Notes under the pieces: model-generated
What the model was told of the DNA's origin: nothing
Databases searched by the model: none
What the model saw: only the letters and a program-made list of their open reading frames with translations
Translations under genes and position numbers: made by a program
Assembly: GCF_000516985.1 (NCBI RefSeq)
Contig: NW_006917092.1
Coordinates: forward strand, 1,566,619 to 1,630,618
Origin: Pestalotiopsis fici W106-1
Taxonomy: Eukaryota; Ascomycota; Sordariomycetes; Amphisphaeriales; Sporocadaceae
Reading direction: 5' to 3'
DNA: 64,000 bases
In this document: positions 1 through 64,000 of the stretch, one piece after another
How positions within the stretch are numbered: position 1 is the first letter of the stretch
How the letters are laid out: each line of letters starts with the position of its first letter

Positions 1-367
1 AGGCGTGCTCAGCCCACGACAGCGCTGCCAAAGGGAAGACGGCGACAAGCGAGAGAACTGCAGAAGCCAGGCTCACTCGTGTCTGGTGGCTACTAGACTG
101 GGCCCACAAGGCCAATAGGGCAGTCTGCACAATCCCATAGCAGACAATGCCGACCAATTTGAAGCGCTGGAACTTTGTGCCCAAAACTTCCCTCTTCCGG
201 TGGGATAGAAGAGTGCGAAGACGAGCAACACCGAGTACTACAAGGAGAGACGACGGGAGGATGGATAAGATGGTTTGCTCAAAAAGCAAGGTGAAGTCGA
301 AGTCGCCCCTGCAGCCCTGGATAGCAGGGCCAAAGCTGGCGTCGTCGCACAGCGTAATATTAGCCAT
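1..367 (-). CDS. ABCC/MRP-type ABC transporter, N-terminus only (runs off left edge)
   Basis: Only the first 122 codons are in the window; the reading frame is open from an ATG at 367 down to base 1. The start reads MANITLCDDASFGPAIQGCR and continues with GDFDFTLLFEQTILSILPSS. This is the characteristic opening of fungal full-length ABCC (multidrug-resistance-associated) transporters: a short lumenal stretch, then the TMD0 membrane helices. Three hydrophobic segments are visible, around residues 29-48, 73-88 and 98-113. The family exports conjugates and small organic molecules or peptides across plasma or vacuolar membranes, powered by two ATP-binding cassettes that would lie outside the window. 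It points away from the HxxHC-protein and repeat-peptide genes, so an export role for that locus is possible but unproven. Confidence 0.85.
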   Translation of the reverse strand, partial: MANITLCDDASFGPAIQGCRGDFDFTLLFEQTILSILPSSLLVVLGVARLRTLLSHRKREVLGTKFQRFKLVGIVCYGIVQTALLALWAQSSSHQTRVSLASAVLSLVAVFPLAALSWAEHA

Positions 368-1492
368 GAGTTCATTGAATGTAAGATATTCCGCGACAAA
401 TCGCAAAGACGTTCAATTGAAGTGGTCGGGCGCCGTGAAAGAGTCGGTCCAGCAATCAATTGATGGTCAATGGCAGTACTTGGTGTTCAATCAAAAGAGT
501 GATGTATTGGAGGAGGTGACGCTAATGGGGCTCGGCTACGCCTCGCTAAAATCCCCTACCTTGGGGGATGGCCCGTATGTACCCCCTGCCAACAAGTTAG
601 CGAAGAGCGGCGGTCGTTTAGTGTGTGTGTGCAGTGACTTGGATACTACTATGGTAAGACTACCTGACGTAGGTACTAGACGCGGCACAATCTGACTTAC
701 ACACCCAGGTATGTACACCCCAGCCCAAGTAATCCTTGAGGGTACATCGCTTGCAAACAAACAATCAACATTTGCTTTTTACATACATATGCATGTAGGG
801 ATCGGGGAGATCCCGCAGAAATTCAAGCCTCATGTGGCTGTGCTGTAACAGCAGCGACCAGCATTGCCGCAAAGATTAGAGGCGTTCAGGACTGCCTAAA
901 TGTGTCAGTAGGGGGGTCATTGCATTCAAGTTTGAAGCTTTTACAAAGGCACTGGAAAGGTTCCAAGTCAAAAACAACGGACTCTTCAGGCCCAATCTTA
1001 CTTGAACAAAGCCCTGCAGGTGGTCTGCTACGCCACGCGAAGAATTATGGTTGCACACATGTATTACTTGAGGGTATAATTGGGCACGTGACGTCGAGCC
1101 GGAAGCAATTATTATGCTAGAGACTTATGTCAATTACTCTTGCTTGCTAGGTACATGCATAAGGTGGCACTTGTCACTGTAACCTCCGGTGAAAAGGGTC
1201 AGTAGTCTGCGGAGAGAGGCACGAACATCATGGTTGACGAAGAGGAGCGCTCGGCGACTATGCATTTCTATGCATTTCTCTATACTATCACAACGAGAGT
1301 ACATGGTCATGACCAAGCCTCGGTCAGAAAGCCACGAGAACATCACTGTGACCAACAACGCAAGACGCAGAACTTGATCCCTCAATCGTTTGCGGATCAT
1401 GCAATCTTCCACAATCCCAACCTTTGTTGCTATCTAAGCACCCCAGTTCTCACATGCATGGTGCATCAATAGCTTGAATAGTACCACCAGCC
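368..1492. other. Intergenic region
   Basis: This is the upstream region of the ABCC gene and the 3' flank of the HxxHC-protein gene. Short reading frames occur on both strands, but none has coding character, a fitting intron pattern or a recognisable domain. A short tandem TATGCATTTC pair lies near 1259-1279. I see nothing else. Confidence 0.6.
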
Positions 1493-2416
1493 TTAGTAAT
1501 TCCAGCGGATCAGGCCACAGTCGGGGAATTTGCGCCAAAGTAGGGCACTCAGACCATGCATTGGGTTCACCTCCATTTGAGCGTGCGCGCAGTGATCCCA
1601 ATGTTCCCATTGTGACAGATACGAGTCGATTGTGTGTAGTCCTCTACGAGATACAGCTGTGAAGAGTCTCCGGTTCATCTCGGCACAGTGACGCTGGTGA
1701 ACTGCATCTTGTAAGCATCTGAACATGGACAATTGTTGACAATACTTACATTCCCACTCAACGAGTAGAAAGTCGTGCTCTCCTTTGGAAGCCTCTTCAA
1801 TAGTGACTTCTTGTGTGCGGTTTGGCTGTAGCCAGAATCTCCAGTTTGTGTATTTTCTGAAGTTCTCCTCTGTTTCCTCGTCGTAGCATTGTGGGTGCAG
1901 CCATGCGCCGTAGAGCAGGCCAAATTTACAACCACGTTCCCTTGCTTCAGCAGCACTGTTGCCGCAGGGGTTCATGTAAGTGAACTCAGCATTTGGGTTC
2001 TTGACGGAATCACGGCCCGTTTCTTCAATCGCATAAACGCGGTTGTCGTCTTCGGACGCGCATGAATTGTCCTTGTGTCCTCCCATGTGTCCCATGTGCG
2101 AGCCGTGCGAGCCATGCGTGCTGGTTATACCATGGGGTTCTGTATTGCTGGACGAGCCCAAGAAAGACGGTGCAAGCCATCTCGCAAGGAGTACTATCAA
2201 GCCTGCATGCAAGACCAACACAAACAAAAAGAAGATTGTTCTCAAAACAAGATTGAAGCGACTTTTCGCGGGTCGTCTTCCGTCAAACACATAGTCTTTC
2301 TCTTCTGGTGACAGGAACGACTGAGATGCACCATCAGCACTCAGAGATCCGCGATCAACAGGTGAATAAACTTGTCGGTCTGTCATCTTGAGAAAGTACT
2401 TGCGAAGAGTCGACAT
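1493..2416 (-). CDS. Single-pass membrane protein with two HxxHC motifs (UstYa/DUF3328-like)
   Basis: Predicted exons are 2416-1750 and 1701-1493. The 48-bp intron (1749-1702, GTAAGT...TGCAG) keeps frame, so the unspliced frame is also open; splicing gives 291 aa and restores a clean motif. The order is a cytosolic N-terminus, one TM helix around residues 60-80, a His/Gly-rich linker with HGSHGSHMGHMGGH, a CGNSAAEARERGC segment, the family block GLLYGAWLHPQC, then HQRHC (at the splice junction) and HWDHC about 32 residues later. Paired HxxHC motifs after one TM are the hallmark of UstYa-type (DUF3328) proteins, the copper-dependent oxidases that cyclise dikaritin peptides. The surrounding sequence matches a related but uncharacterised fungal family rather than canonical DUF3328. 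It lies 1.1 kb from, and divergent to, the repeat-peptide precursor. Catalytic function is inferred. Confidence 0.7.
   Translation of the reverse strand: MSTLRKYFLKMTDRQVYSPVDRGSLSADGASQSFLSPEEKDYVFDGRRPAKSRFNLVLRTIFFLFVLVLHAGLIVLLARWLAPSFLGSSSNTEPHGITSTHGSHGSHMGHMGGHKDNSCASEDDNRVYAIEETGRDSVKNPNAEFTYMNPCGNSAAEARERGCKFGLLYGAWLHPQCYDEETEENFRKYTNWRFWLQPNRTQEVTIEEASKGEHDFLLVEWECKYCQQLSMFRCLQDAVHQRHCAEMNRRLFTAVSRRGLHTIDSYLSQWEHWDHCAHAQMEVNPMHGLSALLWRKFPDCGLIRWNY
1702..1749 (-). other. Intron in the HxxHC-protein gene
   Basis: Donor GTAAGT at 1749 and acceptor TGCAG ending at 1702; 48 bp, in frame. Removing it joins GAA-T to TTCACC, giving E-F-H-Q-R-H-C and creating the first HxxHC motif next to the preceding WE. 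An alternative acceptor (TTCAG) lies 12 bases upstream of it in transcription order. Confidence 0.6.
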
Positions 2417-3523
2417 TGACTTTTGTGAATCAAGACAGATTCCAAAGGTAGGTGATGATGTTGAGGGCGAGAAAGGATGTTGTGGGTTGTAGAGTGTGTT
2501 GGGACGGTAAATATGATTTAAAAGTTGGATTGGTCAAAAGGACCATGTCAGTATTCGAGATCAGTAGCTTTCATTCAAACCTCGAATCGAATCATAATGA
2601 CAATTGATCTACATTGGATTGTATAGCAAAGTGGAGTCGACCGAATTGTCGCCGATTGGCCCCCTCGTCTTGGCAGGCATAAAAATGGAGTATTGCGTGA
2701 GGCCTTCGTATGATTCTCAAAGCGGCAAAATGCATACGACAGAACAACTCATCATTGTCGTCATGAAAGCCTGCAATATGCCGAAGATCAAAGTGCGGGG
2801 TGATGGAATCGCGGCATCAATGCATGAGAGGCGATCATGAAGCCAGCAGATCATATCGTACTGCAGCCAGCTGTCGATTATTACTTGGTTTGGTCTCAGC
2901 AATTGCATCTAACAGCAGCTAGCTCAAACCATAAGCTTACCTACATTGTGATATTTGCACAACTATAGATATCTGCCTTCAGATCATGGCAGTCACCTGC
3001 CACTTTGGTAGATGGAATCGACCATCAAGCGGCGAGTCTTGAATATGCATTAGCTTATCCGCGCGATACTGGCCCCTGCGTGACTATACCTACAGGTCTT
3101 TGATCTGCGTAAATAATATATCACTTTCGGATGACCAAAAGCAGTACTGTCGATCACCTTTCACCACGGCAGGCAAGTACGGATCCAAGTTGTTGACTAG
3201 TCAACATGCAGTCAGCTGATATGTGACATCGTGAGAGCTTCAAAGATGCAGCTAGCAAACGCTGTACCACCCACTCAGTGCCACCCGGACTGCCTTGCCG
3301 ATATAGCACATGGGGTAGACCATGATTGTCGCCGAGCTTCATCGAGTTACCGAGCCTGCTGTATTAGCCGCCGAACGTAACCTCACAAGAGATGTGTTGA
3401 TTTTCTCAATTGTATAGACGACGCCATATATCCCAAGCTAAACTCCCTTGCCTATTTTGTTACCATCAAGAGCATCAGAGCATCTACACACGTCGTAAAA
3501 TCCTGTCATTCACCGTCTTCACC
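2417..3523. other. Divergent intergenic region, HxxHC-protein gene / repeat-peptide precursor
   Basis: About 1.1 kb lies between two divergently transcribed genes and must contain both promoters. I see no convincing gene. A CT-containing stretch precedes the precursor ATG at 3524. No binding site can be named with confidence. Confidence 0.6.
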
Positions 3524-4232
3524 ATGCAAACATCTTTCACCGCAATTCTCAGCCTATTCTTGGTTGCAAACACACTAGCTGCGCCAGTCGACAATGCAGC
3601 GATCTCCAAACCCACCATCAAGCGCGATACTGAACCCTTTAATGTGGTGAAGCGCGATACTGAGCCCTTCAACGTTGTCAAGAGGGATTCTGAGCCATTC
3701 AACGTTGTGCGCGACACTGAGCCCTTCAACGTTGTCCGCGATACAGAGCCATTCAACGTGGTGAAACGCGATACTGAGCCATTCAACGTTGTNNNNNNNN
3801 NNNNNNNNNNNNNNNNNNNNNNNNNNNNNNNNNNNNNNNNNNNNNNNNNNNNNNNNNNNNNNNNNNNNNNNNNNNNNNNNNNNNNNNNNNNNCAAGCGCA
3901 ACACAGAACCCTTTAACGTGGTAAAGCGTGAGACAGAGCCATTCAACGTCGTCAAGCGGGACTCTGAGCCTTTCAACGTTGTGCGGGATACTGAACCGTT
4001 TAACGTTGTGCGGGATACTGAACCCTTCAACGTTGTAAAGCGAGACTCTGAGCCTTTCAATGTTGTGCGCGATACTGAGCCTTTCAACGTCGTCAAGCGC
4101 GAGACAGAGCCATTCAACGTTGTGAAGCGGAAGGAGAATTTCGCGCCGTTCAATGTTGTGAAGCGTGACTCTGAACCTTTCAATGTCGTTAAGCGAAGTG
4201 GTAGCTATCCCGAGCCGTTCGCTGTTGTCTAA
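3524..4232 (+). CDS. Secreted Kex2-type repeat-peptide precursor (RiPP/repellent-like), interrupted by assembly gap
   Basis: There is a signal peptide of about 19 residues (MQTSFTAILSLFLVANTLA), a short spacer, and then almost nothing but tandem units of the form KR-DTEPFNVV. Seventeen units are visible, six before and eleven after the N gap. EPFNVV is nearly invariant; the first two positions vary as DT, DS, ET or NT. The last units diverge (KENFAPFNVV, then SGSYPEPFAVV). Lys-Arg pairs are sites for the Golgi protease Kex2, so the precursor should release many copies of a short peptide. This layout is known from dikaritin RiPP precursors (UstA, PhomA, GigA) and from repellent/KEP proteins. 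Unlike ustiloxin-type cores there is no Tyr; Phe is the only aromatic residue. No intron is seen. The sequence does not resemble a fungal alpha-pheromone, which carries Trp/Cys cores. Product and bioactivity are unknown. Confidence 0.85.
3620..4229 (+). repeat. Tandem 27/30-bp coding repeats
   Basis: Units of 30 bp (KR linker) or 27 bp (single R linker) encode the octapeptide array. Codons differ between copies at synonymous sites (for example aacgttgtc, aatgtggtg, aacgtcgtc), so protein-level conservation exceeds DNA identity. The array contains the N gap at 3793-3892. Confidence 0.95.
3793..3892. other. Assembly gap of exactly 100 N
   Basis: The run is a round 100 bases, which is the usual placeholder for a gap of unknown size. 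The frame before the gap ends GTT GT and the frame after it begins C AAG CGC. The true missing length must therefore be a multiple of three, and 100 is not. More repeat units are very likely missing. Confidence 0.98.
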
Positions 4233-5224
4233 GAATCGTTTGTAGAGCACTTGATACAAGAACACAAAGTATGATTCCCACAGAAGCATGCATGGTCAGA
4301 AGACTGACGCTCAGATAGTGATCCTACATTTCCGCTCCAGCTCAGACCTTCATCACGCCAAGGGAAGCTATGACGAGGGCTGGTGTCTCTCTGAATGATA
4401 TACTGGAGATCCACCGAAGAAGATGGCATGGGTGGCTTTCCACGGGTTGATATATTTAACCACTTTGGACAAATTCGCAATGAATGAGCTCAGCGATTTG
4501 CACTGTTGCTCAAAGATACACTCACTTCATCGAATATAACGAAATACTCAAGTATATCATATGTTGCATTTAGCGTTATTATCGCAGTTTCTGGCGCATC
4601 ATCGTTACCATCTTCTTCCTTTTAGTCTTCTTCTCACTGATTTGTGGCGAAAGTTATGCAGGTAACTTTACGCTGCGAAGGGCATATTCCGCGTCGAGAA
4701 TGAAAGGGTGCTAGTGAATTCTTCCACATTGAGTTCATAACTGACAGTGTATCACGGAGGTTCAAAAACGGTGCAGTGCTTTGATGAATGTGCTCCTAGG
4801 TGCTTGCCGCATTGATGCGCCACAGTGTGGCTGGCTATGTGGCACCCTTCGGGTGACACAACGGGAAGGGTTGATGAAGTCTGTTTGTTCACACATTAAT
4901 TTCGTAGATGTAGACCATTTTTATTCTTTATTTCAGATACTGGTCGTATCACGCATATCTTCAATGACGAAGGCTTTCCTATTGAACGGTATCTGGCGGC
5001 GACATGCTCGCAGTTTTGAGTGCTGAGATCTGGTACCAAATGACACGCAAGAGCTAAACAGACTGAGAATGGCATGTTTTGTGACAGATTTGAGTATCTA
5101 TAATCAAAGGAATCATGTTATAGCGTTAATAATGTACAATCAAGATACACGCATTGTTTTGAACTACACTCGAATCCGAATAGACTCAAGACACGCTCCG
5201 TCCGAACATTGTATTCATCATTAG
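4233..5224. other. Intergenic region
   Basis: AT-rich downstream flank of the precursor. No supported gene; no terminal repeats or transposase remnants recognised. Confidence 0.55.
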
Positions 5225-5810
5225 TGCCGCAATAGTGAATGCTTTAATCTCAGTGTCGTTCCTGACGGATGCTGCAAGCAGCATGAATGCATCAAGTATG
5301 AATACTATTATAAGCGCGCTTTTGTCGAACCATCGCGTTGCACGCTACATGGGTGTCAATTTGAGGGCTCTCTCGAGGCCGCAAGAGACAAGGGGGAATA
5401 CTGCATGGCAAACAATCAAGCTTTTGCCGAGCTTGGATGTCTCCAAGGCGCCCATGGTGGTTGTCTGAGGCTTTATGACGGCTCTGGCCTCGAGATTCCC
5501 CTTTGTTCCAAATACTGGAGACAAAGAGCGTTCTGGAGCGGCTACACTACAGCTGAGAGCCACAGATAAGGTGGGCTTGGCCAAGTACATGAGAAACAGT
5601 CAAGACGAACTAGCGCGTCTTGCAAACGAGAGTGCCATTCAGAAAACTTTGAAAAGTTACGACATTGCCAAGGAGATTGTCATGATCGAAAGGAGCACCA
5701 AGATGCACTCTCCAGCCGGAAGTCCCAGCCGGAAGTCGCGTCATAGAGTCTATCGCTCCTATGGCAATGATGAAAAGCCTGAGAGCAATACTACAAGTCT
5801 AGGTAAGTAG
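5225..5810 (+). pseudogene. Cys-rich coding remnant, broken reading frame
   Basis: After a possible acceptor (CATTAG ending at 5224) an open frame runs to a TAA at 5567-5569 and reads like real protein: CRNSECFNLSVVPDGCCKQH, then SRCTLHGCQFEG, GEYCMANNQAF and LGCLQGAHGGCL. The spaced Cys pairs resemble fungal proteins built of C-x(n)-C-x(n)-YC-x2-H repeats, with the His here replaced by Asn. Past the TAA, two frames are open: the same frame (further Cys pairs) and a shifted frame to 5810 (charged, helix-like). No start codon or first exon could be found in the AT-rich sequence upstream. I read this as a decayed gene fragment, but an unresolved spliced gene is possible. Confidence 0.35.
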
Positions 5811-6087
5811 ATAGTGGTATTTAACGCCGGAAATTCTTGAAAACGCTTGAAATTCTAGCGCGGACAGGCGCAAAATGGCTGCTTTGTCATTATAACCACT
5901 AACACAAAAGCTTGATAAAAGGAAAGGTTTTTGGATTAGTTTCTTTATACGGTTTCTTAACTGCACTGCTGTCACAAAGCGATGACTAAGTTCAGTTGCA
6001 CTCGATCCTCCACTTCAAAGGAATATGTGACATTTCGAGAGATATTTTGCTCTTCTACTCTCGCCACACTTGGCCAAATCGACAAGG

Positions 6088-7604
6088 ATGATCTCAGCTG
6101 TAATCAGAAAGACTGCTGTGTGTATAGTCGCACTCACCGTTGAGGTGACCGCCTTTTGGCGGCTACCATGCTCTTCGCCCGTGGTAGTTGAACGAGCCGA
6201 TCCAATCATGGATCCCGGCGTCGTGTCAACTCATGCCCACACGGTCATGGGCTCAAATGCATTCAACTTTTCCATGAATTATGCCGACACACAAACCGCA
6301 ACATGTTCTACATGTAAAGCAAAGCAAGACCTTTCTAGCTACTGGGTACCCAACCTCTACTACCACGCCGAGAATGGCACCTTTATTCCGGTCAAGCAAT
6401 CTGGCGGAGCACTGATCTATTACCTGTAAGCCACGTGAAAAGAAATCGCTCGGCATGGCAGCGCCTCTTGCTAACAAGTCCACAGACAGCGACAAGACGA
6501 AAAGGACCCCGAGTTTGAAAAGGGTCTGATTTCTTTCCCCAGGGACTTTCGCATGATAGCAGGCAATCCACTAAACAGAAACCACACCAACTCCATCGAG
6601 GAGTCAGCAGTGTCCTTTGTGTGTCTTGGCATCACTGAGCCTGCGACACCAGAGCTACCAAAACACAACTGCCCGAATGGCTTGCGTACACAGCTCACTT
6701 TTCCTTCTTGCTGGAACGGAGTTGATCTCGACTCCCCCGACCACAAAAGCCACATGGCATATCCCTCTGGGACAGATACGGGTCCGTGTCCAAGTACACA
6801 TCCGAAACGGTTTATAACGATATTCTATGAAGTCACCTGGAATGTCGATGATTTCAAAGACATGTGGTATGGCGACAAGCAGCCATTTGTTTTCTCTCAC
6901 GGGTATGTAGACTTGTGTGTCAAACACGGAGATCCTGGTATTAACCACTGGACAGGGACCCCGACGGCTACGGCTATCACGGGGATTTTCTCAACGGGTG
7001 GGATGTTGACGTCCTACAAAAGGCAATCACAGAGTGTACGGACAACAGCGGAGTAATTGAAAAGTGCAGCGTCTTTGACCTGCGCACCGATGACGAAATG
7101 GCCGCGTGCAAACTTTTACCCCGGGTCAACGAAGACGTGACGGACGGCGTCCTTGCCGCGCTGCCCGGATGTAATCCCATCCAGTCCGGTCCCGGCGAAG
7201 CCGTCTATCAGCATGACTGTGGCGCCGTGGATACAATTGGTGATCCGATTCTGCCCTTTACCGATGTGTCGACTACACTAAAGTGGCGGTATGTTGGCTG
7301 TGTAAAAGATCCAGCTGGCCAGAGCCGGACGCTCGACGGCGCCTCGCAAGATACCACCGACATGACGGTGGACAAGTGCATCGCGTATTGCGACGCAGCT
7401 GGGTTCAACTACGCTGGTCTGGAGTACAAGACACAGTGCTTTTGTGGTAATGGTGTCGCAGCAGATAGGATGCCGGCCAACGGGACGATCGGCGAGTGCG
7501 AGTATAAATGTGGAGGAGATGGAGGACAGATTTGTGGAGGGTATGCGCAGGCTTCTGTGTATCAGAAGTGCTCTGGCGAGTGCCAGAATGCGAAATTAGA
7601 GTGA
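6088..7604 (+). CDS. Secreted DUF1996 protein with C-terminal WSC domain
   Basis: Exons are 6088-6425, 6486-6902 and 6956-7604 (467 aa); introns of 60 and 53 bp keep phase. An N-terminal hydrophobic signal segment ends before FWRLPC, which opens the DUF1996 domain (about residues 30-300). That domain carries the usual signatures DPIMDPG...HAHTVMG, a YYLQRQ equivalent across intron 1, and DPDGYGYHGDFLNGWD after intron 2. A WSC domain follows (about residues 365-455), with YVGC, the conserved C-x3-C of CIAYC, CFCG and GGDGGQICGG. WSC domains bind carbohydrate in cell walls, so this is probably a secreted wall-associated protein. The DUF1996 function is unknown. ATG 6088 is the first in-frame ATG before the signal peptide. 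Confidence 0.9.
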
Positions 7605-7813
7605 ACAACTGGTAAGTAGTAAAGTAAGGAACTGTAAGATACGGAGGCGCTTGTTAGTAATGTTCACATGTCACTCGTGATATTTCCTGATTTTCAAAGA
7701 TTGGAGAGATGGGTTTTAATTGATGCTGTCATGTAGCTGAATGCCTACCTAAATGATCAAATATTTGCCACGAGAGTCGTAGTTCCATCTATCCAAGAGC
7801 ATTCAATAGCGAC

Positions 7814-8671
7814 TTACCGTCTCGAAGAAGCTTCATAACGTTCCTCGCGAATTCTCTTGCGCAAGTCATCAACAAAAAATGCATTGAAGGGTTCATTCCC
7901 AAGCCAGGAAGCCATAGACTGATCACCCAGGTGGTCCACGAATGCTTGCGCCACCAGGCCGAGTAGCTGCTTATACATGTTAGGTGTAAGCACGTCAATT
8001 GTATATGCCTCGTGCAGTTGTCGCAATTGATCCAACAATACCTCGCGAATATTCGTTGGTGGCGGAGCACCGTTGGGGGCAGCGATGGTGTAAAGGTCGC
8101 TGAATAGGGCGTCAAAAGCACGGTTGCGACAGTCCCGGCAGTGAGATGCCCGCACCCTGAGATACGCTGTTCTATTACCGGTGCGGATAACACCACGGTT
8201 TTCTAATATTGTGAGAGTCTCTCGGGTTAGAGCCTGCGTCCAGTCATGTCCACAATCGAAGTCGTAGAAAATCGTAGGCTTTGGCTCTTTCTCTGTCTCG
8301 GACTCTGAATCTGGGATGGAATCTGAACAGCGATTGCAATGTTGGAGAGACCTGGAAAAGTAAATGGTCAATGTCGGCTTTAGTCTCATGGGCTCTTCCA
8401 CATTCATCACAGCCTTTATGAATGGGAGGAGGCTCAGACGGAACTCTGTTAGGTTCTCCTCACCACACGGGTACACATACTTGACCATGAATGTGTCAGG
8501 TTTAGCTCTGGGCATCGCCATGATGAGTCGATTGTTTCGAAGCTGATAGTCTTTTGTCAGTGCTAGGTTTTTGTTGGTTATTTCAAACTTTGACCGAGGT
8601 CGGTGAGAGTAGGTCTGAGGTTTGAGGGATACTTGCTTTGAAAGCTTGTTTGGTACTAGAACACTCCTCAT
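7814..8671 (-). CDS. Hypothetical protein, 285 aa
   Basis: A single uninterrupted frame runs from ATG 8671 to TAA 7814. It is not a family I recognise. The N-terminal 60 residues are basic and polar. A middle part contains CNRCSDS and FDCGHDW, then ASHCRDCRNRAFDALF, giving two CxxC pairs plus Cys/His residues that could bind a metal. The C-terminal part is helical. The GTAAGT at the stop codon could instead be an intron donor, in which case the true C-terminus would lie further downstream; I could not find a convincing next exon. There is no signal peptide or TM segment. Confidence 0.55.
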   Translation of the reverse strand: MRSVLVPNKLSKQVSLKPQTYSHRPRSKFEITNKNLALTKDYQLRNNRLIMAMPRAKPDTFMVKYVYPCGEENLTEFRLSLLPFIKAVMNVEEPMRLKPTLTIYFSRSLQHCNRCSDSIPDSESETEKEPKPTIFYDFDCGHDWTQALTRETLTILENRGVIRTGNRTAYLRVRASHCRDCRNRAFDALFSDLYTIAAPNGAPPPTNIREVLLDQLRQLHEAYTIDVLTPNMYKQLLGLVAQAFVDHLGDQSMASWLGNEPFNAFFVDDLRKRIREERYEASSRR

Positions 8672-10061
8672 TTCCGTGACCGCTACCTTTCATTTTATAA
8701 TCAGATTTGACTGTAGAATTTTCTATCAAGTCCCCACAACAAGATTGTCGCAGACAGTATTGTATAAGTGTGTACAACATTTTTGTTGTAAGACAAAGAA
8801 CCATAAAGGATCAATGCGGCTGGAAAGACCTCCATGTGAGAATATCACTCTTTGTTCCATGAGCTTCCCATAATAGGCCCCTCTAAGAGTCTATCAGATG
8901 TCTACTGGAAAAAGGACTACTGTCTCCTCATGTCCCATTGTTTTAGCAACAAATGTGTCATAGCACAAACCGTTGTCTACATATAGGCGGTAGCGGGGCT
9001 AATTGGTGGGGCTCGCCTGGTAGAGCCTGGCATATGCCACTGGTGGTAGATGAAGACATCATTGCATGTACTGGTTTTTATTGATTGGTCATCTAAATGA
9101 CAATATACCAGTTTACTTCAATTCCAACATCTTCCGGGGTCAAGAGGTGTTCAATCAATGCTATTGCGGGCGGAATTAAAGTCCTGGCATTGTTTCTACC
9201 GCGGAATGTCGGTATGTACTCATGGTCATATTGCAAATCGACAAGTTCAGCTCTGCTGCCCGCCCTGAGCGGATGCCCAAGACATTTCCAGCCGCTTTGC
9301 GTACCAGTAGCCAAAGGGTTCACGGCAGCCAAAAGTCCACGGCAGCATGAGCAGCGGAAGGGCCTAGACTCCACGCCACTAAGCTGTTGACATGCCATTT
9401 ATGTACCTGTACTTCCTCCGCCTTGCTCCATTTGCGATCATTCACCAATCATTCGACAATCTATGGTCTCCTACACGATTCTTTTTCTGCTTTCAGCTCT
9501 GCACGTAATGTACATATATGAGCCAAATCCAGCTCCTCCTCCAATGGCGAGGCTCACATGGCAGCTCGGAAACTGTGAGCATCCAAAATATTTCATGTAC
9601 GAACGACCGGCGGCAGCGCTCACGAGACTTTAGTATCGCATGCAAGATACGTGCCCGGACTTCCTCGGCTTGATTGAATAGAGTGCGTTCAACTTTGTCT
9701 CCGACGCTCGCGTATTGACATGCAGATGATGATTTTGGATTGTGAAGATAGATGAACGGCCACGTTGATGCTGCCGCGGAATAAATTGCTAGGGCTAGTC
9801 TTGTTTCTTTTCTTTCAGGGTTTCTGGTCGGTATTCTGTCATAATTGTAACTCTCCTGATTTATTCCCGTGGTGGTCTATCGGTACTCTTCTATCGAACG
9901 AGCCTTGGTAAGTTTACAGCTGAGACATTCGAATGCACTGCATGTGTTCATTTGAATGGACAATATTCAAGTTTGTGCCGTACGCGCATGAGCTGAGATC
10001 ACGATGCTCGAAACCATAGCTTCTCACCAAACTATCCAATCTTTACTATAGTATCTTGGAA

Positions 10062-10069
10062 TATAAATA
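10062..10069 (+). promoter_or_regulatory. TATA-like box of the small secreted protein gene
   Basis: TATAAATA lies 189 bases upstream of the ATG. With a 63-bp 5'-UTR intron between, this gives a spliced leader of ordinary length. Confidence 0.45.
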
Positions 10070-10179
10070 TGAGCTTCCATTTTTGTAATGATCAAGTTCG
10101 TTCTCTTTACCATTCAAGTACCCTCATCCATTGAACCAGTCCCCCATTAGCAATTGGTGTTCCTACCATCATCAGTCAA

Positions 10180-10242
10180 GTGAGACATTTTTCATGAGTT
10201 ACTGCAGCAATACCGATGACTAACTCATGCTATTTTCTCTAG
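10180..10242 (+). other. Predicted 5'-UTR intron
   Basis: Donor GTGAGA at 10180, branch site CTAAC at 10220-10224 and acceptor TTCTCTAG ending at 10242, fifteen bases before the ATG. All three signals have textbook spacing for a fungal intron. Confidence 0.55.
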
Positions 10243-10257
10243 GCTCCAAGCATCACG

Positions 10258-10545
10258 ATGTTCAAGTACTCTGGCATCTCCACCGCCGTCGCTGGTCTGC
10301 TTCTGCTTGCTGTCCCAGCATCTGCCAGCCTAGGGATTAGCGTTGTCGACGCATGTCACGAGCAATATGGGCCTACGTGGACAGCCTCCACCAAGGGAAA
10401 AGGCCCCTATGATTGGCAGTGTGTCAATACACTCGACAACATTCGGTGTGGGGTCAGCATGAACCAGTATTGCCGAACTACCTACGGCAGTTGGTTCCAC
10501 GCAGTCTCTACTGGGGGACTATACGATTGGGTTTGCAAAGAATAG
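10258..10545 (+). CDS. Small secreted Cys-rich protein with internal duplication
   Basis: The protein is 95 aa. A signal peptide covers about residues 1-23 (MFKYSGISTAVAGLLLLAVP...SASA-like end). The mature part is two related blocks, CHEQYGPTWTA...YDWQC and CRTTYGSWFHA...YDWVC, each starting with Cys and ending Y-D-W-x-C, plus one extra Cys (IRCGV) between them. The C...YG...W...YDWxC pattern recalls a small secreted module seen in fungi and actinobacteria, but I cannot name a function. Its size, secretion and Cys content fit an effector-like or antimicrobial-like protein; that is inference. A TATA box and a 5'-UTR intron precede it. Confidence 0.8.
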   Translation: MFKYSGISTAVAGLLLLAVPASASLGISVVDACHEQYGPTWTASTKGKGPYDWQCVNTLDNIRCGVSMNQYCRTTYGSWFHAVSTGGLYDWVCKE

Positions 10546-10855
10546 GTTTAGTAAAGTGAACTAGGTGGTCTCAGTCAGGTTGCCTTATTGAATGAACGAA
10601 TATATTTGCAATCACTGTCCTTTCTTACATGTGAATGACCTGGGCGACCCTGCAGAATGTAAACTGTAGATGCGTGTGCGATGCTCTTTCCTTTGTACAT
10701 TATCTTGGAGTCAGCATTGCGACTCCCTGAGCTCTTTGGCGAAAGGCCAAAGCATGCTCTAAACTGCAAGTTGGTAAAGGCGTCACGGCCTTTACCGTGT
10801 TTGGCGCACCTTGCTATCATCGATGCGACTAGACCCAACAATCCTCATTTCACCG

Positions 10856-12571
10856 TTATAGCTGCTGACTTGGCCATTCTGCTGGATGTTTCCCCTTCTC
10901 CGTACTTCCATAATCGTACTTGAGTTCCGTCTTCTCATACTTCACCACTGGCTTCAAGATTGTCAATTCCTCTCCAGGCGTTCCCCAGTCTGCGCTGATC
11001 TTTTCAAAATACGCCGGAGAAAAGAGTTCTGGCACTTTCTCCGGGAATGCAGGTATGAGCTACCGAGTGTTAGCGAAGCGTAGACCACGAAAGTGACAAT
11101 TTCGAATCGTGCTCACCTTGCGCAAAATCCTGTTCATGTTATCATAGTGTCTAAAGTTCATATCTTTCCACTTTTCCTGCAACCCGGCCTGGATATCCGC
11201 AGGCTGCGAACCAACCGACAGTAGGAAGCTATTGTACTGGTTGAGCGACATGGAGACTAGGTAATTGCCACCCTCCCTGGCTCGCCGATCCAGCGCATTC
11301 ATGATGCCCAAGCAGCCAATGATGCCAGTCTGAAAGTCGGCATTGGGCAGCGGCGGAACAATGGGCTCGTCGAGGCCGACAAACTTGCCCATCTCCCAAG
11401 AGAGCCCCACGACGGCGTCGCTAATCATTTGCCAGCCGCTGCGATGCGACAGGGGCCCGCCCCAGCCGTAGCAGTTCTCGCGGGCATACACCAGGCCCCG
11501 GCCGCGCCGCCGCGCCAGCTCGTGCACGTACTTGGGGCCAAAGCCGAGGCGATCGAGGGCACCGGGGCGGAAGCCATCGAGCAGCACGTCGGCGTCCTCG
11601 AGGAGGCGGAGCAGGGTCTGGCGGCCCGCGTCGGACTTGAGGTCCAGGTTCACGTCGACCTTGCCCAGGTTGCTCTCGACCAGAATGGCGCCCAGCTCGG
11701 ACAGCTGCTCGTGGGAGATGCGCACGACGGTCGCGCCAAAGAGCGCCGCGAGCCGCGCAATGGTCGGCCCGGCAATGGCTCTGGTGAGATCGAGGATCTT
11801 GATGCCCTCGAGGGGGCGAAACGTGGTGCTATTGTCAACTTGCGGCCACGGAACCGGAGGAAGTCTCTCGTCCTGGAACGCTTCAACCAGGTAGATGGGG
11901 TCGTGAGCGACGACCTTGCCGTGCTCACTCGCCAGATACTCCTCCTTGGTGAGCGCGATGCAGCCGGCCTGGCGCCAGTGTTCATTCGCCTCGAGGTCCA
12001 ACCAGGCAGCGTCGTATTCCCTAAGCTTGTCACAATAGCGACCAATGATCTTCAACTCATCCTTTTCATCGTCGGACGTGGGCAGACCCAGCATCTGCAA
12101 GGTCTTGTTGGCATCTAGACTGGCGTGCGTATGAAACCACCTTCCATCTTTTGTTGGGTACACATTAGTGCATAATCGGCGCCAAGGCAGGTATTGCTTG
12201 GCCAGGTCGTACTTTTGGTATCGTGGTACGATGTCCGGGTCGCCGATGCTCTTGTCTCCAAACTTGGTCAGCATAAACGCAAAGATGAAGATTGTCGCCA
12301 AGTCGCTATTGACAGTCACGGTCTGTGTGATGCCGAAGCGCTGCTGCGCGAGTACATTGCCATAGGTGGCGAGGAGAGCCCACAGGGCCGTGCTGGTTTC
12401 ACTGGCCTTGGTGGGCGCGGGTAGAAAGGGCTTTGCAATCGGCGTCTCCTCGTCAACGATTGTCCGCGAGGCCGCTTCTATCACCTCTTTTGGGAGGCCG
12501 AGGCGTGCGTCTTGTAAAAGCACGTCGTGGAAGATCCGGGAAGCTTCCTTTTGGATAGTGTAGTCGCTCAT
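10856..12571 (-). CDS. CaiB/BaiF-family CoA-transferase-like protein
   Basis: Exons are 12571-11117 and 11059-10856 (552 aa); the 57-bp intron (GTGAGC...GGTAG) is in phase. Class III CoA-transferases move CoA between carboxylic acids. The clear CaiB N-terminal signature is at residues 252-282 (RPLEGIKILDLTRAIAGPT then ARLAALFGATVVRI), followed by ADVLLDGFRPGALDRLGF and NADFQTGIIGCLGIMNALDRR. Residues 100-165 resemble the usual C-terminal half of the family (TKDGRWFHTHASLD), so the halves are in swapped order, as in other fungal members. At the position of the family's catalytic Asp (G-[YF]-D) the sequence is SGWQMISDA, with Gln. The substrate is unknown. The gene sits tail-to-head with the MFS permease, and the Zn2Cys6 regulator lies beyond. 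Confidence 0.85.
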
Positions 12572-13203
12572 TGCGTCTGTTGTATCGACAAACAGTCAGG
12601 CACTCTGACAAGATGGAGTTTACATTCCTTTCATGTGCTTGAAAAGTATTCCGCATCATTCTCTTATCACCGCGTGGGAATCACGGGTAAATGGCTGCAC
12701 TCTCCGCATGGCGCAATCCCGTCCGCATTCCTTATACAGCAGGTGGGGCCATGTCAGATGGTGCTCTCATTGCATCGACACCCGGCAGTGATAACAGTCG
12801 GCACAGATCTCGGCCGGTCAAAGGCGGACAAAGGACATGATTTTGCAAAGTAAATCACTAATGCTACATATATTATGGCAATTCCCAATATTCTCGGGAT
12901 ATATTCAATTGTCGCGAAATGAGGACAAAAGTTGATGCATGGTTTGCACGACTCGCCGTCTTCATGTCTGCTTAGGTAGCTTCATCATAGGTGCAATGGA
13001 ACGTTGTGCCAAGCCTATGGCGAATCCACCGATGGTTGCTACTGTGGACGCTCAACTGTCAACAAGTCTTTGATATGTATTAGTATATGGTTGAGCTGTC
13101 TCATATTCGTCTTGTAACACATTGTGGCGTTCTCGGCAAGCTTACTCTACAGATTAAATAAGCACACCTCTGTAGCTCAAGGTTTATGGCTTCAATTTGA
13201 CCA
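12572..13203. other. Intergenic region
   Basis: Promoter region of the CoA-transferase gene and 3' flank of the permease gene. I see no gene or distinct motif. Confidence 0.6.
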
Positions 13204-15394
13204 CTAATGCAGTTTGAGATCGTGCTCCAAGTGTGCGATCGCAATCTGGTCTCTATACTGCTCAGCCAACTTGGCATCCAAGTCCTGCTCGAAAACGTTG
13301 ACTTGGGTCGTCGCAAACTTCCTAGCCTTGATGCGCTTCTCAAAGAGCAGGTCGAGCTCTGCAAAGGTTCTGAAGGGGTATTGAGATCAGCCAACTGCTA
13401 CTATATGTAAGAATCAAGAGTTTTGGGTTAGCCACTCACCGGCCAGACGGCTCAGGAACCCGGAAGTATGTATAGATGATACAAAGTCCGCAAATTCCAG
13501 CCTACAAAATTGTCAGTTCAAAATGCTTCACGATTAAACGACGCGACCGTACCCAGAAGAATCCTGTATAATTGCCCCAGTCCCAGGCACCAGGGTTCAA
13601 CATGTAAGGGGTGAGAACTCCACAGACAATAGCGACAATGTTGCTAGAAACGAGGGTTAGCTATCTCTGCACTACCGGTAGTGGAAGAAGGAGCTCACTA
13701 GAGAACGCGGCCGAGAACAACCGTCTTGATCTGCAGTCGACGTGTGGAGATCTCTGACACCAAGGAGTAACAGACGGTACCAACAGTGAGCTGATAGCAC
13801 AAAGCCCATACTAGCATGATGCATCCAGTTGCCAACGAGGCGGTGGTGCGATCTGGCACCATGCCGAGGAAACCCAGAATCAGCAGCATGAAGAATAGAA
13901 GAACAAGTCCCCAGAGGTACAAAGACCTTCGGCCAACTCCCAGTTTCATGAGACCCCAAGCACCGAAGACGCCCACGCAATTGATGGCATATTGACCCAG
14001 GGCAAAGGCGTAGGCTTTGGATGAATCAAGACCGGCCTGTTCCAGGAAGTATCTGTGCGGAGTTCAGCGATGCAAATGTAAAGGTAACAGGGAAAGACTC
14101 ACGTGGAGTAGTTGGAGAATGAGTTGCCGCTCAGATTTTGAATGGCCCAAACCATGCAGACAATCTACCAATTGTAAGCTTGGCTGAAAGATGAGCAGTA
14201 TAACATGTACTTACCTCTGTCCGTCGAAGGTCAGTTCCTCTAAAGCAGTCGAGGTAGCTAGCGCCTTTGGTGATCTGCATGCTTATATTAGCGAGACTAT
14301 AGTGTTCAAAGGCAGCGTATTTCCATACCTTTTGCTCGAGAGCAGTGGTGTGCACCATCATGGCGATAGTCTCATCGGCGTCGAATTCAGTCTCCTTTTC
14401 CATCGACGTCAATCTCAGCAGAGCCTGCTTTGCCTCATCAAGCCTCTCCCTGCGGACAAGCCACCAGGGACTTTCGGGGGCCATGTAGATTCCAACCAGG
14501 AGCGGGACCGGCCACATCCACTGCAATGCATATGGCTGCAAAGTGTCAGTGCGCTCAAAAACGTACATGACTTGACGTGATGGTTACTCACAATGCGATA
14601 AGCCCATTCGTCGGTCCTCCACATGTTGCCCATAATGACACCAATACCAATCTCCTGGCCAATGCCCCAGCAAAAGTTGATATAAGTGGTCTATCCTCCG
14701 GTTAGACTCTGGTGTTATTAAAAAATCCGTGCTAATTCAGACTCACCAAATAACCGCGTAGCGCGACAGGGCAGACCTCGGAGGCATAGGTGATAGTAAG
14801 GGTCTGGAAGACACCCCATGGAATACCGCAAAGAATCTCGGCAATCTGCAGCGTGACAACCGTCTGTGCCGTGAAAAAGATTGCAGTAAAGGCGATGATG
14901 AGTACTAGACAAGCCATGACAGTATACCGGTAGCCGAAGCGCTCCGAGACCCAGCCGTTGATCAAAAGGCCGATAATCTCACCCACGGTGGCACCATTGC
15001 TGAGACCTGCCTGCCATCGGGCTGGGACCTGCCAAGTGCCGTCGGGCAGCTGTTCACCATACTTGCGATTGAACTGATCAAAGGCGTAAAAGTTGTTGAC
15101 TAGGGAAACATCATAGCCTTCCATGCAGATGCAGGTTGAGATCAGGACACTCCAGCCAATAGCCTTTGGATACAGCCGGATGCCCTGCCAAAGGGTCATC
15201 CTGTGCTCCTTTTCGGTAGCCTGCTTGGCATCTTGGATGAGGTCTCTCATCTGCCTGGCGACATTGTCTTCCGGGCCGTCCGGCTGCTTCTCCGGATTGT
15301 GGTTGTGGTGCCCCTGAGCGGCAGTGACATGCTGCTCCTGTGACACGCGAGCAGCATGGCCGGTGGCAGACGCAGAATCAGACGCCGAAGCCAT
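13204..15394 (-). CDS. MFS sugar permease, alpha-glucoside/maltose type
   Basis: Nine exons: 15394-14747, 14690-14592, 14535-14329, 14274-14215, 14164-14103, 14052-13699, 13643-13553, 13501-13440 and 13369-13204, giving 582 aa with all phases consistent. It is a proton-coupled sugar transporter of the plasma membrane with 12 predicted helices. Diagnostic blocks are EGYDVSLVNNFYAF in TM1, the TM4-5 segment YASEVCPVALRGYL/TTYINFCWGIGQEIG, and YALQWMWPVPLLVGIYMAPE followed by SPWWLVRR at the central loop. The C-terminal cytosolic tail RTFAELDLLFEKRI is also typical. These match fungal MAL-type general alpha-glucoside permeases, though the true substrate may differ. ATG 15394 (MASASDSAS) is chosen because upstream in-frame sequence lacks family similarity. 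The gene shares a promoter region with the Zn2Cys6 regulator. Confidence 0.9.
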
Positions 15395-17011
15395 CTTACT
15401 TGTCCTCCGCGTGTGTTGATCCTCTGGGCGGAATGAAACGGTGCAGGTCGCGCGTCTAGCGGCTCGTGGAGATCCGAGCTGCTGCTGCAGGCAACTTCGT
15501 TCGTGACAAGTTGCCCAAAATGCACATGCAGGTTGATTGGCGGTTTGTTTGGTCTCACCAGAACTGGGGCGCAGGGACCTCGAGACCCGATTCACCCGAG
15601 AGACTCGAAAATTCTCTTTTGACTTGACTGTGCGACCCGGTTATAATCTCCACATGAAGGCGCTCGCGATGCGGCGATGTGGGGGTATTGACTAGAACTT
15701 GCGGGGCGCCGTTGCTGACTCGAAGGTTTTGAGGAAAAGGGGAAGTTATGAACGAATTTTCTCTCCTAGTCTTCAATGATTTTGTTTGCACTCCAGAGTG
15801 GAAAAAAATCAATGGAAGTTGTAGATGAAAACAATATCTCACGTGCGCCGTTACTTGTCTCCTCAATTCTCCGAGAGCCGCGGAATTGAATATTGGCTGG
15901 GCTTTGAGCAAGCACAAGAAATGAGGTGGTTCAGGGTCCAGGCCAGGCCATTGTCCATGTTGGCCAGCAGACTTCCAGGGGTCGACGTACGAATCAGCAA
16001 GTACGGCATAGTGCAGTGCGTACACAGAATTTCAGTGACCAGGTTTCCCCCATTGATACAACAAACTCGATTGCTATTCTTGCACGGGCCACTCGCTACC
16101 AAAGAATAGCAATTGCTCTATACCCTTCATATACTAGATGGATTGTGTCTTGGAAAAGGCTTGTCATGCGTTGTTGGGGATCAACACAATTGATGTTCGT
16201 GTAGCGCTAGGCACGACCGAAGGAAGCATCGGTTATATCTTTGCTACTCACGAGGGCTTTTTCACGATACCTACCTAGCCTGCAAAATGTTTACAAGCAA
16301 TAGCATGTACTAATAAGAGATGAAAAACGTAACAGTTGCATGACAATTGCCTCAATACAGTCAGGCGTATATTATAGCAACTGGTCTTGGACCAATCCGA
16401 TACCCCAGAACAAAAACATTATCATTGCAAGGCCGGGGGAGTTGCCTCTTGGCGTGTCTCTGACAGTGGAGTTCTGCGGGGAAGCTGCAGTAGATTAGAG
16501 GGAATTGGGGGAATGGGACAGCGGCGATAGGTTTTTCTCTCGCTGCCATTTGCCGGGTGCCCCGCTAATCCCTTGGGTCCCATGACGTCGAATTTCTTCT
16601 GGGTCTGACCTGGATTGGATACGGGGCACACAGCACACCCCAGAACCCCAGATCAGGCAAGGCAGGCAGGCAGGGCGAGCAGGCACTTCCCAGTCGAATA
16701 CCCAAGGTACCCCGGGTTGGCCTGGGAACTTTTTGAGGGGAAGAGGATTCAACCCCAGGCCGCCATCCAGTCAAGTCCCAGTGGCACCCCAGACAAAGAT
16801 GGTCTCCCCCAGACCTAAGCCAGACAGACACACCAATACATTACCCAGCAACTATTTTGCTGCCGTGTCACTCACTCGGGCGTTTTGCCCATCTCTGGAC
16901 GATCACTTCTAATACCAACACTTCCGGAAAACTTAATGATTGAAGAGTGGCAGACGTAAGGAGATTTGCCCGGCTTGCAAGTGGCCGCTCATACCTCGAA
17001 CGATACCGCGA
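15395..17011. other. Divergent promoter region, sugar permease / Zn2Cys6 regulator
   Basis: About 1.6 kb with no gene. Its right half is GC-rich and carries six copies of CCCCAG (see separate entry). Short open frames on both strands between 16361 and 16831 reflect base composition. Confidence 0.6.
16403..16812. promoter_or_regulatory. Cluster of six CCCCAG (CreA-type) sites
   Basis: CCCCAG occurs at 16403-16408, 16638-16643, 16646-16651, 16753-16758, 16787-16792 and 16807-16812. Its complement CTGGGG fits SYGGRG, the binding consensus of the carbon-catabolite repressor CreA/Cre1. Two copies are 8 bp apart, an arrangement often functional in Aspergillus. All six lie on the same strand, 200-610 bp from the regulator ATG. 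Confidence 0.5.
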
Positions 17012-19321
17012 ATGCCCTCACACGAGAAAGCGGAGCTCCTGGCCACACCATGGTACGATTTCTTCCTTTTGTTGTTGATTCATTCATTCACGCCCTTGCG
17101 CTCCGTTCAACTTTGTTTTGTGGAGTGACAGTCGGCAGCGTTGCCTTGGGTATGACGGCTAAGATGCTGACCTGGTTTCCGGCGCCGCCGCAGCCTTCCG
17201 TGCCGGGAGAATCATTTGAAATGTGACCGGCTAATACCGAAATGCTCCCGGTGCTCAAACTCCGGCCGGGAGTGCAAACTTGCCTTCAAATTCAAGCCCG
17301 CAAAAGGTATGTCGTCATTCTCTTCCACCAGGCAGGCAATCAAAGTCAATAAGCTCCATCGTTTGTTGAGGCTCAATTGACACCCTTGCCTCTCTAGATA
17401 CATTCAAGAAGAACCAGCGATGGATCAAAACCCCCAGAAGCCGTAAGTCCCCATCTCTTGGCCATACTCTTGTGAGAGACTGATTCGACTTATGCATTTA
17501 TTAGTGACATACATAGACGAAACAACGTCATTAGCATTCGGAAGCTCGCCAGAAAATTCCTTTACACCTCAGAGCGACCGAGGAGATTCACCTAGGTCTC
17601 CCCAATCTAGTCGGGATGATGCATCAGACAAGGCGGCTCCTCGCCCCGTAGAGGAGCCGTACCGCTACCCTACTGCAAGCGAGTCGCCGCGGGAGCAGCG
17701 CACAACTCACAGTCCATCACATACTCATTCGATATCACGATCTGAACCTTCCCCCATCGAGAAGCCTTTTGTTTCTTGGTCAGGGTCTGATAGGAACAGA
17801 GACGTTTCCGACAGCCCCATTGCCCGCAGTCATTCAGCCCAGCAGCCACCGCCCCAGGATAGGCAATTACCCACGCCCACCAGGAGTGTTGGCAGCCTCT
17901 CACACCTTTCACTTTCTGACCCATTTTCATTGATGAATGAGACCGAAGCACACTTGTTTAGACACTATGTACAACACTTGGGAGTTTGTGTAAGTATATC
18001 CACAACTTGCTTCGGCTCTTTTCTCGTCTCTAACATGCACATCTAGCTTGATTTGACTGACCCATTGCGAAATTTTGAGCTTGTGGTACCACAGCGTGCG
18101 ACCATGTCTCCAACCCTGCTCAAAGCCATTTTTGCCATTGCCGCCAGGCATCTGAGCCAGACAAGTGATTATGACCCGTTGGCCTCCAATAGGTATCACG
18201 ATGAATGTCTTGGGTACCTCATCCCCATGCTGGATAACTCTTTTACTGTATCTGATGAAAACCTTTTCGCTGCTACAATCATCTTGAGGATGCTTGAAGA
18301 AATGGATGGTGAGTTTTCAATGTTTACAATTTTGAAATACTGAAAGCTGAGTGTGAAATGCAGCCAGTTCAGGCCAGGACAATCATGGTCACCTCCTAGG
18401 CATTCATGCTTTCGTGAATGTTGGAGATCAAATCATGCTGCCAGGTAGTCTGAGCGCAGCGTCATATTGGGTTGGTCTACGCCAGGAGATTTATAGTGCC
18501 ATGAGCACTCAGGCGCCTGTGAAAATCCGCCTTGATCATTTCATTGTTGACCGCTCCTTTGAGCCCACTGACGACTATTCGTGGTCAAACCGGGCGGTGG
18601 TAAATCTTGCCGATGTTTTGAATTTTTGCTTTTCCGAGACGGCCCAGCCAAACTCTCGATGGACGTACCTGAACGACCAATGCACTCGCTGGGATGAGAC
18701 GCGACCCCCATCCTTTGAACCTTTTTATTTTCGGGAGCAAGGTGTTGCAGATGCATTTCCGCAAATCTGGTATCACTCGAGTTGTCATGGTAAGGCATCG
18801 AACTCCAGCAGGCCAATGAGTGACGTGCTAATTGTGGTATCTGAAAAGTTGTCGGGGTACAGCATCACATCCTGGCCCAGTTATTGTTGGCGCAGTTTGA
18901 TCCTGCAATACCGAGAGTTGGTACCAAGAGGGCTGCCGCTGTAAAGGCCATAGCGGTAAGTACAACGACTCTATCCAGCCCCGTTTTGAAGAGACTTGGA
19001 CTGACCTGGCCAAGAAACGAGTCGACTATTTGATGCGACAGATATGTGGGATTGGGTCATGCAATCAATGGACGCCCCCGGCTTTATTTACTGCGTCCAT
19101 GGGGATTGCCATGTGTAAGTGTTTCCAGTCGCTCGAAATCTCGGGATGTATTTCCGAAACTGACCATTATAGTTGGCGATCAATTCGAAAACAGGTCAGA
19201 CCAGGAGGCAATGTTAGACGTGCTCAAAAAGACAGAAACGAACCATGCACGTCCTACAAAGGCAATACAGCAGCAGCTTATGAGGGTGTGGGGGTGGATG
19301 ACGGACTACGAGCATGGCTAG
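17012..19321 (+). CDS. Zn2Cys6 transcription factor (ARCA-like)
   Basis: Nine exons: 17012-17052, 17194-17306, 17398-17442, 17505-17989, 18047-18308, 18364-18789, 18849-18955, 19042-19114 and 19173-19321, giving 566 aa with every phase agreeing. The first intron splits the zinc cluster; splicing rebuilds C-LP-C-RENHLK-C-DRLIPK-C-SR-C-SNSGRE-C, spacing C-x2-C-x6-C-x6-C-x2-C-x6-C. A Ser/Pro-rich low-complexity linker follows (about residues 75-210). Then comes the fungal_trans_2-type domain beginning ETEAHLFRHYVQHLGVCLDLTDP, with AIAARHLSQTSDYD and the VVGVQHHILAQLLLAQFDP helix. Its position beside the permease and CoA-transferase suggests a pathway-specific activator of these genes. The short first exon (41 nt) would be missed by simple ORF calling. 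Confidence 0.88.
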
Positions 19322-20119
19322 AATCGACTACTGCCCACTGAATTATGAACTCATTGAACAAATCCAGTTCCGGACTTTCCTCGTGTGGTCGTTCAGGAAA
19401 ACATTTCCAGGCACAATCAAGTAGGTACACGCGCTACACATTGGCATAGATACCTGGGTAGCCTATCGGCCTCTAGGCTTTGGGTTGATAAGCAGGCGAG
19501 GCGCGAGTGCCCGTCTGTTTGGTCCCCTTCCCGGCAAATAGGGCAAGCAAGGGTATGGAATACTTGCGGCGCGACGGAACCTAGAATGAGAAAAGATGAC
19601 GATCAGAAATTCTTGACTGCCTACTGGTCCCCGCACTCAGAACCACAGATTGGCGATCTAGAGCCAGAGGTGCCAAGTAGCACGAGGCCTAATTAGTGGA
19701 CGGCGTAATGCGTGCGCAAGAATAGTCTTCCCCGTGGAGAGAGGTAGATGATTTCCGTTTGGGGTAGTCTTCGGGCATTTTGACCCGATCTGACTTATAT
19801 AGGTCAAACACTAGACACTCAAGTGGGTGGTGCGGCACTTACCCTCGGCGATTTTATCCTTTTTTGACTGCTGCATTCCCAGTTTACTGACGGCAACTCC
19901 AGTTACATCAGTCTCCACCATAATGATATACTTTTCAGTATATATCGACCCTGGAACTGACTTCAAAATGATTATTTTCGACATTCAATTCATATCAAAC
20001 AATACCAACAACTACAATATTGATTGTCGCCTGTACATATATATTACAAGACGGCGATACTTTCCATCACCTCACGATACCCATTCACCTCTACCCAAGT
20101 CTCAACACAATTAGACACG
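19322..20119. other. Intergenic region, promoter of inositol oxygenase
   Basis: The 3' flank of the regulator and upstream region of the next gene. A TA-rich stretch lies at about 19920-20045. No further gene is seen. Confidence 0.55.
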
Positions 20120-21147
20120 ATGGCACCCGGAGCCCTTGTTGACCACGACACCACGGCCCGCGATGGCCAGGCCCTCGAGGACCTCTCAGACCAGATTGAT
20201 GCTGTCAACGTTCTGAAGGACCAGAAGAAGGCTGCTGCCGCCGCCAAGGCCAAGGCCGAGGAGGAGGCTGCCTTCAACTCCAAGTCCGAGTTCGACTCCG
20301 AGAAGGATAAGACACAATTTAGACAATACGAGGATGCTTGCGACCGAGTCAAGAACTTTTACCTCGAGCAACACACTAAGCAGACCGTCGCATACAACCT
20401 CAAGGCACGCAATGACTTCAAGTTCCGAGAGAAGCACCACATGACCATCTGGGAGGCCATGGAGAAGCTCAACACCCTGATTGATGACTCCGACCCGGAC
20501 ACCAGCCTGTCTCAGATCCAGCACTTGCTCCAGTCCGCCGAGGCTATTCGTAAGGACGGCAAGCCCCGCTGGATGCAGCTGACCGGTCTCATCCACGATC
20601 TCGGCAAGTTGCTGTACTTTTACGGCTCTCAGGGCCAGTGGGACGTCGTCGGCGACACATTCCCCGTGGGCTGCGCCTTTGACGAGCGCATCATCTACCC
20701 GGGCTCCTTCAAGGAGAACCCCGACATCAACGACCCCATCTACAGCACCAAGCACGGCATCTACTCGCCCGGCTGCGGTCTCGACAACATCATGCTGTCC
20801 TGGGGCCACGACGAGTACCTCTACCACGTGGTCAAGGACCAGTCGACCCTGCCCGCCGAGGCCCTCGCCATGATCCGCTACCACTCCTTCTACCCCTGGC
20901 ACAAGGAGGGTGCCTACCGCGACCTCATGGACGAGCACGACCACCAGATGCTCGAGGCCGTCAAGGCCTTCAACCCCTATGACTTGTATAGCAAGAGCGA
21001 CGGTATCCCCGACGCTGAGAAGCTCAAGGTATGTTTTATTCATTATCCCTCTATATAATTTGGATCATTCACTAACAAGTTCTCTTATAGCCTTACTACC
21101 TCGAGCTCATCAATGAGTTCTTCCCTAACGAGGTCATTGAGTGGTAG
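20120..21147 (+). CDS. MIOX: myo-Inositol oxygenase
   Basis: Exons are 20120-21028 and 21091-21147 (321 aa). The enzyme is a cytosolic mixed-valent di-iron dioxygenase that cleaves myo-inositol to D-glucuronate, the first step of inositol catabolism. The family core is complete: YEDACDRVKNFYLEQHTKQT, the HD-type iron ligands LIHDLGKLL, HGIYSPGCGLDNIMLSWGHD, MIRYHSFYPWHKEG and DLYSKSD, ending PYYLELINEFFPNEVIEW in the second exon. An N-terminal 60-residue extension rich in Ala/Lys/Glu is usual in fungi. The gene is strongly GC-biased at third positions, suggesting high expression. It is convergent with an MFS transporter gene. Confidence 0.95.
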
Positions 21148-21826
21148 ACTATATAATGTCTACACTTTACTAGAAATTCATTGGGACAAGGTTACGACAA
21201 AGCGTTCATTTTTATTTTACTTTTCTGGTTATGGAATTTTTTGAAGAATTAAAGAACAAACACGTCATGTGTACGGCACGGTAGGCCTTTGTGTACTCGA
21301 AATAAAGATTTTGGGCAAAGAGCAAAAAGCTGCCCCTTCTCGACCTGAATGGCGAGAGTTCATCACTTCATACTTCATTTCCAAGTATTGCTATTTTTGT
21401 GTGCATGATTAGTGACGAAAGCGCTCGCTGCCGGACAAGAGTCGACTGCATACCCCATGTCATGTCTCGATTCGGTATCCCCTCCCGTATTACTAAATAA
21501 TGTAAATCTCGGCCAATGAAAGATGTCATCAAGTACGTGTCAACTTTATTGTCCCGTCTGCGTGACATGATAGGCGCAATTATAATACCAGTAAAGCACA
21601 ATCTCGGTAGGTGTTTGATGCGATAAGTATTGGAGTAGACTATGCACTCGACACCTAGCCGACTAGGTGCACAATAGGAGCCAGCCACATCAACACTGCA
21701 TATTCCAGTGCATGGGAATCTGGGGAAGCAGCACACAACAAACCTATTGGTCACAAAACTTGGTATGCTCAGTTCGTTCCATGCTTTCAAATCTACAACC
21801 CGCATACGATACATGTACAAGAGCCA
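21148..21826. other. Convergent intergenic region
   Basis: Tails of the inositol oxygenase and MFS genes; AATAAA at 21301-21306 is a plausible poly(A) signal. Nothing else seen. Confidence 0.55.
21301..21306 (+). terminator. Possible poly(A) signal (AATAAA) of inositol oxygenase
   Basis: AATAAA lies 154 bases past the stop codon in AT-rich sequence. Fungal signals are loose, so this is only suggestive. Confidence 0.3.
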
Positions 21827-23847
21827 TCACTTCTTGTCCTCGTGCCCATCTGCCGGGGGATTTTGCGGTGCAGAAGTCTGGGCTTCCTCGGCCATTTGCT
21901 CCTGATTCGGCGTTGGGCTGGTACTATTGCCGTTTTCCTCGTCCTTTTCCTTCTTGGCCACATCTTTCCTAACGCTCCAGCCGCCTCCCCAGCCGACCAG
22001 ACCCTTTTCGTGCGGGCCCCTGAGAAAGCACAAGACAATGGCAAAGCCGATAAAGGCAATATTGCACCCGCCGCTCCAGGTCCAGCCGCCGCGGGCATAC
22101 AGCCGGTTGCCGACGGCGGTGCCCGTCAGCTGGCCGGCAAAACTAAAGACCATGTAGGCCGTGTTGACGCGGTTCCGCTTCTTGGGGTCGAGGTGGGTGT
22201 AGACATTGGTGCGGTTGGCCGTGTGGGCAAAGTTGGCGCCCGTGTCCATGGTGATGGCCTGCACAATGGGCCCCGCGACGGTGAACTTGCCGATAAAGGT
22301 GCCAATGACAATGCCGACGAATTCGAGCGACAGGCCTAGAATGACGCTGAAGAGCGGCACGAAGCGGTCCGTGATCAGTCGCGACCAGAGTGGACCTAGT
22401 GTGATGACGGCAATGCCAATAAAGGCAAAGAAACCAATTTCTAGAGACGAGTAATTGTAGGGCGGCGAAGCGAGGAGGAATGTGAGAGTCGTCCAAAAGG
22501 AGGTAAACGCTGCGCTCAACAGATATCCGGTTAGGCAGGCTTGCAACAACAGTGGCTCTTTGACTACCATTGTGATGATGTCCCACAACAACTGAAAGTA
22601 GGGAAGGCCAGGATCCTTTGCTGGGTAGTCCGGAAGGAAAAAGAACAGTAGAATAAGTATCATGTACTGAGCCCCAAATGCCTGCGATAATCCAGTCATT
22701 AGTGTTTGTGTACGGTCTGACTTGATCTATAACTCACCAGCCAGTATATGTTCCGCCAAGAGGTGAAATTAGCCAAGATACCCGACAAGACCCTGGCAAT
22801 CAGCATGCCAAGTGCAAGCCCCGAGACAACAATAGAGAGCGAGCTTGCGCGCCTATGCGGAGGAGCCAAGTCTCCAACTAGTGGAAGCATCAGCTGTGGC
22901 GTTACGGTTCTACGAAGGCGGCACAAAGTCAGTACGCGCTTATCATAAATCCTGAAATGGGCATTCAAAAATCTGCCACAAAGCAAGGCAGCCAGTCTGG
23001 GATTCATGGGATCATGGCAAAAGGATCACATACCCAACGCCACATATAAAGGACAGTCCAATAAAGGCATTGAAATTGTTGGTGAGGCACAAGCCAAGCC
23101 ACTATGTCCTGTCAACCGCGTGTCTTTTGAGTAGCAGGATACATCATTGCCTACCACAGTCGCCGTTGCCCAGATTAACGTGAGGACAAAGGGTCTTCGG
23201 CGCACTTTGTCGCCAAGCGGGCAGACAAATAACAAGCCGACGGCGTAGCCAGCCTGCGAAAGTGTCGCAACATTGGATGCAGTCTCAAAGCTAACATTGA
23301 AGTCGTGGGCCAGAATATTCAAGATCTATTCTCAAAGTCAGTCATTTATATAAGAGAGGTGGGCAGTAATCATGGCTTACCGGTTGTGGGTAGTAAAGGT
23401 TGGCAACAGTAAAGGTCCCGGCCTATACCCCGACTTAGTTCCTCTTGAGCTATTCAAAAGCAATAACGGATTGCCTATACTGACCAATCCCATCAACATG
23501 TTCATGGGTAATGAAAACTGGGGAGGATTATCTGGATCATAGCGACATCGCTTGGGGATCCACGTGAGTCTGCTAATCATGGATGCTGCCGTCCCCGATG
23601 CCGTCTTGTCCACCGTATCAACCAGGCCGCCGTTCGTGGGGCCTTTTGGGGGTGGATCTTTTTCTTCATGATTGCCGGGTTGGTGTGCCTTGTCCTCGCT
23701 GACTGAGATGCCATCGGTCCGTTGTATGTTCTTTGCATCCGAGATGGATTTCCTCTCCCCCATATCGCTCGATACTTTCTGCTGATTGAGAACGACGTCT
23801 TGTCTACTCTCTCCGATGTCGTCATTGGTTCCCTTTGGCGGATGCAT
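21827..23847 (-). CDS. MFS transporter (bacterial drug/metabolite-efflux type)
   Basis: Six exons: 23847-23485, 23422-23381, 23325-23155, 23101-23034, 22909-22738 and 22681-21827 (556 aa, phases consistent). A long hydrophilic N-terminus is followed by 12 predicted helices. Recognisable blocks are ANLYYPQPILNILAHDF in TM1, QAGYAVGLLFVCPLGDKVRRRP (MFS motif A), TPQLMLPLVGDLAPPHRR and VLSGILANFTSWRNIYW. The YNYSSLEIGFFAFIG block and a GGWTWSGGCNIAF helix are also typical of this family. Fungal members resemble the bacterial YgaY/NepI-like group; substrates are unknown. The C-terminal tail is charged and Gln/Pro-rich. The gene is divergent from another MFS gene at 24995. The 124-bp intron between exons 4 and 5 and the GTCAGT donor after exon 1 are the least certain parts. 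Confidence 0.85.
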
Positions 23848-24994
23848 GTTTGCGGCGACTTCCGTCTGATTTGATTATTCAAGCTGTGTAAATTTGGCAG
23901 TCTGACGGCTACCAAAAGCAGGCCGTGTTCACAGGCGTAATAGATTTCAAACCTGCCAATTACCTCGCAAAAAACACATCTCGAGGACTAAATGTATAAA
24001 AAGAAAAACATGAACCAACTTCCCAAAAGTTTCATCAGTGTGTAAAGGCTCAAGTTTCGGGACTCGGGAATAGTAGGGGGTCGGCGATAGCGGGTCGATC
24101 CGCATATTCGCTTGCAGGGGGGAAGAGGCACAAGTCCCCGAGGTCTTGTGCATTTTATTGCCAAGCAAGCACCGGATTAAACGCCCGTGCTAATGTGCGC
24201 GTTGCTTTCACTGACCTACCCGCTTAAGAACTCTGCCGATGCCCCCGAATACCAATGAGATCATGTTCGGAGCTTATATTTGCTAACCTGTGCTCCTCTC
24301 AAGGGAGACAGTCGGTCGTCGAGGTTCGCATCGGGTCTTTATATGGCGGATAACAAGTAGCCCCGACCTGCGAGCACCGATAGGTATTGGGGCACATTTC
24401 GCATTGGCGTAGGACTCCCCCCCCCCTCTACAACCAACATACAAGACTGGCGCCCGAATGGCGGTCGGCAGCGGGCGTGACGGGCGGCAAGGCAAGTAAT
24501 AATAAGAGGGGACACACAATGGGGCCGCCATGTGCCTTGTGGGTGAGCCCAGGCGGTCCCCATCGTAACACAACGCTGCAATCAATTTACCTATTGTTCA
24601 TTCTGCACTTCTATGACTCTTGAGTGGTCAGTAAGTCAGTGGATTGAGCAATCAGGCACCGTAATCGTTTTGAATTGGGGTACCCAGTATCCCCCCTCCC
24701 CGCCGTATCGGAGGCTCGTCTCCACCTATTCGGTCCAGGTCGATGAGATGATCGGCACTTCGGCTCGTCTCCGTCAGTGCACACGAAATTTCGCAATCGT
24801 ATCTTCTATCTGTCTCTCTATCTCTCTTGCTTTCTCTAAACTTCTTTCTTCTTTTGGAGACCGGTGAGGGTTTTCTTCTTTTTGAGAGGCTCATCCAATT
24901 GGACATTTACTCTTGTAGCAAGAGCTGTTGTCCTATTTGCAGAAATTTTGACCTACCATTGTCATTCTTTTTTACTGCATGCTGCAAAGAAAAA
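23848..24994. other. Divergent promoter region between two MFS genes
   Basis: About 1.15 kb. Contains a C10 run at 24417-24426 and a pyrimidine-rich CT tract at 24800-24860 just before the right-hand gene, a common fungal core-promoter feature. No gene seen. Confidence 0.6.
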
Positions 24995-26921
24995 ATGGCG
25001 GCCACTGAAACTACGCCCTTGCTGGGCAATGGCGCCCAAGGGAAGAAGCAGCCGGTCGCTAGAGCGAAAGCGGAGCAAAAGAGTTCCTTCTTCGGGCCCG
25101 CCAATCGCATCCTCTTGGCCGGTTTCTTGATGGCATTCACACTGGGCATTACCCAAGTTCCGTACGTATTCTACATGAGCAAAAAAGAAGAAGAAGAAAG
25201 AGAAACCAATCTCATGGCAATGAGCATAATTGAAAGCAATTTATACTAATTCATCATGCTAGCATCATTTACGTATTTCGTGTAATGGAATGTGATGTAT
25301 TCTATAGCCATAATCCTCCCTTTGACGGGATTGGTGATCGCTGCCACCGCCGGGAGATCGACGCCGGCACCGCGACGCAGGTCTCTATACTAGGAATGTC
25401 CACTTCATTCAGCGGCGTCTTCAATCTCTTTGTGTGCGGGTATTTCATCAAATTGTGGGGGCCGCGATGGGCTTTTGTTAGTCAGACTTCGCTGCTTGGC
25501 ATCCGTGTAGCCACTCAGGTCATGGGCGTGACTATTGGCGGCAGAACTGGTATAATCATATTCCAGGCTTTCCAGAGTATAGGCATCATCGGCGGGCCGC
25601 GTGGGTTCCAGTGAGTATGCCCCCTTCTGATGAGGTCTACGATGAGAAATACTGACACGTCCTGTTTAGGTTGGTGCTTAATACAGCAGTCAGTGAAATT
25701 GTTCCTGCAAGAGACCGAACTGCCGTCTTTGGTAGACTTCAAGGATCCATCATGCTTGGAACTGCCTTTGGCTATCTGTTGGGCGGTGTACTTGGTGACA
25801 TGTATGGCATTCGACGGCCTTTCGAAGTGGCCTTCTTCCTCTACATAACGTCCAGCATATACGGCGCCCTGTTCTTGCCCGAAGCACCGACCGAGGGCCA
25901 CGCTGAAAAGAAGAACCCTCGTGGTGTCGGTGGCTTCTTTGCGCCTCTCAAGGTCATTGTCCCCCAAAAGTATATCCAGGAAGATGGAAAATTGTTCACA
26001 AGTTACGGCCTGATCTTCCTTGCACTAGGCATCTTCCTCGGAGTTTTCGCCTCGACCTATGCACCAACCTTGTTGCAAATGTATGCCACGTCCGAATTCG
26101 GCTTTGGTACCACGGAGAACGGATGGCTCATGTTTGGAAACGCCCTTATTCGGGGTCTCTTTTTGATTGTCATGTTTCCCAAGATCATCTCGGTCGGAAG
26201 AACTTGGCTCAATGGACCCAGCGAAAATTCCCATGGTAACGAGGTCGCCAATGGAGATGAAGACGATGTGCCGACTGATCCTCGCGATTTTCCCGCTTCT
26301 CCAGGTGAAGAAGTCCCACAAGAACCGATCAAGGCACCGCAACCAGAGGAAGAAGAGGATGAAGACGTCGGGACTACCTTTGATCTGTTGTTTGTACGCT
26401 GGAGCTTGGTCGTGGATTCGATCGTCACGGCTATTGCTGGATTTTCGAGTCAGGGTTGGCAGGTGTATATGGGTGAGTTACAGAGTGCAATTCGCTGGAA
26501 ACCAAGCCTTTCAAGAGTTGTATACTAACGTGCGAGTTAGCCGGATTTCTGCTTCCATTTGCCTCTGGTTCTGCGCCAGCAGCCAAAGGTGTCATGACGG
26601 AAATGTGTCCCTCCCATCAACGCCAAGACGCCATTGCGGCCATTACTTTGGTGGAAAGTGCCGCCATGCTAATAACCCAAGGACTGTTTGGACTCATTTT
26701 TGCCTTCTTTTCAGAGATTGGTCAGCCGAGATTGACCTTTTTCTGCAATGCCGTAAGTATCGACGACATTACACTATCGCGCTTTTACTGATGGTGTTTA
26801 GGGATTCGCTCTGGTCGCTACCACGGTTCTGTTTCTTTCGAGATTTCCACCGCCAGGTAGCAAGCGTATCGACGAAATCAACGATGACGAGGCCGAGACG
26901 GAGCAACCTAGGGTGATGTAG
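24995..26921 (+). CDS. MFS transporter (TetA/SLC46-like)
   Basis: Exons are 24995-25161, 25263-25610, 25670-26472, 26541-26752 and 26802-26921 (549 aa). The N-terminus MAATETTPLLGNG carries a dileucine-like TPLL motif seen in vacuolar or endosomal transporters. Family markers are IIYVFRVMECDVFY, GDRC...AGTATQVSILGM, SEIVPARDRTAVFG and GYLLGGVLGDMYGIRRPF. A long acidic cytosolic loop (about residues 310-390, rich in Glu/Asp/Pro) separates the two six-helix halves. The second half contains TEMCPSHQRQDAIAAITLVES. The substrate is unknown. The gene is divergent from the MFS gene to its left, and the pair may be co-regulated. Confidence 0.88.
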
Positions 26922-27302
26922 GATGAGATTTGGTGATTTTACGCAGATCAAAAGTACTCGAAACATTTATTTTACATATCACATAAATCCATAGACTAGA
27001 GAATGTCTGTCACAGAATTGAAAGACATAAAAGTTCAAGTACACTAGTTGAGTCTGTCTCGTGCATGAGAGCGACATAATAGCCAAAAGGTTTGATTAGT
27101 ACAGCTTCAAGGTCCGGCGATAATCGTAATGCCGTGGAAGCTGCTTGCGGCCGCCCATTGGATCTCCGCCGACGACCGATCGCCCGAGTAAGATCGACCG
27201 AGAGAACTCTCCGATGATCCGCAATAGCTTGTCCACTTCAGTCCCGTAGACTTGTTTGTGAATGAAACCGTGACAAAATAAGATTGCCCCCCTCTATCAA
27301 CC
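26922..27302. other. Convergent intergenic region
   Basis: Tail-to-tail spacer between the MFS gene and the unknown minus-strand gene; nothing recognised. Confidence 0.6.
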
Positions 27303-28188
27303 CTATGACTTGGACTTGAGTACCTTGGAGTGTTGTAGTATTCGTTCCTGTTCTTCCCATGGCAAAGTTTTCAGTCTTTGGAATATTAGCCTCTCATCTT
27401 TTTTTGTCAGGCCCTCGTTTGCCAATTCCGAGGCTAGATGTTGCTGTTCCTCACTCAGCTGGGGACGTCCTCGGTAATAATGGGATGTTGGCCTTGCTTT
27501 TATATCGGCACGAGTATGGTTCCGTTCGTAACTACCACTCTTTTCGCTCGGACTTGACACTGCTATTACTTTTGCACCCGAAATGGTCGACTCTGTTTCC
27601 TTCTCATCGCTGGCTTGATGTATCCGGTGTGCCTCGTCGTTGTTGAGCGAAACATGACCACGGCACGCCGACGGCTTGTTCTTCATCTCGCCGTGGTGGT
27701 ACAGACCGTCCTCTTTGATTTCCACCCGCACGTTGACGTCCAGCTCGACGCCAACAGCAGCAACATTATGTTTTCCTAGCTCTTCCTGTCCTAGACTAGT
27801 AAAGGCAATGCTCCAGGTGCCATCGCCGTGTGCATGGCATGTCGCCAGTTTCCCGCCCCTCGACTTGAAAAACGATGTCGTAACGACCTTCTTGGGGTCA
27901 GTCTTGTCCTGACTCGATGTGTGCCGGAAGGAGCCTCTAGTAAGTATTAACAAGTGGTGCCGCAAAGACGAAACGAATGCTCATGGATCACTCTGCGTAC
28001 TTGATCTTGGCTTCTCGCACTGTGGGTATCTGGGACCGAATTAGACCACGACCTTATGCTGGTGTTTCTGCATGACTTGCGATGATTTCCATATAGTTTG
28101 ATACACTTTCGGTAGTATGCGCCCAGCCCAAGCCACCGTCCAAATCCCGGCGGAGATCTTTTATGCCGTAATTCCCACGATACCTCAT
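27303..28188 (-). CDS. Hypothetical protein, 254 aa, with a 19-nt microexon
   Basis: Not a family I recognise. The best model uses exons 28188-28077, 28019-28001 and 27936-27303. It starts MRYRGNYGIKDLRRDLDGGL and joins in phase through a 19-nt microexon (MREAKIK) to the long last exon. The last exon contains TCHAHGDGTWSIAF and VGVELDVNVRVEIKEDGLYHHGE, possibly a beta-rich domain. A charged low-complexity stretch follows, and then a C-terminal helical tail (QLSEEQQHLASELANEGL, ...KTLPWEEQERILQHSK). The first donor (GTCATG) is weak, so the junction of exons 1-2 is the least certain part. The last exon has no in-frame ATG near its start, so an upstream exon is needed. There is no signal peptide or TM. 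Confidence 0.55.
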
Positions 28189-29469
28189 GTTAACTTTGCT
28201 TGTTGATAGTATTGGGAAGGATGATTAAGAATATCCGGATGGGAGCACAAAGAGTAGGCAAATGCTAGCGGCTGACGCAATAGCGCTGCAGAATGTGTTG
28301 GTGTTGAATCATTAAATGGGATATGGGGCTGTCCATGCTGGGATAAATGCGCGAGATACGCCAAAATGTTTTGCGCAATTATACAATACTAGAAATATCT
28401 GATAACAGTCTAACTCTTAGGTGAGTATAATATTTCAATCTATAGTTTTCGGTAATGACTCAGACTGTGATGCGTCGTGGTTTTGAATGAGAACATTCAA
28501 GAACATTCTGATGACAGCCGTACATAGCCTTCCTTACACGGGTACCCAACATGAAGACTTTACTGCTTGTCCACTGTTGCTGCGGCCTACCGTTAGTGAA
28601 TTTGGTGCCAAGCCCCCTCTACCCCGCTAACCTGGCAGATACCAGTATCAGGGTATACTCTGTAGAGGTCATGTCCATCTTGTCACCGTCCGATAGTGAA
28701 CAGCTAAGCTGCCTGTGCTCAGGTACATATAGCAGTGACTGTGAGCGACTGAAACAAATTAAACAAAGTAAACATTAAAAAGCTCCGAATGTCATGAATA
28801 CCTCCCTCGTAAATAGTCAAGAGACAGGTCGTATTCCAATCGCCGATCAGCGCTCTCTTACCGCCAGAATACTGGCAAAACTCCGGCAATTTTCAGGTTG
28901 ATCGGCCCGTCGGCCGACTGCAGCAGCAGGGTTCAAATGGGCTAGGCGCTGCCCGTTCCTGCGTTTTACAACTGAGGGGCTTCCGGCGGGAAATAGGGTC
29001 TCTTGATAAACAATATCACGATGCCACTGCCTCTTTCTCTTGGCAAAGATGAGAGATCCGTGACGGGATAGGAAGCACTGAGCTGCAGCTTGCAATTGAC
29101 TCATAAGCGAGAGGTCAGGATCTACAATTCATGAGCTTTTCATGACCATAAACGGGTAATAACCATGCAGCTCGTCCATCGGATCCAATGTATGTATGTA
29201 TGGCCATATCTTGGCCGCAACGGGCAACCGTGAACCCATGCCACTTACGGATGAAGTGGTGCCGCCGTGGAGCCAATGATAGATACCGCGAGTAGATGCA
29301 ATACTATTTAAAAGTAGCTCCGACGCCACGTTTGTGTATTCGCGAACAAGTTTCTCAAAAGTCGTCCTCCCCCATTTCCTCTTGATTGCTTGCATAGCAG
29401 TCCGCTTGCCCTTTTTTTGCTTCTTGCCATTATACCCACCTTAGTCCTATCACAGCCGAGATAATCAAA
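28189..29469. other. Divergent intergenic region upstream of beta-glucosidase
   Basis: About 1.3 kb; short ORFs on both strands look non-coding. No clear motif beyond AT-rich promoter sequence. Confidence 0.55.
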
Positions 29470-32448
29470 ATGGCGGATCTCAACGTAGACGAGGTGCTGA
29501 AGAAGCTCACCTTGTCCGAGAAGGTGGATCTGCTCTCAGGTTCGTCTACCTCCTCACACTGCCACTCATGACTTGGTGATGCTTATACGAAAACCCACCC
29601 CAGGCATTGACATGTGGCATACCAAGGCATTGCCTCATCATGGGATTCCTTCAGTACGGACTTCTGACGTGGTACGTCCGACGCTGGCCATTATGCATAC
29701 ATATCATGTAGAAAAAATGGAGCTAACAAGCTAGCAGAGTATACATATATATTCGGCGACAGAGATGCAAGCTCGACCTAATCACATTCAACAACACAGG
29801 GCCCAAATGGTGTTCGAGGAACCAAGTTCTTTAATGGCGTGAAGGCAGCATGTTTCCCCTGTGGAACAGGGCTTGGAGCCACATTCAATGTCGAGCTCTT
29901 GGAGGAGGCCGGAAAGTTAATGGCCGACGAGGCCAAAGCCAAGGGAGCGCACGTCATTCTCGGTCCCACCATCAACATGCAGCGATCGCCGCTCGGCGGG
30001 CGTGGCTTTGAGTCCATTGGCGAAGACCCATTCTTGGTATGTGCAAATGGCCGTATCCCATCTTGACGACCAACACCAATAACCTCCCCCTCTCATTAGG
30101 CTGGTCTTGGAGCCGCGGCTCTTGTCCGGGGTATTCAGTCCAAAGGCATCCTGGCCACGATCAAGCACTTTGTTTGCAACGACCACGAGCACAAGCGCAA
30201 TGCTGTCCAGGCCATGGTTACAGAGCGAGCTCTGCGCGAGATCTACGCGCTCCCTTTCCAGCTTGCAGTGAAAGGCTCCCAGCCGGCCGCATTCATGACG
30301 GGCTACAATGGCGTGAACGGCACATATTGTAGTGAGAATGACAAGTTGCTTGACAAGATGCTCCGCACAGAATGGGGGTGGGAGGGACTCGTGATGAGTG
30401 ATTGGTGGGGAACGTATAGCACAACAGAGTAAGTTTTCGAGCATCGAAGCAATGTGATGAACAATGGATCTTCAGGTGCGTCTTCAAATAGGCCTTATCT
30501 GACACATCGTACAGAGCTGCCATAGCAGGACTAGATCTGGAAATGCCAGGACCAACACGATTCCGTGGTGATGCCCTCAAATTCAATGTCCAGACAGACA
30601 AGGTACGAGAGCACATCATCGACGACAGAGTAAGGACTCTCCTCGAGTTTGTCAAGAGAAGTTACGAGAGTGGCGTCGAAGAGAATGCCCCGGAAAAGAC
30701 TCTGGATACGCCAGAGACAGCAGCACTCCTCCGAAAGATTGGCAACGAAGGCATCGTTCTCTTGCAGAATGAGAAGAACGTGTTGCCTTTGAAAAAGGAC
30801 AAGAAGGTGAGCATAGCCCACACGCCATGTGGCCCTCTTCTGGTTGATGGCTACTGATTGCTATTATACAGACCGTCGTCATTGGACCCAATGCAAAGAT
30901 TGCTACCTACCATGGAGGTGGTTCTGCTTCTCTTGCAGCTTACTATGCAGTCACCCCATTCGATGGTATCAAGGAGAAACTAGGCAAGACTCCCGAATAC
31001 ACTGTTGGCCAATACTCACACCTGATGCTGCCGCCTCTGGGCTTCTCGACCAAGTCTCTCAATGGAAACGATGGAATGACCATGAGATTTTACAACGAGG
31101 CACCAGACGTTACCGGAAGGAAGGCCTTTGACGAGCTCGAGATTCTCAAGACTGACAACTTCCTCATTGACTATGAGCACCCGGATCTCAAGTCGGAGCT
31201 TTTTTATGCCACACTGGAAGGCACATTGACTCCTGATGAAGACTGTACCTATGAGTTCGGTCTCGTCGTGTGCGGTAGTGGCAACCTCTACGTTGACGGA
31301 AAGTTGGTTATCGAGAACACCACCAAGCAGACGCTGGGCAGTTCATTCTTTGGATGTGGCACGGTGGAGGAGAAGAGCTTTTACGAGGTCAAGAAGGGAC
31401 AATCATACCAGATCAAGGTCGAGTTTGGATCGACCCCAACGTCAAAGCTCGGCGATCAGGCTGTGCTCATGCGAGGTGGTGCTGTCAGACTCGGCGGTTG
31501 CAAAGTGATCGACCCCAAAGCCGAGATTGAACGTGCTGCAGCTCTTGCCAAGGATGCCGACCAAGTCATTGTTTGCGCCGGACTCAATGCTGTAAGTGAC
31601 TACTTCTCCCCGGTACCGCTACCGTTGAGCGGAAATGAGCTAACAATGCGTTGTAGGACTGGGAGACTGAAGGCGCAGACCGGGAGCATATGGCTCTCCC
31701 TCCTGGTATGGATGACTTGATATCCGCCGTCGGAAAATCCAACTCCAACACGGTCGTCGTACTGCAATCCGGCACACCCGTGGAGATGCCTTGGATCAAG
31801 GACGTCAGTTCCGTGGTCCAGGCCTGGTACGGAGGCAACGAGACTGGAAACACCATTGCCGACGTGCTGTTTGGCGACGTCAACCCGTCAGGAAAACTAA
31901 GTCTGAGTTTCCCAGTTCGTGGATCAGACAACCCGGCATTCCTCAACTACCGCACAGAGGGAGGCCGCGTGCTCTACGGCGAGGACATTTACATTGGCTA
32001 CCGCTACTACGAGTTTGCCCAGCGCCCGGTTCTTTTCCCTTTTGGACACGGCTTGAGCTACACCACATTTGCCTTTTCAGACTTGTCCATTTCCGAAAAG
32101 GAAGGCAAACTCCGCATTGACGTTCGCATCGAAAACACGGGTGATATCCGTGGTGCCGAGGTGGCGCAGGTGTACGTCGCACCCAAGCAGAAATCCAAGG
32201 TCAACCGACCGGTCAAGGAGCTCAAGGGCTTTGCAAAGGCTGAGCTAGGACCTGGAGAGAGCAAGGTCGTCACCGTCGAGCTCGACGCCAAGTATGCCGG
32301 CGCCTACTGGGATGAAGAGCGTAACAAGTGGTGTGTCGAGGCTGGAGAATACGAGATTATTGTGAGTGACAGCAGCGAAGTCAAGGACGCCAAGGCAGTC
32401 AAGGCCTCGTTCAAGGTACAAAAGACGACCTGGTGGTCTGGGCTGTAG
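29470..32448 (+). CDS. GH3 beta-glucosidase with PA14 insert
   Basis: Exons are 29470-29539, 29604-29668, 29800-30036, 30100-30428, 30515-30806, 30872-31591 and 31657-32448 (834 aa, the usual length). Family 3 glycosidases release terminal beta-D-glucose. The N-terminal barrel has [32 protein letters not shown] and [18 protein letters not shown]. It also carries the [12 protein letters not shown] segment and the nucleophile Asp in [11 protein letters not shown] (about residue 225). A PA14 domain is inserted at about residues 390-550 ([11 protein letters not shown] ... VYVDGK-like [11 protein letters not shown]). The second sandwich domain contains [13 protein letters not shown] and [10 protein letters not shown], and the C-terminal fibronectin-III-like domain contains [19 protein letters not shown]. 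There is no signal peptide, so it is probably intracellular, acting on imported oligosaccharides or glucosides. Confidence 0.95.
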
Positions 32449-32834
32449 TTTGATGAAGCAGACTAGAGTCTAGCATGTTCAATATACCGCAAAAGTTATG
32501 TTGTCGTTTGAAGTAAACTCTTATTTGGCGAGAGCATGAAAAAATACTGTCCATTACCAATCGCATGAACCTGGTGAGTGATGGTGACTTACACGCTAGG
32601 TTCTAGCACTCTATTACCCCGCCAAACTTGCTCACAGGACCCCGCTATTGAGCAATGACATCGCTAAACTGCGACGCGCATTGATGAGCTTGGGCGCGTC
32701 TAGCCATCGCTATCCCACTCGAGGTTTATACAACCAATATCGTCCAATCTCAATACATCTTTCAGAAACTGGGCGCATTGCACCCAAATAGTTGCACTCA
32801 AACGGAGAGAGGCGAGGAGAGACAGATCGTAATC

Positions 32835-33691
32835 ATGGCACCGCCCACGATCCTCGCGCACAAATCCGCCTTTCTGACCGTGCAAACACTACACCTGTCG
32901 CAAAGCCTCGCACCATCGACCGCCTGGCGGAATCGCGCCCACAACGACCACAACAACGATGCAGAAGGCGCCAGTAACACCAACAGTATACCGCAGCGCG
33001 CCATTGACGACGCCCTCTTTCGGCTAAATCAGAACCTCCAGCAGCACGTGCGCAGGGTCTACCCGCCGCAAGCGACGCGGCAAGTTGCCGAGCAGATTGA
33101 CAGTCTGTTCCTGGGCGTCGGGGAAGACGATGGCGGCGACGATGCGCGGGATGGTGACGAGGAGAGGGCTCTGGCCGAGCTGGACGAGCTGCGGGAGGGC
33201 ATTGATTTGAGTACGTCTACCGAAACCGACATGGAGCATTATATACCCCATGCCCTGGGATTCCAACAAGTGCTGATACATAGGTCTTTGTCCCCATAGC
33301 GGCCGACGAAGCCATATGCTCCCTCCCAGCAACATGGGACTCCCACCGACCCGAACAAGCAGAAGCCGATCCAGCCGATGCGCAACAATACGAAACGCTC
33401 CAGGACCGGCTGCAAACACTGTCGGCGCAGAGGGCCGAGACAAAGGCCCGCGTCGAGCGACTGCGGCAGATGCAGGCCCTGCTCCGACCGTTTGAGACCA
33501 ATGTGCAAGAGAATCTCGTCACCCGCAATGGCGAGATTGAAAAGGAGCTAGAGCGCATGCGCGTCCTGCTTGTGCGAGTTGCTGGCAGAATTGGTCAGCT
33601 GCCCGATAAAGAGAGCGACGGCGATGAGGTCATGGAGGACTTGGATGTACTGGAAAGAAAAAAAGTCGATACTCTTCTCAGTGGGCTTTGA
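32835..33691 (+). CDS. FTA4: Kinetochore Sim4-complex subunit Fta4
   Basis: Exons are 32835-33210 and 33300-33691 (255 aa; 89-bp intron). Fta4 is an inner-kinetochore (CCAN/Sim4) component, the fungal counterpart of CENP-U. It has the family opening MAPPTILAHKSAFLTVQT with SQSLAPSTAWR, then the hallmark ALFRLNQNLQQHVRRVYPPQ and ATRQVAEQIDSLF. A Glu/Asp-rich linker is followed by the second-exon coiled coil (about residues 155-230: LQDRLQTLSAQRAETKARVE ...). The coiled coil is expected to pair with other CCAN subunits. It is a housekeeping gene beside the convergent calpain gene. Confidence 0.85.
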
Positions 33692-34036
33692 TACTGTATG
33701 TTGGATTTGGGCGTTTGGCTGACATTTTGGTTTGCAAATCCTGCTATGATACCCCTATTGATTATTTGTCTATAAAGATGCTTCTAACGCAAATCTTGTC
33801 GAATTTCGTGCTGAAAAGTCTCTGGCACTAGACTCGAAAACGATAACAGGACTGGAAGCCCTCAATCAGTAGGAGGCATACTCCAGCACGGTGTAATCCA
33901 CAAATGAGGGCAGGCAAGAGGTGATATTCATTCTGTTTAAACACTAATTGTTGCTGAGTCTATGGAGTTGTGTGTTGCCAGGTGCAATTTCGAGTTGTCA
34001 ACGATAATATAGTGCTGCGACTGATGGCCGGTGTCT
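33692..34036. other. Convergent intergenic spacer
   Basis: 345 bp between the 3' ends of the Fta4 and calpain genes; nothing recognised. Confidence 0.6.
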
Positions 34037-37000
34037 TCAGGCTGGCACAATACTCTTCCTTCTGCGCTCTGGATCCCCTACCAGAGTGGCATCCTTGGCA
34101 GAATCATCCACGTCGAGTCCAAGCTCGACTTCACCTCCGGCTCCGTCCCGGTCGTCACTGTTGACTGTTTCGGTGTCCTTATCAACCTCGATGTCCTTGG
34201 CATCTCCATTGTCAGGCTTATCCTTGTTCGAATGTCTTTCGGCATGTGGGATCGAGCGAACCACCTTGAGCTTGACAATTTCATCGTCTTTGTCGTCGTC
34301 AAAACCCTTGTAATAGACTCTTAAACCAACAGTCGCCATGGCATTCCAGGGATTGCTCTCAAATTCGTCTTCTGGCTCGGCAGGGTGTGGAACTGGCGGC
34401 TGTGCCGGAGGGGGTGGAGGAGGCTTTGGCCGGCTATCTAGCTGATATTCTAGAACTCGGTCCGAAATATCAGATACGGATGAAATGTCGGACTCGTCAG
34501 AAGATGAGTCATCCTCAGATTCGGGCTGAATCGTGGCGCACTTTGGACAATTGGCAATGGCGCGAGTTGGTTCAGAGGCAGCCTTCTGATCCAACGCAGT
34601 CTTGTCTTCGCCGAGAGATCGTTCTTTTTCTGCGGTTTGTACCTTTTCCGGTGGGCTTGGAGGACTCTGAACAGCTTCTTCCGGACTTTTAGTTGGATTT
34701 TCAGTGTCTGCTGCAGCGATCTTGGCCTGGAAACGCTCAGGAACCTCAGCAACTTCGAGAGACGACTCTCCGGATCCCGTCGAGGGTGTTCTAAAGCTTG
34801 TGTCACTGCTGGAATCCGAAGCAACGGACTCTCGTCCCGAGTCGTGCTTGGACTCGGCCTCGTCCGGAACAGGAGTGGTAGGACTGGGCGTTTGAATCTG
34901 AACATGTTTCTCCGTGGCTTTGCTTGGCGTCGTATTTGACGGCTTTGTCTCAACCACAGCATCAACTTGGCGAGCTTGCTGGGCCTTTTGTGCCTTTTTC
35001 AACTCTGCTTTCGCCTTGGCCCTGGCCCTGCGCTCGCGGCGTTTGTTCAGTTCCTTGACTTGAAAGTAGTAAGTTCGTTCTTTTTGTTCCATCAATTTCT
35101 CCCGGAGCTCCTTCTTCTCCTTCTCGCGCTTCCGTTTCTCTGCTTCCTTCTTGGCTTCTTTCTCTTCACGGGTCTCGATGACGACCCCCTTGCCGTGAGC
35201 CAGGTCATACGACATGCCTACTGCGACAAGCTTGTCCCGCCTCTCGCGCGCGTTGTTGCGTACCACCTCCTCTATCGGCAGTATGTCCATATCGCGCGTG
35301 GCGTTGACCTTGAGTAGAACTGTGTAGTCACCAGCACCGAGTTCCAACTCGACATTGACACTGCGCCTTTGGCAGTAAGGACTGATGGTTCGAACGACGT
35401 AGTCTTCTTGACCTGCTTTGTGGAGCCGGAAATTCAACGTAAAGCTGTATTGTCCTTCCAAACCTTGATAATAGCGATCATCAAGCTGCGAAAGAACAAT
35501 CACCACGGGACGGGTCTTTGTAATAGAGAACGCAAACAGGGTTTCGTGGTAGTCGAGTGTCCACGAAATTGGAAGGGTAGTCCATAAAGATGTAATTTTC
35601 CAGTCAGTGTTGAAGAGACGCGTACGATCAAAGGCCTGGAATTTGCGAAGGAGGTCTGAGTATGAGATCCAGAATGCGCCATCGTCGCCAAAGCGATGGT
35701 TGAGTTTCACCAACCACTCGGCCGTCCATTCTTTGGAGCCGTCGCTCCACGGGCCCTTCCACTCGCCTTTTCCCCACGGGTTCTTTAGAAGCAAAAGTCT
35801 ATGACCATCAATCTCGACAGCTTTCATGATAGAATAAGCATGCAACTCGACGATACCCCTACGATCTCCCCAACCAATACCCCACATGCCGGTGGAGCAA
35901 CCGAAAAGAAATTCATCATTGACCTTCATGAGTTCTTCCTTCCAGAAATATTCCTTGTCGAGAATGTCCTTGGTGTAGATCTCGCTGGTGACACCACCAG
36001 TGAGATCTTCAATCCCCTCTCCAGTGAACCCTCCCTCAATGGCGGCATAGTCACCGTGGGCCTTGGCGTAGGCCTTTTCCAGCAAGGGTAGCCAGGTCTC
36101 GTCGGGATGGACGCACTGGGCAAAGTATAGTGCCCCTGAGCCGCTCTGGTAGGCTTTGCGGTATTGCTCTTCCGATTCGACGCGTTCTCGATCTTCCCAC
36201 AGCATGCGCTCCAAAAAGCTCTCCTCAAAGTCTGGCTTTGTGAGAAAGAGCTTGTCGTCAATGATTTCAGAAATCCACTCCCCATCTCGGTGAAAGACAA
36301 ATCCATACACGCCGACTTGCTCGTCGCGAGCCACGCAACAACGTTCAATCAATCTAGGTTTGTTACTGAGCGTGCACAGCGCAGCCATGAGCCAGCAGTC
36401 GCCATCTCTTCCTTGTCGTACATCACTGGCGGTTGGGCCATCAATGTAAAACTGAGGATTATCAAAGATGTCAGGAACGCGCTTGACACTCTTGGGTTTG
36501 AATTCCGATGGGTCGGGATCCTTGACATTGTGCAGCGTCTCCAGGGTGTCCCGCTTGCCCCATTTCAAGTCCCATTCCAAGTCAAAGTGAGGATCACGAT
36601 ATTTCTGATTTATTCGGCGACACTCTTTGACGATTTTGCTGACCTTGGCCTTGCAGACCTCGGCGGCTTCTTCGTATGATGCTTTGGTGGTGATTCCCGT
36701 CTTGCGGGCGTGCTTGGCGGCACGTCGAATGTACGAATTGTGAGGTATGACAGTGGTGGCTGAAAACCTGATCAGCACCTCGAATCGTTATGTTCTCGGA
36801 TGAAAGTTGCAGCCCTCATGAAAGAAATAAAAGGCTGGGAATTTCGCGGCAGAACATTGAACATGTGCTTACCTTTGCCTGGAGTCTTTGTATTGAACTT
36901 GCTCCAAAACTCATCAATGGCATCCTGAGGAGCTTGCTGCTTCTTTCTAGGCATTTTAGGTAGGACTACAGGTACTTGTGCAATGACAGGTCGACGCCGC

Positions 37001-37095
37001 ACGGGTTCTTCGTCGGATCCGCTGTCGGTGCTGGTGGTGTAGTCGTCGCGATCTAGGTAGGCGGCCGCCGAGGGTAATGGAAATCTGACAGACAT
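34037..37095 (-). CDS. Calpain-like cysteine protease
   Basis: Exons are 37095-36873 and 36759-34037 (981 aa; 113-bp intron). It is a C2-family papain-fold protease of the cytosol. The catalytic triad is intact: Cys about 196 in QGRDGDCWLMAAL, His about 381 in GIVELHAYSIMKA and Asn about 401 in LLKNPWGKGEW. A calpain beta-sandwich-like domain follows (about residues 450-560). A highly charged coiled coil (about 570-660, KKEAEKRKREKEKKELREKL) precedes a long disordered Ser/Pro/Glu-rich tail. The tail contains ANCPKCATIQ, a proline run (PPPPPPAQPPVPHP) and a short NPWNAMATVGLRVYY segment that looks folded. There is no MIT domain, so it is not PalB. Substrates are unknown. Confidence 0.92.
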
Positions 37096-37307
37096 GATGA
37101 TGAAAAGGGCTCAACGGCGCCGGATGTTCATGCGAAAAGATGGAAGGAAATTGCAGCGGAAAGAAGGAGAAGAATTGCACTTGATGAAGGGAAGGTGCAG
37201 CTGAAAAATTCGGTAGCTCACTTCCTCACGAGGCTCGTACGGGATCATGTGTAATGTATGACGGTAAGCCACGATCAGTCACTCGCTATTTTCAAGTTGG
37301 TCGCGGC

Positions 37308-37473
37308 TCAAATTCTCAGCCCCCCAGAAAACCCGGAATCTCTTGAACCAGAGAACATTGTGTAGATCAAGAGGAAAATAATGAAGGCAACGGCGCCTAG
37401 AATCCCCCTTTTTGTCGAGCGCAGCCTGATGGCAATTCTCTGTGTCAGATTGTCTTCTTCCAAGGCCCCCCAG
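37308..37473 (-). other. Possible last exon of a small tail-anchored protein
   Basis: After a possible acceptor (GGCTAG) the frame reads LEEDNLTQRIAIRLRSTKRG, then a clear 19-residue TM helix (ILGAVAFIIFLLIYTMFSG) and a short tail to TGA at 37308. The charge pattern (basic before, hydrophobic core) looks like a real tail anchor. I could not join it in phase to a first exon; ATGs at about 37580-37610 are candidates but give a phase mismatch. Function is unknown, and it may be non-coding. Confidence 0.3.
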
Positions 37474-38398
37474 CTAGCCACTATCGAAAGTCTTTTGCAG
37501 TAACAATGCACGCACCATCATGCACGTCTGACGGACGGGTCTCATTTCTGACATACCGAAAAATCCCATGCCGTCGCATCCATACAACTCGTTTTCAGCA
37601 TGTTGTTTTTCAGCAGCGATTGGTCGTGTCACGGAATAGGGCTGGGCCACTGGATACTGTCCCGCAAATGAGCCACTGGGTCACGAGCTTCGTCAGATGC
37701 ACATGGAAGCCTTGGCCAGATCGTTGGCCAGCTCCAGCTCCAGCTTCTCTGCCTGGAGTATGTCCCTTTCGCCAATGGGACCCGCCCCCACCTCTGTACT
37801 TGCAGTGCCGCAATTGTAGTTCGTCATGGCCGCCAGGCAGGGGTTGGGGGACTTGGGGCTTCGGTGACTCTGATTGCCTGACTGCTATTACTCATGCATG
37901 TGTGCATTCTTTAAACGAGCACAGTCATTCCACTGGAGCCTTGTTTATCATTTTAAACTTTGAATTATGATCCAATCGAATTAGATTGAGGCTGTAATTG
38001 ATAAGCAGATTGCCGGATCGTCTCTAGCCCCGTCGTGCAAGTAAGCTCGGCTATATCTTGCGCAGTCGACAATCCTGATTATCATTCGTTGTTTTCAGAT
38101 GATTATACCGCACTCACGCTAGCCACGTTTTCTACCTACATATAGTATATACCATTACAAGCATGCTACTCGAGAATGGAAGAGCCTTGTCGAACGATCA
38201 GTAATAGCGGCCAAGTCTTTGATGGCGAAAAGAAATCGAGTCATATTGCAAATCATTTTGTTCACTTCCATGGACAGTGTCTGAATACCTCAACTCCATA
38301 CTTATTCATTGGTTTGACAAGCCAAATACAAACCATGGTGCACTATGCCAACATCTTTTGCAGAAGCGCTAATGTGGCATCTCCACTGGTATTAGGAC

Positions 38399-38423
38399 TT
38401 TTTTTTTTTTTTTTTTTTTTTTT
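38399..38423 (+). repeat. Poly(T) tract, 25 T
   Basis: An uninterrupted run of 25 T followed by ATAAAGG. On the minus strand this is A25, which could be a retroposed poly(A) trace or simple slippage. No retroelement sequence is seen next to it. Confidence 0.9.
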
Positions 38424-38569
38424 ATAAAGGTTGGTCACCTTCATTGGTACGTGTAGAGAACTTCTTGACATTCTGCTAGTCATTTGGATCACATTTGAGA
38501 TAATCAATAGGAATCGTCGTTCATTTCTTGCACACGTAATGCGGATGCATGACTAACAACTTAGTTATA

Positions 38570-40469
38570 TCAAACGATTGTGATGGTGTGCCACCCATCA
38601 TCACATTTCTTGTGCGAATGGATCTCTTCGTCTCGGCGTTCCATTCTCCCAAGGAATCTTTCAGGTTCCTTAGACTTTGGCAATCCCCAAAATTCGTCCG
38701 TAAACAAGATACAGAAGTAGCAAAGACCTATGCGCTTATACACATTCTCAGCGGGAGTCAGGGCGACAAGCAACAATAAATGCGCTTCCAAAACCGGTTG
38801 GCTGCTGACTTCGATCTGGAGCGGCAAAGCAAAGACATTCAGCGGGGCCCTGTCATGTTCCCACTGGTGATCCGGATACAAATTCAAAAAGGAACGTTGT
38901 ACGCCAACCGCTCCATATCTTTGCTCCAATGCCGATTTCAGCTCCTCTTTACCTTTTCGACAACCCATATAATATAAAGGCGTACAGATCTTGAGCCAAC
39001 CATTGTCGATTGCACCAAACTCGTCGTGCCCGCTAGGCTTGGTGTATATCTCCAAAACCTTGGGAATTTGAATCTGCCCTTGTCGTGATGTTAGACGGGG
39101 GTAATTTATTCTTGAAGAATCTCGCCCACATATAGATGCCCAGGACCAGGTTGGGGCAATATAAACATCAGGTCGCCTTTGAGGAGTGAGTGTGTGCCAG
39201 CCCAAATCGACAATGAACTGATCATCCCACATTCCAGCATGGTATTTGCTTTGCTTCTTCATGCTACCAAAGTGGCGAGCAATTGCGGATATAGCTATCA
39301 GCCTGTCGCTGGCTCTCGCAATTGCAGTTGAGGAATAATGTTCTCTGATTTTCCTCCAGTCTTCAAAACAGTGATCTGGTAGCGTGAACTTCATCAATGG
39401 CACTGATACCAGTTCTCTGTTAGTGGAGTTGGAAAATTGAGTGTTCTGAAGCAGTGGATGCTCAGGGGGCATTCTCTCAGAGCTGAATTCTTGGGCGCAA
39501 CGGAAGTGGATCTCGTCCTGAGTGAAGATGACTGCCCGATTTGCAAACAGTGTTTCCTGAAGAACCCAAGCCCGTTTGAACAGAGGATATCTCCAAAACT
39601 CCTGGCTTCTGCGAAACGACCAGGGATCAAGTTCTCTGTCCATGTGCCAAAGCACCTGGTCCTGTGCTCTGCGCATGCGCAAGGCTATTACGTCTGGACT
39701 GACTGATTGCGAATCGCGGATGGTGAACAGCCGACCCGAACTGTCCGTTGCTGATGCAGCGGCGATATTGAATAGCGCGTACTCGTAAACAGAACCCATG
39801 ACTGAGCTTTCGCGACGCCAGTCCTCATCCGAATCCTGGATAATGCACTGATTGACCATGTTTTTAGCTTCATCTCGGCGATTTGGATATCTTGCCTCCT
39901 TCAAACCAACTTACCAGACAGTCAATCCACAAGTAGGAAACACCCAATCGCGTTGCTACCGTGACCGCATCTTTGTGCAATGAAGGGACCATGGCCATGG
40001 GTATATTTCGGCCGAATTCCTCAAAATTCTGGTTGGTGAGTCTCAGTGGCTGTACTTGCCCCCAGCAGTGACTGAGTGTTACGTATGGGCCCGTTACAGC
40101 CTCCTCCGCCGTTTGTATCACGCGCAGACGGATTTTCTCATCCTTTTGTTGAATAGCGATCAATCGGCTAGGATACCACTCTTTTGTGAATCGGCACGAG
40201 TCATGATGTGTCTTGCAATTATGCAGTCGATTGGTGATGTATTTGAATGATGCATCAGATTCCGCGGTGTTCGATAGTTCTGGAATGTCGCATCCGGTAG
40301 TCAATTGATTCGAGGCTACAGAAAAGGAAAGATCTCCTGAAAATCTGTAGGGTGACTGCTCGGCGAGTTCATAGTCAAGTTGGTAATTAATATGCGATCC
40401 GGTCGAGTTTTCTGGTTCCCTGCTGAGTTCCGAATTCGACTCACAGCCCGCGTCTAGAAGTGTACGCAT
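38570..40469 (-). CDS. HET-domain (heterokaryon incompatibility) protein
   Basis: Exons are 40469-39915 and 39847-38570 (610 aa; 67-bp intron, in phase). HET domains mediate self/non-self recognition and programmed cell death when incompatible hyphae fuse. The domain is well conserved: GPYVTLSHCWG, the central ATRLGVSYLWIDCL (at the splice site) continuing CIIQDSDEDWRRESSVMGSV, then YEYALFNIAAASA and YPLFKRAWVLQE. The N-terminal block before it (NRLHNCKTHHDSCR) is the usual pre-HET segment. The remaining 350 residues include PTWSWASICG. No NACHT, ankyrin or WD partner domain is attached. HET genes vary widely between strains, so this may be an accessory gene. Confidence 0.9.
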
Positions 40470-41288
40470 ATCGGGCCATTTATCAGGAAGGACTTTTGAA
40501 CCTTCTGGAGCTTTTATATGTTGAATCCCCTGGTATCATTTGAGCTCGTTCCAGATTTGCACAACACCAGCAGTTCTCGAAAGCGCCCCTGATGAGTTCG
40601 AGCAAGTTCTGGTGCAGAAAGATTTCTTCAGTTTCCAAGTGCAAACGTGTTATCATCTGCTTTAAAAATGTATCATGAATGACTCGTTCCTATATATGTC
40701 TTTCGCCTCGTCGATTTTGAACGTTGCGCTGGAGATCTGACTGAGACCCGCAAACACCTCGCGCATAGTTTAGCTGGCGGATGATCTGACAATCATCATT
40801 GCACTTTGCGACTCATGATGGCTAGGTGCAACTTTCTGCGCTTCTTGAACGCGTCTAGTAATGAAGGGAAGTTTTGGAAGGGGTCGACACGTAAATCAAC
40901 AGCTGCAGACTTCAAGGGTAGAAGCTCCAGACTCATTCGCGGGGAGTCTGCTTATCGCTGCATACGGAATAAAATTATTGCAGGGAGCGAAATGTGCCCC
41001 ATTTTCATGCAGCTGGGCAAGTTTTGAATGCAATGTCCGCGGGTGTCTGCATGGGTCTCTGATATGATAATAACCACGATTTCCAAGCTGAGATTAAAGA
41101 ACTTGCGACGGTACTGTTCCCGTGTTTCAATATTCATCATGGACGAAACCGCGAGACCGTAGTACTGCCGGGGATTTCGCAATGCTCTTTGCGTACAGCC
41201 AGTCGTGATTCAGTAGTTGGACTTTGAGAGAAGAGAAATATGTCAAGAACAACACGAGTTTCTGCGCTATGCAAAATATTGACTAGCC
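40470..41288. other. Intergenic region
   Basis: Upstream of the HET gene and 3' of the TIM-like gene. No gene seen; short ORFs at 40806-41182 overlap on both strands without coding character. Confidence 0.55.
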
Positions 41289-42047
41289 TTACGCATAAGC
41301 TATTTCCTGTATCGTTTTATAGAATTGTGCCGGATCATGAGCAAACCGTCCCAGGAACAGCCCATCGACACCCCCCTTCAACTTTTCAAAGAGACCTGGC
41401 CCAGCGCTGCCTCCGTACAGTATCCTCGTCGTGCCACTTCTCCTCTGCACACAGTCTAGCCCTCGTATATCATTGACCACATTGACCACATACTCTGCCG
41501 CAGCGGGGCTGGCGGCGCCAATCGCCCAGACGGGCTCATAGGCAAGTATGACCTCGGCATCCTCGGGAACAGCAGCCATGACGCTCTCGACCTGCGCGCG
41601 ACACTCGTCCACGGCGAGCGCTACCTCACCCTGGTTGCGCTCGCCGATGCACACCAGCGGAACCATGCCGTTCCTCGCCGCGGCCGCCGCCTTGCGAGCG
41701 GCATCTTCATCGGTTTCCTTGAAGATGCGGCGGCGCTCCGCGTGGCCCAGCTCCACGATGCGGCACCCGACCTCGGCGAGGACCTGCGGCGATACTTCGC
41801 CAGTGTATGCGCCCGAATCTTCGTAGAAAGCGTCTTGGGCACCAGTGAGAATCTTGGTGCGGTCAAGTTGACCAATCACTGACGTCAGAGTAATGTGGTC
41901 GGGAATTATGAAGACATCGACCTCATCGAGCAATTCTGGTGACTTGGACACTAGCTGAAGCACTTCGTCAACATATTGCCGGGTTCTAGCTGCTGAGAAG
42001 TACATCTTTGTGGACACTCCCACAAGCCGGCGGCGAGGAGGGGTCAT
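41289..42047 (-). CDS. Triosephosphate-isomerase paralogue, probable erythrulose-1-phosphate isomerase
   Basis: A 252-aa TIM barrel. Active-site residues are present: Lys14 (STKMYF, replacing the classic N-x-K-x-N), His102 (VELGHAERR) and Glu171 (ILAYEPVWAIG), with the phosphate loop LYGGSAG. The S-x-KMYF opening sets it apart from glycolytic TPI and matches the paralogue group (bacterial EryH/LerI, yeast EYI1) that interconverts L-erythrulose-1-phosphate and D-erythrulose-4-phosphate. This reading is supported by the RpiB-type and DhaK-type genes next door. An in-frame ATG at 42161 would add 38 basic residues; I prefer 42047 by family length. It is transcribed with RpiB, 0.7 kb apart. Confidence 0.88.
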   Translation of the reverse strand: MTPPRRRLVGVSTKMYFSAARTRQYVDEVLQLVSKSPELLDEVDVFIIPDHITLTSVIGQLDRTKILTGAQDAFYEDSGAYTGEVSPQVLAEVGCRIVELGHAERRRIFKETDEDAARKAAAAARNGMVPLVCIGERNQGEVALAVDECRAQVESVMAAVPEDAEVILAYEPVWAIGAASPAAAEYVVNVVNDIRGLDCVQRRSGTTRILYGGSAGPGLFEKLKGGVDGLFLGRFAHDPAQFYKTIQEIAYA

Positions 42048-42742
42048 TTTGGTGGGGGGAGGCTTTTGACGTGTAATAGCCGCTGGTTTCCGTGTCTTGG
42101 TGAAGATAAAAGAGGGGTGATAGAAGTACACACTCGCAGTCCTGAGTGAGTAACAGTACAATATATTGAGATAATTTGGGAGGTTCTATGAGAGGTGGCA
42201 CAGGTCCGGTCACATTGTTCACGGAGCGGAAAAGCGGAAGTGTGATTCACTTATTCAAACGCTCAACTCGCGCTATGAACTGGGGCCGAAGTCAGTGGAG
42301 CTTATTGGTATCAGGTGGATCACCTATTGTACAGCATTTGAGCACTGAACAATACCTACATCATCTTTCTCTGCTTTGTAAACGAAATGGAGCAATATGT
42401 ACGAAAGCTCGGCATAATACAATTGATTGAATTCATAAATATGTCTTGTAGATATATACTGGAATGCCGACTCCCGTTATTACAATGGCTTCTCTACGAT
42501 ACACAAAAAGCCCCATAGGAAAATATACTCGCGATTTTAGTGAACGTAGCTCCGATTATAGAACATCCCTGTAGCGCTGTTTGTGGCTATGTAGAAGCAA
42601 TCGGTAAAAGCAATCTATGTATTCAGTAACCTTCCCGCGAGGCTTTCAGCAATGTCGTTGGCAGCGTATTGCTTTCATTCTAGACACTTTCTAGTAGGCT
42701 CGAGTCCCATTCAGTATTATCTTCAGCGAATCTTTTGGCTGC
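42048..42742. other. Intergenic region between the two isomerase genes
   Basis: Promoter of the TIM-like gene and 3' flank of the RpiB gene. AT-rich; no motif named. Confidence 0.55.
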
Positions 42743-43301
42743 CTATGCCGCCAATTCAACATGCTCGTACTCTGTAATGGCATCGACCTTTGCAGCACTG
42801 GCGCTATTCGGGTCAAACTGGTACCCCAACCATTCCTTGGCCAGCTTTCTTGCCAATTCTATACCAATGACCCGCTCGCCCATACATAGCACCTGGGCAT
42901 TATTGCTCAGCACAGCTCTCTCGACCGAGAAGCTATCGTGTGCTGTGACGGCACGGATGCCCTTGACCTTGTTTGCTGAGATAGCCACTCCCAGGCCGGT
43001 GCCGCAAATTAGAAGTGCTCGATCGCATTTGCCTTCGGCTACGAGTCTGGCGGCGTCGACCGCGCGGTGTGGATATGCCGTCTTGTCGTCTGTTCCGTGG
43101 CTGCCCACGTCCGTCACCGATTCGACGCGCGGGTCGTTTTCAAAGTCGGCCTTGATCTTGTTTTTGTAACTGACACCTGCATCCTAAAGAATGTTAGATT
43201 TTCGTTTCCATACTGGCAATAGTACCAGGTGAACTAGAAGGAGTCCCGGTTGCCTGACTTACATCGCACCCCACGGCGATTTTCCACTTTGGCGTTGCCA
43301 T
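42743..43301 (-). CDS. RpiB-family isomerase, probable erythrulose-4-phosphate isomerase
   Basis: Exons are 43301-43263 and 43183-42743 (159 aa; 79-bp intron). The RpiB (LacA/B) fold is recognised by [13 protein letters not shown] at the N-terminus, [20 protein letters not shown], and [20 protein letters not shown] with catalytic Cys73. C-terminal blocks are [20 protein letters not shown] and [14 protein letters not shown]. Classical ribose-5-phosphate isomerase B has Asp-His in the first motif (G-x-D-H-x-G); here it is Asp-Asp, as in relatives that act on tetrose phosphates (EryI, EYI2). The likely reaction is D-erythrulose-4-P to D-erythrose-4-P, which enters the pentose phosphate pathway. 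It is divergent from the kinase gene. Confidence 0.88.
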
Positions 43302-44124
43302 GGTCCTGAGTTTTGTTCGGGTTCTAATTGAGAATTCAGGTAGGGGGAACGTTCACGATGCTCGACAGTCTGACTGAGTTTGAACAATTCAAAGTGCCAT
43401 CAAGTAAAGAAACACGGTAGGGATGTGAGCAACCAGATTATGTGACGTGACGTTTATTAGCTCTAACCATGAGCATAACATCAGGTAAGTGCCTGCAGGT
43501 GATTCTATTTGAAGGACCGGTTGCCGGCAACCATGATCACATCTGTGACCTCCCCCGTCCATCATCTCATCACACTTGCCGCTTCTCCCCTCAATCGGTG
43601 ATCCGAGCGATGGCAAGTGCAGATACCTAATCTGCCTACCAACCAGGACCTCGTGTCGCGCAGCATCAGTCCATTCACCCCCGCCCCCTCGCCCATCACT
43701 CCAACCGAAGCGGAATTGCTGCAACGGGCCATTTCCAAGGACACACACCATCACTTTCGGTTCGTTCGCCCCTATGACCCCAAGCCCAGCCGAATCGGTG
43801 ACAAACGACCACCTAAACTACACTCCACTAACCTAGTCGCACATGCTAATCACAGTCTGGGGTGCAGTTTTGGGGAAATAACTTTAGGCGCTACCCCTCC
43901 ATAAATGGGAACGCCTTTCGCATCTTCTCCACAGACTCCTCCACTTGCTGACGCCTAGAACCCGAACCGTTCCTTTGACCTCTCGGATTGCCGAATTAGG
44001 AAACCCGCGAGCTTATAAGTCGTGACTATTGAAGAAAGGAGCGACCTATACATGAACAAGAAGAAATTGTCAATAAACGTTTGAAGGAGAAATCAGAACA
44101 AAATCAGAAGAGGAATTCGGTAAA
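43302..44124. promoter_or_regulatory. Divergent promoter, RpiB isomerase / DhaK kinase
   Basis: 823 bp between two pathway genes. Contains CCCGAACCG at 43971-43979, also present in the other divergent promoter of this cluster (47945-47953). No gene seen; the open frames at 43576-43904 have no coding character. Confidence 0.5.
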
Positions 44125-46050
44125 ATGTCGAATCGTCATATCTTTGGGTCTCCTGATGGACTTGTCACCAAGTGTATTAAGGGGATCATAGCTTATAACC
44201 CAGCCCTCAGCTTGGATGAGGAGAATCGTGTGGTAATCAACACAGAATATGACAGATCAAAGGTGTCTCTTGTCAGTGGTGGTGGATCAGGACACGAACC
44301 AGCTGTGAGTAAATACCACTACAGCTTTTATTTCTCTCCAAAGCAGTTATTGCAGGTTGCTGTACTTTGACACAATATCTCCTGGGGCAAAGTGCCTAAA
44401 AGAGCGTCCAGAAATCCATGAATGCGCAGGCAAAGTCAAATGCTAATCAAATCCTCGCAGTGGTCTGGATATGTAGGCGAAAACATGCTTGCCTCATCTG
44501 TGGCAGGAGACATCTTCGCCAGCCCCAGTACCAAACAGATCCTGGCCGCCATCGACGCAGTACCGTCTGACAAGGGCACGATACTGGTCGTCACAAATTA
44601 CACGGGAGATTGTTTGCATTTCGGCTTAGCAAATGAGAAAGCCATCGCCAGGGGTCACAACTGCCGTATGATTATTTGTGGCGATGATGTCTCTGTTGGC
44701 AGAAAGGGAAGCCTCGTGGGACGCCGCGGTTTGGCAGGACAGCAGGGTGTCCTAAAGGTCATGGGCGGTGCCGCCGGAGCTGGAGAGTCACTCGACGATG
44801 TCTATGATCTTGGCGTTGCATTCTCAGATCAGATTGTGACCATTGCTGCCACTCTGGATCATTGCCACGTACCGGGAAGAACAGAACATGGCACGCTCAA
44901 AAGTGACGAGATTGAGCTTGGGACAGGACCGCACAATGAGCCTGGATACCAAAAGCTCTCGCCAGTACCGACACCAGAAGATCTCGTCAAGCGCATTCTC
45001 GTCTATTGCTTGGACGAGAATGACCCGGACAGAGGATACGTCAAGTTTGGAAAAGGCGACGAGACAATGCTTCTCGTCAGCAATTATGGTGGTATCTCAT
45101 ACCTCGAAATGGGTGCTCTTGTCGATGAGATTCTTGAACAGCTAGCCCGTGATTGGGGCACCGAACCAGTCCGGGTGGTCTGGGGTACTCTTGAAACATC
45201 CCTAAATGCGCCAGCTTTCTCAGTGTCTGTAATCAACGTCACAGCCGCGGCTGATAACTGCAAATATTCTACAAACGACATTAAGAGTTTCTTCGATGTC
45301 AGGACAAACACATCTTGGGAGTCCATGGCTGGCTCCCAAGCGAAGCGCCGCAGTCGCCGTGAGCAGATTGCCGAACCCGTCTTGCATACCAAGAAGACGG
45401 TCGACGATGCCAAAGATCTCAAGGTTGACCCAAAGACGCTTGATTCGATGCTGCGCAAAGCTTGCAGCAATATTGTCGAATCAGAGCCCGATCTTACCAA
45501 ATGGGATACCATCATGGGTGATGGCGACTGTGGCGAGACCTTGAAGACGGGCGCACTAAACCTGCTGGCTGCCCTCGATTCTCAAAACTTGGCTTCAAGC
45601 GGTTCTGTGGTCACAGTCTTGCAAGAGCTTGAAGAGATTGTCGAGGGAAAGATGGGTGGCACCCTTGGGGGCATTCTCGGCATCTTCTTTGTCTCCATGC
45701 GTACTGCACTAGAGCAGAATATTGATCAAGGCACCGGATCCGAGGGTATCCCAGAACTTTGGGGCAAAGCGCTCAATGTTGCTCTTGGCAGCCTGCGCAG
45801 GTATACGCCAGCTGGCGAAGGCGATCGGACAGTCATGGACACTTTGATTCCATTTGCCCGTGAACTGCTCTCGAGCAATTTTGACCAGGCTGTCGAGGCT
45901 GCTATTCGAGGTGCTGAAGCGACAAAGAGCATGAAGCCTAGACTTGGGCGTGCGACTTATCTTGGTGAGAATACGAGCAGAGACTCTGTCCCTGATCCTG
46001 GTGCTTGGGGTGCTATGGTTGCGATCAAGGGACTCAGAGACGGCATGTAG
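44125..46050 (+). CDS. Dihydroxyacetone-kinase-family enzyme (DhaK-DhaL), probable erythrulose kinase
   Basis: Exons are 44125-44304 and 44461-46050 (589 aa; 156-bp intron with a stop in the unspliced frame). It is an ATP-dependent single-chain kinase. The DhaK part (about 1-340) has LVSGGGSGHEPA continuing WSGYVGENMLASSVAGDIFA, GTILVVTNYTGDCLHFGLA, GRRGLAGQQGVLKVMGGAAG and the substrate-binding His region TLDHCHVPGR. The DhaL part (about 385-589) has WDTIMGDGDCGETLKTGA with its metal-binding Asp residues, GKMGGTLGGILGIFF and RTVMDTLIPF. Sequence alone cannot separate dihydroxyacetone from erythrulose specificity; flanking TIM-like and RpiB-like isomerases favour erythrulose (compare Yarrowia EYK1). 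Confidence 0.9.
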
Positions 46051-46273
46051 ACATTCTTGATTTCATGAGGTAGTGGGATTTTCATGCCCAACTAGTGGCT
46101 TGCAATGGAATGGCAACGCGCTTCGTTTATTATGGACTGTAAGATATTCTATTATTAATAATATGACAATGGTGCCAGTATCTCCACTAGGAAACCTTTG
46201 TCTGTAATAGATTCATACACATAGCAAGCACAATACCATGTGGATTCAAGAATGATGTTTGATAATGCTAAAG

Positions 46274-47602
46274 CTAAACTCCCCAGACCCGAACGACCTG
46301 CCCCAAGGTCGCTTCAGGGGCCGTCTTTGGTCTGTGTGACAGTGCTAATCTCGAAATATTCAAGGCCTGGCTGCCCAAGAATACAGGTACCTTGAGCCGT
46401 TGGGCCTCATTTACTGCGTCCTGCAATTCTTGCGTGAGTTTTGGCAAGCTTTCCGTGCCTTGTGGTGCAGACGAGGCGCCAAAGACACCCAAGATCTCGG
46501 GGCCAGTCTTGTCCAGCATGACGCTGCCGCCCGCCGCATTGACACACAGATCCAAGACTTGGTCGAGATCGAGGCCGAGGCGTTTCGCAAATGCTAGACA
46601 CTCTGCGGCAGAGCACAGGTGGATACCCCTGAGCAGGTTCACGACCAGCGCAAGCTTGTCTTCCTCGGTCTGCGCCGTGGCGGCCACAGGTCCGACTTTG
46701 CCGACGCCCTCCGTGTACACCCTAATCATGCCGCTGTCGTCGTCGGGGCCGTAGCCCTTGCCGAGCCCTGCAAAGTAGACCTGCTCGGCGGCGCTGGACA
46801 GGGGCGTAGGGAATCCGATGCGTCGCGCCTCGGAGGTGATGATGCTCGTGTCCTTGAGGATAATGGTCAGAGCGCTAGCCAGCGGCCGGAACTCGGGATG
46901 AAGCATTCTGGGGCTTCTGTTCTCAAACATCCAGCTCTTGCCCTCGGACTTGAGAATGGTCTCGGCTGTCTTGGGGAGGTCTAGTCCCAGGTGGCGAGCA
47001 AAGCCCATGGCCTCGCTTCCTGCGAGAATTTGCACCGCCGCCAGCACCTGGTGCACCATCTTGAGGTTGCTTCCAGCGCCCACGCCGCCCTTGACAATGT
47101 ACAGCTTCTTGGGATCCGACATTTCTTCGAGTAGGAATCTCGTCTGCTCAATCGCCGCATCAGAGGCGCCCGCCATGATGGATAGCGTGCCGTCGGCAGC
47201 GCGGTAGGTTCCGCCAGAGACTGGGGCGTCGACAAGGACGATGTCCTCCCTGCCCAGCGTCTTGAGCTGCTCTGCCAGTCCTTGCACGTACGAGCTCGGC
47301 ACCGTCGAGCACAGCAGGACGGCGGCGCCCTTTGACAGCGCTGGCAGTGCTGGGCTGTCGCCCTCGATCAGGACCGACTGCGCCTGGGCTGCGGTGGCAA
47401 CCATGCAGACTACATAGTCCTTGCCCTTGACCGTCTCCGAGGGCGTAGTCGCTGCATGACCACCTGCGGCCTTGAACTTGTCGAGAGTCGGGCCCCAAAC
47501 GTCGAAACCAGTCACATTGTAACCTTGCTTCACGAGGTTGGTCGCCATTCCAAAACCCATTGCGCCGAGGCCAATGAAGGCAATATCCGGTTTCGAAGCC
47601 AT
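46274..47602 (-). CDS. Beta-hydroxyacid dehydrogenase with duplicated C-terminal domain (HIBADH/LtnD-like)
   Basis: 442 aa from ATG 47602. It belongs to the NAD(P)-dependent 3-hydroxyisobutyrate dehydrogenase family, which oxidises 3-hydroxy acids. A Rossmann domain (IAFIGLGAMGFGMATNL, VDAPVSGGTYRA) is followed by two copies of the helical NAD_binding_11 domain. The first copy holds the catalytic-Lys motif GVGAGSNLKMVHQVLA (about residue 190). The second starts near residue 325 (LALVVNLLRGIHLCSAAECL). The duplicated tail resembles fungal relatives of L-threonate dehydrogenase LtnD. An in-frame ATG at 47746 would add 48 residues, basic and Ser/Thr-rich like a mitochondrial presequence, so localisation is open. 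It is divergent from the aldolase gene; a four-carbon acid-sugar substrate would fit the cluster. Confidence 0.87.
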   Translation of the reverse strand: MASKPDIAFIGLGAMGFGMATNLVKQGYNVTGFDVWGPTLDKFKAAGGHAATTPSETVKGKDYVVCMVATAAQAQSVLIEGDSPALPALSKGAAVLLCSTVPSSYVQGLAEQLKTLGREDIVLVDAPVSGGTYRAADGTLSIMAGASDAAIEQTRFLLEEMSDPKKLYIVKGGVGAGSNLKMVHQVLAAVQILAGSEAMGFARHLGLDLPKTAETILKSEGKSWMFENRSPRMLHPEFRPLASALTIILKDTSIITSEARRIGFPTPLSSAAEQVYFAGLGKGYGPDDDSGMIRVYTEGVGKVGPVAATAQTEEDKLALVVNLLRGIHLCSAAECLAFAKRLGLDLDQVLDLCVNAAGGSVMLDKTGPEILGVFGASSAPQGTESLPKLTQELQDAVNEAQRLKVPVFLGSQALNISRLALSHRPKTAPEATLGQVVRVWGV

Positions 47603-48648
47603 GGCTATACTGACTATACTGGTGGTTTTGAAGAAGTGCGACAAAATACGCTTTCTCGGGGCTGTAGTTGTAAGTCCGGGTGGTTTATACAGTATAGCTG
47701 TCGAGAATAGTGTTGAATTTTGGCAGAGTCGATTTGCTATCCACATGTAAAAGAAAATGGAGACATGATGTCGACTCTACATGAATATGTGCCTTGCCCG
47801 GCCCAAATAATCAATCCGCTGTCCACCCGTACATGGCAAAGCTGAATCCACCCCCACGTAGTCAAACCTGAGAAATTCGACGCAAAACTCTACTATTCGG
47901 TACTATTAGCCCGTACCTCAGTAGAATGCCACTCGGCTCATTCCCCCGAACCGATCTCGGGGCTCCGTCATGATTTTGGCCCCTTCCCCGCTCCAAAGAT
48001 GGAGCTCCACATGCCGTTCAACATGGACGTCTCCTCAGCTCTTCTTTTTAGCCGGGAATAATGACGGTGGGCAGAGTTTCTCTTTTAATCTGTCCCCGTG
48101 TTCGTCATGTGCCTTATGTAAACGAATAAAGCCGTGAATCTTGCCCAAACCGTCAAGTGCTAAAGGCTATTTTGCCCGAAGGGCCCCTCCCTAAAAAGAG
48201 GTAACCCGGCCGAACGTGCACATAACCAATGGCGCGCTTACAGGCAAAAAAGCCCGTACTAATCCACAATCTTTTGACAAAAGCCTCTAAACGCTTCGGG
48301 GCATCAGTGCATCGGCGTTCCGGAGCGAAGTCCAGGTTGCCAGTACGGATTTCATGCCTATGCACTTGGGGGTCCATCGTTTTACATGACTATAGTGGAT
48401 CATGGTTGGGGAAAGACGTCCCCCATGACGTGAATTATCTGTTCTCGCTGAAGCTATTCGCGAAGGATCTTATTTCAAGTATATGGTAGATATACTTGTG
48501 TAACTTATCTTGCCTACTTGCCTTTTTATACTTCTCACATCTTTATCTATAGTGCACAAAAAGAAGCACATTCTACTTTGACACTCGACTCTGACATCAC
48601 ATTCACTTATACAACCCCAAACCTTGAGCTACCTCAAGAGTCAAAACT
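47603..48648. promoter_or_regulatory. Divergent promoter, dehydrogenase / class II aldolase
   Basis: 1.05 kb. It holds the inverted repeat CCCCGA-N7-TCGGGG at 47944-47962, which includes the CCCGAACCG word shared with the kinase/RpiB promoter. Half-sites with 7-bp spacing are the kind of site bound by Zn2Cys6 dimers. No gene seen. Confidence 0.5.
47944..47962. promoter_or_regulatory. Inverted repeat CCCCGA-N7-TCGGGG
   Basis: A perfect 6-bp inverted repeat spaced by 7 bases, lying 342 bp upstream of the dehydrogenase ATG and 687 bp upstream of the aldolase ATG. It is a candidate operator for a dimeric regulator. Only one perfect copy is seen. Confidence 0.4.
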
Positions 48649-49515
48649 ATGCCGCGCCCACCCCTCTCCCAAAACCGCTCCCTCGCCATCCTCAAAGCCG
48701 CCCGCGAGGGTGGCTATGCGGTGCCAGGAATGTGCTGCTACAACATGGAATCCATAATCGCCACGGTGCGCGCCGCCGAGGCAGCACGGTCGCCGGCCAT
48801 GGTCCTCCTGTTCCCCTGGGCGATGCAGTACGCCGACGAGGCGCTCGTCAAGGCGGCAGCCAGCGCCGCCCACGGCGCCAGCGTTCCCATCAGCCTGCAC
48901 CTGGACCACGCGCAGACGCCCGAGCTCGTGCGCCGCGCCGCGGACATCCCCGACGGCTTTGACAGCATCATGTGCGACATGAGCCACTTTGAACGCGAGG
49001 AGAACCTACGGCTGACGTCGGAGCTCGTCGCCTATTGCCACGAGCGCGGCATCGCCGCCGAGGCCGAGCCCGGGCGCATCGAGGGCGGCGAGGACGGTGT
49101 GGCCGAGACGGCGGATCTCGAGGGTCTGCTCACCACGCCCGAGGAGGCTCAAGTCTTTGTCGATACCGGTATCGAGATGCTGGCTCCAGCATTCGGCAAC
49201 GTCCACGGCGAGTACGGCCCACGTGGTATCCGGCTCGAGTATGACCGTCTCGAGTCTATCAACCAGGCCGTCGGGGACAAGGTGTTCCTCGTTTTGCATG
49301 GCGCTGACCCATTTGATCAAGAGATTTTTACCAAGTGCATCAAGGCTGGAGTGAGCAAGGTGAATATCAACAAGGGCATGAACAAGCATTACGCCCGCGT
49401 CCAAGAAGAGATGAGAGGAAAACCTCTGACGAGCGTCATTGAGGCAGGTACTGATGCAATGCAAAAGGCCATCGAGCAATATATGCATTGGCTAGGTAGT
49501 GCCGGAAAGGCATAG
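48649..49515 (+). CDS. Class II (zinc) ketose-bisphosphate-type aldolase
   Basis: 288 aa, no intron. Zinc-dependent aldolases cleave phosphorylated ketoses to dihydroxyacetone phosphate plus an aldehyde. Key residues are present: Asp86-His87 (SLHLDHAQT), the Glu region AEAEPGRIEGGEDG, His186 (FGNVHGEYGP) and His217 (LHGADPF). The phosphate/monovalent-ion loop is KVNINKGMN. It resembles the GatY/KbaY and bacterial fructose/tagatose-bisphosphate group rather than the longer yeast Fba1, so it is not the glycolytic enzyme. Strong GC bias at third positions suggests high induced expression. Its place opposite the dehydrogenase suggests it ends an acid-sugar or tetrose branch; the exact substrate is unknown. 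Confidence 0.9.
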   Translation: MPRPPLSQNRSLAILKAAREGGYAVPGMCCYNMESIIATVRAAEAARSPAMVLLFPWAMQYADEALVKAAASAAHGASVPISLHLDHAQTPELVRRAADIPDGFDSIMCDMSHFEREENLRLTSELVAYCHERGIAAEAEPGRIEGGEDGVAETADLEGLLTTPEEAQVFVDTGIEMLAPAFGNVHGEYGPRGIRLEYDRLESINQAVGDKVFLVLHGADPFDQEIFTKCIKAGVSKVNINKGMNKHYARVQEEMRGKPLTSVIEAGTDAMQKAIEQYMHWLGSAGKA

Positions 49516-50336
49516 ATGATTACGATCAATGATAACGTTGATGACTTTAGTTTTCCTAGGTGCAATGATCATGTCATGCATGACACTTGTAAAAGAAGGA
49601 CGAAATAAAATAGGAAACAATTACTATTGATTATTGCAATACTGACAGAAATACCATTTTACTAATACTGATTCGCGTGCCCGAGAGAACGCCAAACCGA
49701 ACTTTATGCATCTCAACTCCTGTAGCCACTCAACCAATACTCATCCTTGCCGTTCAGTCTAGACCATTCGAACCGTCCTCACCATCGGTGACGGACCCAT
49801 CGCTAAGATCCATTTCCTTCAAGGGCACGTAAAGGACATGCTGCTCACATTTCCACGAGGAGTAACATAGGTGACCAATTCAGAGATGGATGCTGCATGG
49901 TTTATTTTACCTCGTGTCATGCAAGGCGTCAGCGCCTTGCATGACTTTCTCGACACCATCGCAAAGTAGTTCCTGGCATGGCCAAAATCGGTTCAATGGG
50001 GCACACAAAGTCATTAGAAAGACCAAGGTAAGAAAGGCAGTCTATAAGCCAATGGTTTTTATAGCCATTGCACCACTGATATGGACCTTTGAATATTCAC
50101 CGACCCTTTCTTACAATTTGCAGATATCAGGAGGGGTTTAATATCTTTCTTTCCCCCTCCATATCTCCAGTGTACTTGGTAGTGGAAGTTTCAAGTCTTG
50201 GCCTTGTCATGTTTCTATCCTGTGCTGCAATTATTCTGAAGTGGCAGCCCAACAATCTGTGTGTGCCAAATGGGCATATTCTATTAGTACATTTTGCCAA
50301 AAGTGTTCATGCGTTGAACAAAAGCTACTTGTAGTC
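49516..50336. other. Convergent intergenic region
   Basis: Between the 3' ends of the aldolase and UBR7-like genes. A possible poly(A) signal AATAAA lies at 49604-49609. No gene seen. Confidence 0.55.
49604..49609 (+). terminator. Possible poly(A) signal (AATAAA) of the aldolase gene
   Basis: AATAAA 89 bases after the stop codon in AT-rich sequence. Confidence 0.3.
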
Positions 50337-52027
50337 TCAATATCCACTCTGCTCCTGGCGATGGTCCGACTTTGCAGCTTCGCCAGCCTCCTGAATGGCG
50401 TCTTCATCACCGCGTAGCTTCGCAAAATACTCCTTGATGTCCTCTGCGGAAATCGCCTTACCAGATCCAGCAAACTTTTCAAAGAATGGCTTCAATTTCT
50501 CTTTCATATGGTTGTATGCCATTACTCCTTCAATGGCACGAACGCGGTCTACATTTCGCAATGCCGACTCTCCCCGCTCGTAGATGGATCCACTGCCTTG
50601 AGTAGATCCATGCTCGGAAGCGGCGTCTGTGAGCGGCGGCTCGTATGACTCCTCTTCCTCGAGAAGCTGTGGGTGTTTTTGTAGTATAGGAAAGCATTTA
50701 GCACAGCGGCAAAAGTGGTTGCGAAAGTTCTCCGTAACGAATAAAGAGAATTGGCCTGGTGCTGCCTGAGGAAGTGAGTCGCATTTGCAGGATGCGTCTG
50801 ATCCAGTCACTGCATCCTTGGGCTCCTCCTTTGACGCCTCCTGTGCACTTGATTTTGCCTCGTCGTTCTGCATAGCAGAAGAACCGCCGGACAGTCCAGT
50901 TGACTCTTCACTCTTGATGCGCTTATTCTCATTTTGAAGATCATCTCCGTCGGCCTGGTCGTCGCGCTGTCGCTTTTTGGCGGAAGACGATGCCAGCTCG
51001 CCTGGACTGTTGAAGTTGAGTGCAGGTAGGAATCCTGCTGTTCCGGCATATTGCTTGATCCAAGGATTGGCGTCTACACACTTGTAACAGATGAAATGCT
51101 CAAAGTCGTCCTCGCCAGGGAAGCCATCAGGTAGAGGAGCCTCATCGTCGTCCTCGCCCTCCTCGGCTGCAGCAGTGTCGCCAGTCTGCTGTGGTGTGTT
51201 ACTCTGAGGTGGTGTATCTTCTGAAATGGTAGGAAGTAGATTGCTGTCACTGATGATCTTGGTGCTCGTCGGTTTAGATGCTTCGTACCACTTGGGTCCC
51301 AAGCCCATGAGACACCCTGGATGATACCAGTCCTCACCGCAACCGCCTTCTTCGTGGGTCCCAAGGCCTAAACACTGAAACATGGTTCCTTTCTGCTCGT
51401 GGGGGTTGTAGTCAATCGCGCACGAGCAGAATCGATTGCGAAAGTTTTGATTGTATTTATTGTTGGGATCAGCGGGTTCCGAGTGGACACCACCCTTGGT
51501 ATTCGTCTCCGAGTTCATGCGCAATGTGCACGGGTGTTCTGCAGAGAACCTGGTGGTACCACAGTCGCAGGTGAAATTGCGCTTCTGAAATATCTCGACC
51601 AGCTCATGCTCGCCATGGCATTGAATGGAACAGGAATAACACACGCCCGCGGGCTCGTAGTCGGAATCGGCACCGAGCTCAGCGGGAGGCGGGTGACAGG
51701 TCAGGCAAGCAAAGACATTCTGTCGCAGTGGTCCCAATTGTTTGGTACAGTTGTCGATACTCTAGGGAGTTGCAAGAGCTTGGTGTTAGTTGAGGTGTGC
51801 ACTCTTCTAGTTTCCATTGAGAAATGATTCGGACAACATACGTATGGCAGAGCTTCGCGCGCATCAGCTTCAAGCTGCATCTGATCTCTCAGAAAGTCTG
51901 CGGCCGTTTGAGAGTCTTCTGAGCGCTGCGACATGCTCTCGCGTCGGCGGCTCGGAGCCTCGTGTGATGCTGCATCCACGACAGACTCATCGGGCGCCGC
52001 AATTGGTGGTTGCGACTCGTCTGACAT
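50337..52027 (-). CDS. UBR7: UBR7-like protein (UBR box plus PHD finger)
   Basis: Exons are 52027-51842 and 51761-50337 (536 aa; 80-bp intron joining ALPY to SIDNCTKQLG in phase). It is a likely E3 ubiquitin ligase or chromatin reader, orthologous to human UBR7 and fission-yeast Mlo2. The UBR box lies at about residues 75-150, with FACLTC, VCYSCSIQCHGEHELVEI, NFTCDCGT and HPC. An atypical PHD finger lies at about 160-300, with FCSC, MFQCLGLG, CGEDWYHPGC and HFICYKC separated by an acidic insert. A nuclear-localisation-like AKKRQRDD follows, and a C-terminal CRCAKCFP Cys motif. It is divergent from MCM2. Confidence 0.9.
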
Positions 52028-52825
52028 TGTGTAAGTCGTCTGCTGGTCGAGAATGTAACGGACGCTATCAGGATCAGACGGCAAATTGAAAGAATTCGCG
52101 ACGTCGATTTGGAGTAATCGAGTGCGACGATGGAGATGCAGAATCAAAACGACAGATCAGTCCAGCTGTTTGTTGTCGGTTGTAGCAGCCACACATGATA
52201 GATGGGATGGGTGCTCTCTCTCGAATTGCCGTTCGATTGTACCACCCGAACCACAGCACTCATTTGCCTTTACTGGCCAACCAAATGACGCGCGCGCTGC
52301 TGAGCAGACCGCGACAGTGCTGCTAGGATTGAGCTTCTTAGTGCTCTTAGAAGCAGGCATCAAGACAGCTCTAGGCCCAGACGGGACTAGCATTCATGCA
52401 ACCACTTTGCAACGCGTCGGGCACACGAAAAAGACGCGCTTTGGCTTATCCACAGCGCGTCCGTCCCATCTTTGCTTAATTGGCGGAGGCTCTTTTCACT
52501 TGGTCGGGCGCTTGCAAGTGTTGAACCTGATTCAATCAATCCCCGCGGCACTTTGCCAATCTTTCACACCTCCTTCAACTTCACCAACTTCTCTCTCCTT
52601 TCCGAGTACATTGACCAAGGTATTCGGACATCGCAGCAATCGATCTCGTGCCAAGTACACAAGATCAATTGTCAAGATGAGGTAGGCACACTAGATACCC
52701 CCTCAAAATCAGTACCTCCTTCTGCCCAACAGGCATGACAGCGATGAATCACAACTGCAACAATCGCTAACATGATATTGCTGTAAAGCTCCCAGAACCC
52801 ACCCAGCTCGCCTTTGCGCAGCAAC
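52028..52825. promoter_or_regulatory. Divergent promoter UBR7 / MCM2 with MluI-box elements
   Basis: Contains ACGCGT at 52412-52417 and the related GACGCG at 52287-52292 and 52433-52438. ACGCGT (MCB) is the site of the G1/S regulator MBF, which controls MCM genes in yeasts. A possible 5'-UTR intron (GTAGGC at 52682 to CCCAG at 52795) precedes the MCM2 start. No gene is seen. Confidence 0.45.
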
Positions 52826-55470
52826 ATGTCCTCGGCTAATCGGGGACCTGCGCCAAGGGGCAACCGCAAGCGTGCCCGCACTGGCGGCGATGCCAGCTCG
52901 TCCGTTGCAGCCTCCAGTCCCATGCCCTCGTCGCCGCCGGCTTTCAACATTGCCCACGGAGGTGACGACGATGATGACATCGAGGAGGAGGCTGAGATTC
53001 AAGACGACATCGACGAGCTTGATGAGATGGCCGAGGATGATATTGATCTGTTCCGTGAGGGCTTTGAGCGAGACTACCGCGGAAAGGATGACAATGATGG
53101 CTATGAGGGCATCGACATTGATGATGAGGGCGACTATGATGAGCTCAACCTCGGCGACAGACGAAGACTTGAAGCCCAGTTGAACCGCAGAGACCGTGAA
53201 GTTGCCCGCAGAAGGCGCATGCCCGCCGCCTTCCTCCAAGATGAGGACGATGATGGTGATATCGACCTGACAGCACAACCTCGCCGACGTCGTCACCATT
53301 ATGACGAAGACCCCGATGACGAGATGGACCAAGACATCATGGACGAGGAGCTATCCTTGGAAGCACTCCAGGACGTCAAGGCCTCCAGTCTTACCGAATG
53401 GGTATCACAACCTGCTGTGCAGCGAACAATCAAGCGGGAGTTCAAGGCATTCTTGACCGAGTATACCGACGAGAGCGGTTCCTCCGTCTATGGAAACCGC
53501 ATTCGAACCCTCGGTGAGATCAATGCAGAGTCTCTCGAGGTTTCATACGACCATCTCTCGTCTTCGAGAGCCATCCTAGCTTACTTCTTGGCCAATGCGC
53601 CTGCTGAGATGCTAAAGCTCTTCGACGACGTTGCCTTGGATGTTGTGCTTCTTCACTACCCCGACTACGAGCGCATTCATACTGATATCCACGTTCGTAT
53701 CTTCGATCTTCCAGTACACTACACCCTCCGCCAGCTGCGTCAATCTCACTTGAACTGCCTGATTAGAGTAAGCGGTGTGGTGACACGACGAACGGGTGTT
53801 TTCCCTCAGCTCAAGTATGTCAAATTTGATTGCACAAAGTGCGGTGTCACCCTTGGACCTTTCCAACAGGAGTCCAACGTCGAGGTCAAGATCACGTTCT
53901 GTCAAAACTGCCAGTCTCGCGGTCCGTTCACAATAAATTCCGAGAAGACTGTCTACCGAAACTATCAGAAGCTTACGCTTCAGGAGTCGCCTGGTACCGT
54001 CCCAGCAGGTCGTCTGCCAAGACATCGGGAAGTCATTCTTCTGTGGGACTTGATCGACAAGGCCAAGCCTGGTGAGGAAATCGAAGTGACTGGCATTTAC
54101 CGAAACAATTACGATGCTCAGCTGAACAACCGCAATGGATTCCCCGTGTTTGCTACCATTTTGGAAGCAAATAACGTTGTCAAGTCTCACGATCAACTGG
54201 CTGGCTTCAGACTAACCGAGGAAGACGAGCAAAAGATCCGCAATCTGTCTCGGGACCCGCAGATTGTTGACAAAATTGTCAACTCGATCGCCCCCAGCAT
54301 CTATGGCCACAGCGATATCAAAACCGCTGTGGCGTTGTCCCTTTTCGGTGGCGTGAGCAAGATTGCCAAGGGTTCTCACCATGTGCGTGGTGACATCAAC
54401 GTTCTCCTCCTTGGAGACCCGGGTACCGCCAAGTCGCAAGTGCTCAAGTACGTAGAAAAAACGGCACACCGAGCCGTCTTTGCCACTGGTCAAGGTGCGT
54501 CTGCTGTTGGTTTGACGGCTAGTGTTCGTCGAGACCCTCTCACCAGTGAATGGACGCTCGAGGGCGGTGCCCTTGTCCTTGCCGACAGAGGAACGTGCCT
54601 TATCGACGAGTTCGACAAGATGAACGACCAAGATCGAACTTCCATCCACGAAGCCATGGAGCAGCAGACAATCTCCATCTCGAAAGCAGGTATCGTGACT
54701 ACTCTGCAGGCACGTTGTGGAATCATTGCAGCTGCCAACCCAATTGGCGGGCGCTACAACTCCACCATTCCATTCTCTTCCAACGTCGAGTTGACAGAGC
54801 CCATCTTGTCGCGTTTCGATATCCTCTGCGTTGTCCGAGACACCGTTGACCCCTCTGAGGATGAGCGTCTTGCTCGCTTCATTGTCGGCTCTCACAGCCG
54901 CAGCCACCCAACCTCGCAGAGCACAGAAGACTCAATGGAAGTCGAGCCAGAATCACAAGCTGCTACCGAGAGACAAGATTCCCAAGCTAAGAAGGAGGGC
55001 GAGATTCCTCAGGAACTTTTGCGAAAGTACATCCTGTACGCACGTAACCCTAACCACTGCAGTCCTAAACTCCTGCACATGGATGAGGACAAGGTAGCAC
55101 GGTTGTTTGCCGACATGAGAAGAGAGTCACTGGCAACTGGCGCATATCCTATTACTGTAAGTCTACTGCTCAAATTTCCCGCCGATATGCAAGACTAATC
55201 TTTTCTTGACAGGTACGTCACTTAGAAGCTATTATCCGTATTTCCGAAGCATTCTGCCGCATGAGGTTATCGGAATACTGTAGTGCTCAAGATATCGACC
55301 GTGCCATCGCGGTGACAGTAGAGAGTTTTGTTGGCAGTCAAAAGGTTAGCTGCAAAAAGGCTCTCGCCAGAGCATTCGCAAAATACACCCTTGCACGACC
55401 TGGTGCTAGTGGTTCATCGGCAAGAAGGGGCGGTGCGCTGTCGAGGAGGACGGCTGCTGCCACTGCCTAG
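52826..55470 (+). CDS. MCM2: DNA replication licensing factor MCM2
   Basis: Exons are 52826-55156 and 55213-55470 (862 aa). It is a subunit of the hexameric MCM2-7 helicase in the nucleus. The acidic N-terminal tail (DDDDDIEEEAEIQDDIDELD) matches the histone H3-H4-binding region. Next come the N-terminal domain with its C4 zinc finger (FDCTKCG and FCQNCQ) and the AAA+ core. The core shows Walker A GDPGTAKS, Walker B LIDEFDKM, sensor-1 AAANPIGG and the arginine finger SRFD. The second exon supplies the winged-helix end (VRHLEAIIRISEAFCRMRLS). ATG 52826 is the first ATG in the frame. The final intron (56 bp) lies just after the AAA+ lid. Confidence 0.97.
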
Positions 55471-56182
55471 TTTATGTTTCTTCCATGAGGGTTCAGATCA
55501 TGTCCGGAGTAAAGGATGTCATTACAGTAACGAGACAGGATACAGCGAGTGTATGGCTTGGCAAAGTCGATGTGGTAATCTAGAGACAAATGGTTTTGTT
55601 GAGTCTATTTTTCTGCTGCAAACGCAAAATACCATATCTTTGATTTTGACAATAGGATGGATATATATTCATGGTGAAACTGGTATCGCCGTGCGTTGAA
55701 GTCTAATGGCGCGGGAGGGATGTGATGATATGGCTGATTGTAAGCATGCGGCATTACTCTGCGAATGTCCATCAGGATCGTTTCTCCATGAGAGCACCCT
55801 ATGCCACCGTTCAGAAAAGTACTGCCGTTGTATTGGCGTGGTCTTGTTGCGGGGTTGGATATGCAGGATCCGTAAGACCTGTAAATCCTGGGTTACGGGA
55901 TTGGTGCCAAGGGACGATCGAAATGCTGTGTGTGACCACGGCAAAGTATACCTTGGGGGTTAATCAGCAAATCCAGTCGATGCAATATGCAAAGAATCCT
56001 TGACGGTAGTATTGGACGCACGACTATTGATGATCTTGCTGATGCTTGGAAACGGGCGGAGAGTAGCTGAAGTGTTTCCATTATAAAATGCCGTGCTCTA
56101 GGCCATGTCTGTTGACCTGCCCGCTCACCTCATGCCTCGATGTGTCGTTGTATTTGAAAGTGGCAAACCAAAGGAGGACAGA
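55471..56182. other. Intergenic region
   Basis: 3' flank of MCM2 and promoter of the FAD oxidase. Overlapping Cys-containing ORFs at 55669-56003 are open on both strands and carry no recognisable domain. An in-frame ATG at 56105 could extend the next gene by 26 residues. Confidence 0.5.
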
Positions 56183-58274
56183 ATGACCCTTGCCAATTTT
56201 ATAACGGGTGTTGCCTGGATGCTTCTGGCATGCCCCGTAGAAGCCAGGCTCCCAACTTCAGGAAGACATTCTATCGAACTCACACAGAAAGATGCTCTGT
56301 TCGGTTACGAAGAGTCGTATCTGAGCGAGCAAGATGCGTACAACCTTTTTTCAGGGCATGACACACCCGTTCTGAGCAGCGGCGAGTGCAGAACCTTTCC
56401 CGACGACCAAGGTTGGCCGGCACAAAGCGAATGGGCAGCCTTTGATGATGTGCTCGGCGGTGCGCTCATACAAACGATCCCCTTGGCCGCGCCTTGCTAC
56501 CAAGACTGGGGCGTCTACGACGAGCAGACGTGCGATGCTATAACCACAAACTTTTCGGACCCCTATTTCCAGTGAGTTGTCCCGACTAGGACATGGCAAT
56601 GAAACTCAATTTACTCACTCGCGTTTAGTGAAGCTGATCCAACATCAATGATGTGGCCCATTTGGCAAGGGAGGACTTGTCTCCCATCCCAAGAAGTCAA
56701 TAATACATGTACCTTGGGAGCGTACCCAGCATATGCCGTCAATATCAGTAGTGTAGACCAGATTCAGCAAGCCATAGCCTTTGCTAGGACTCACAATCTT
56801 CGACTGGTCATAAAAAATACTGGTCATTGTTACCTTGGAAAGTCGGGTGGAGCTGGCGCGCTGAGTGTCTGGACGCACAATTTAAAAGACATTGAACTCG
56901 TGTCCGAGTACTCGAGCACAGCATATACCGGACCGGCACTCAAAGTGGGTGCCGGGGTTACGGTTCGGGAGGTATACACGGCTGCTTATAACCATGGTTA
57001 TGTCGTCCCTGGCGGCATCTGTGAGGTAAGTCCATGAACTCTGTGGGCTTGACATTGTGCTGACTCTAGTATAGAGTGTGGGATATGCGGGAGGTTATGT
57101 GGCTGGCGGTGGCCATACACCACTATCTGGACTCTACGGCATGGGAACAGATTCAGTGTTGGAATTCCATGTTGTGACTGCCAATGGTACATTCATCACT
57201 GCGAACGAGTCGTCCAATCCAGATCTCTTTTGGGCTCTGCGGGGTGGAGGCGGAAGCACTTTTGGTATCGTGACTTCGGTCATTGTGAGGTGAGTTTCGA
57301 TTCCAAACACAGTAACTACACAACAAGGTCCATAGTCGGGCAGAAACTAATAATAAGTAACCAGGGCTCACCCAAGGGTGAATATCGTCACCTCATCCTT
57401 TAGCTTCAGTACCAGCGCCAATGTCAGCAATGAGACCTTCTGGCTGGGCATCCGGGCATTCTTTGAGGACTTTATCCCCTACACAGATGCAGGCACATAT
57501 TCCTGGTGGTCCATCACGTCCAGCAACGGCACCACCCAACTGTCAATGAATCCATTCTTTGCACCTAATCATACCATTGAGTCCTTCAACCAGCTCGTAC
57601 AGCCATGGTTCGACCGTCTGACTGAACTCGGCATCCCTTTTACGCCAAATACGACACGCTACGAAGACTTTCTCCCTGCGTACAATGACAACTTCGGCAT
57701 CAAGCGCGACGCCAACGACGCCCTGGCCACAAAGGACAGCGTCGGCAGCGTCGTCAGCATGCCGGGCAACTGGCTCTTCCCGCGTGGCAACTGGGAGGAC
57801 GCGGCCAAGTTCAACGCGACCTGGGACGCCGTCCAGGCCCACGGCGAGGCCGGCCTGCGCATCTTTGGCTACCACCAGGCGCCCCGCAACCGCCTGGGCG
57901 TCGACAATGCCGTCAGCTCGGCGTGGCGCGAGACCATTGCCTTTTTGATCACGGGCGCCTCGGTGCCCCCCGGCGCCGGCCCCGAGGAGCTGCATCAGGC
58001 CCACGAAGAGATCAATGCCATGCTCGAGCCCTGGAGGCAGGTGGCGCCCACGAGTGCGGGTGGCGGGTCGTACCTCAACGAGGCTCACGTCATGGAGCCT
58101 AACTGGCAGGTGGCTTTCTACGGTGAGCAGTATCCAGAGCTGCTTCGGCTGAAGCGGAAATGGGACCCGAGTGACGTCTTTTACGCCACGACGGGCGTCG
58201 GGAGCGAGGATTGGGAGGTCAGGACAAAGGCTCAGGGCGTGCAGACGCAGAACGGGAGGCTCTGTCGTTTGTAA
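56183..58274 (+). CDS. Secreted FAD-linked oxidase (BBE-like)
   Basis: Exons are 56183-56571, 56629-57025, 57075-57289 and 57365-58274 (636 aa). ATG 56183 is chosen because it puts a signal peptide ([20 protein letters not shown]) at the N-terminus. The FAD-binding PCMH domain spans about residues 160-340: [18 protein letters not shown], then [12 protein letters not shown] with the His expected to bind FAD covalently. [19 protein letters not shown] carries a Cys at the usual second (6-S-cysteinyl) attachment point. The C-terminal berberine-bridge segment ends [20 protein letters not shown]. Such enzymes oxidise sugars, alkaloids or phenolics outside the cell or in the secretory path; many belong to secondary-metabolite clusters. 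The substrate is unknown. Confidence 0.92.
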
Positions 58275-58574
58275 GCTGTTGGCTTGAATCGATTCTGGAG
58301 AACACCCTATTGATTTTTATGCCTCAGCTGTGTGCTTGCTGACATGGTCTGTCTATCAAATACCTTAATAGGTAATATGTATTCTTCACTCTTACGGCCG
58401 CTGAATCCTTTTGTGCATGCGTGTCTCAGATTACCACACGGAAACTGTGATTATGCAAGTTTCTGCGGTTCATAATGATTGCAGATAGAGAAACATAAAT
58501 ATTTGATATTCGGCAGAATACAATCGTCACATATTTTTTGTCTATTTTGGGCATCTCCCCATCGTTTTATAGAA
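58275..58574. other. Short intergenic spacer
   Basis: 300 bp between the oxidase stop and the rhodopsin-like start; nothing recognised. Confidence 0.6.
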
Positions 58575-59655
58575 ATGAACGACGTCAAAACATCAGAGGA
58601 AGTTGACACATGTGTTGCGATATTGGTCGGGGCGTTTGTGGCCATCCTCGCCACCATATCTGTCGCATTTCGTTGCCATGTCCGATACCTGAACAAGATT
58701 TATTACAAAGCAGACGACTGGCTCATCTTGATCTCATTTATTTTCACTATCGGGGCAGATATCGCCATGCTATATTGTTAGTATCACGTTGTTAGCTTGT
58801 GAGACGTGGCTAACAAGTTGTTTCATTTGTAGCTTCCTCACACGTTTCGAATCGCTTGGGTTATGATGAAAGCAATGAAGACACTGGCAGACCCGCAAAT
58901 AGCATGTCCTCGAAGATCACATTCATTGGCGCCGCGCTATACTTTACAATTACGTCTACAACAAAGCTCTCCATCCTGCTCATGTATCAACGGTTATTCT
59001 CGATCAACAGCGACTTTCGATACCAAGTGCGGGTTCTGATTGCGATTGTGGTGGCCTTCTGGACCGGGTGTACCATTGCAGGCCTAGTCAGCTGTATTTC
59101 TTATGAACGTGCATGGGTAAGAGGCCTCAATGAAGCAGCACATTGCCAACATTACAACGCTTTTTGGACAGCTTCGGGCATACTAGAGTCCATTATCGAC
59201 GTCATGATCATTATACTGCCTCTCAGGATAATATACAGGCTTCAAATGAGCAAAAGAAACAAGCTCACCCTCATAGGCGTATTTCTCTTGGTCATTTTGT
59301 GAGTGTTATCACTTTGTCAAAGTATGAAATCATTTATAAGTGCTAATCAATATTGGCAAAAAGTGTACTCGTTTGCGACTTACTCAAGATCATAAACTGC
59401 TACGCACCGGGGACTCGGCAGCCATCTATGTATATGCTGATCTGGGCCATGGCACACTGCTGCACGGGTATCGTTTGCGCATGCCTGCCCATCTGCTGGC
59501 CTCTGCTTACCCGGTTAGTCAAGTTTGTTGGGGGCCTATTGCACGCTATTACGGTGCTCCGACAACAATGGAATAGCTTGCACGGCTGGTCACTCTTGCG
59601 TGGAGAGAACTCGGACCCTGTAGTCACTACAAATTTGTATGAGATCCCTCACTGA
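58575..59655 (+). CDS. Pth11-like integral membrane protein (fungal rhodopsin-like domain)
   Basis: Exons are 58575-58776, 58833-59298 and 59364-59655 (319 aa). Seven predicted helices are arranged as in the fungal rhodopsin-like family (Pfam Rhodopsin / Pth11-type orphan receptors). Helix 1 is CVAILVGAFVAILATISVAF, followed by the family motif DDWLILISF. Later features are STTKLSILLMYQRLF, LNEAAHCQHYNAFWTASGIL, the DVMIIILPLRIIYRLQMSKR turn with KLTLIG, and the last helices ending VCACLPICWPLLTR. The CFEM domain of true Pth11 is absent. A role in surface or chemical sensing is possible, but most members are uncharacterised. It follows the oxidase gene by 300 bp in the same orientation. Confidence 0.85.
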
Positions 59656-60574
59656 GGCACAGATACAGTCAATAAAATGCCGTCATTTGATGAAACGTAG
59701 GCAGCGTTTGAACAACAGCTTAGATGAATGGAAACGCTGATGTCATTTCGCTGGAAACGTATGACTTGTGATCCAGGCAGAATAGTAAAATCAACAGCGC
59801 CCTAAGGAATGGTTTCCTCTGAAAACCCACAGAGGCAACGTCTCGTGCGCGTCTTGACCAGGCCCCTGACCCATGTCGACAAGAAATGCTAATCTTTTAC
59901 ATAATGCGGTGAAAATAATACGGTAACAAGGACCCCCGAGTGGCTCCAATAGTCAGATTGCCAAGGTTCCCATCGATCTGACCTCCCAGGACTCAAGTCG
60001 CCGACCTTGACTCTGCTCCATTTTGGTGGAATTTTTCCTTCTTGTGCTTTTACGAGGTTGATAGGCTTGATAGGGCAGACACACCGGCGACTCCGGGAAT
60101 ATGGGATTCCTGGCTGTCTCAGACACTCCGCGTTGTCTCGTGTTTGAGCTCATCTATTGGACCTTTCATGGCCAATTTAGCTTGCCGTCACGGGTTAAAC
60201 TACGGGAACCGTCTGCCAACGGCGTAGGATCACCCTGATGGTGGCGTCAAAGCTTCAAACATTGAAAGCACTGCTAGTCTTGGCGGAAAGAGTTTTGCTC
60301 ATTTCAGGTCAGGATTCATGGCATCGACACCCCAGACCCTCACACAGCATCAAGAGTTCGAGAATGGCAACATTGCGAGAAAAACATGCTCACTGGTTTG
60401 AAAACAATGCTACCAAATGCACATTTTCGTGCAATTAGCATGTCTTGAAGATCGTAAATTCATACAGTACATGATACGGTCGCTTGTCATGACTCGTATT
60501 ACACATCCCGTGCCCACACACACTATCCAAACATTAAGGGTATCACACTCCTACACTGACATCTGTCGCCCATC
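59656..60574. other. Convergent intergenic region
   Basis: About 0.9 kb between convergent genes; nothing recognised. Confidence 0.55.
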
Positions 60575-62334
60575 TTAGTTCTTCTGGGGATATCGCTTGA
60601 GCCAGATGAAGAGCGCCAGGTAGCTGGCCACACCGGTGAAGCAAAGTCCAGAAATGACTCCAAAGCCCATGAGGTACTTGGCTGTTGAGGAAGGGAGTTA
60701 GCTTTCTTGCAAGCATATAGAAAGGGACTTGTGTCGGGGAAAAAAACTTACGAGAATCAACTGAAGGGAAAAGGTAGGATCCGTAAATCTGGGCAAGGTT
60801 ACCCATAGCGTTGACAAAGGCCAAGCTGATACCACGGACTTCGGCGGACATGGTTGAAAAGGTGGAAGAGGCATAGGCGAGGGAGAGACCGTTGGAGGCC
60901 CAGAGACCAGAGGCCATGATGACCAGCAGAGCATACCGGGCGTGGAAGTCGTAGACAACGCAAGTAATGATGGAGCACAGGCACGCCACGCCCATGGCGC
61001 AGGCCAGGACCAAACCTCTCCACTTGGGATACTTGTCCATGAAAAACACGACGATGATGGTGACGATAAAGGCCGCAACGTAGATGGGGATGGTCATGTA
61101 CTGGGCGACAACCGTGGAGTAACCGAGACCAGCGACTAGTGTCGGGTAAAAGTAAGACAGAGTCGAGGAACCGACAACGGCCATGTAACCAACGACAAAC
61201 AGCCACACTCTCCAGTTAGTCAGGGCGACCTTGAGGGCCTGAAGGTGAGACAGCTTGGGAGTGTCTTCGGTGTCAACCCTAGCGTTCGAGGCCTGGAGTC
61301 GTCGAATGGCCAGTGCTCGCTCGCGTTCGGAGAGTCTCTTCGTGTTGGCGGGGAAGTCCATGAGAATGAAGGATGCAATGATGGACCAGCCAGCAGTGGC
61401 GGCGCCCTCAACAATGAAGAGCCATCGCCATCCGGCCAAGCCATGAGCACCTATTATGAGAAGAGAAAATATTAGGCACAAATTCCTCATCTCGAGATGG
61501 TTTCATAGAATTTATGGTGAAAACATACCATTTAGGTTGTTGGTGATGGAACCAGCAATCAGACCACCGAATGCTCCAGAGAGAATGGCAGCTGAAATGT
61601 AGACACCGAATCGTCGTGCTTGTTCTTCAGGCTTGTACCAACTCGAGAGCAGGAGGAGCATTCCAGGAGCGAAACCCGACTCGAGAAGACCGACCAAGAC
61701 TCTCAATCCGACCAAAGCCTCGTATGTGTTGATGAATGCCATTCCGATGGTAGCGCATCCCTATTATTTTGGAGACTTGTTAGTATCAAAATCATGGATG
61801 GACTGTTATCAATTGATGGAAAATGACTCACCCAAAAGAACATGATGGCTGGAAGGAAGATTGAAGGCTTGGTACGAGCCAGAATCATGCTGCATGAATA
61901 TTAATATTGTCTTTGAATCATGTTTGTAACGAAAATCAATGACTTACTTTGATGGAACTTCCCAAAGGACGTAGCCGACAAAAAACACGACCAGGGCAAT
62001 GGAGTATTTGCCCGAATCCAGACCAAGATCCTTCTCCATGCCGCCAATCTTTGCGTTGCCGATGCTGAAAAAGAGAATCAAGTCAGTCAATTGAACAAAC
62101 CCCCTGAGACTCGTGGTCTCCTTACTTGGTTCTGTCCATGTAACTCAACAAGTACATGAGCCACATGGTTGGCAAAATGTAAAGATCGATCTTGCGAACG
62201 AGGGCGCGCTCCTCCTCCGTGTCTGGGACATAATCATCAATGTAGTTGTTCTGAGACTTGGGGTCATCCAACATCTCCGGGTCAGTGACCTCGCAGTGTT
62301 CACCCGTTGTCTTGTCTGAAGCGTTGAAACCCAT
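60575..62334 (-). CDS. MFS permease, DAL5/TNA1 (allantoate/nicotinate) type
   Basis: Six exons: 62334-62126, 62064-61948, 61889-61832, 61760-61529, 61450-60752 and 60681-60575 (473 aa, all phases consistent). It is an anion:cation symporter-family transporter of the plasma membrane. Diagnostic blocks are RKIDLYILPTMWLMYLLSYM followed by DRTNIGNAKI across the first intron, and YVLWEVPSNMILART across the second. Also present are ESGFAPGMLLLLSSWYKPEE with the ARRFG signature, GWRWLFIVEG and MSAEVRGISLAFVNAMGN. The C-terminus (LALFIWLKRYPQKN) is short. Substrates of the family include allantoate, nicotinate, vitamins and organic acids. The gene is divergent from the dehydrogenase at 63639. Confidence 0.92.
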
Positions 62335-63638
62335 GATGAAAATTGATTGATGAGGTTTTCTCGAGAGAGAGGGAAAAAAGGAGGTGTTGAGGATGAAGTA
62401 AGACGACACGAGATCTGACAGGCCTCTTGTTGCTTTTTAAGGTTTGAAGGTGCAGCTGCGAAGTCTCCTGCTCTTGTCTCTTCTATCAATTCAAGACCCA
62501 AGGATATGGTACGCCAGGGGGAGTTATATAACCAAACGGTTGCCCTATCGTGACGCCGCTTACCCCAGGTTGATGCCGTCAACGTCCGAATGTGGAATGC
62601 TTCGATGGTAGTGTTGGATCAGGTTTAGGCAAATGGAGAAAGGGACAAGAAAGCCAAGTTTTCGGCTCCCTGAGCCATTCCCCAGCCTTGGGAACACACC
62701 AGACCAGCTTCTCCACGCGGTCTTGTCGTTTGGGGTATCTAGTGCTCTCCACAATGGGGCCTCCACGTTTTGACTAGACAAATCAGGCGCTCTCGTGGTC
62801 CTCGTCCAGACCCAGCCGGAATGACTCGGGAAACGAGATTATGGCTCGACGACGCACAGAGGCCGCGTCGCGGTTCCTCAGCCCAACAGGAAATGGCCTT
62901 ACCATCAGCTGACGTAGGCCAATTACCGCGCGATGCGGCAATTGGGACTTGGTGGTATTGCAGCGCGTCTCGCGTCCTGAAGCACCCCCGGTTCAGCCCA
63001 TGAACGGGGTGTCGGGGGTCATTATGTGTAAGTGGCTCGTCAGCCGCAAGCCCCCCCGGACGGCCGACCCCGAGGCGCGGCACTATTACTTACCTCAGCA
63101 GGCGGAGCCCCGGACGGAATCGGTGGAGTCTCCCTCGTGAGCAGTGGACGACTAGACTTGGATCTTGCATAGTACAATTCTCTCTGGAGTTTCCCCCAAG
63201 TCCCATTGTGTAGGGCTCTATAGCTAGAGAGACCCTCGCGAGACGATGTGCAATGACGCCAAGGTACTCCGCAGTCGTGTGCTGCCCGGTACCAGAGTGC
63301 GGATAGAGGGGCACTGGACAGCATCGCGTCTTGTACTGGCAAACTATAGTGTAGTCGATCCCCCGCAACGCGCTTTGAGGTCGCCAACCCCGGAATGCGC
63401 AGCAAAAAAGTGAGGGAAGAAAGTAGATCCCCCGAGAGTGTGACCGATGCAATCGGCGGCTCATGGTATTCTTTAAAAGGCCATGTCCTCCATTGTTTTT
63501 TGTGACTCTCTCTCCTTGCACTACATCTCAGTCATTGCTTCACTTCTGTCGTCTCATTACAGCTCATTGCTCTTGTTCTAACAAACTTCTTATACTTTAT
63601 ACTTTCAAGACTTCTGTCAACCACTTATATCCTTCAAG
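62335..63638. other. Divergent promoter region, DAL5-type permease / SDR
   Basis: 1.3 kb with no gene; open frames at 62739-63521 lie in GC-rich sequence on both strands. A pyrimidine-rich stretch precedes the right-hand ATG. Confidence 0.55.
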
Positions 63639-64000
63639 ATGAGCCCCTCCGCAGAAGGTTCCGCCGCCCCCTCTGGCGCTGTTGACAACTACCCTTCCAC
63701 TCTGCCTGGCCCCAACCACAACTGGAAGATTTCTCTGGAGGGCAAGGTCATTGCAAGTAAGTTCATCTTGCAACGAATGGTTTCACGGTGGTCAGAATAA
63801 CTTTACTAACATGGGTCTGCTTAGTCACTGGTGCCAACCAAGGTATCGGTCTCGGTCTCGCAGAGGTCTGCCTTGCCAACGATGCCGCCAAGGTCTTCTC
63901 GCTCGACATCCAACAACCCGGCGATGACTTTGCCGCGCTGGCCAAGCAGCACCCCGGCAAGCTCGAGTACGTGCAGACGGACATTACCAGCGAGGAGTCG
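63639..64000 (+). CDS. Short-chain dehydrogenase/reductase, 5' part (runs off right edge)
   Basis: Exons are 63639-63756 and 63825 to beyond the edge; the 68-bp intron has a perfect TACTAAC branch site. Ninety-eight codons are visible. The start MSPSAEGSAAPSGAVDNYPS is followed by NWKISLEGKVIAITGANQGI and GLGLAEVC, giving the SDR cofactor motif TGANQGIG. A second beta strand ends in LDIQQPG, and the Asp after the strand suggests NAD(H) preference. The layout resembles fungal polyol/ketose reductases (D-arabinitol or sorbose type), but the catalytic Tyr/Lys lies outside the window. It is divergent from the DAL5-type permease. Confidence 0.88.

What the first reader, a model, noticed from the sequence alone, without database searches (positions are those of the whole stretch)
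3524..4232. Undescribed-looking repeat peptide precursor: multicopy EPFNVV octapeptides between Kex2 sites
Seen: signal peptide, then at least 17 near-identical units KR-(D/E/N)(T/S)EPFNVV with no other domain. Established: signal peptide plus Kex2-separated repeats is the layout of dikaritin RiPP precursors (UstA, PhomA, GigA) and of repellent/KEP proteins. Inference: the gene makes a small secreted peptide in many copies. The core has no Tyr and no Cys, so it fits neither ustiloxin-type Tyr ether rings nor alpha-pheromones; Phe or the Asn/Val residues would have to be the modified sites, or the peptides act unmodified, possibly self-assembling through the hydrophobic FNVV end.
Basis: partly seen in the sequence, partly recalled or inferred. 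Interest (0 to 1): 0.88.

Follow-up and report, generated by a model that had tools for sequence, protein, structure and literature searches.

The report
Repeat-peptide precursor beside UstYa-like gene
A fungus, almost certainly the tea endophyte Pestalotiopsis fici, has a gene for a secreted protein made of many near-identical short pieces that is probably cut into small peptides; this layout is known, but the peptide is new to the searches made here, and the gene next door looks like a remote cousin of enzymes that modify such peptides.

Summary
The feature is real: a Kex2-processed repeat protein (KEP) with 17 readable units. In 15 the core EPFNVV is unchanged while synonymous sites are nearly saturated (pS 0.81, pN 0), so the peptide is under strong purifying selection. 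Corrections: a 100-N gap of unknown size splits the gene, and only 12 of 17 units follow a KR site; five follow a lone Arg, so octapeptides plus 17- and 26-residue multimers are predicted. The organism is Pestalotiopsis fici or nearly identical. KEPs are a published class; no relative of this one was found. New here: 1.1 kb away, divergently transcribed, lies a protein with two HxxHC motifs, remotely related to UstYa RiPP oxidases but unseen by Pfam. Its family has at least seven members in this genome; four lie within 4 kb of UstYa genes (P 3.6e-8). Best reading: Kex2/Kex1-released peptides, perhaps oxidised by this neighbour. Against: the neighbour is conserved where no such KEP was found, five of its six paralogues have no KEP-like frame in the stretch fetched, and no other tailoring gene was seen. 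Products are untested.

The parts
3524..3792 (+). KEP, 5' part: start codon, signal-like N-terminus (about residues 1-20), short pro-region to the first KR, six units (preceded by KR, KR, KR, R, R, KR)
   Evidence: translation and unit list; hydropathy
3793..3892 (.). 100-N gap inside the repeat array; real size unknown
   Evidence: only N run in the window
3894..4232 (+). KEP, 3' part: eleven units, the last KR-SGSYPEPFAVV, stop codon
3686..3763 (+). 26-residue predicted product DSEPFNVVRDTEPFNVVRDTEPFNVV with lone-Arg joints (second copy 3960-4037; 17-residue form 4044-4094)
   Evidence: the two 26-residue blocks are 64 of 78 nt identical
1493..2386 (-). Divergent neighbour: protein with one predicted N-terminal helix and two HxxHC motifs (HQRHC, HWDHC); 48-nt in-frame intron 1702-1749; spliced it contains PFICI_02669 (P0001) exactly
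2387..3523 (.). Shared intergenic region between the two divergent start codons
   Evidence: 1,138 bp from start to start

Best explanation
The gene encodes a Kex2-processed repeat protein. Shown: signal-like N-terminus, repeat array, dibasic sites, strong purifying selection on EPFNVV. Inferred: it enters the ER, Kex2 cuts after KR and Kex1 trims the trailing KR, giving many copies of D/E/N-T/S-EPFNVV octapeptides plus 17- and 26-residue multimers held together at lone-Arg joints. Inferred with less certainty: the adjacent, divergently transcribed UstYa-related membrane protein, whose paired HxxHC motifs resemble the suspected UstYa active site, oxidises the peptides in the secretory pathway (Phe, Asn or Val side chains being the available targets), making this a small RiPP-type locus without a canonical PF11807 gene. 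The final peptide would act outside the cell, in an endophyte most simply towards the plant or competing microbes.
For: KEP: (17 units; pS 0.81, pN 0 in the core of 15). Neighbour is UstYa-related: in 12 aligned family sequences (6 orthologues, 6 paralogues) H214, H217, H246, H249 and C250 are invariant and C218 is in at least 90%. Profile-profile match to 11 UstYa frames of the same genome: E 2e-6 for A3 and 9e-7 for A4, the paralogues alone, over the HxxHC pair; with my own hhalign settings the same pairs gave 6e-5 and 2e-5, scores 40.7 and 43.7 against at most 24.4 for 40 column shuffles and one reversal of each. One paralogue (L016) matches PF11807 at E 4.5e-5, 23.8 bits against a cut-off of 25. 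Association: at least seven family members in the genome, 4 of 7 within 0.7-3.6 kb of a PF11807 match, P 3.6e-8; a fifth is beside this KEP. Chance of a KEP within 1.2 kb of any of seven members is about 0.3-0.8% for 5-15 KEPs per genome. Published: DUF3328 genes peak at the position next to KEP genes (PMC7329392 section 7).
Against: The nearest PF11807 match on the contig is 740 kb away. The neighbour has relatives of 45-59% identity over most of its length in other fungi, while no protein with the EPFNVV repeat was found, so the two do not seem to travel together. For the neighbour's orthologue alignment alone (A1, in which only 9 of 17 rows reach the HxxHC region) the match to UstYa is weak: probability 28%, 5.8% and score 27.2 against a best control of 19.6 in my own run. 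Of the six paralogues only the C10 one has a KEP-like frame in the stretches fetched, about 8 kb away; five of six have none (intron-split precursors would be missed). No tyrosinase, methyltransferase or S41-type peptidase was seen among the 18 window frames scanned; other exons were not scanned. The AlphaFold model is poor (pLDDT 52.9), so active-site geometry is untested. No transcript or peptide data.
Confidence: 0.45

Rival explanations
1. Ordinary unmodified KEP: Kex2/Kex1 release linear peptides with an acidic head and hydrophobic tail that act as a secreted signal or effector-like peptide; the neighbour is an unrelated conserved gene.
For: 6120 of 7878 KEPs in PMC7329392 have no DUF3328 gene among the 15 closest genes, and Tyr is rarer among them (38.2% against 65.6% of repeats); secreted linear KEP peptides are documented in mushrooms (PMC9769878, passages); the scanned surrounding genes are mostly primary metabolism and general transporters; the neighbour is conserved where the KEP was not found.
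Against: The neighbour belongs to a family of at least seven that clusters with UstYa genes and lies 1.1 kb away on the divergent strand.
Confidence: 0.37
2. Surface-active or self-assembling repeat protein, like the fungal repellents: FNVV tails and the lone-Arg multimers build amphipathic fibrils on hyphae.
For: [quoted passage not shown] multimers of 17 and 26 residues with two and three FNVV segments are predicted.
Against: Most predicted products have only 8-11 residues (9 of 12 fragments); conservation of E, P and N as strictly as of the hydrophobic residues suggests specific recognition more than bulk hydrophobicity. Recalled, not tested: repellent peptides are longer.
Confidence: 0.12
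3. Mating pheromone of the alpha type.
For: Same precursor layout.
Against: No Trp or Cys in the units and no XA/XP Ste13 dipeptide after any KR; the pheromone types G-4 and P-6 of PMC7329392 carry closely spaced Trp.
Confidence: 0.02
4. Decayed or unexpressed repeat array.
For: Lone-Arg joints could be decayed Kex2 sites; no annotated protein was found in the database.
Against: pN 0 against pS 0.81; open frame on both sides of the gap; absence from annotation may be due to the gap.
Confidence: 0.04

Closest known systems
KEX2-processed repeat proteins (KEPs; PMC6339444, PMC7329392)
   Same: Signal-like N-terminus, many near-identical short units between dibasic sites, no other domain, no detectable homologue (2560 of 7878 published KEPs are stand-alone too).
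   Different: Core EPFNVV not found in the library of 5.39 million papers (supplements not searched) or in the protein database; 5 of 17 units are joined by a lone Arg.
Dikaritin RiPP precursors (ustiloxin, phomopsin, asperipin-2a, victorin)
   Same: Precursor layout; a double-HxxHC protein gene next door; victorin also uses Phe (PMC9233826, passages).
   Different: No PF11807 gene near; no Tyr in 16 of 17 units; no tailoring genes seen in the frames scanned; neighbour only remotely related to UstYa.
Repellent proteins (Rep1, Ustilago maydis)
   Same: Secreted repeat precursor of the KEP type.
   Different: Shorter units here (repellent unit length recalled); no test of assembly.
UstYa / DUF3328 family (PF11807), for the neighbour
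   Same: One predicted N-terminal helix, then two HxxHC motifs; profile similarity over that region.
   Different: Below Pfam's threshold; a conserved block CG-x5-A-x4-C-x8-W-x4-C upstream of the HxxHC pair, outside the region that aligns with UstYa.

Membership tests
KEP | Signal peptide | tested here: inconclusive
   Hydropathy peak 2.53 over FTAILSLFLVA, followed by NTLAAPV; SignalP not available
KEP | At least 3 tandem repeats of at least 8 residues between KR/KK/RK/RR sites (PMC7329392) | tested here: met
   12 KR sites; the 12 fragments after them have 8-26 residues and all end in PF(N/A)VV; the fragment before the gap has an unknown end
KEP | Repeats fill at least 15% of the protein (PMC6339444) | tested here: met
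   From residue 33 to the stop, apart from the gap
Dikaritin RiPP | DUF3328/UstYa enzyme in the cluster (class-defining, PMC12048977 passages) | tested here: inconclusive
   Nearest PF11807 match 740 kb away: strict test not met. A remote double-HxxHC relative is adjacent
Dikaritin RiPP | KEP-type precursor with repeated cores | tested here: met
Dikaritin RiPP | Side-chain cross-linked cyclic product | not testable with these tools
   needs mass spectrometry
Alpha-type pheromone precursor | Trp/Cys-bearing core and XA/XP Ste13 dipeptides | tested here: not met
   residue counts and fragments
UstYa (PF11807), neighbour gene | Match to the Pfam model above cut-off | tested here: not met
UstYa (PF11807), neighbour gene | Two HxxHC motifs after one membrane helix | tested here: met
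   helix 41-74 in the model; that it spans a membrane is inferred
UstYa (PF11807), neighbour gene | Oxidative cyclase activity on a core peptide | not testable with these tools
   no assay

The most novel reading that the evidence does not exclude
A branch related to UstYa that Pfam does not see (paired HxxHC plus a CG-A-C-W-C block) modifies Tyr-free KEP peptides, so a share of the KEPs now filed as 'without DUF3328' are in fact RiPP precursors, this one with cross-linked or hydroxylated Phe, Asn or Val.
Probability: 0.3. Interest if true: 0.68.

Novelty: new member of a known kind. Interest (0 to 1): 0.42.

Why it matters
The large KEP survey (PMC7329392) tells KEPs with a cyclisation factor from those without by looking for DUF3328 genes nearby. 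If a remote double-HxxHC family that tracks UstYa loci also serves KEPs on its own, that rule misses loci like this one, and Tyr-free cores become candidates for new cross-links. If the neighbour proves irrelevant, this is one more stand-alone KEP, well preserved by selection, of unknown target.

Tried and rejected
Not even a P. fici protein came up, perhaps because the gap kept the gene from being annotated. Own-genome search: only the two halves of the gene itself. Membership in the published type G-9, which includes Pestalotiopsis and has no DUF3328, could not be checked: its logo is a figure and supplements could not be opened; the absence of relatives argues against it. Pfam hits to Hermes transposase and Rieske_3 in the repeats are below cut-off and taken as repeat artefacts. 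Structure of the neighbour: poor model, so no fold search was run. PDB sequence search with the neighbour: two matches, E 0.035 and 0.97, not meaningful. KEP-like frames at 16 of 24 UstYa clusters (the other 8 could not be fetched): found at 3 of 16. Context of the neighbour's orthologues in other fungi could not be fetched, so co-conservation was judged only from protein presence.

Selection effects to know: the 11 UstYa rows of A2 were chosen from PF11807 loci because both HxxHC motifs lay in one open frame, which strengthens that part of the profile. Shuffle controls were run only with the family profile as query against A2. One of the seven members (the one in L024) was first seen while reading a UstYa locus; of the four queries with other members it was then recovered by three and missed by one. 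In the first search 3 of 5 paralogues lay near UstYa. The tool says its counts are lower bounds. The 1.2-kb chance estimate was made after seeing the neighbour. One search scanned 36 loci and the window; one search scanned 21 loci.

Full report
What is there. The ORF starts at 3524 and stops at 4230-4232 on the + strand. A hydrophobic N-terminus is followed by a short pro-region ending in KR and then by a repeat array. A run of exactly 100 N at 3793-3892, the only one in the window, splits the array into 6 and 11 readable units. Since 100 is not a multiple of three and the frame differs on the two sides, the run stands for a gap of unknown size, and the true copy number is unknown. Of 17 units, 15 read (D/E/N)(T/S)EPFNVV; the others are KENFAPFNVV and the C-terminal SGSYPEPFAVV.

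Not chance, and not recent duplication. Over the six core codons of the 15 exact units pS is 0.81 and pN is 0; over all 17 units pN/pS is 0.033; the two positions before the core are looser (pN/pS 0.29, 15 units). Neighbouring units are no more alike than distant ones (2.50 against 2.51 differences per 15 nt). The hexapeptide is therefore held by selection while its codons have drifted almost to saturation.

Processing. Twelve units follow KR and five follow a lone Arg after Val-Val. Kex2 prefers dibasic sites (established knowledge), so the lone-Arg joints should stay uncut, giving three DTEPFNVV (one bordering the gap, so its end is unknown), two ETEPFNVV, one NTEPFNVV, one DSEPFNVV, one 17-mer, two 26-mers and two variant peptides (12 fragments). 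All three multimers begin with DS and continue with DT, and the two 26-mer blocks are 64 of 78 nt identical with no amino-acid change, so the lone-Arg form is itself old and tolerated or useful.

Organism. The best relative of the neighbouring protein is PFICI_02669 of Pestalotiopsis fici W106-1; after removal of a 48-nt intron the window's version contains it letter for letter. The genome held is 51.7 Mb in 20 contigs; P. fici is reported as 52 Mb in 118 scaffolds with 15,413 genes, an endophyte of tea (PMC4320822, passages). The contig lengths (6,590,779 here; 6,593,212 for PFICI_02669) are close but not equal. I take the window as P. fici or a near-identical strain.

Relatives of the precursor. 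None in the protein database at lengths of about 80-255 (E up to 0.01) or about 217-690 (E up to 10), and none elsewhere in the genome (E up to 10). The strings EPFNVV, PFNVVKR, TEPFNV and SEPFNV are in no paper of the library searched; EPFNV occurs in two unrelated ones. This is a common situation: 2560 of 7878 KEPs have no homologue and most types stay within one genus (PMC7329392: abstract, sections 6, 7, 13 and passages). The KEP class was named in PMC6339444 (abstract and sections 6, 10, 24).

The neighbour. On the opposite strand, 1,138 bp away from start to start, lies a 281-residue protein with one predicted helix near the N-terminus (residues 41-74) and, near the C-terminus, HQRHC and HWDHC. 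It has no Pfam match. [quoted passage not shown] Six paralogues in the genome align with it; the columns invariant in all 12 aligned family sequences include both HxxHC histidine pairs, and a block CG-x5-A-x4-C-x8-W-x4-C is conserved upstream (one paralogue has HLRHG at the first motif). Profile comparison with 11 UstYa frames of the same genome gives E 2e-6 (A3) and 9e-7 (paralogues only, A4); rerun with my own settings these become 6e-5 and 2e-5, still with scores of 40.7 and 43.7 against at most 24.4 in 40 shuffles and one reversal each. For the orthologues alone (A1) the signal is weak (28% probability; score 27.2 against a best control of 19.6). One paralogue just misses Pfam's UstYa cut-off (23.8 against 25 bits). 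I conclude remote homology to UstYa, probable but not proven for this member.

Association. PF11807 has 48 matches in 24 clusters in the genome. Four of the seven known family members lie 0.7, 1.2, 1.3 and 3.6 kb from a PF11807 match; about 0.6% of the genome lies within 5 kb of one, P 3.6e-8. The other three are this one, 740 kb from the nearest PF11807 match but beside a KEP, and two with neither nearby. Of the six paralogues, only the C10 one has a KEP-like frame in the stretches fetched, about 8 kb away. A KEP this close to a family member is expected by chance in about 0.3-0.8% of genomes (assuming 5-15 KEPs; the published mean for Ascomycota is 5.25). That estimate was framed after seeing the neighbour, although the hypothesis itself, oxidase gene next to KEP, is published.

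Evidence against a functional pair. Relatives of the neighbour covering 96% of it at 45-59% identity occur in Pseudomassariella, Thozetella, Cercophora, Cladorrhinum, Podospora, Apodospora and one MAG named Bathelium mastoideum, yet no protein with the repeat was found in that database. Either the peptides diverge beyond recognition between genera, as KEPs often do, or the neighbour has an independent role. The fungal genomes needed to decide this were not available.

Surroundings. Upstream: an ABC transporter and an MFS transporter (L037). Downstream: DUF1996 and WSC frames, an unassigned frame, a small secreted-looking frame, a CoA-transferase, a sugar transporter, myo-inositol oxygenase, a PA14 frame, calpain, HET, triosephosphate isomerase, dihydroxyacetone kinase, an aldolase, a BBE oxidase frame and an MFS transporter among others. 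Pfam was run on 18 window frames besides the KEP (the neighbour included), not on every exon. No tyrosinase, methyltransferase or S41 peptidase was seen among them.

Internal comparison. The same genome carries KEP-like frames at 3 of the 16 UstYa clusters that could be read: YLVKYEGDEEAAKD repeats at C10, alternating EYLNYD/YHHYNN repeats at C1, and PHHKGRGKKAGAKR repeats at C2:5.19 Mb. The present KEP differs in having no PF11807 partner and no Tyr or di-His in its core.

Verdict. A genuine, selected KEP of a new sequence type, in a known class. Whether its peptides stay linear or are oxidised by the adjacent remote UstYa relative is close to even on present evidence (0.45 for the pair, 0.37 for linear). 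The absence of Tyr is no bar to modification, given victorin (PMC9233826, passages).

Noticed in passing
G000 C10 (L019:8286-8576 +): KEP-like frame with KR-YLVKYEGDEEAAKD repeats beside UstYa matches; a likely classical dikaritin precursor.
   Followed up: partly
G000 C1 (L028:2818-3270 -): KEP-like frame with two alternating Tyr-rich repeat types (EYLNYD, DEYHHYNN) beside a cluster of several UstYa matches.
   Followed up: partly
G000 C2:5.19 Mb (L027:7921-8466 +): Secreted-looking frame with three PHHKGRGKKAGA(K/R)R units near a UstYa match; di-histidine is a feature reported for two DUF3328-linked KEP types.
   Followed up: no
G000: C2:1568114, C3:5375591, C5:453637, C6:762334, C3:2141197, C2:4913971, C10:236918: Double-HxxHC family of at least seven with no Pfam model, strongly co-located with PF11807 genes; its role in UstYa clusters deserves its own study.
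   Followed up: partly
window 10258-10545 +: 95-residue secreted-looking frame with five Cys and two YDW(Q/V)C segments; no Pfam match.
   Followed up: no
window 6070-7604 +: DUF1996 frames followed by a WSC-domain frame, possibly exons of one secreted wall-related protein, next downstream of the KEP.
   Followed up: no
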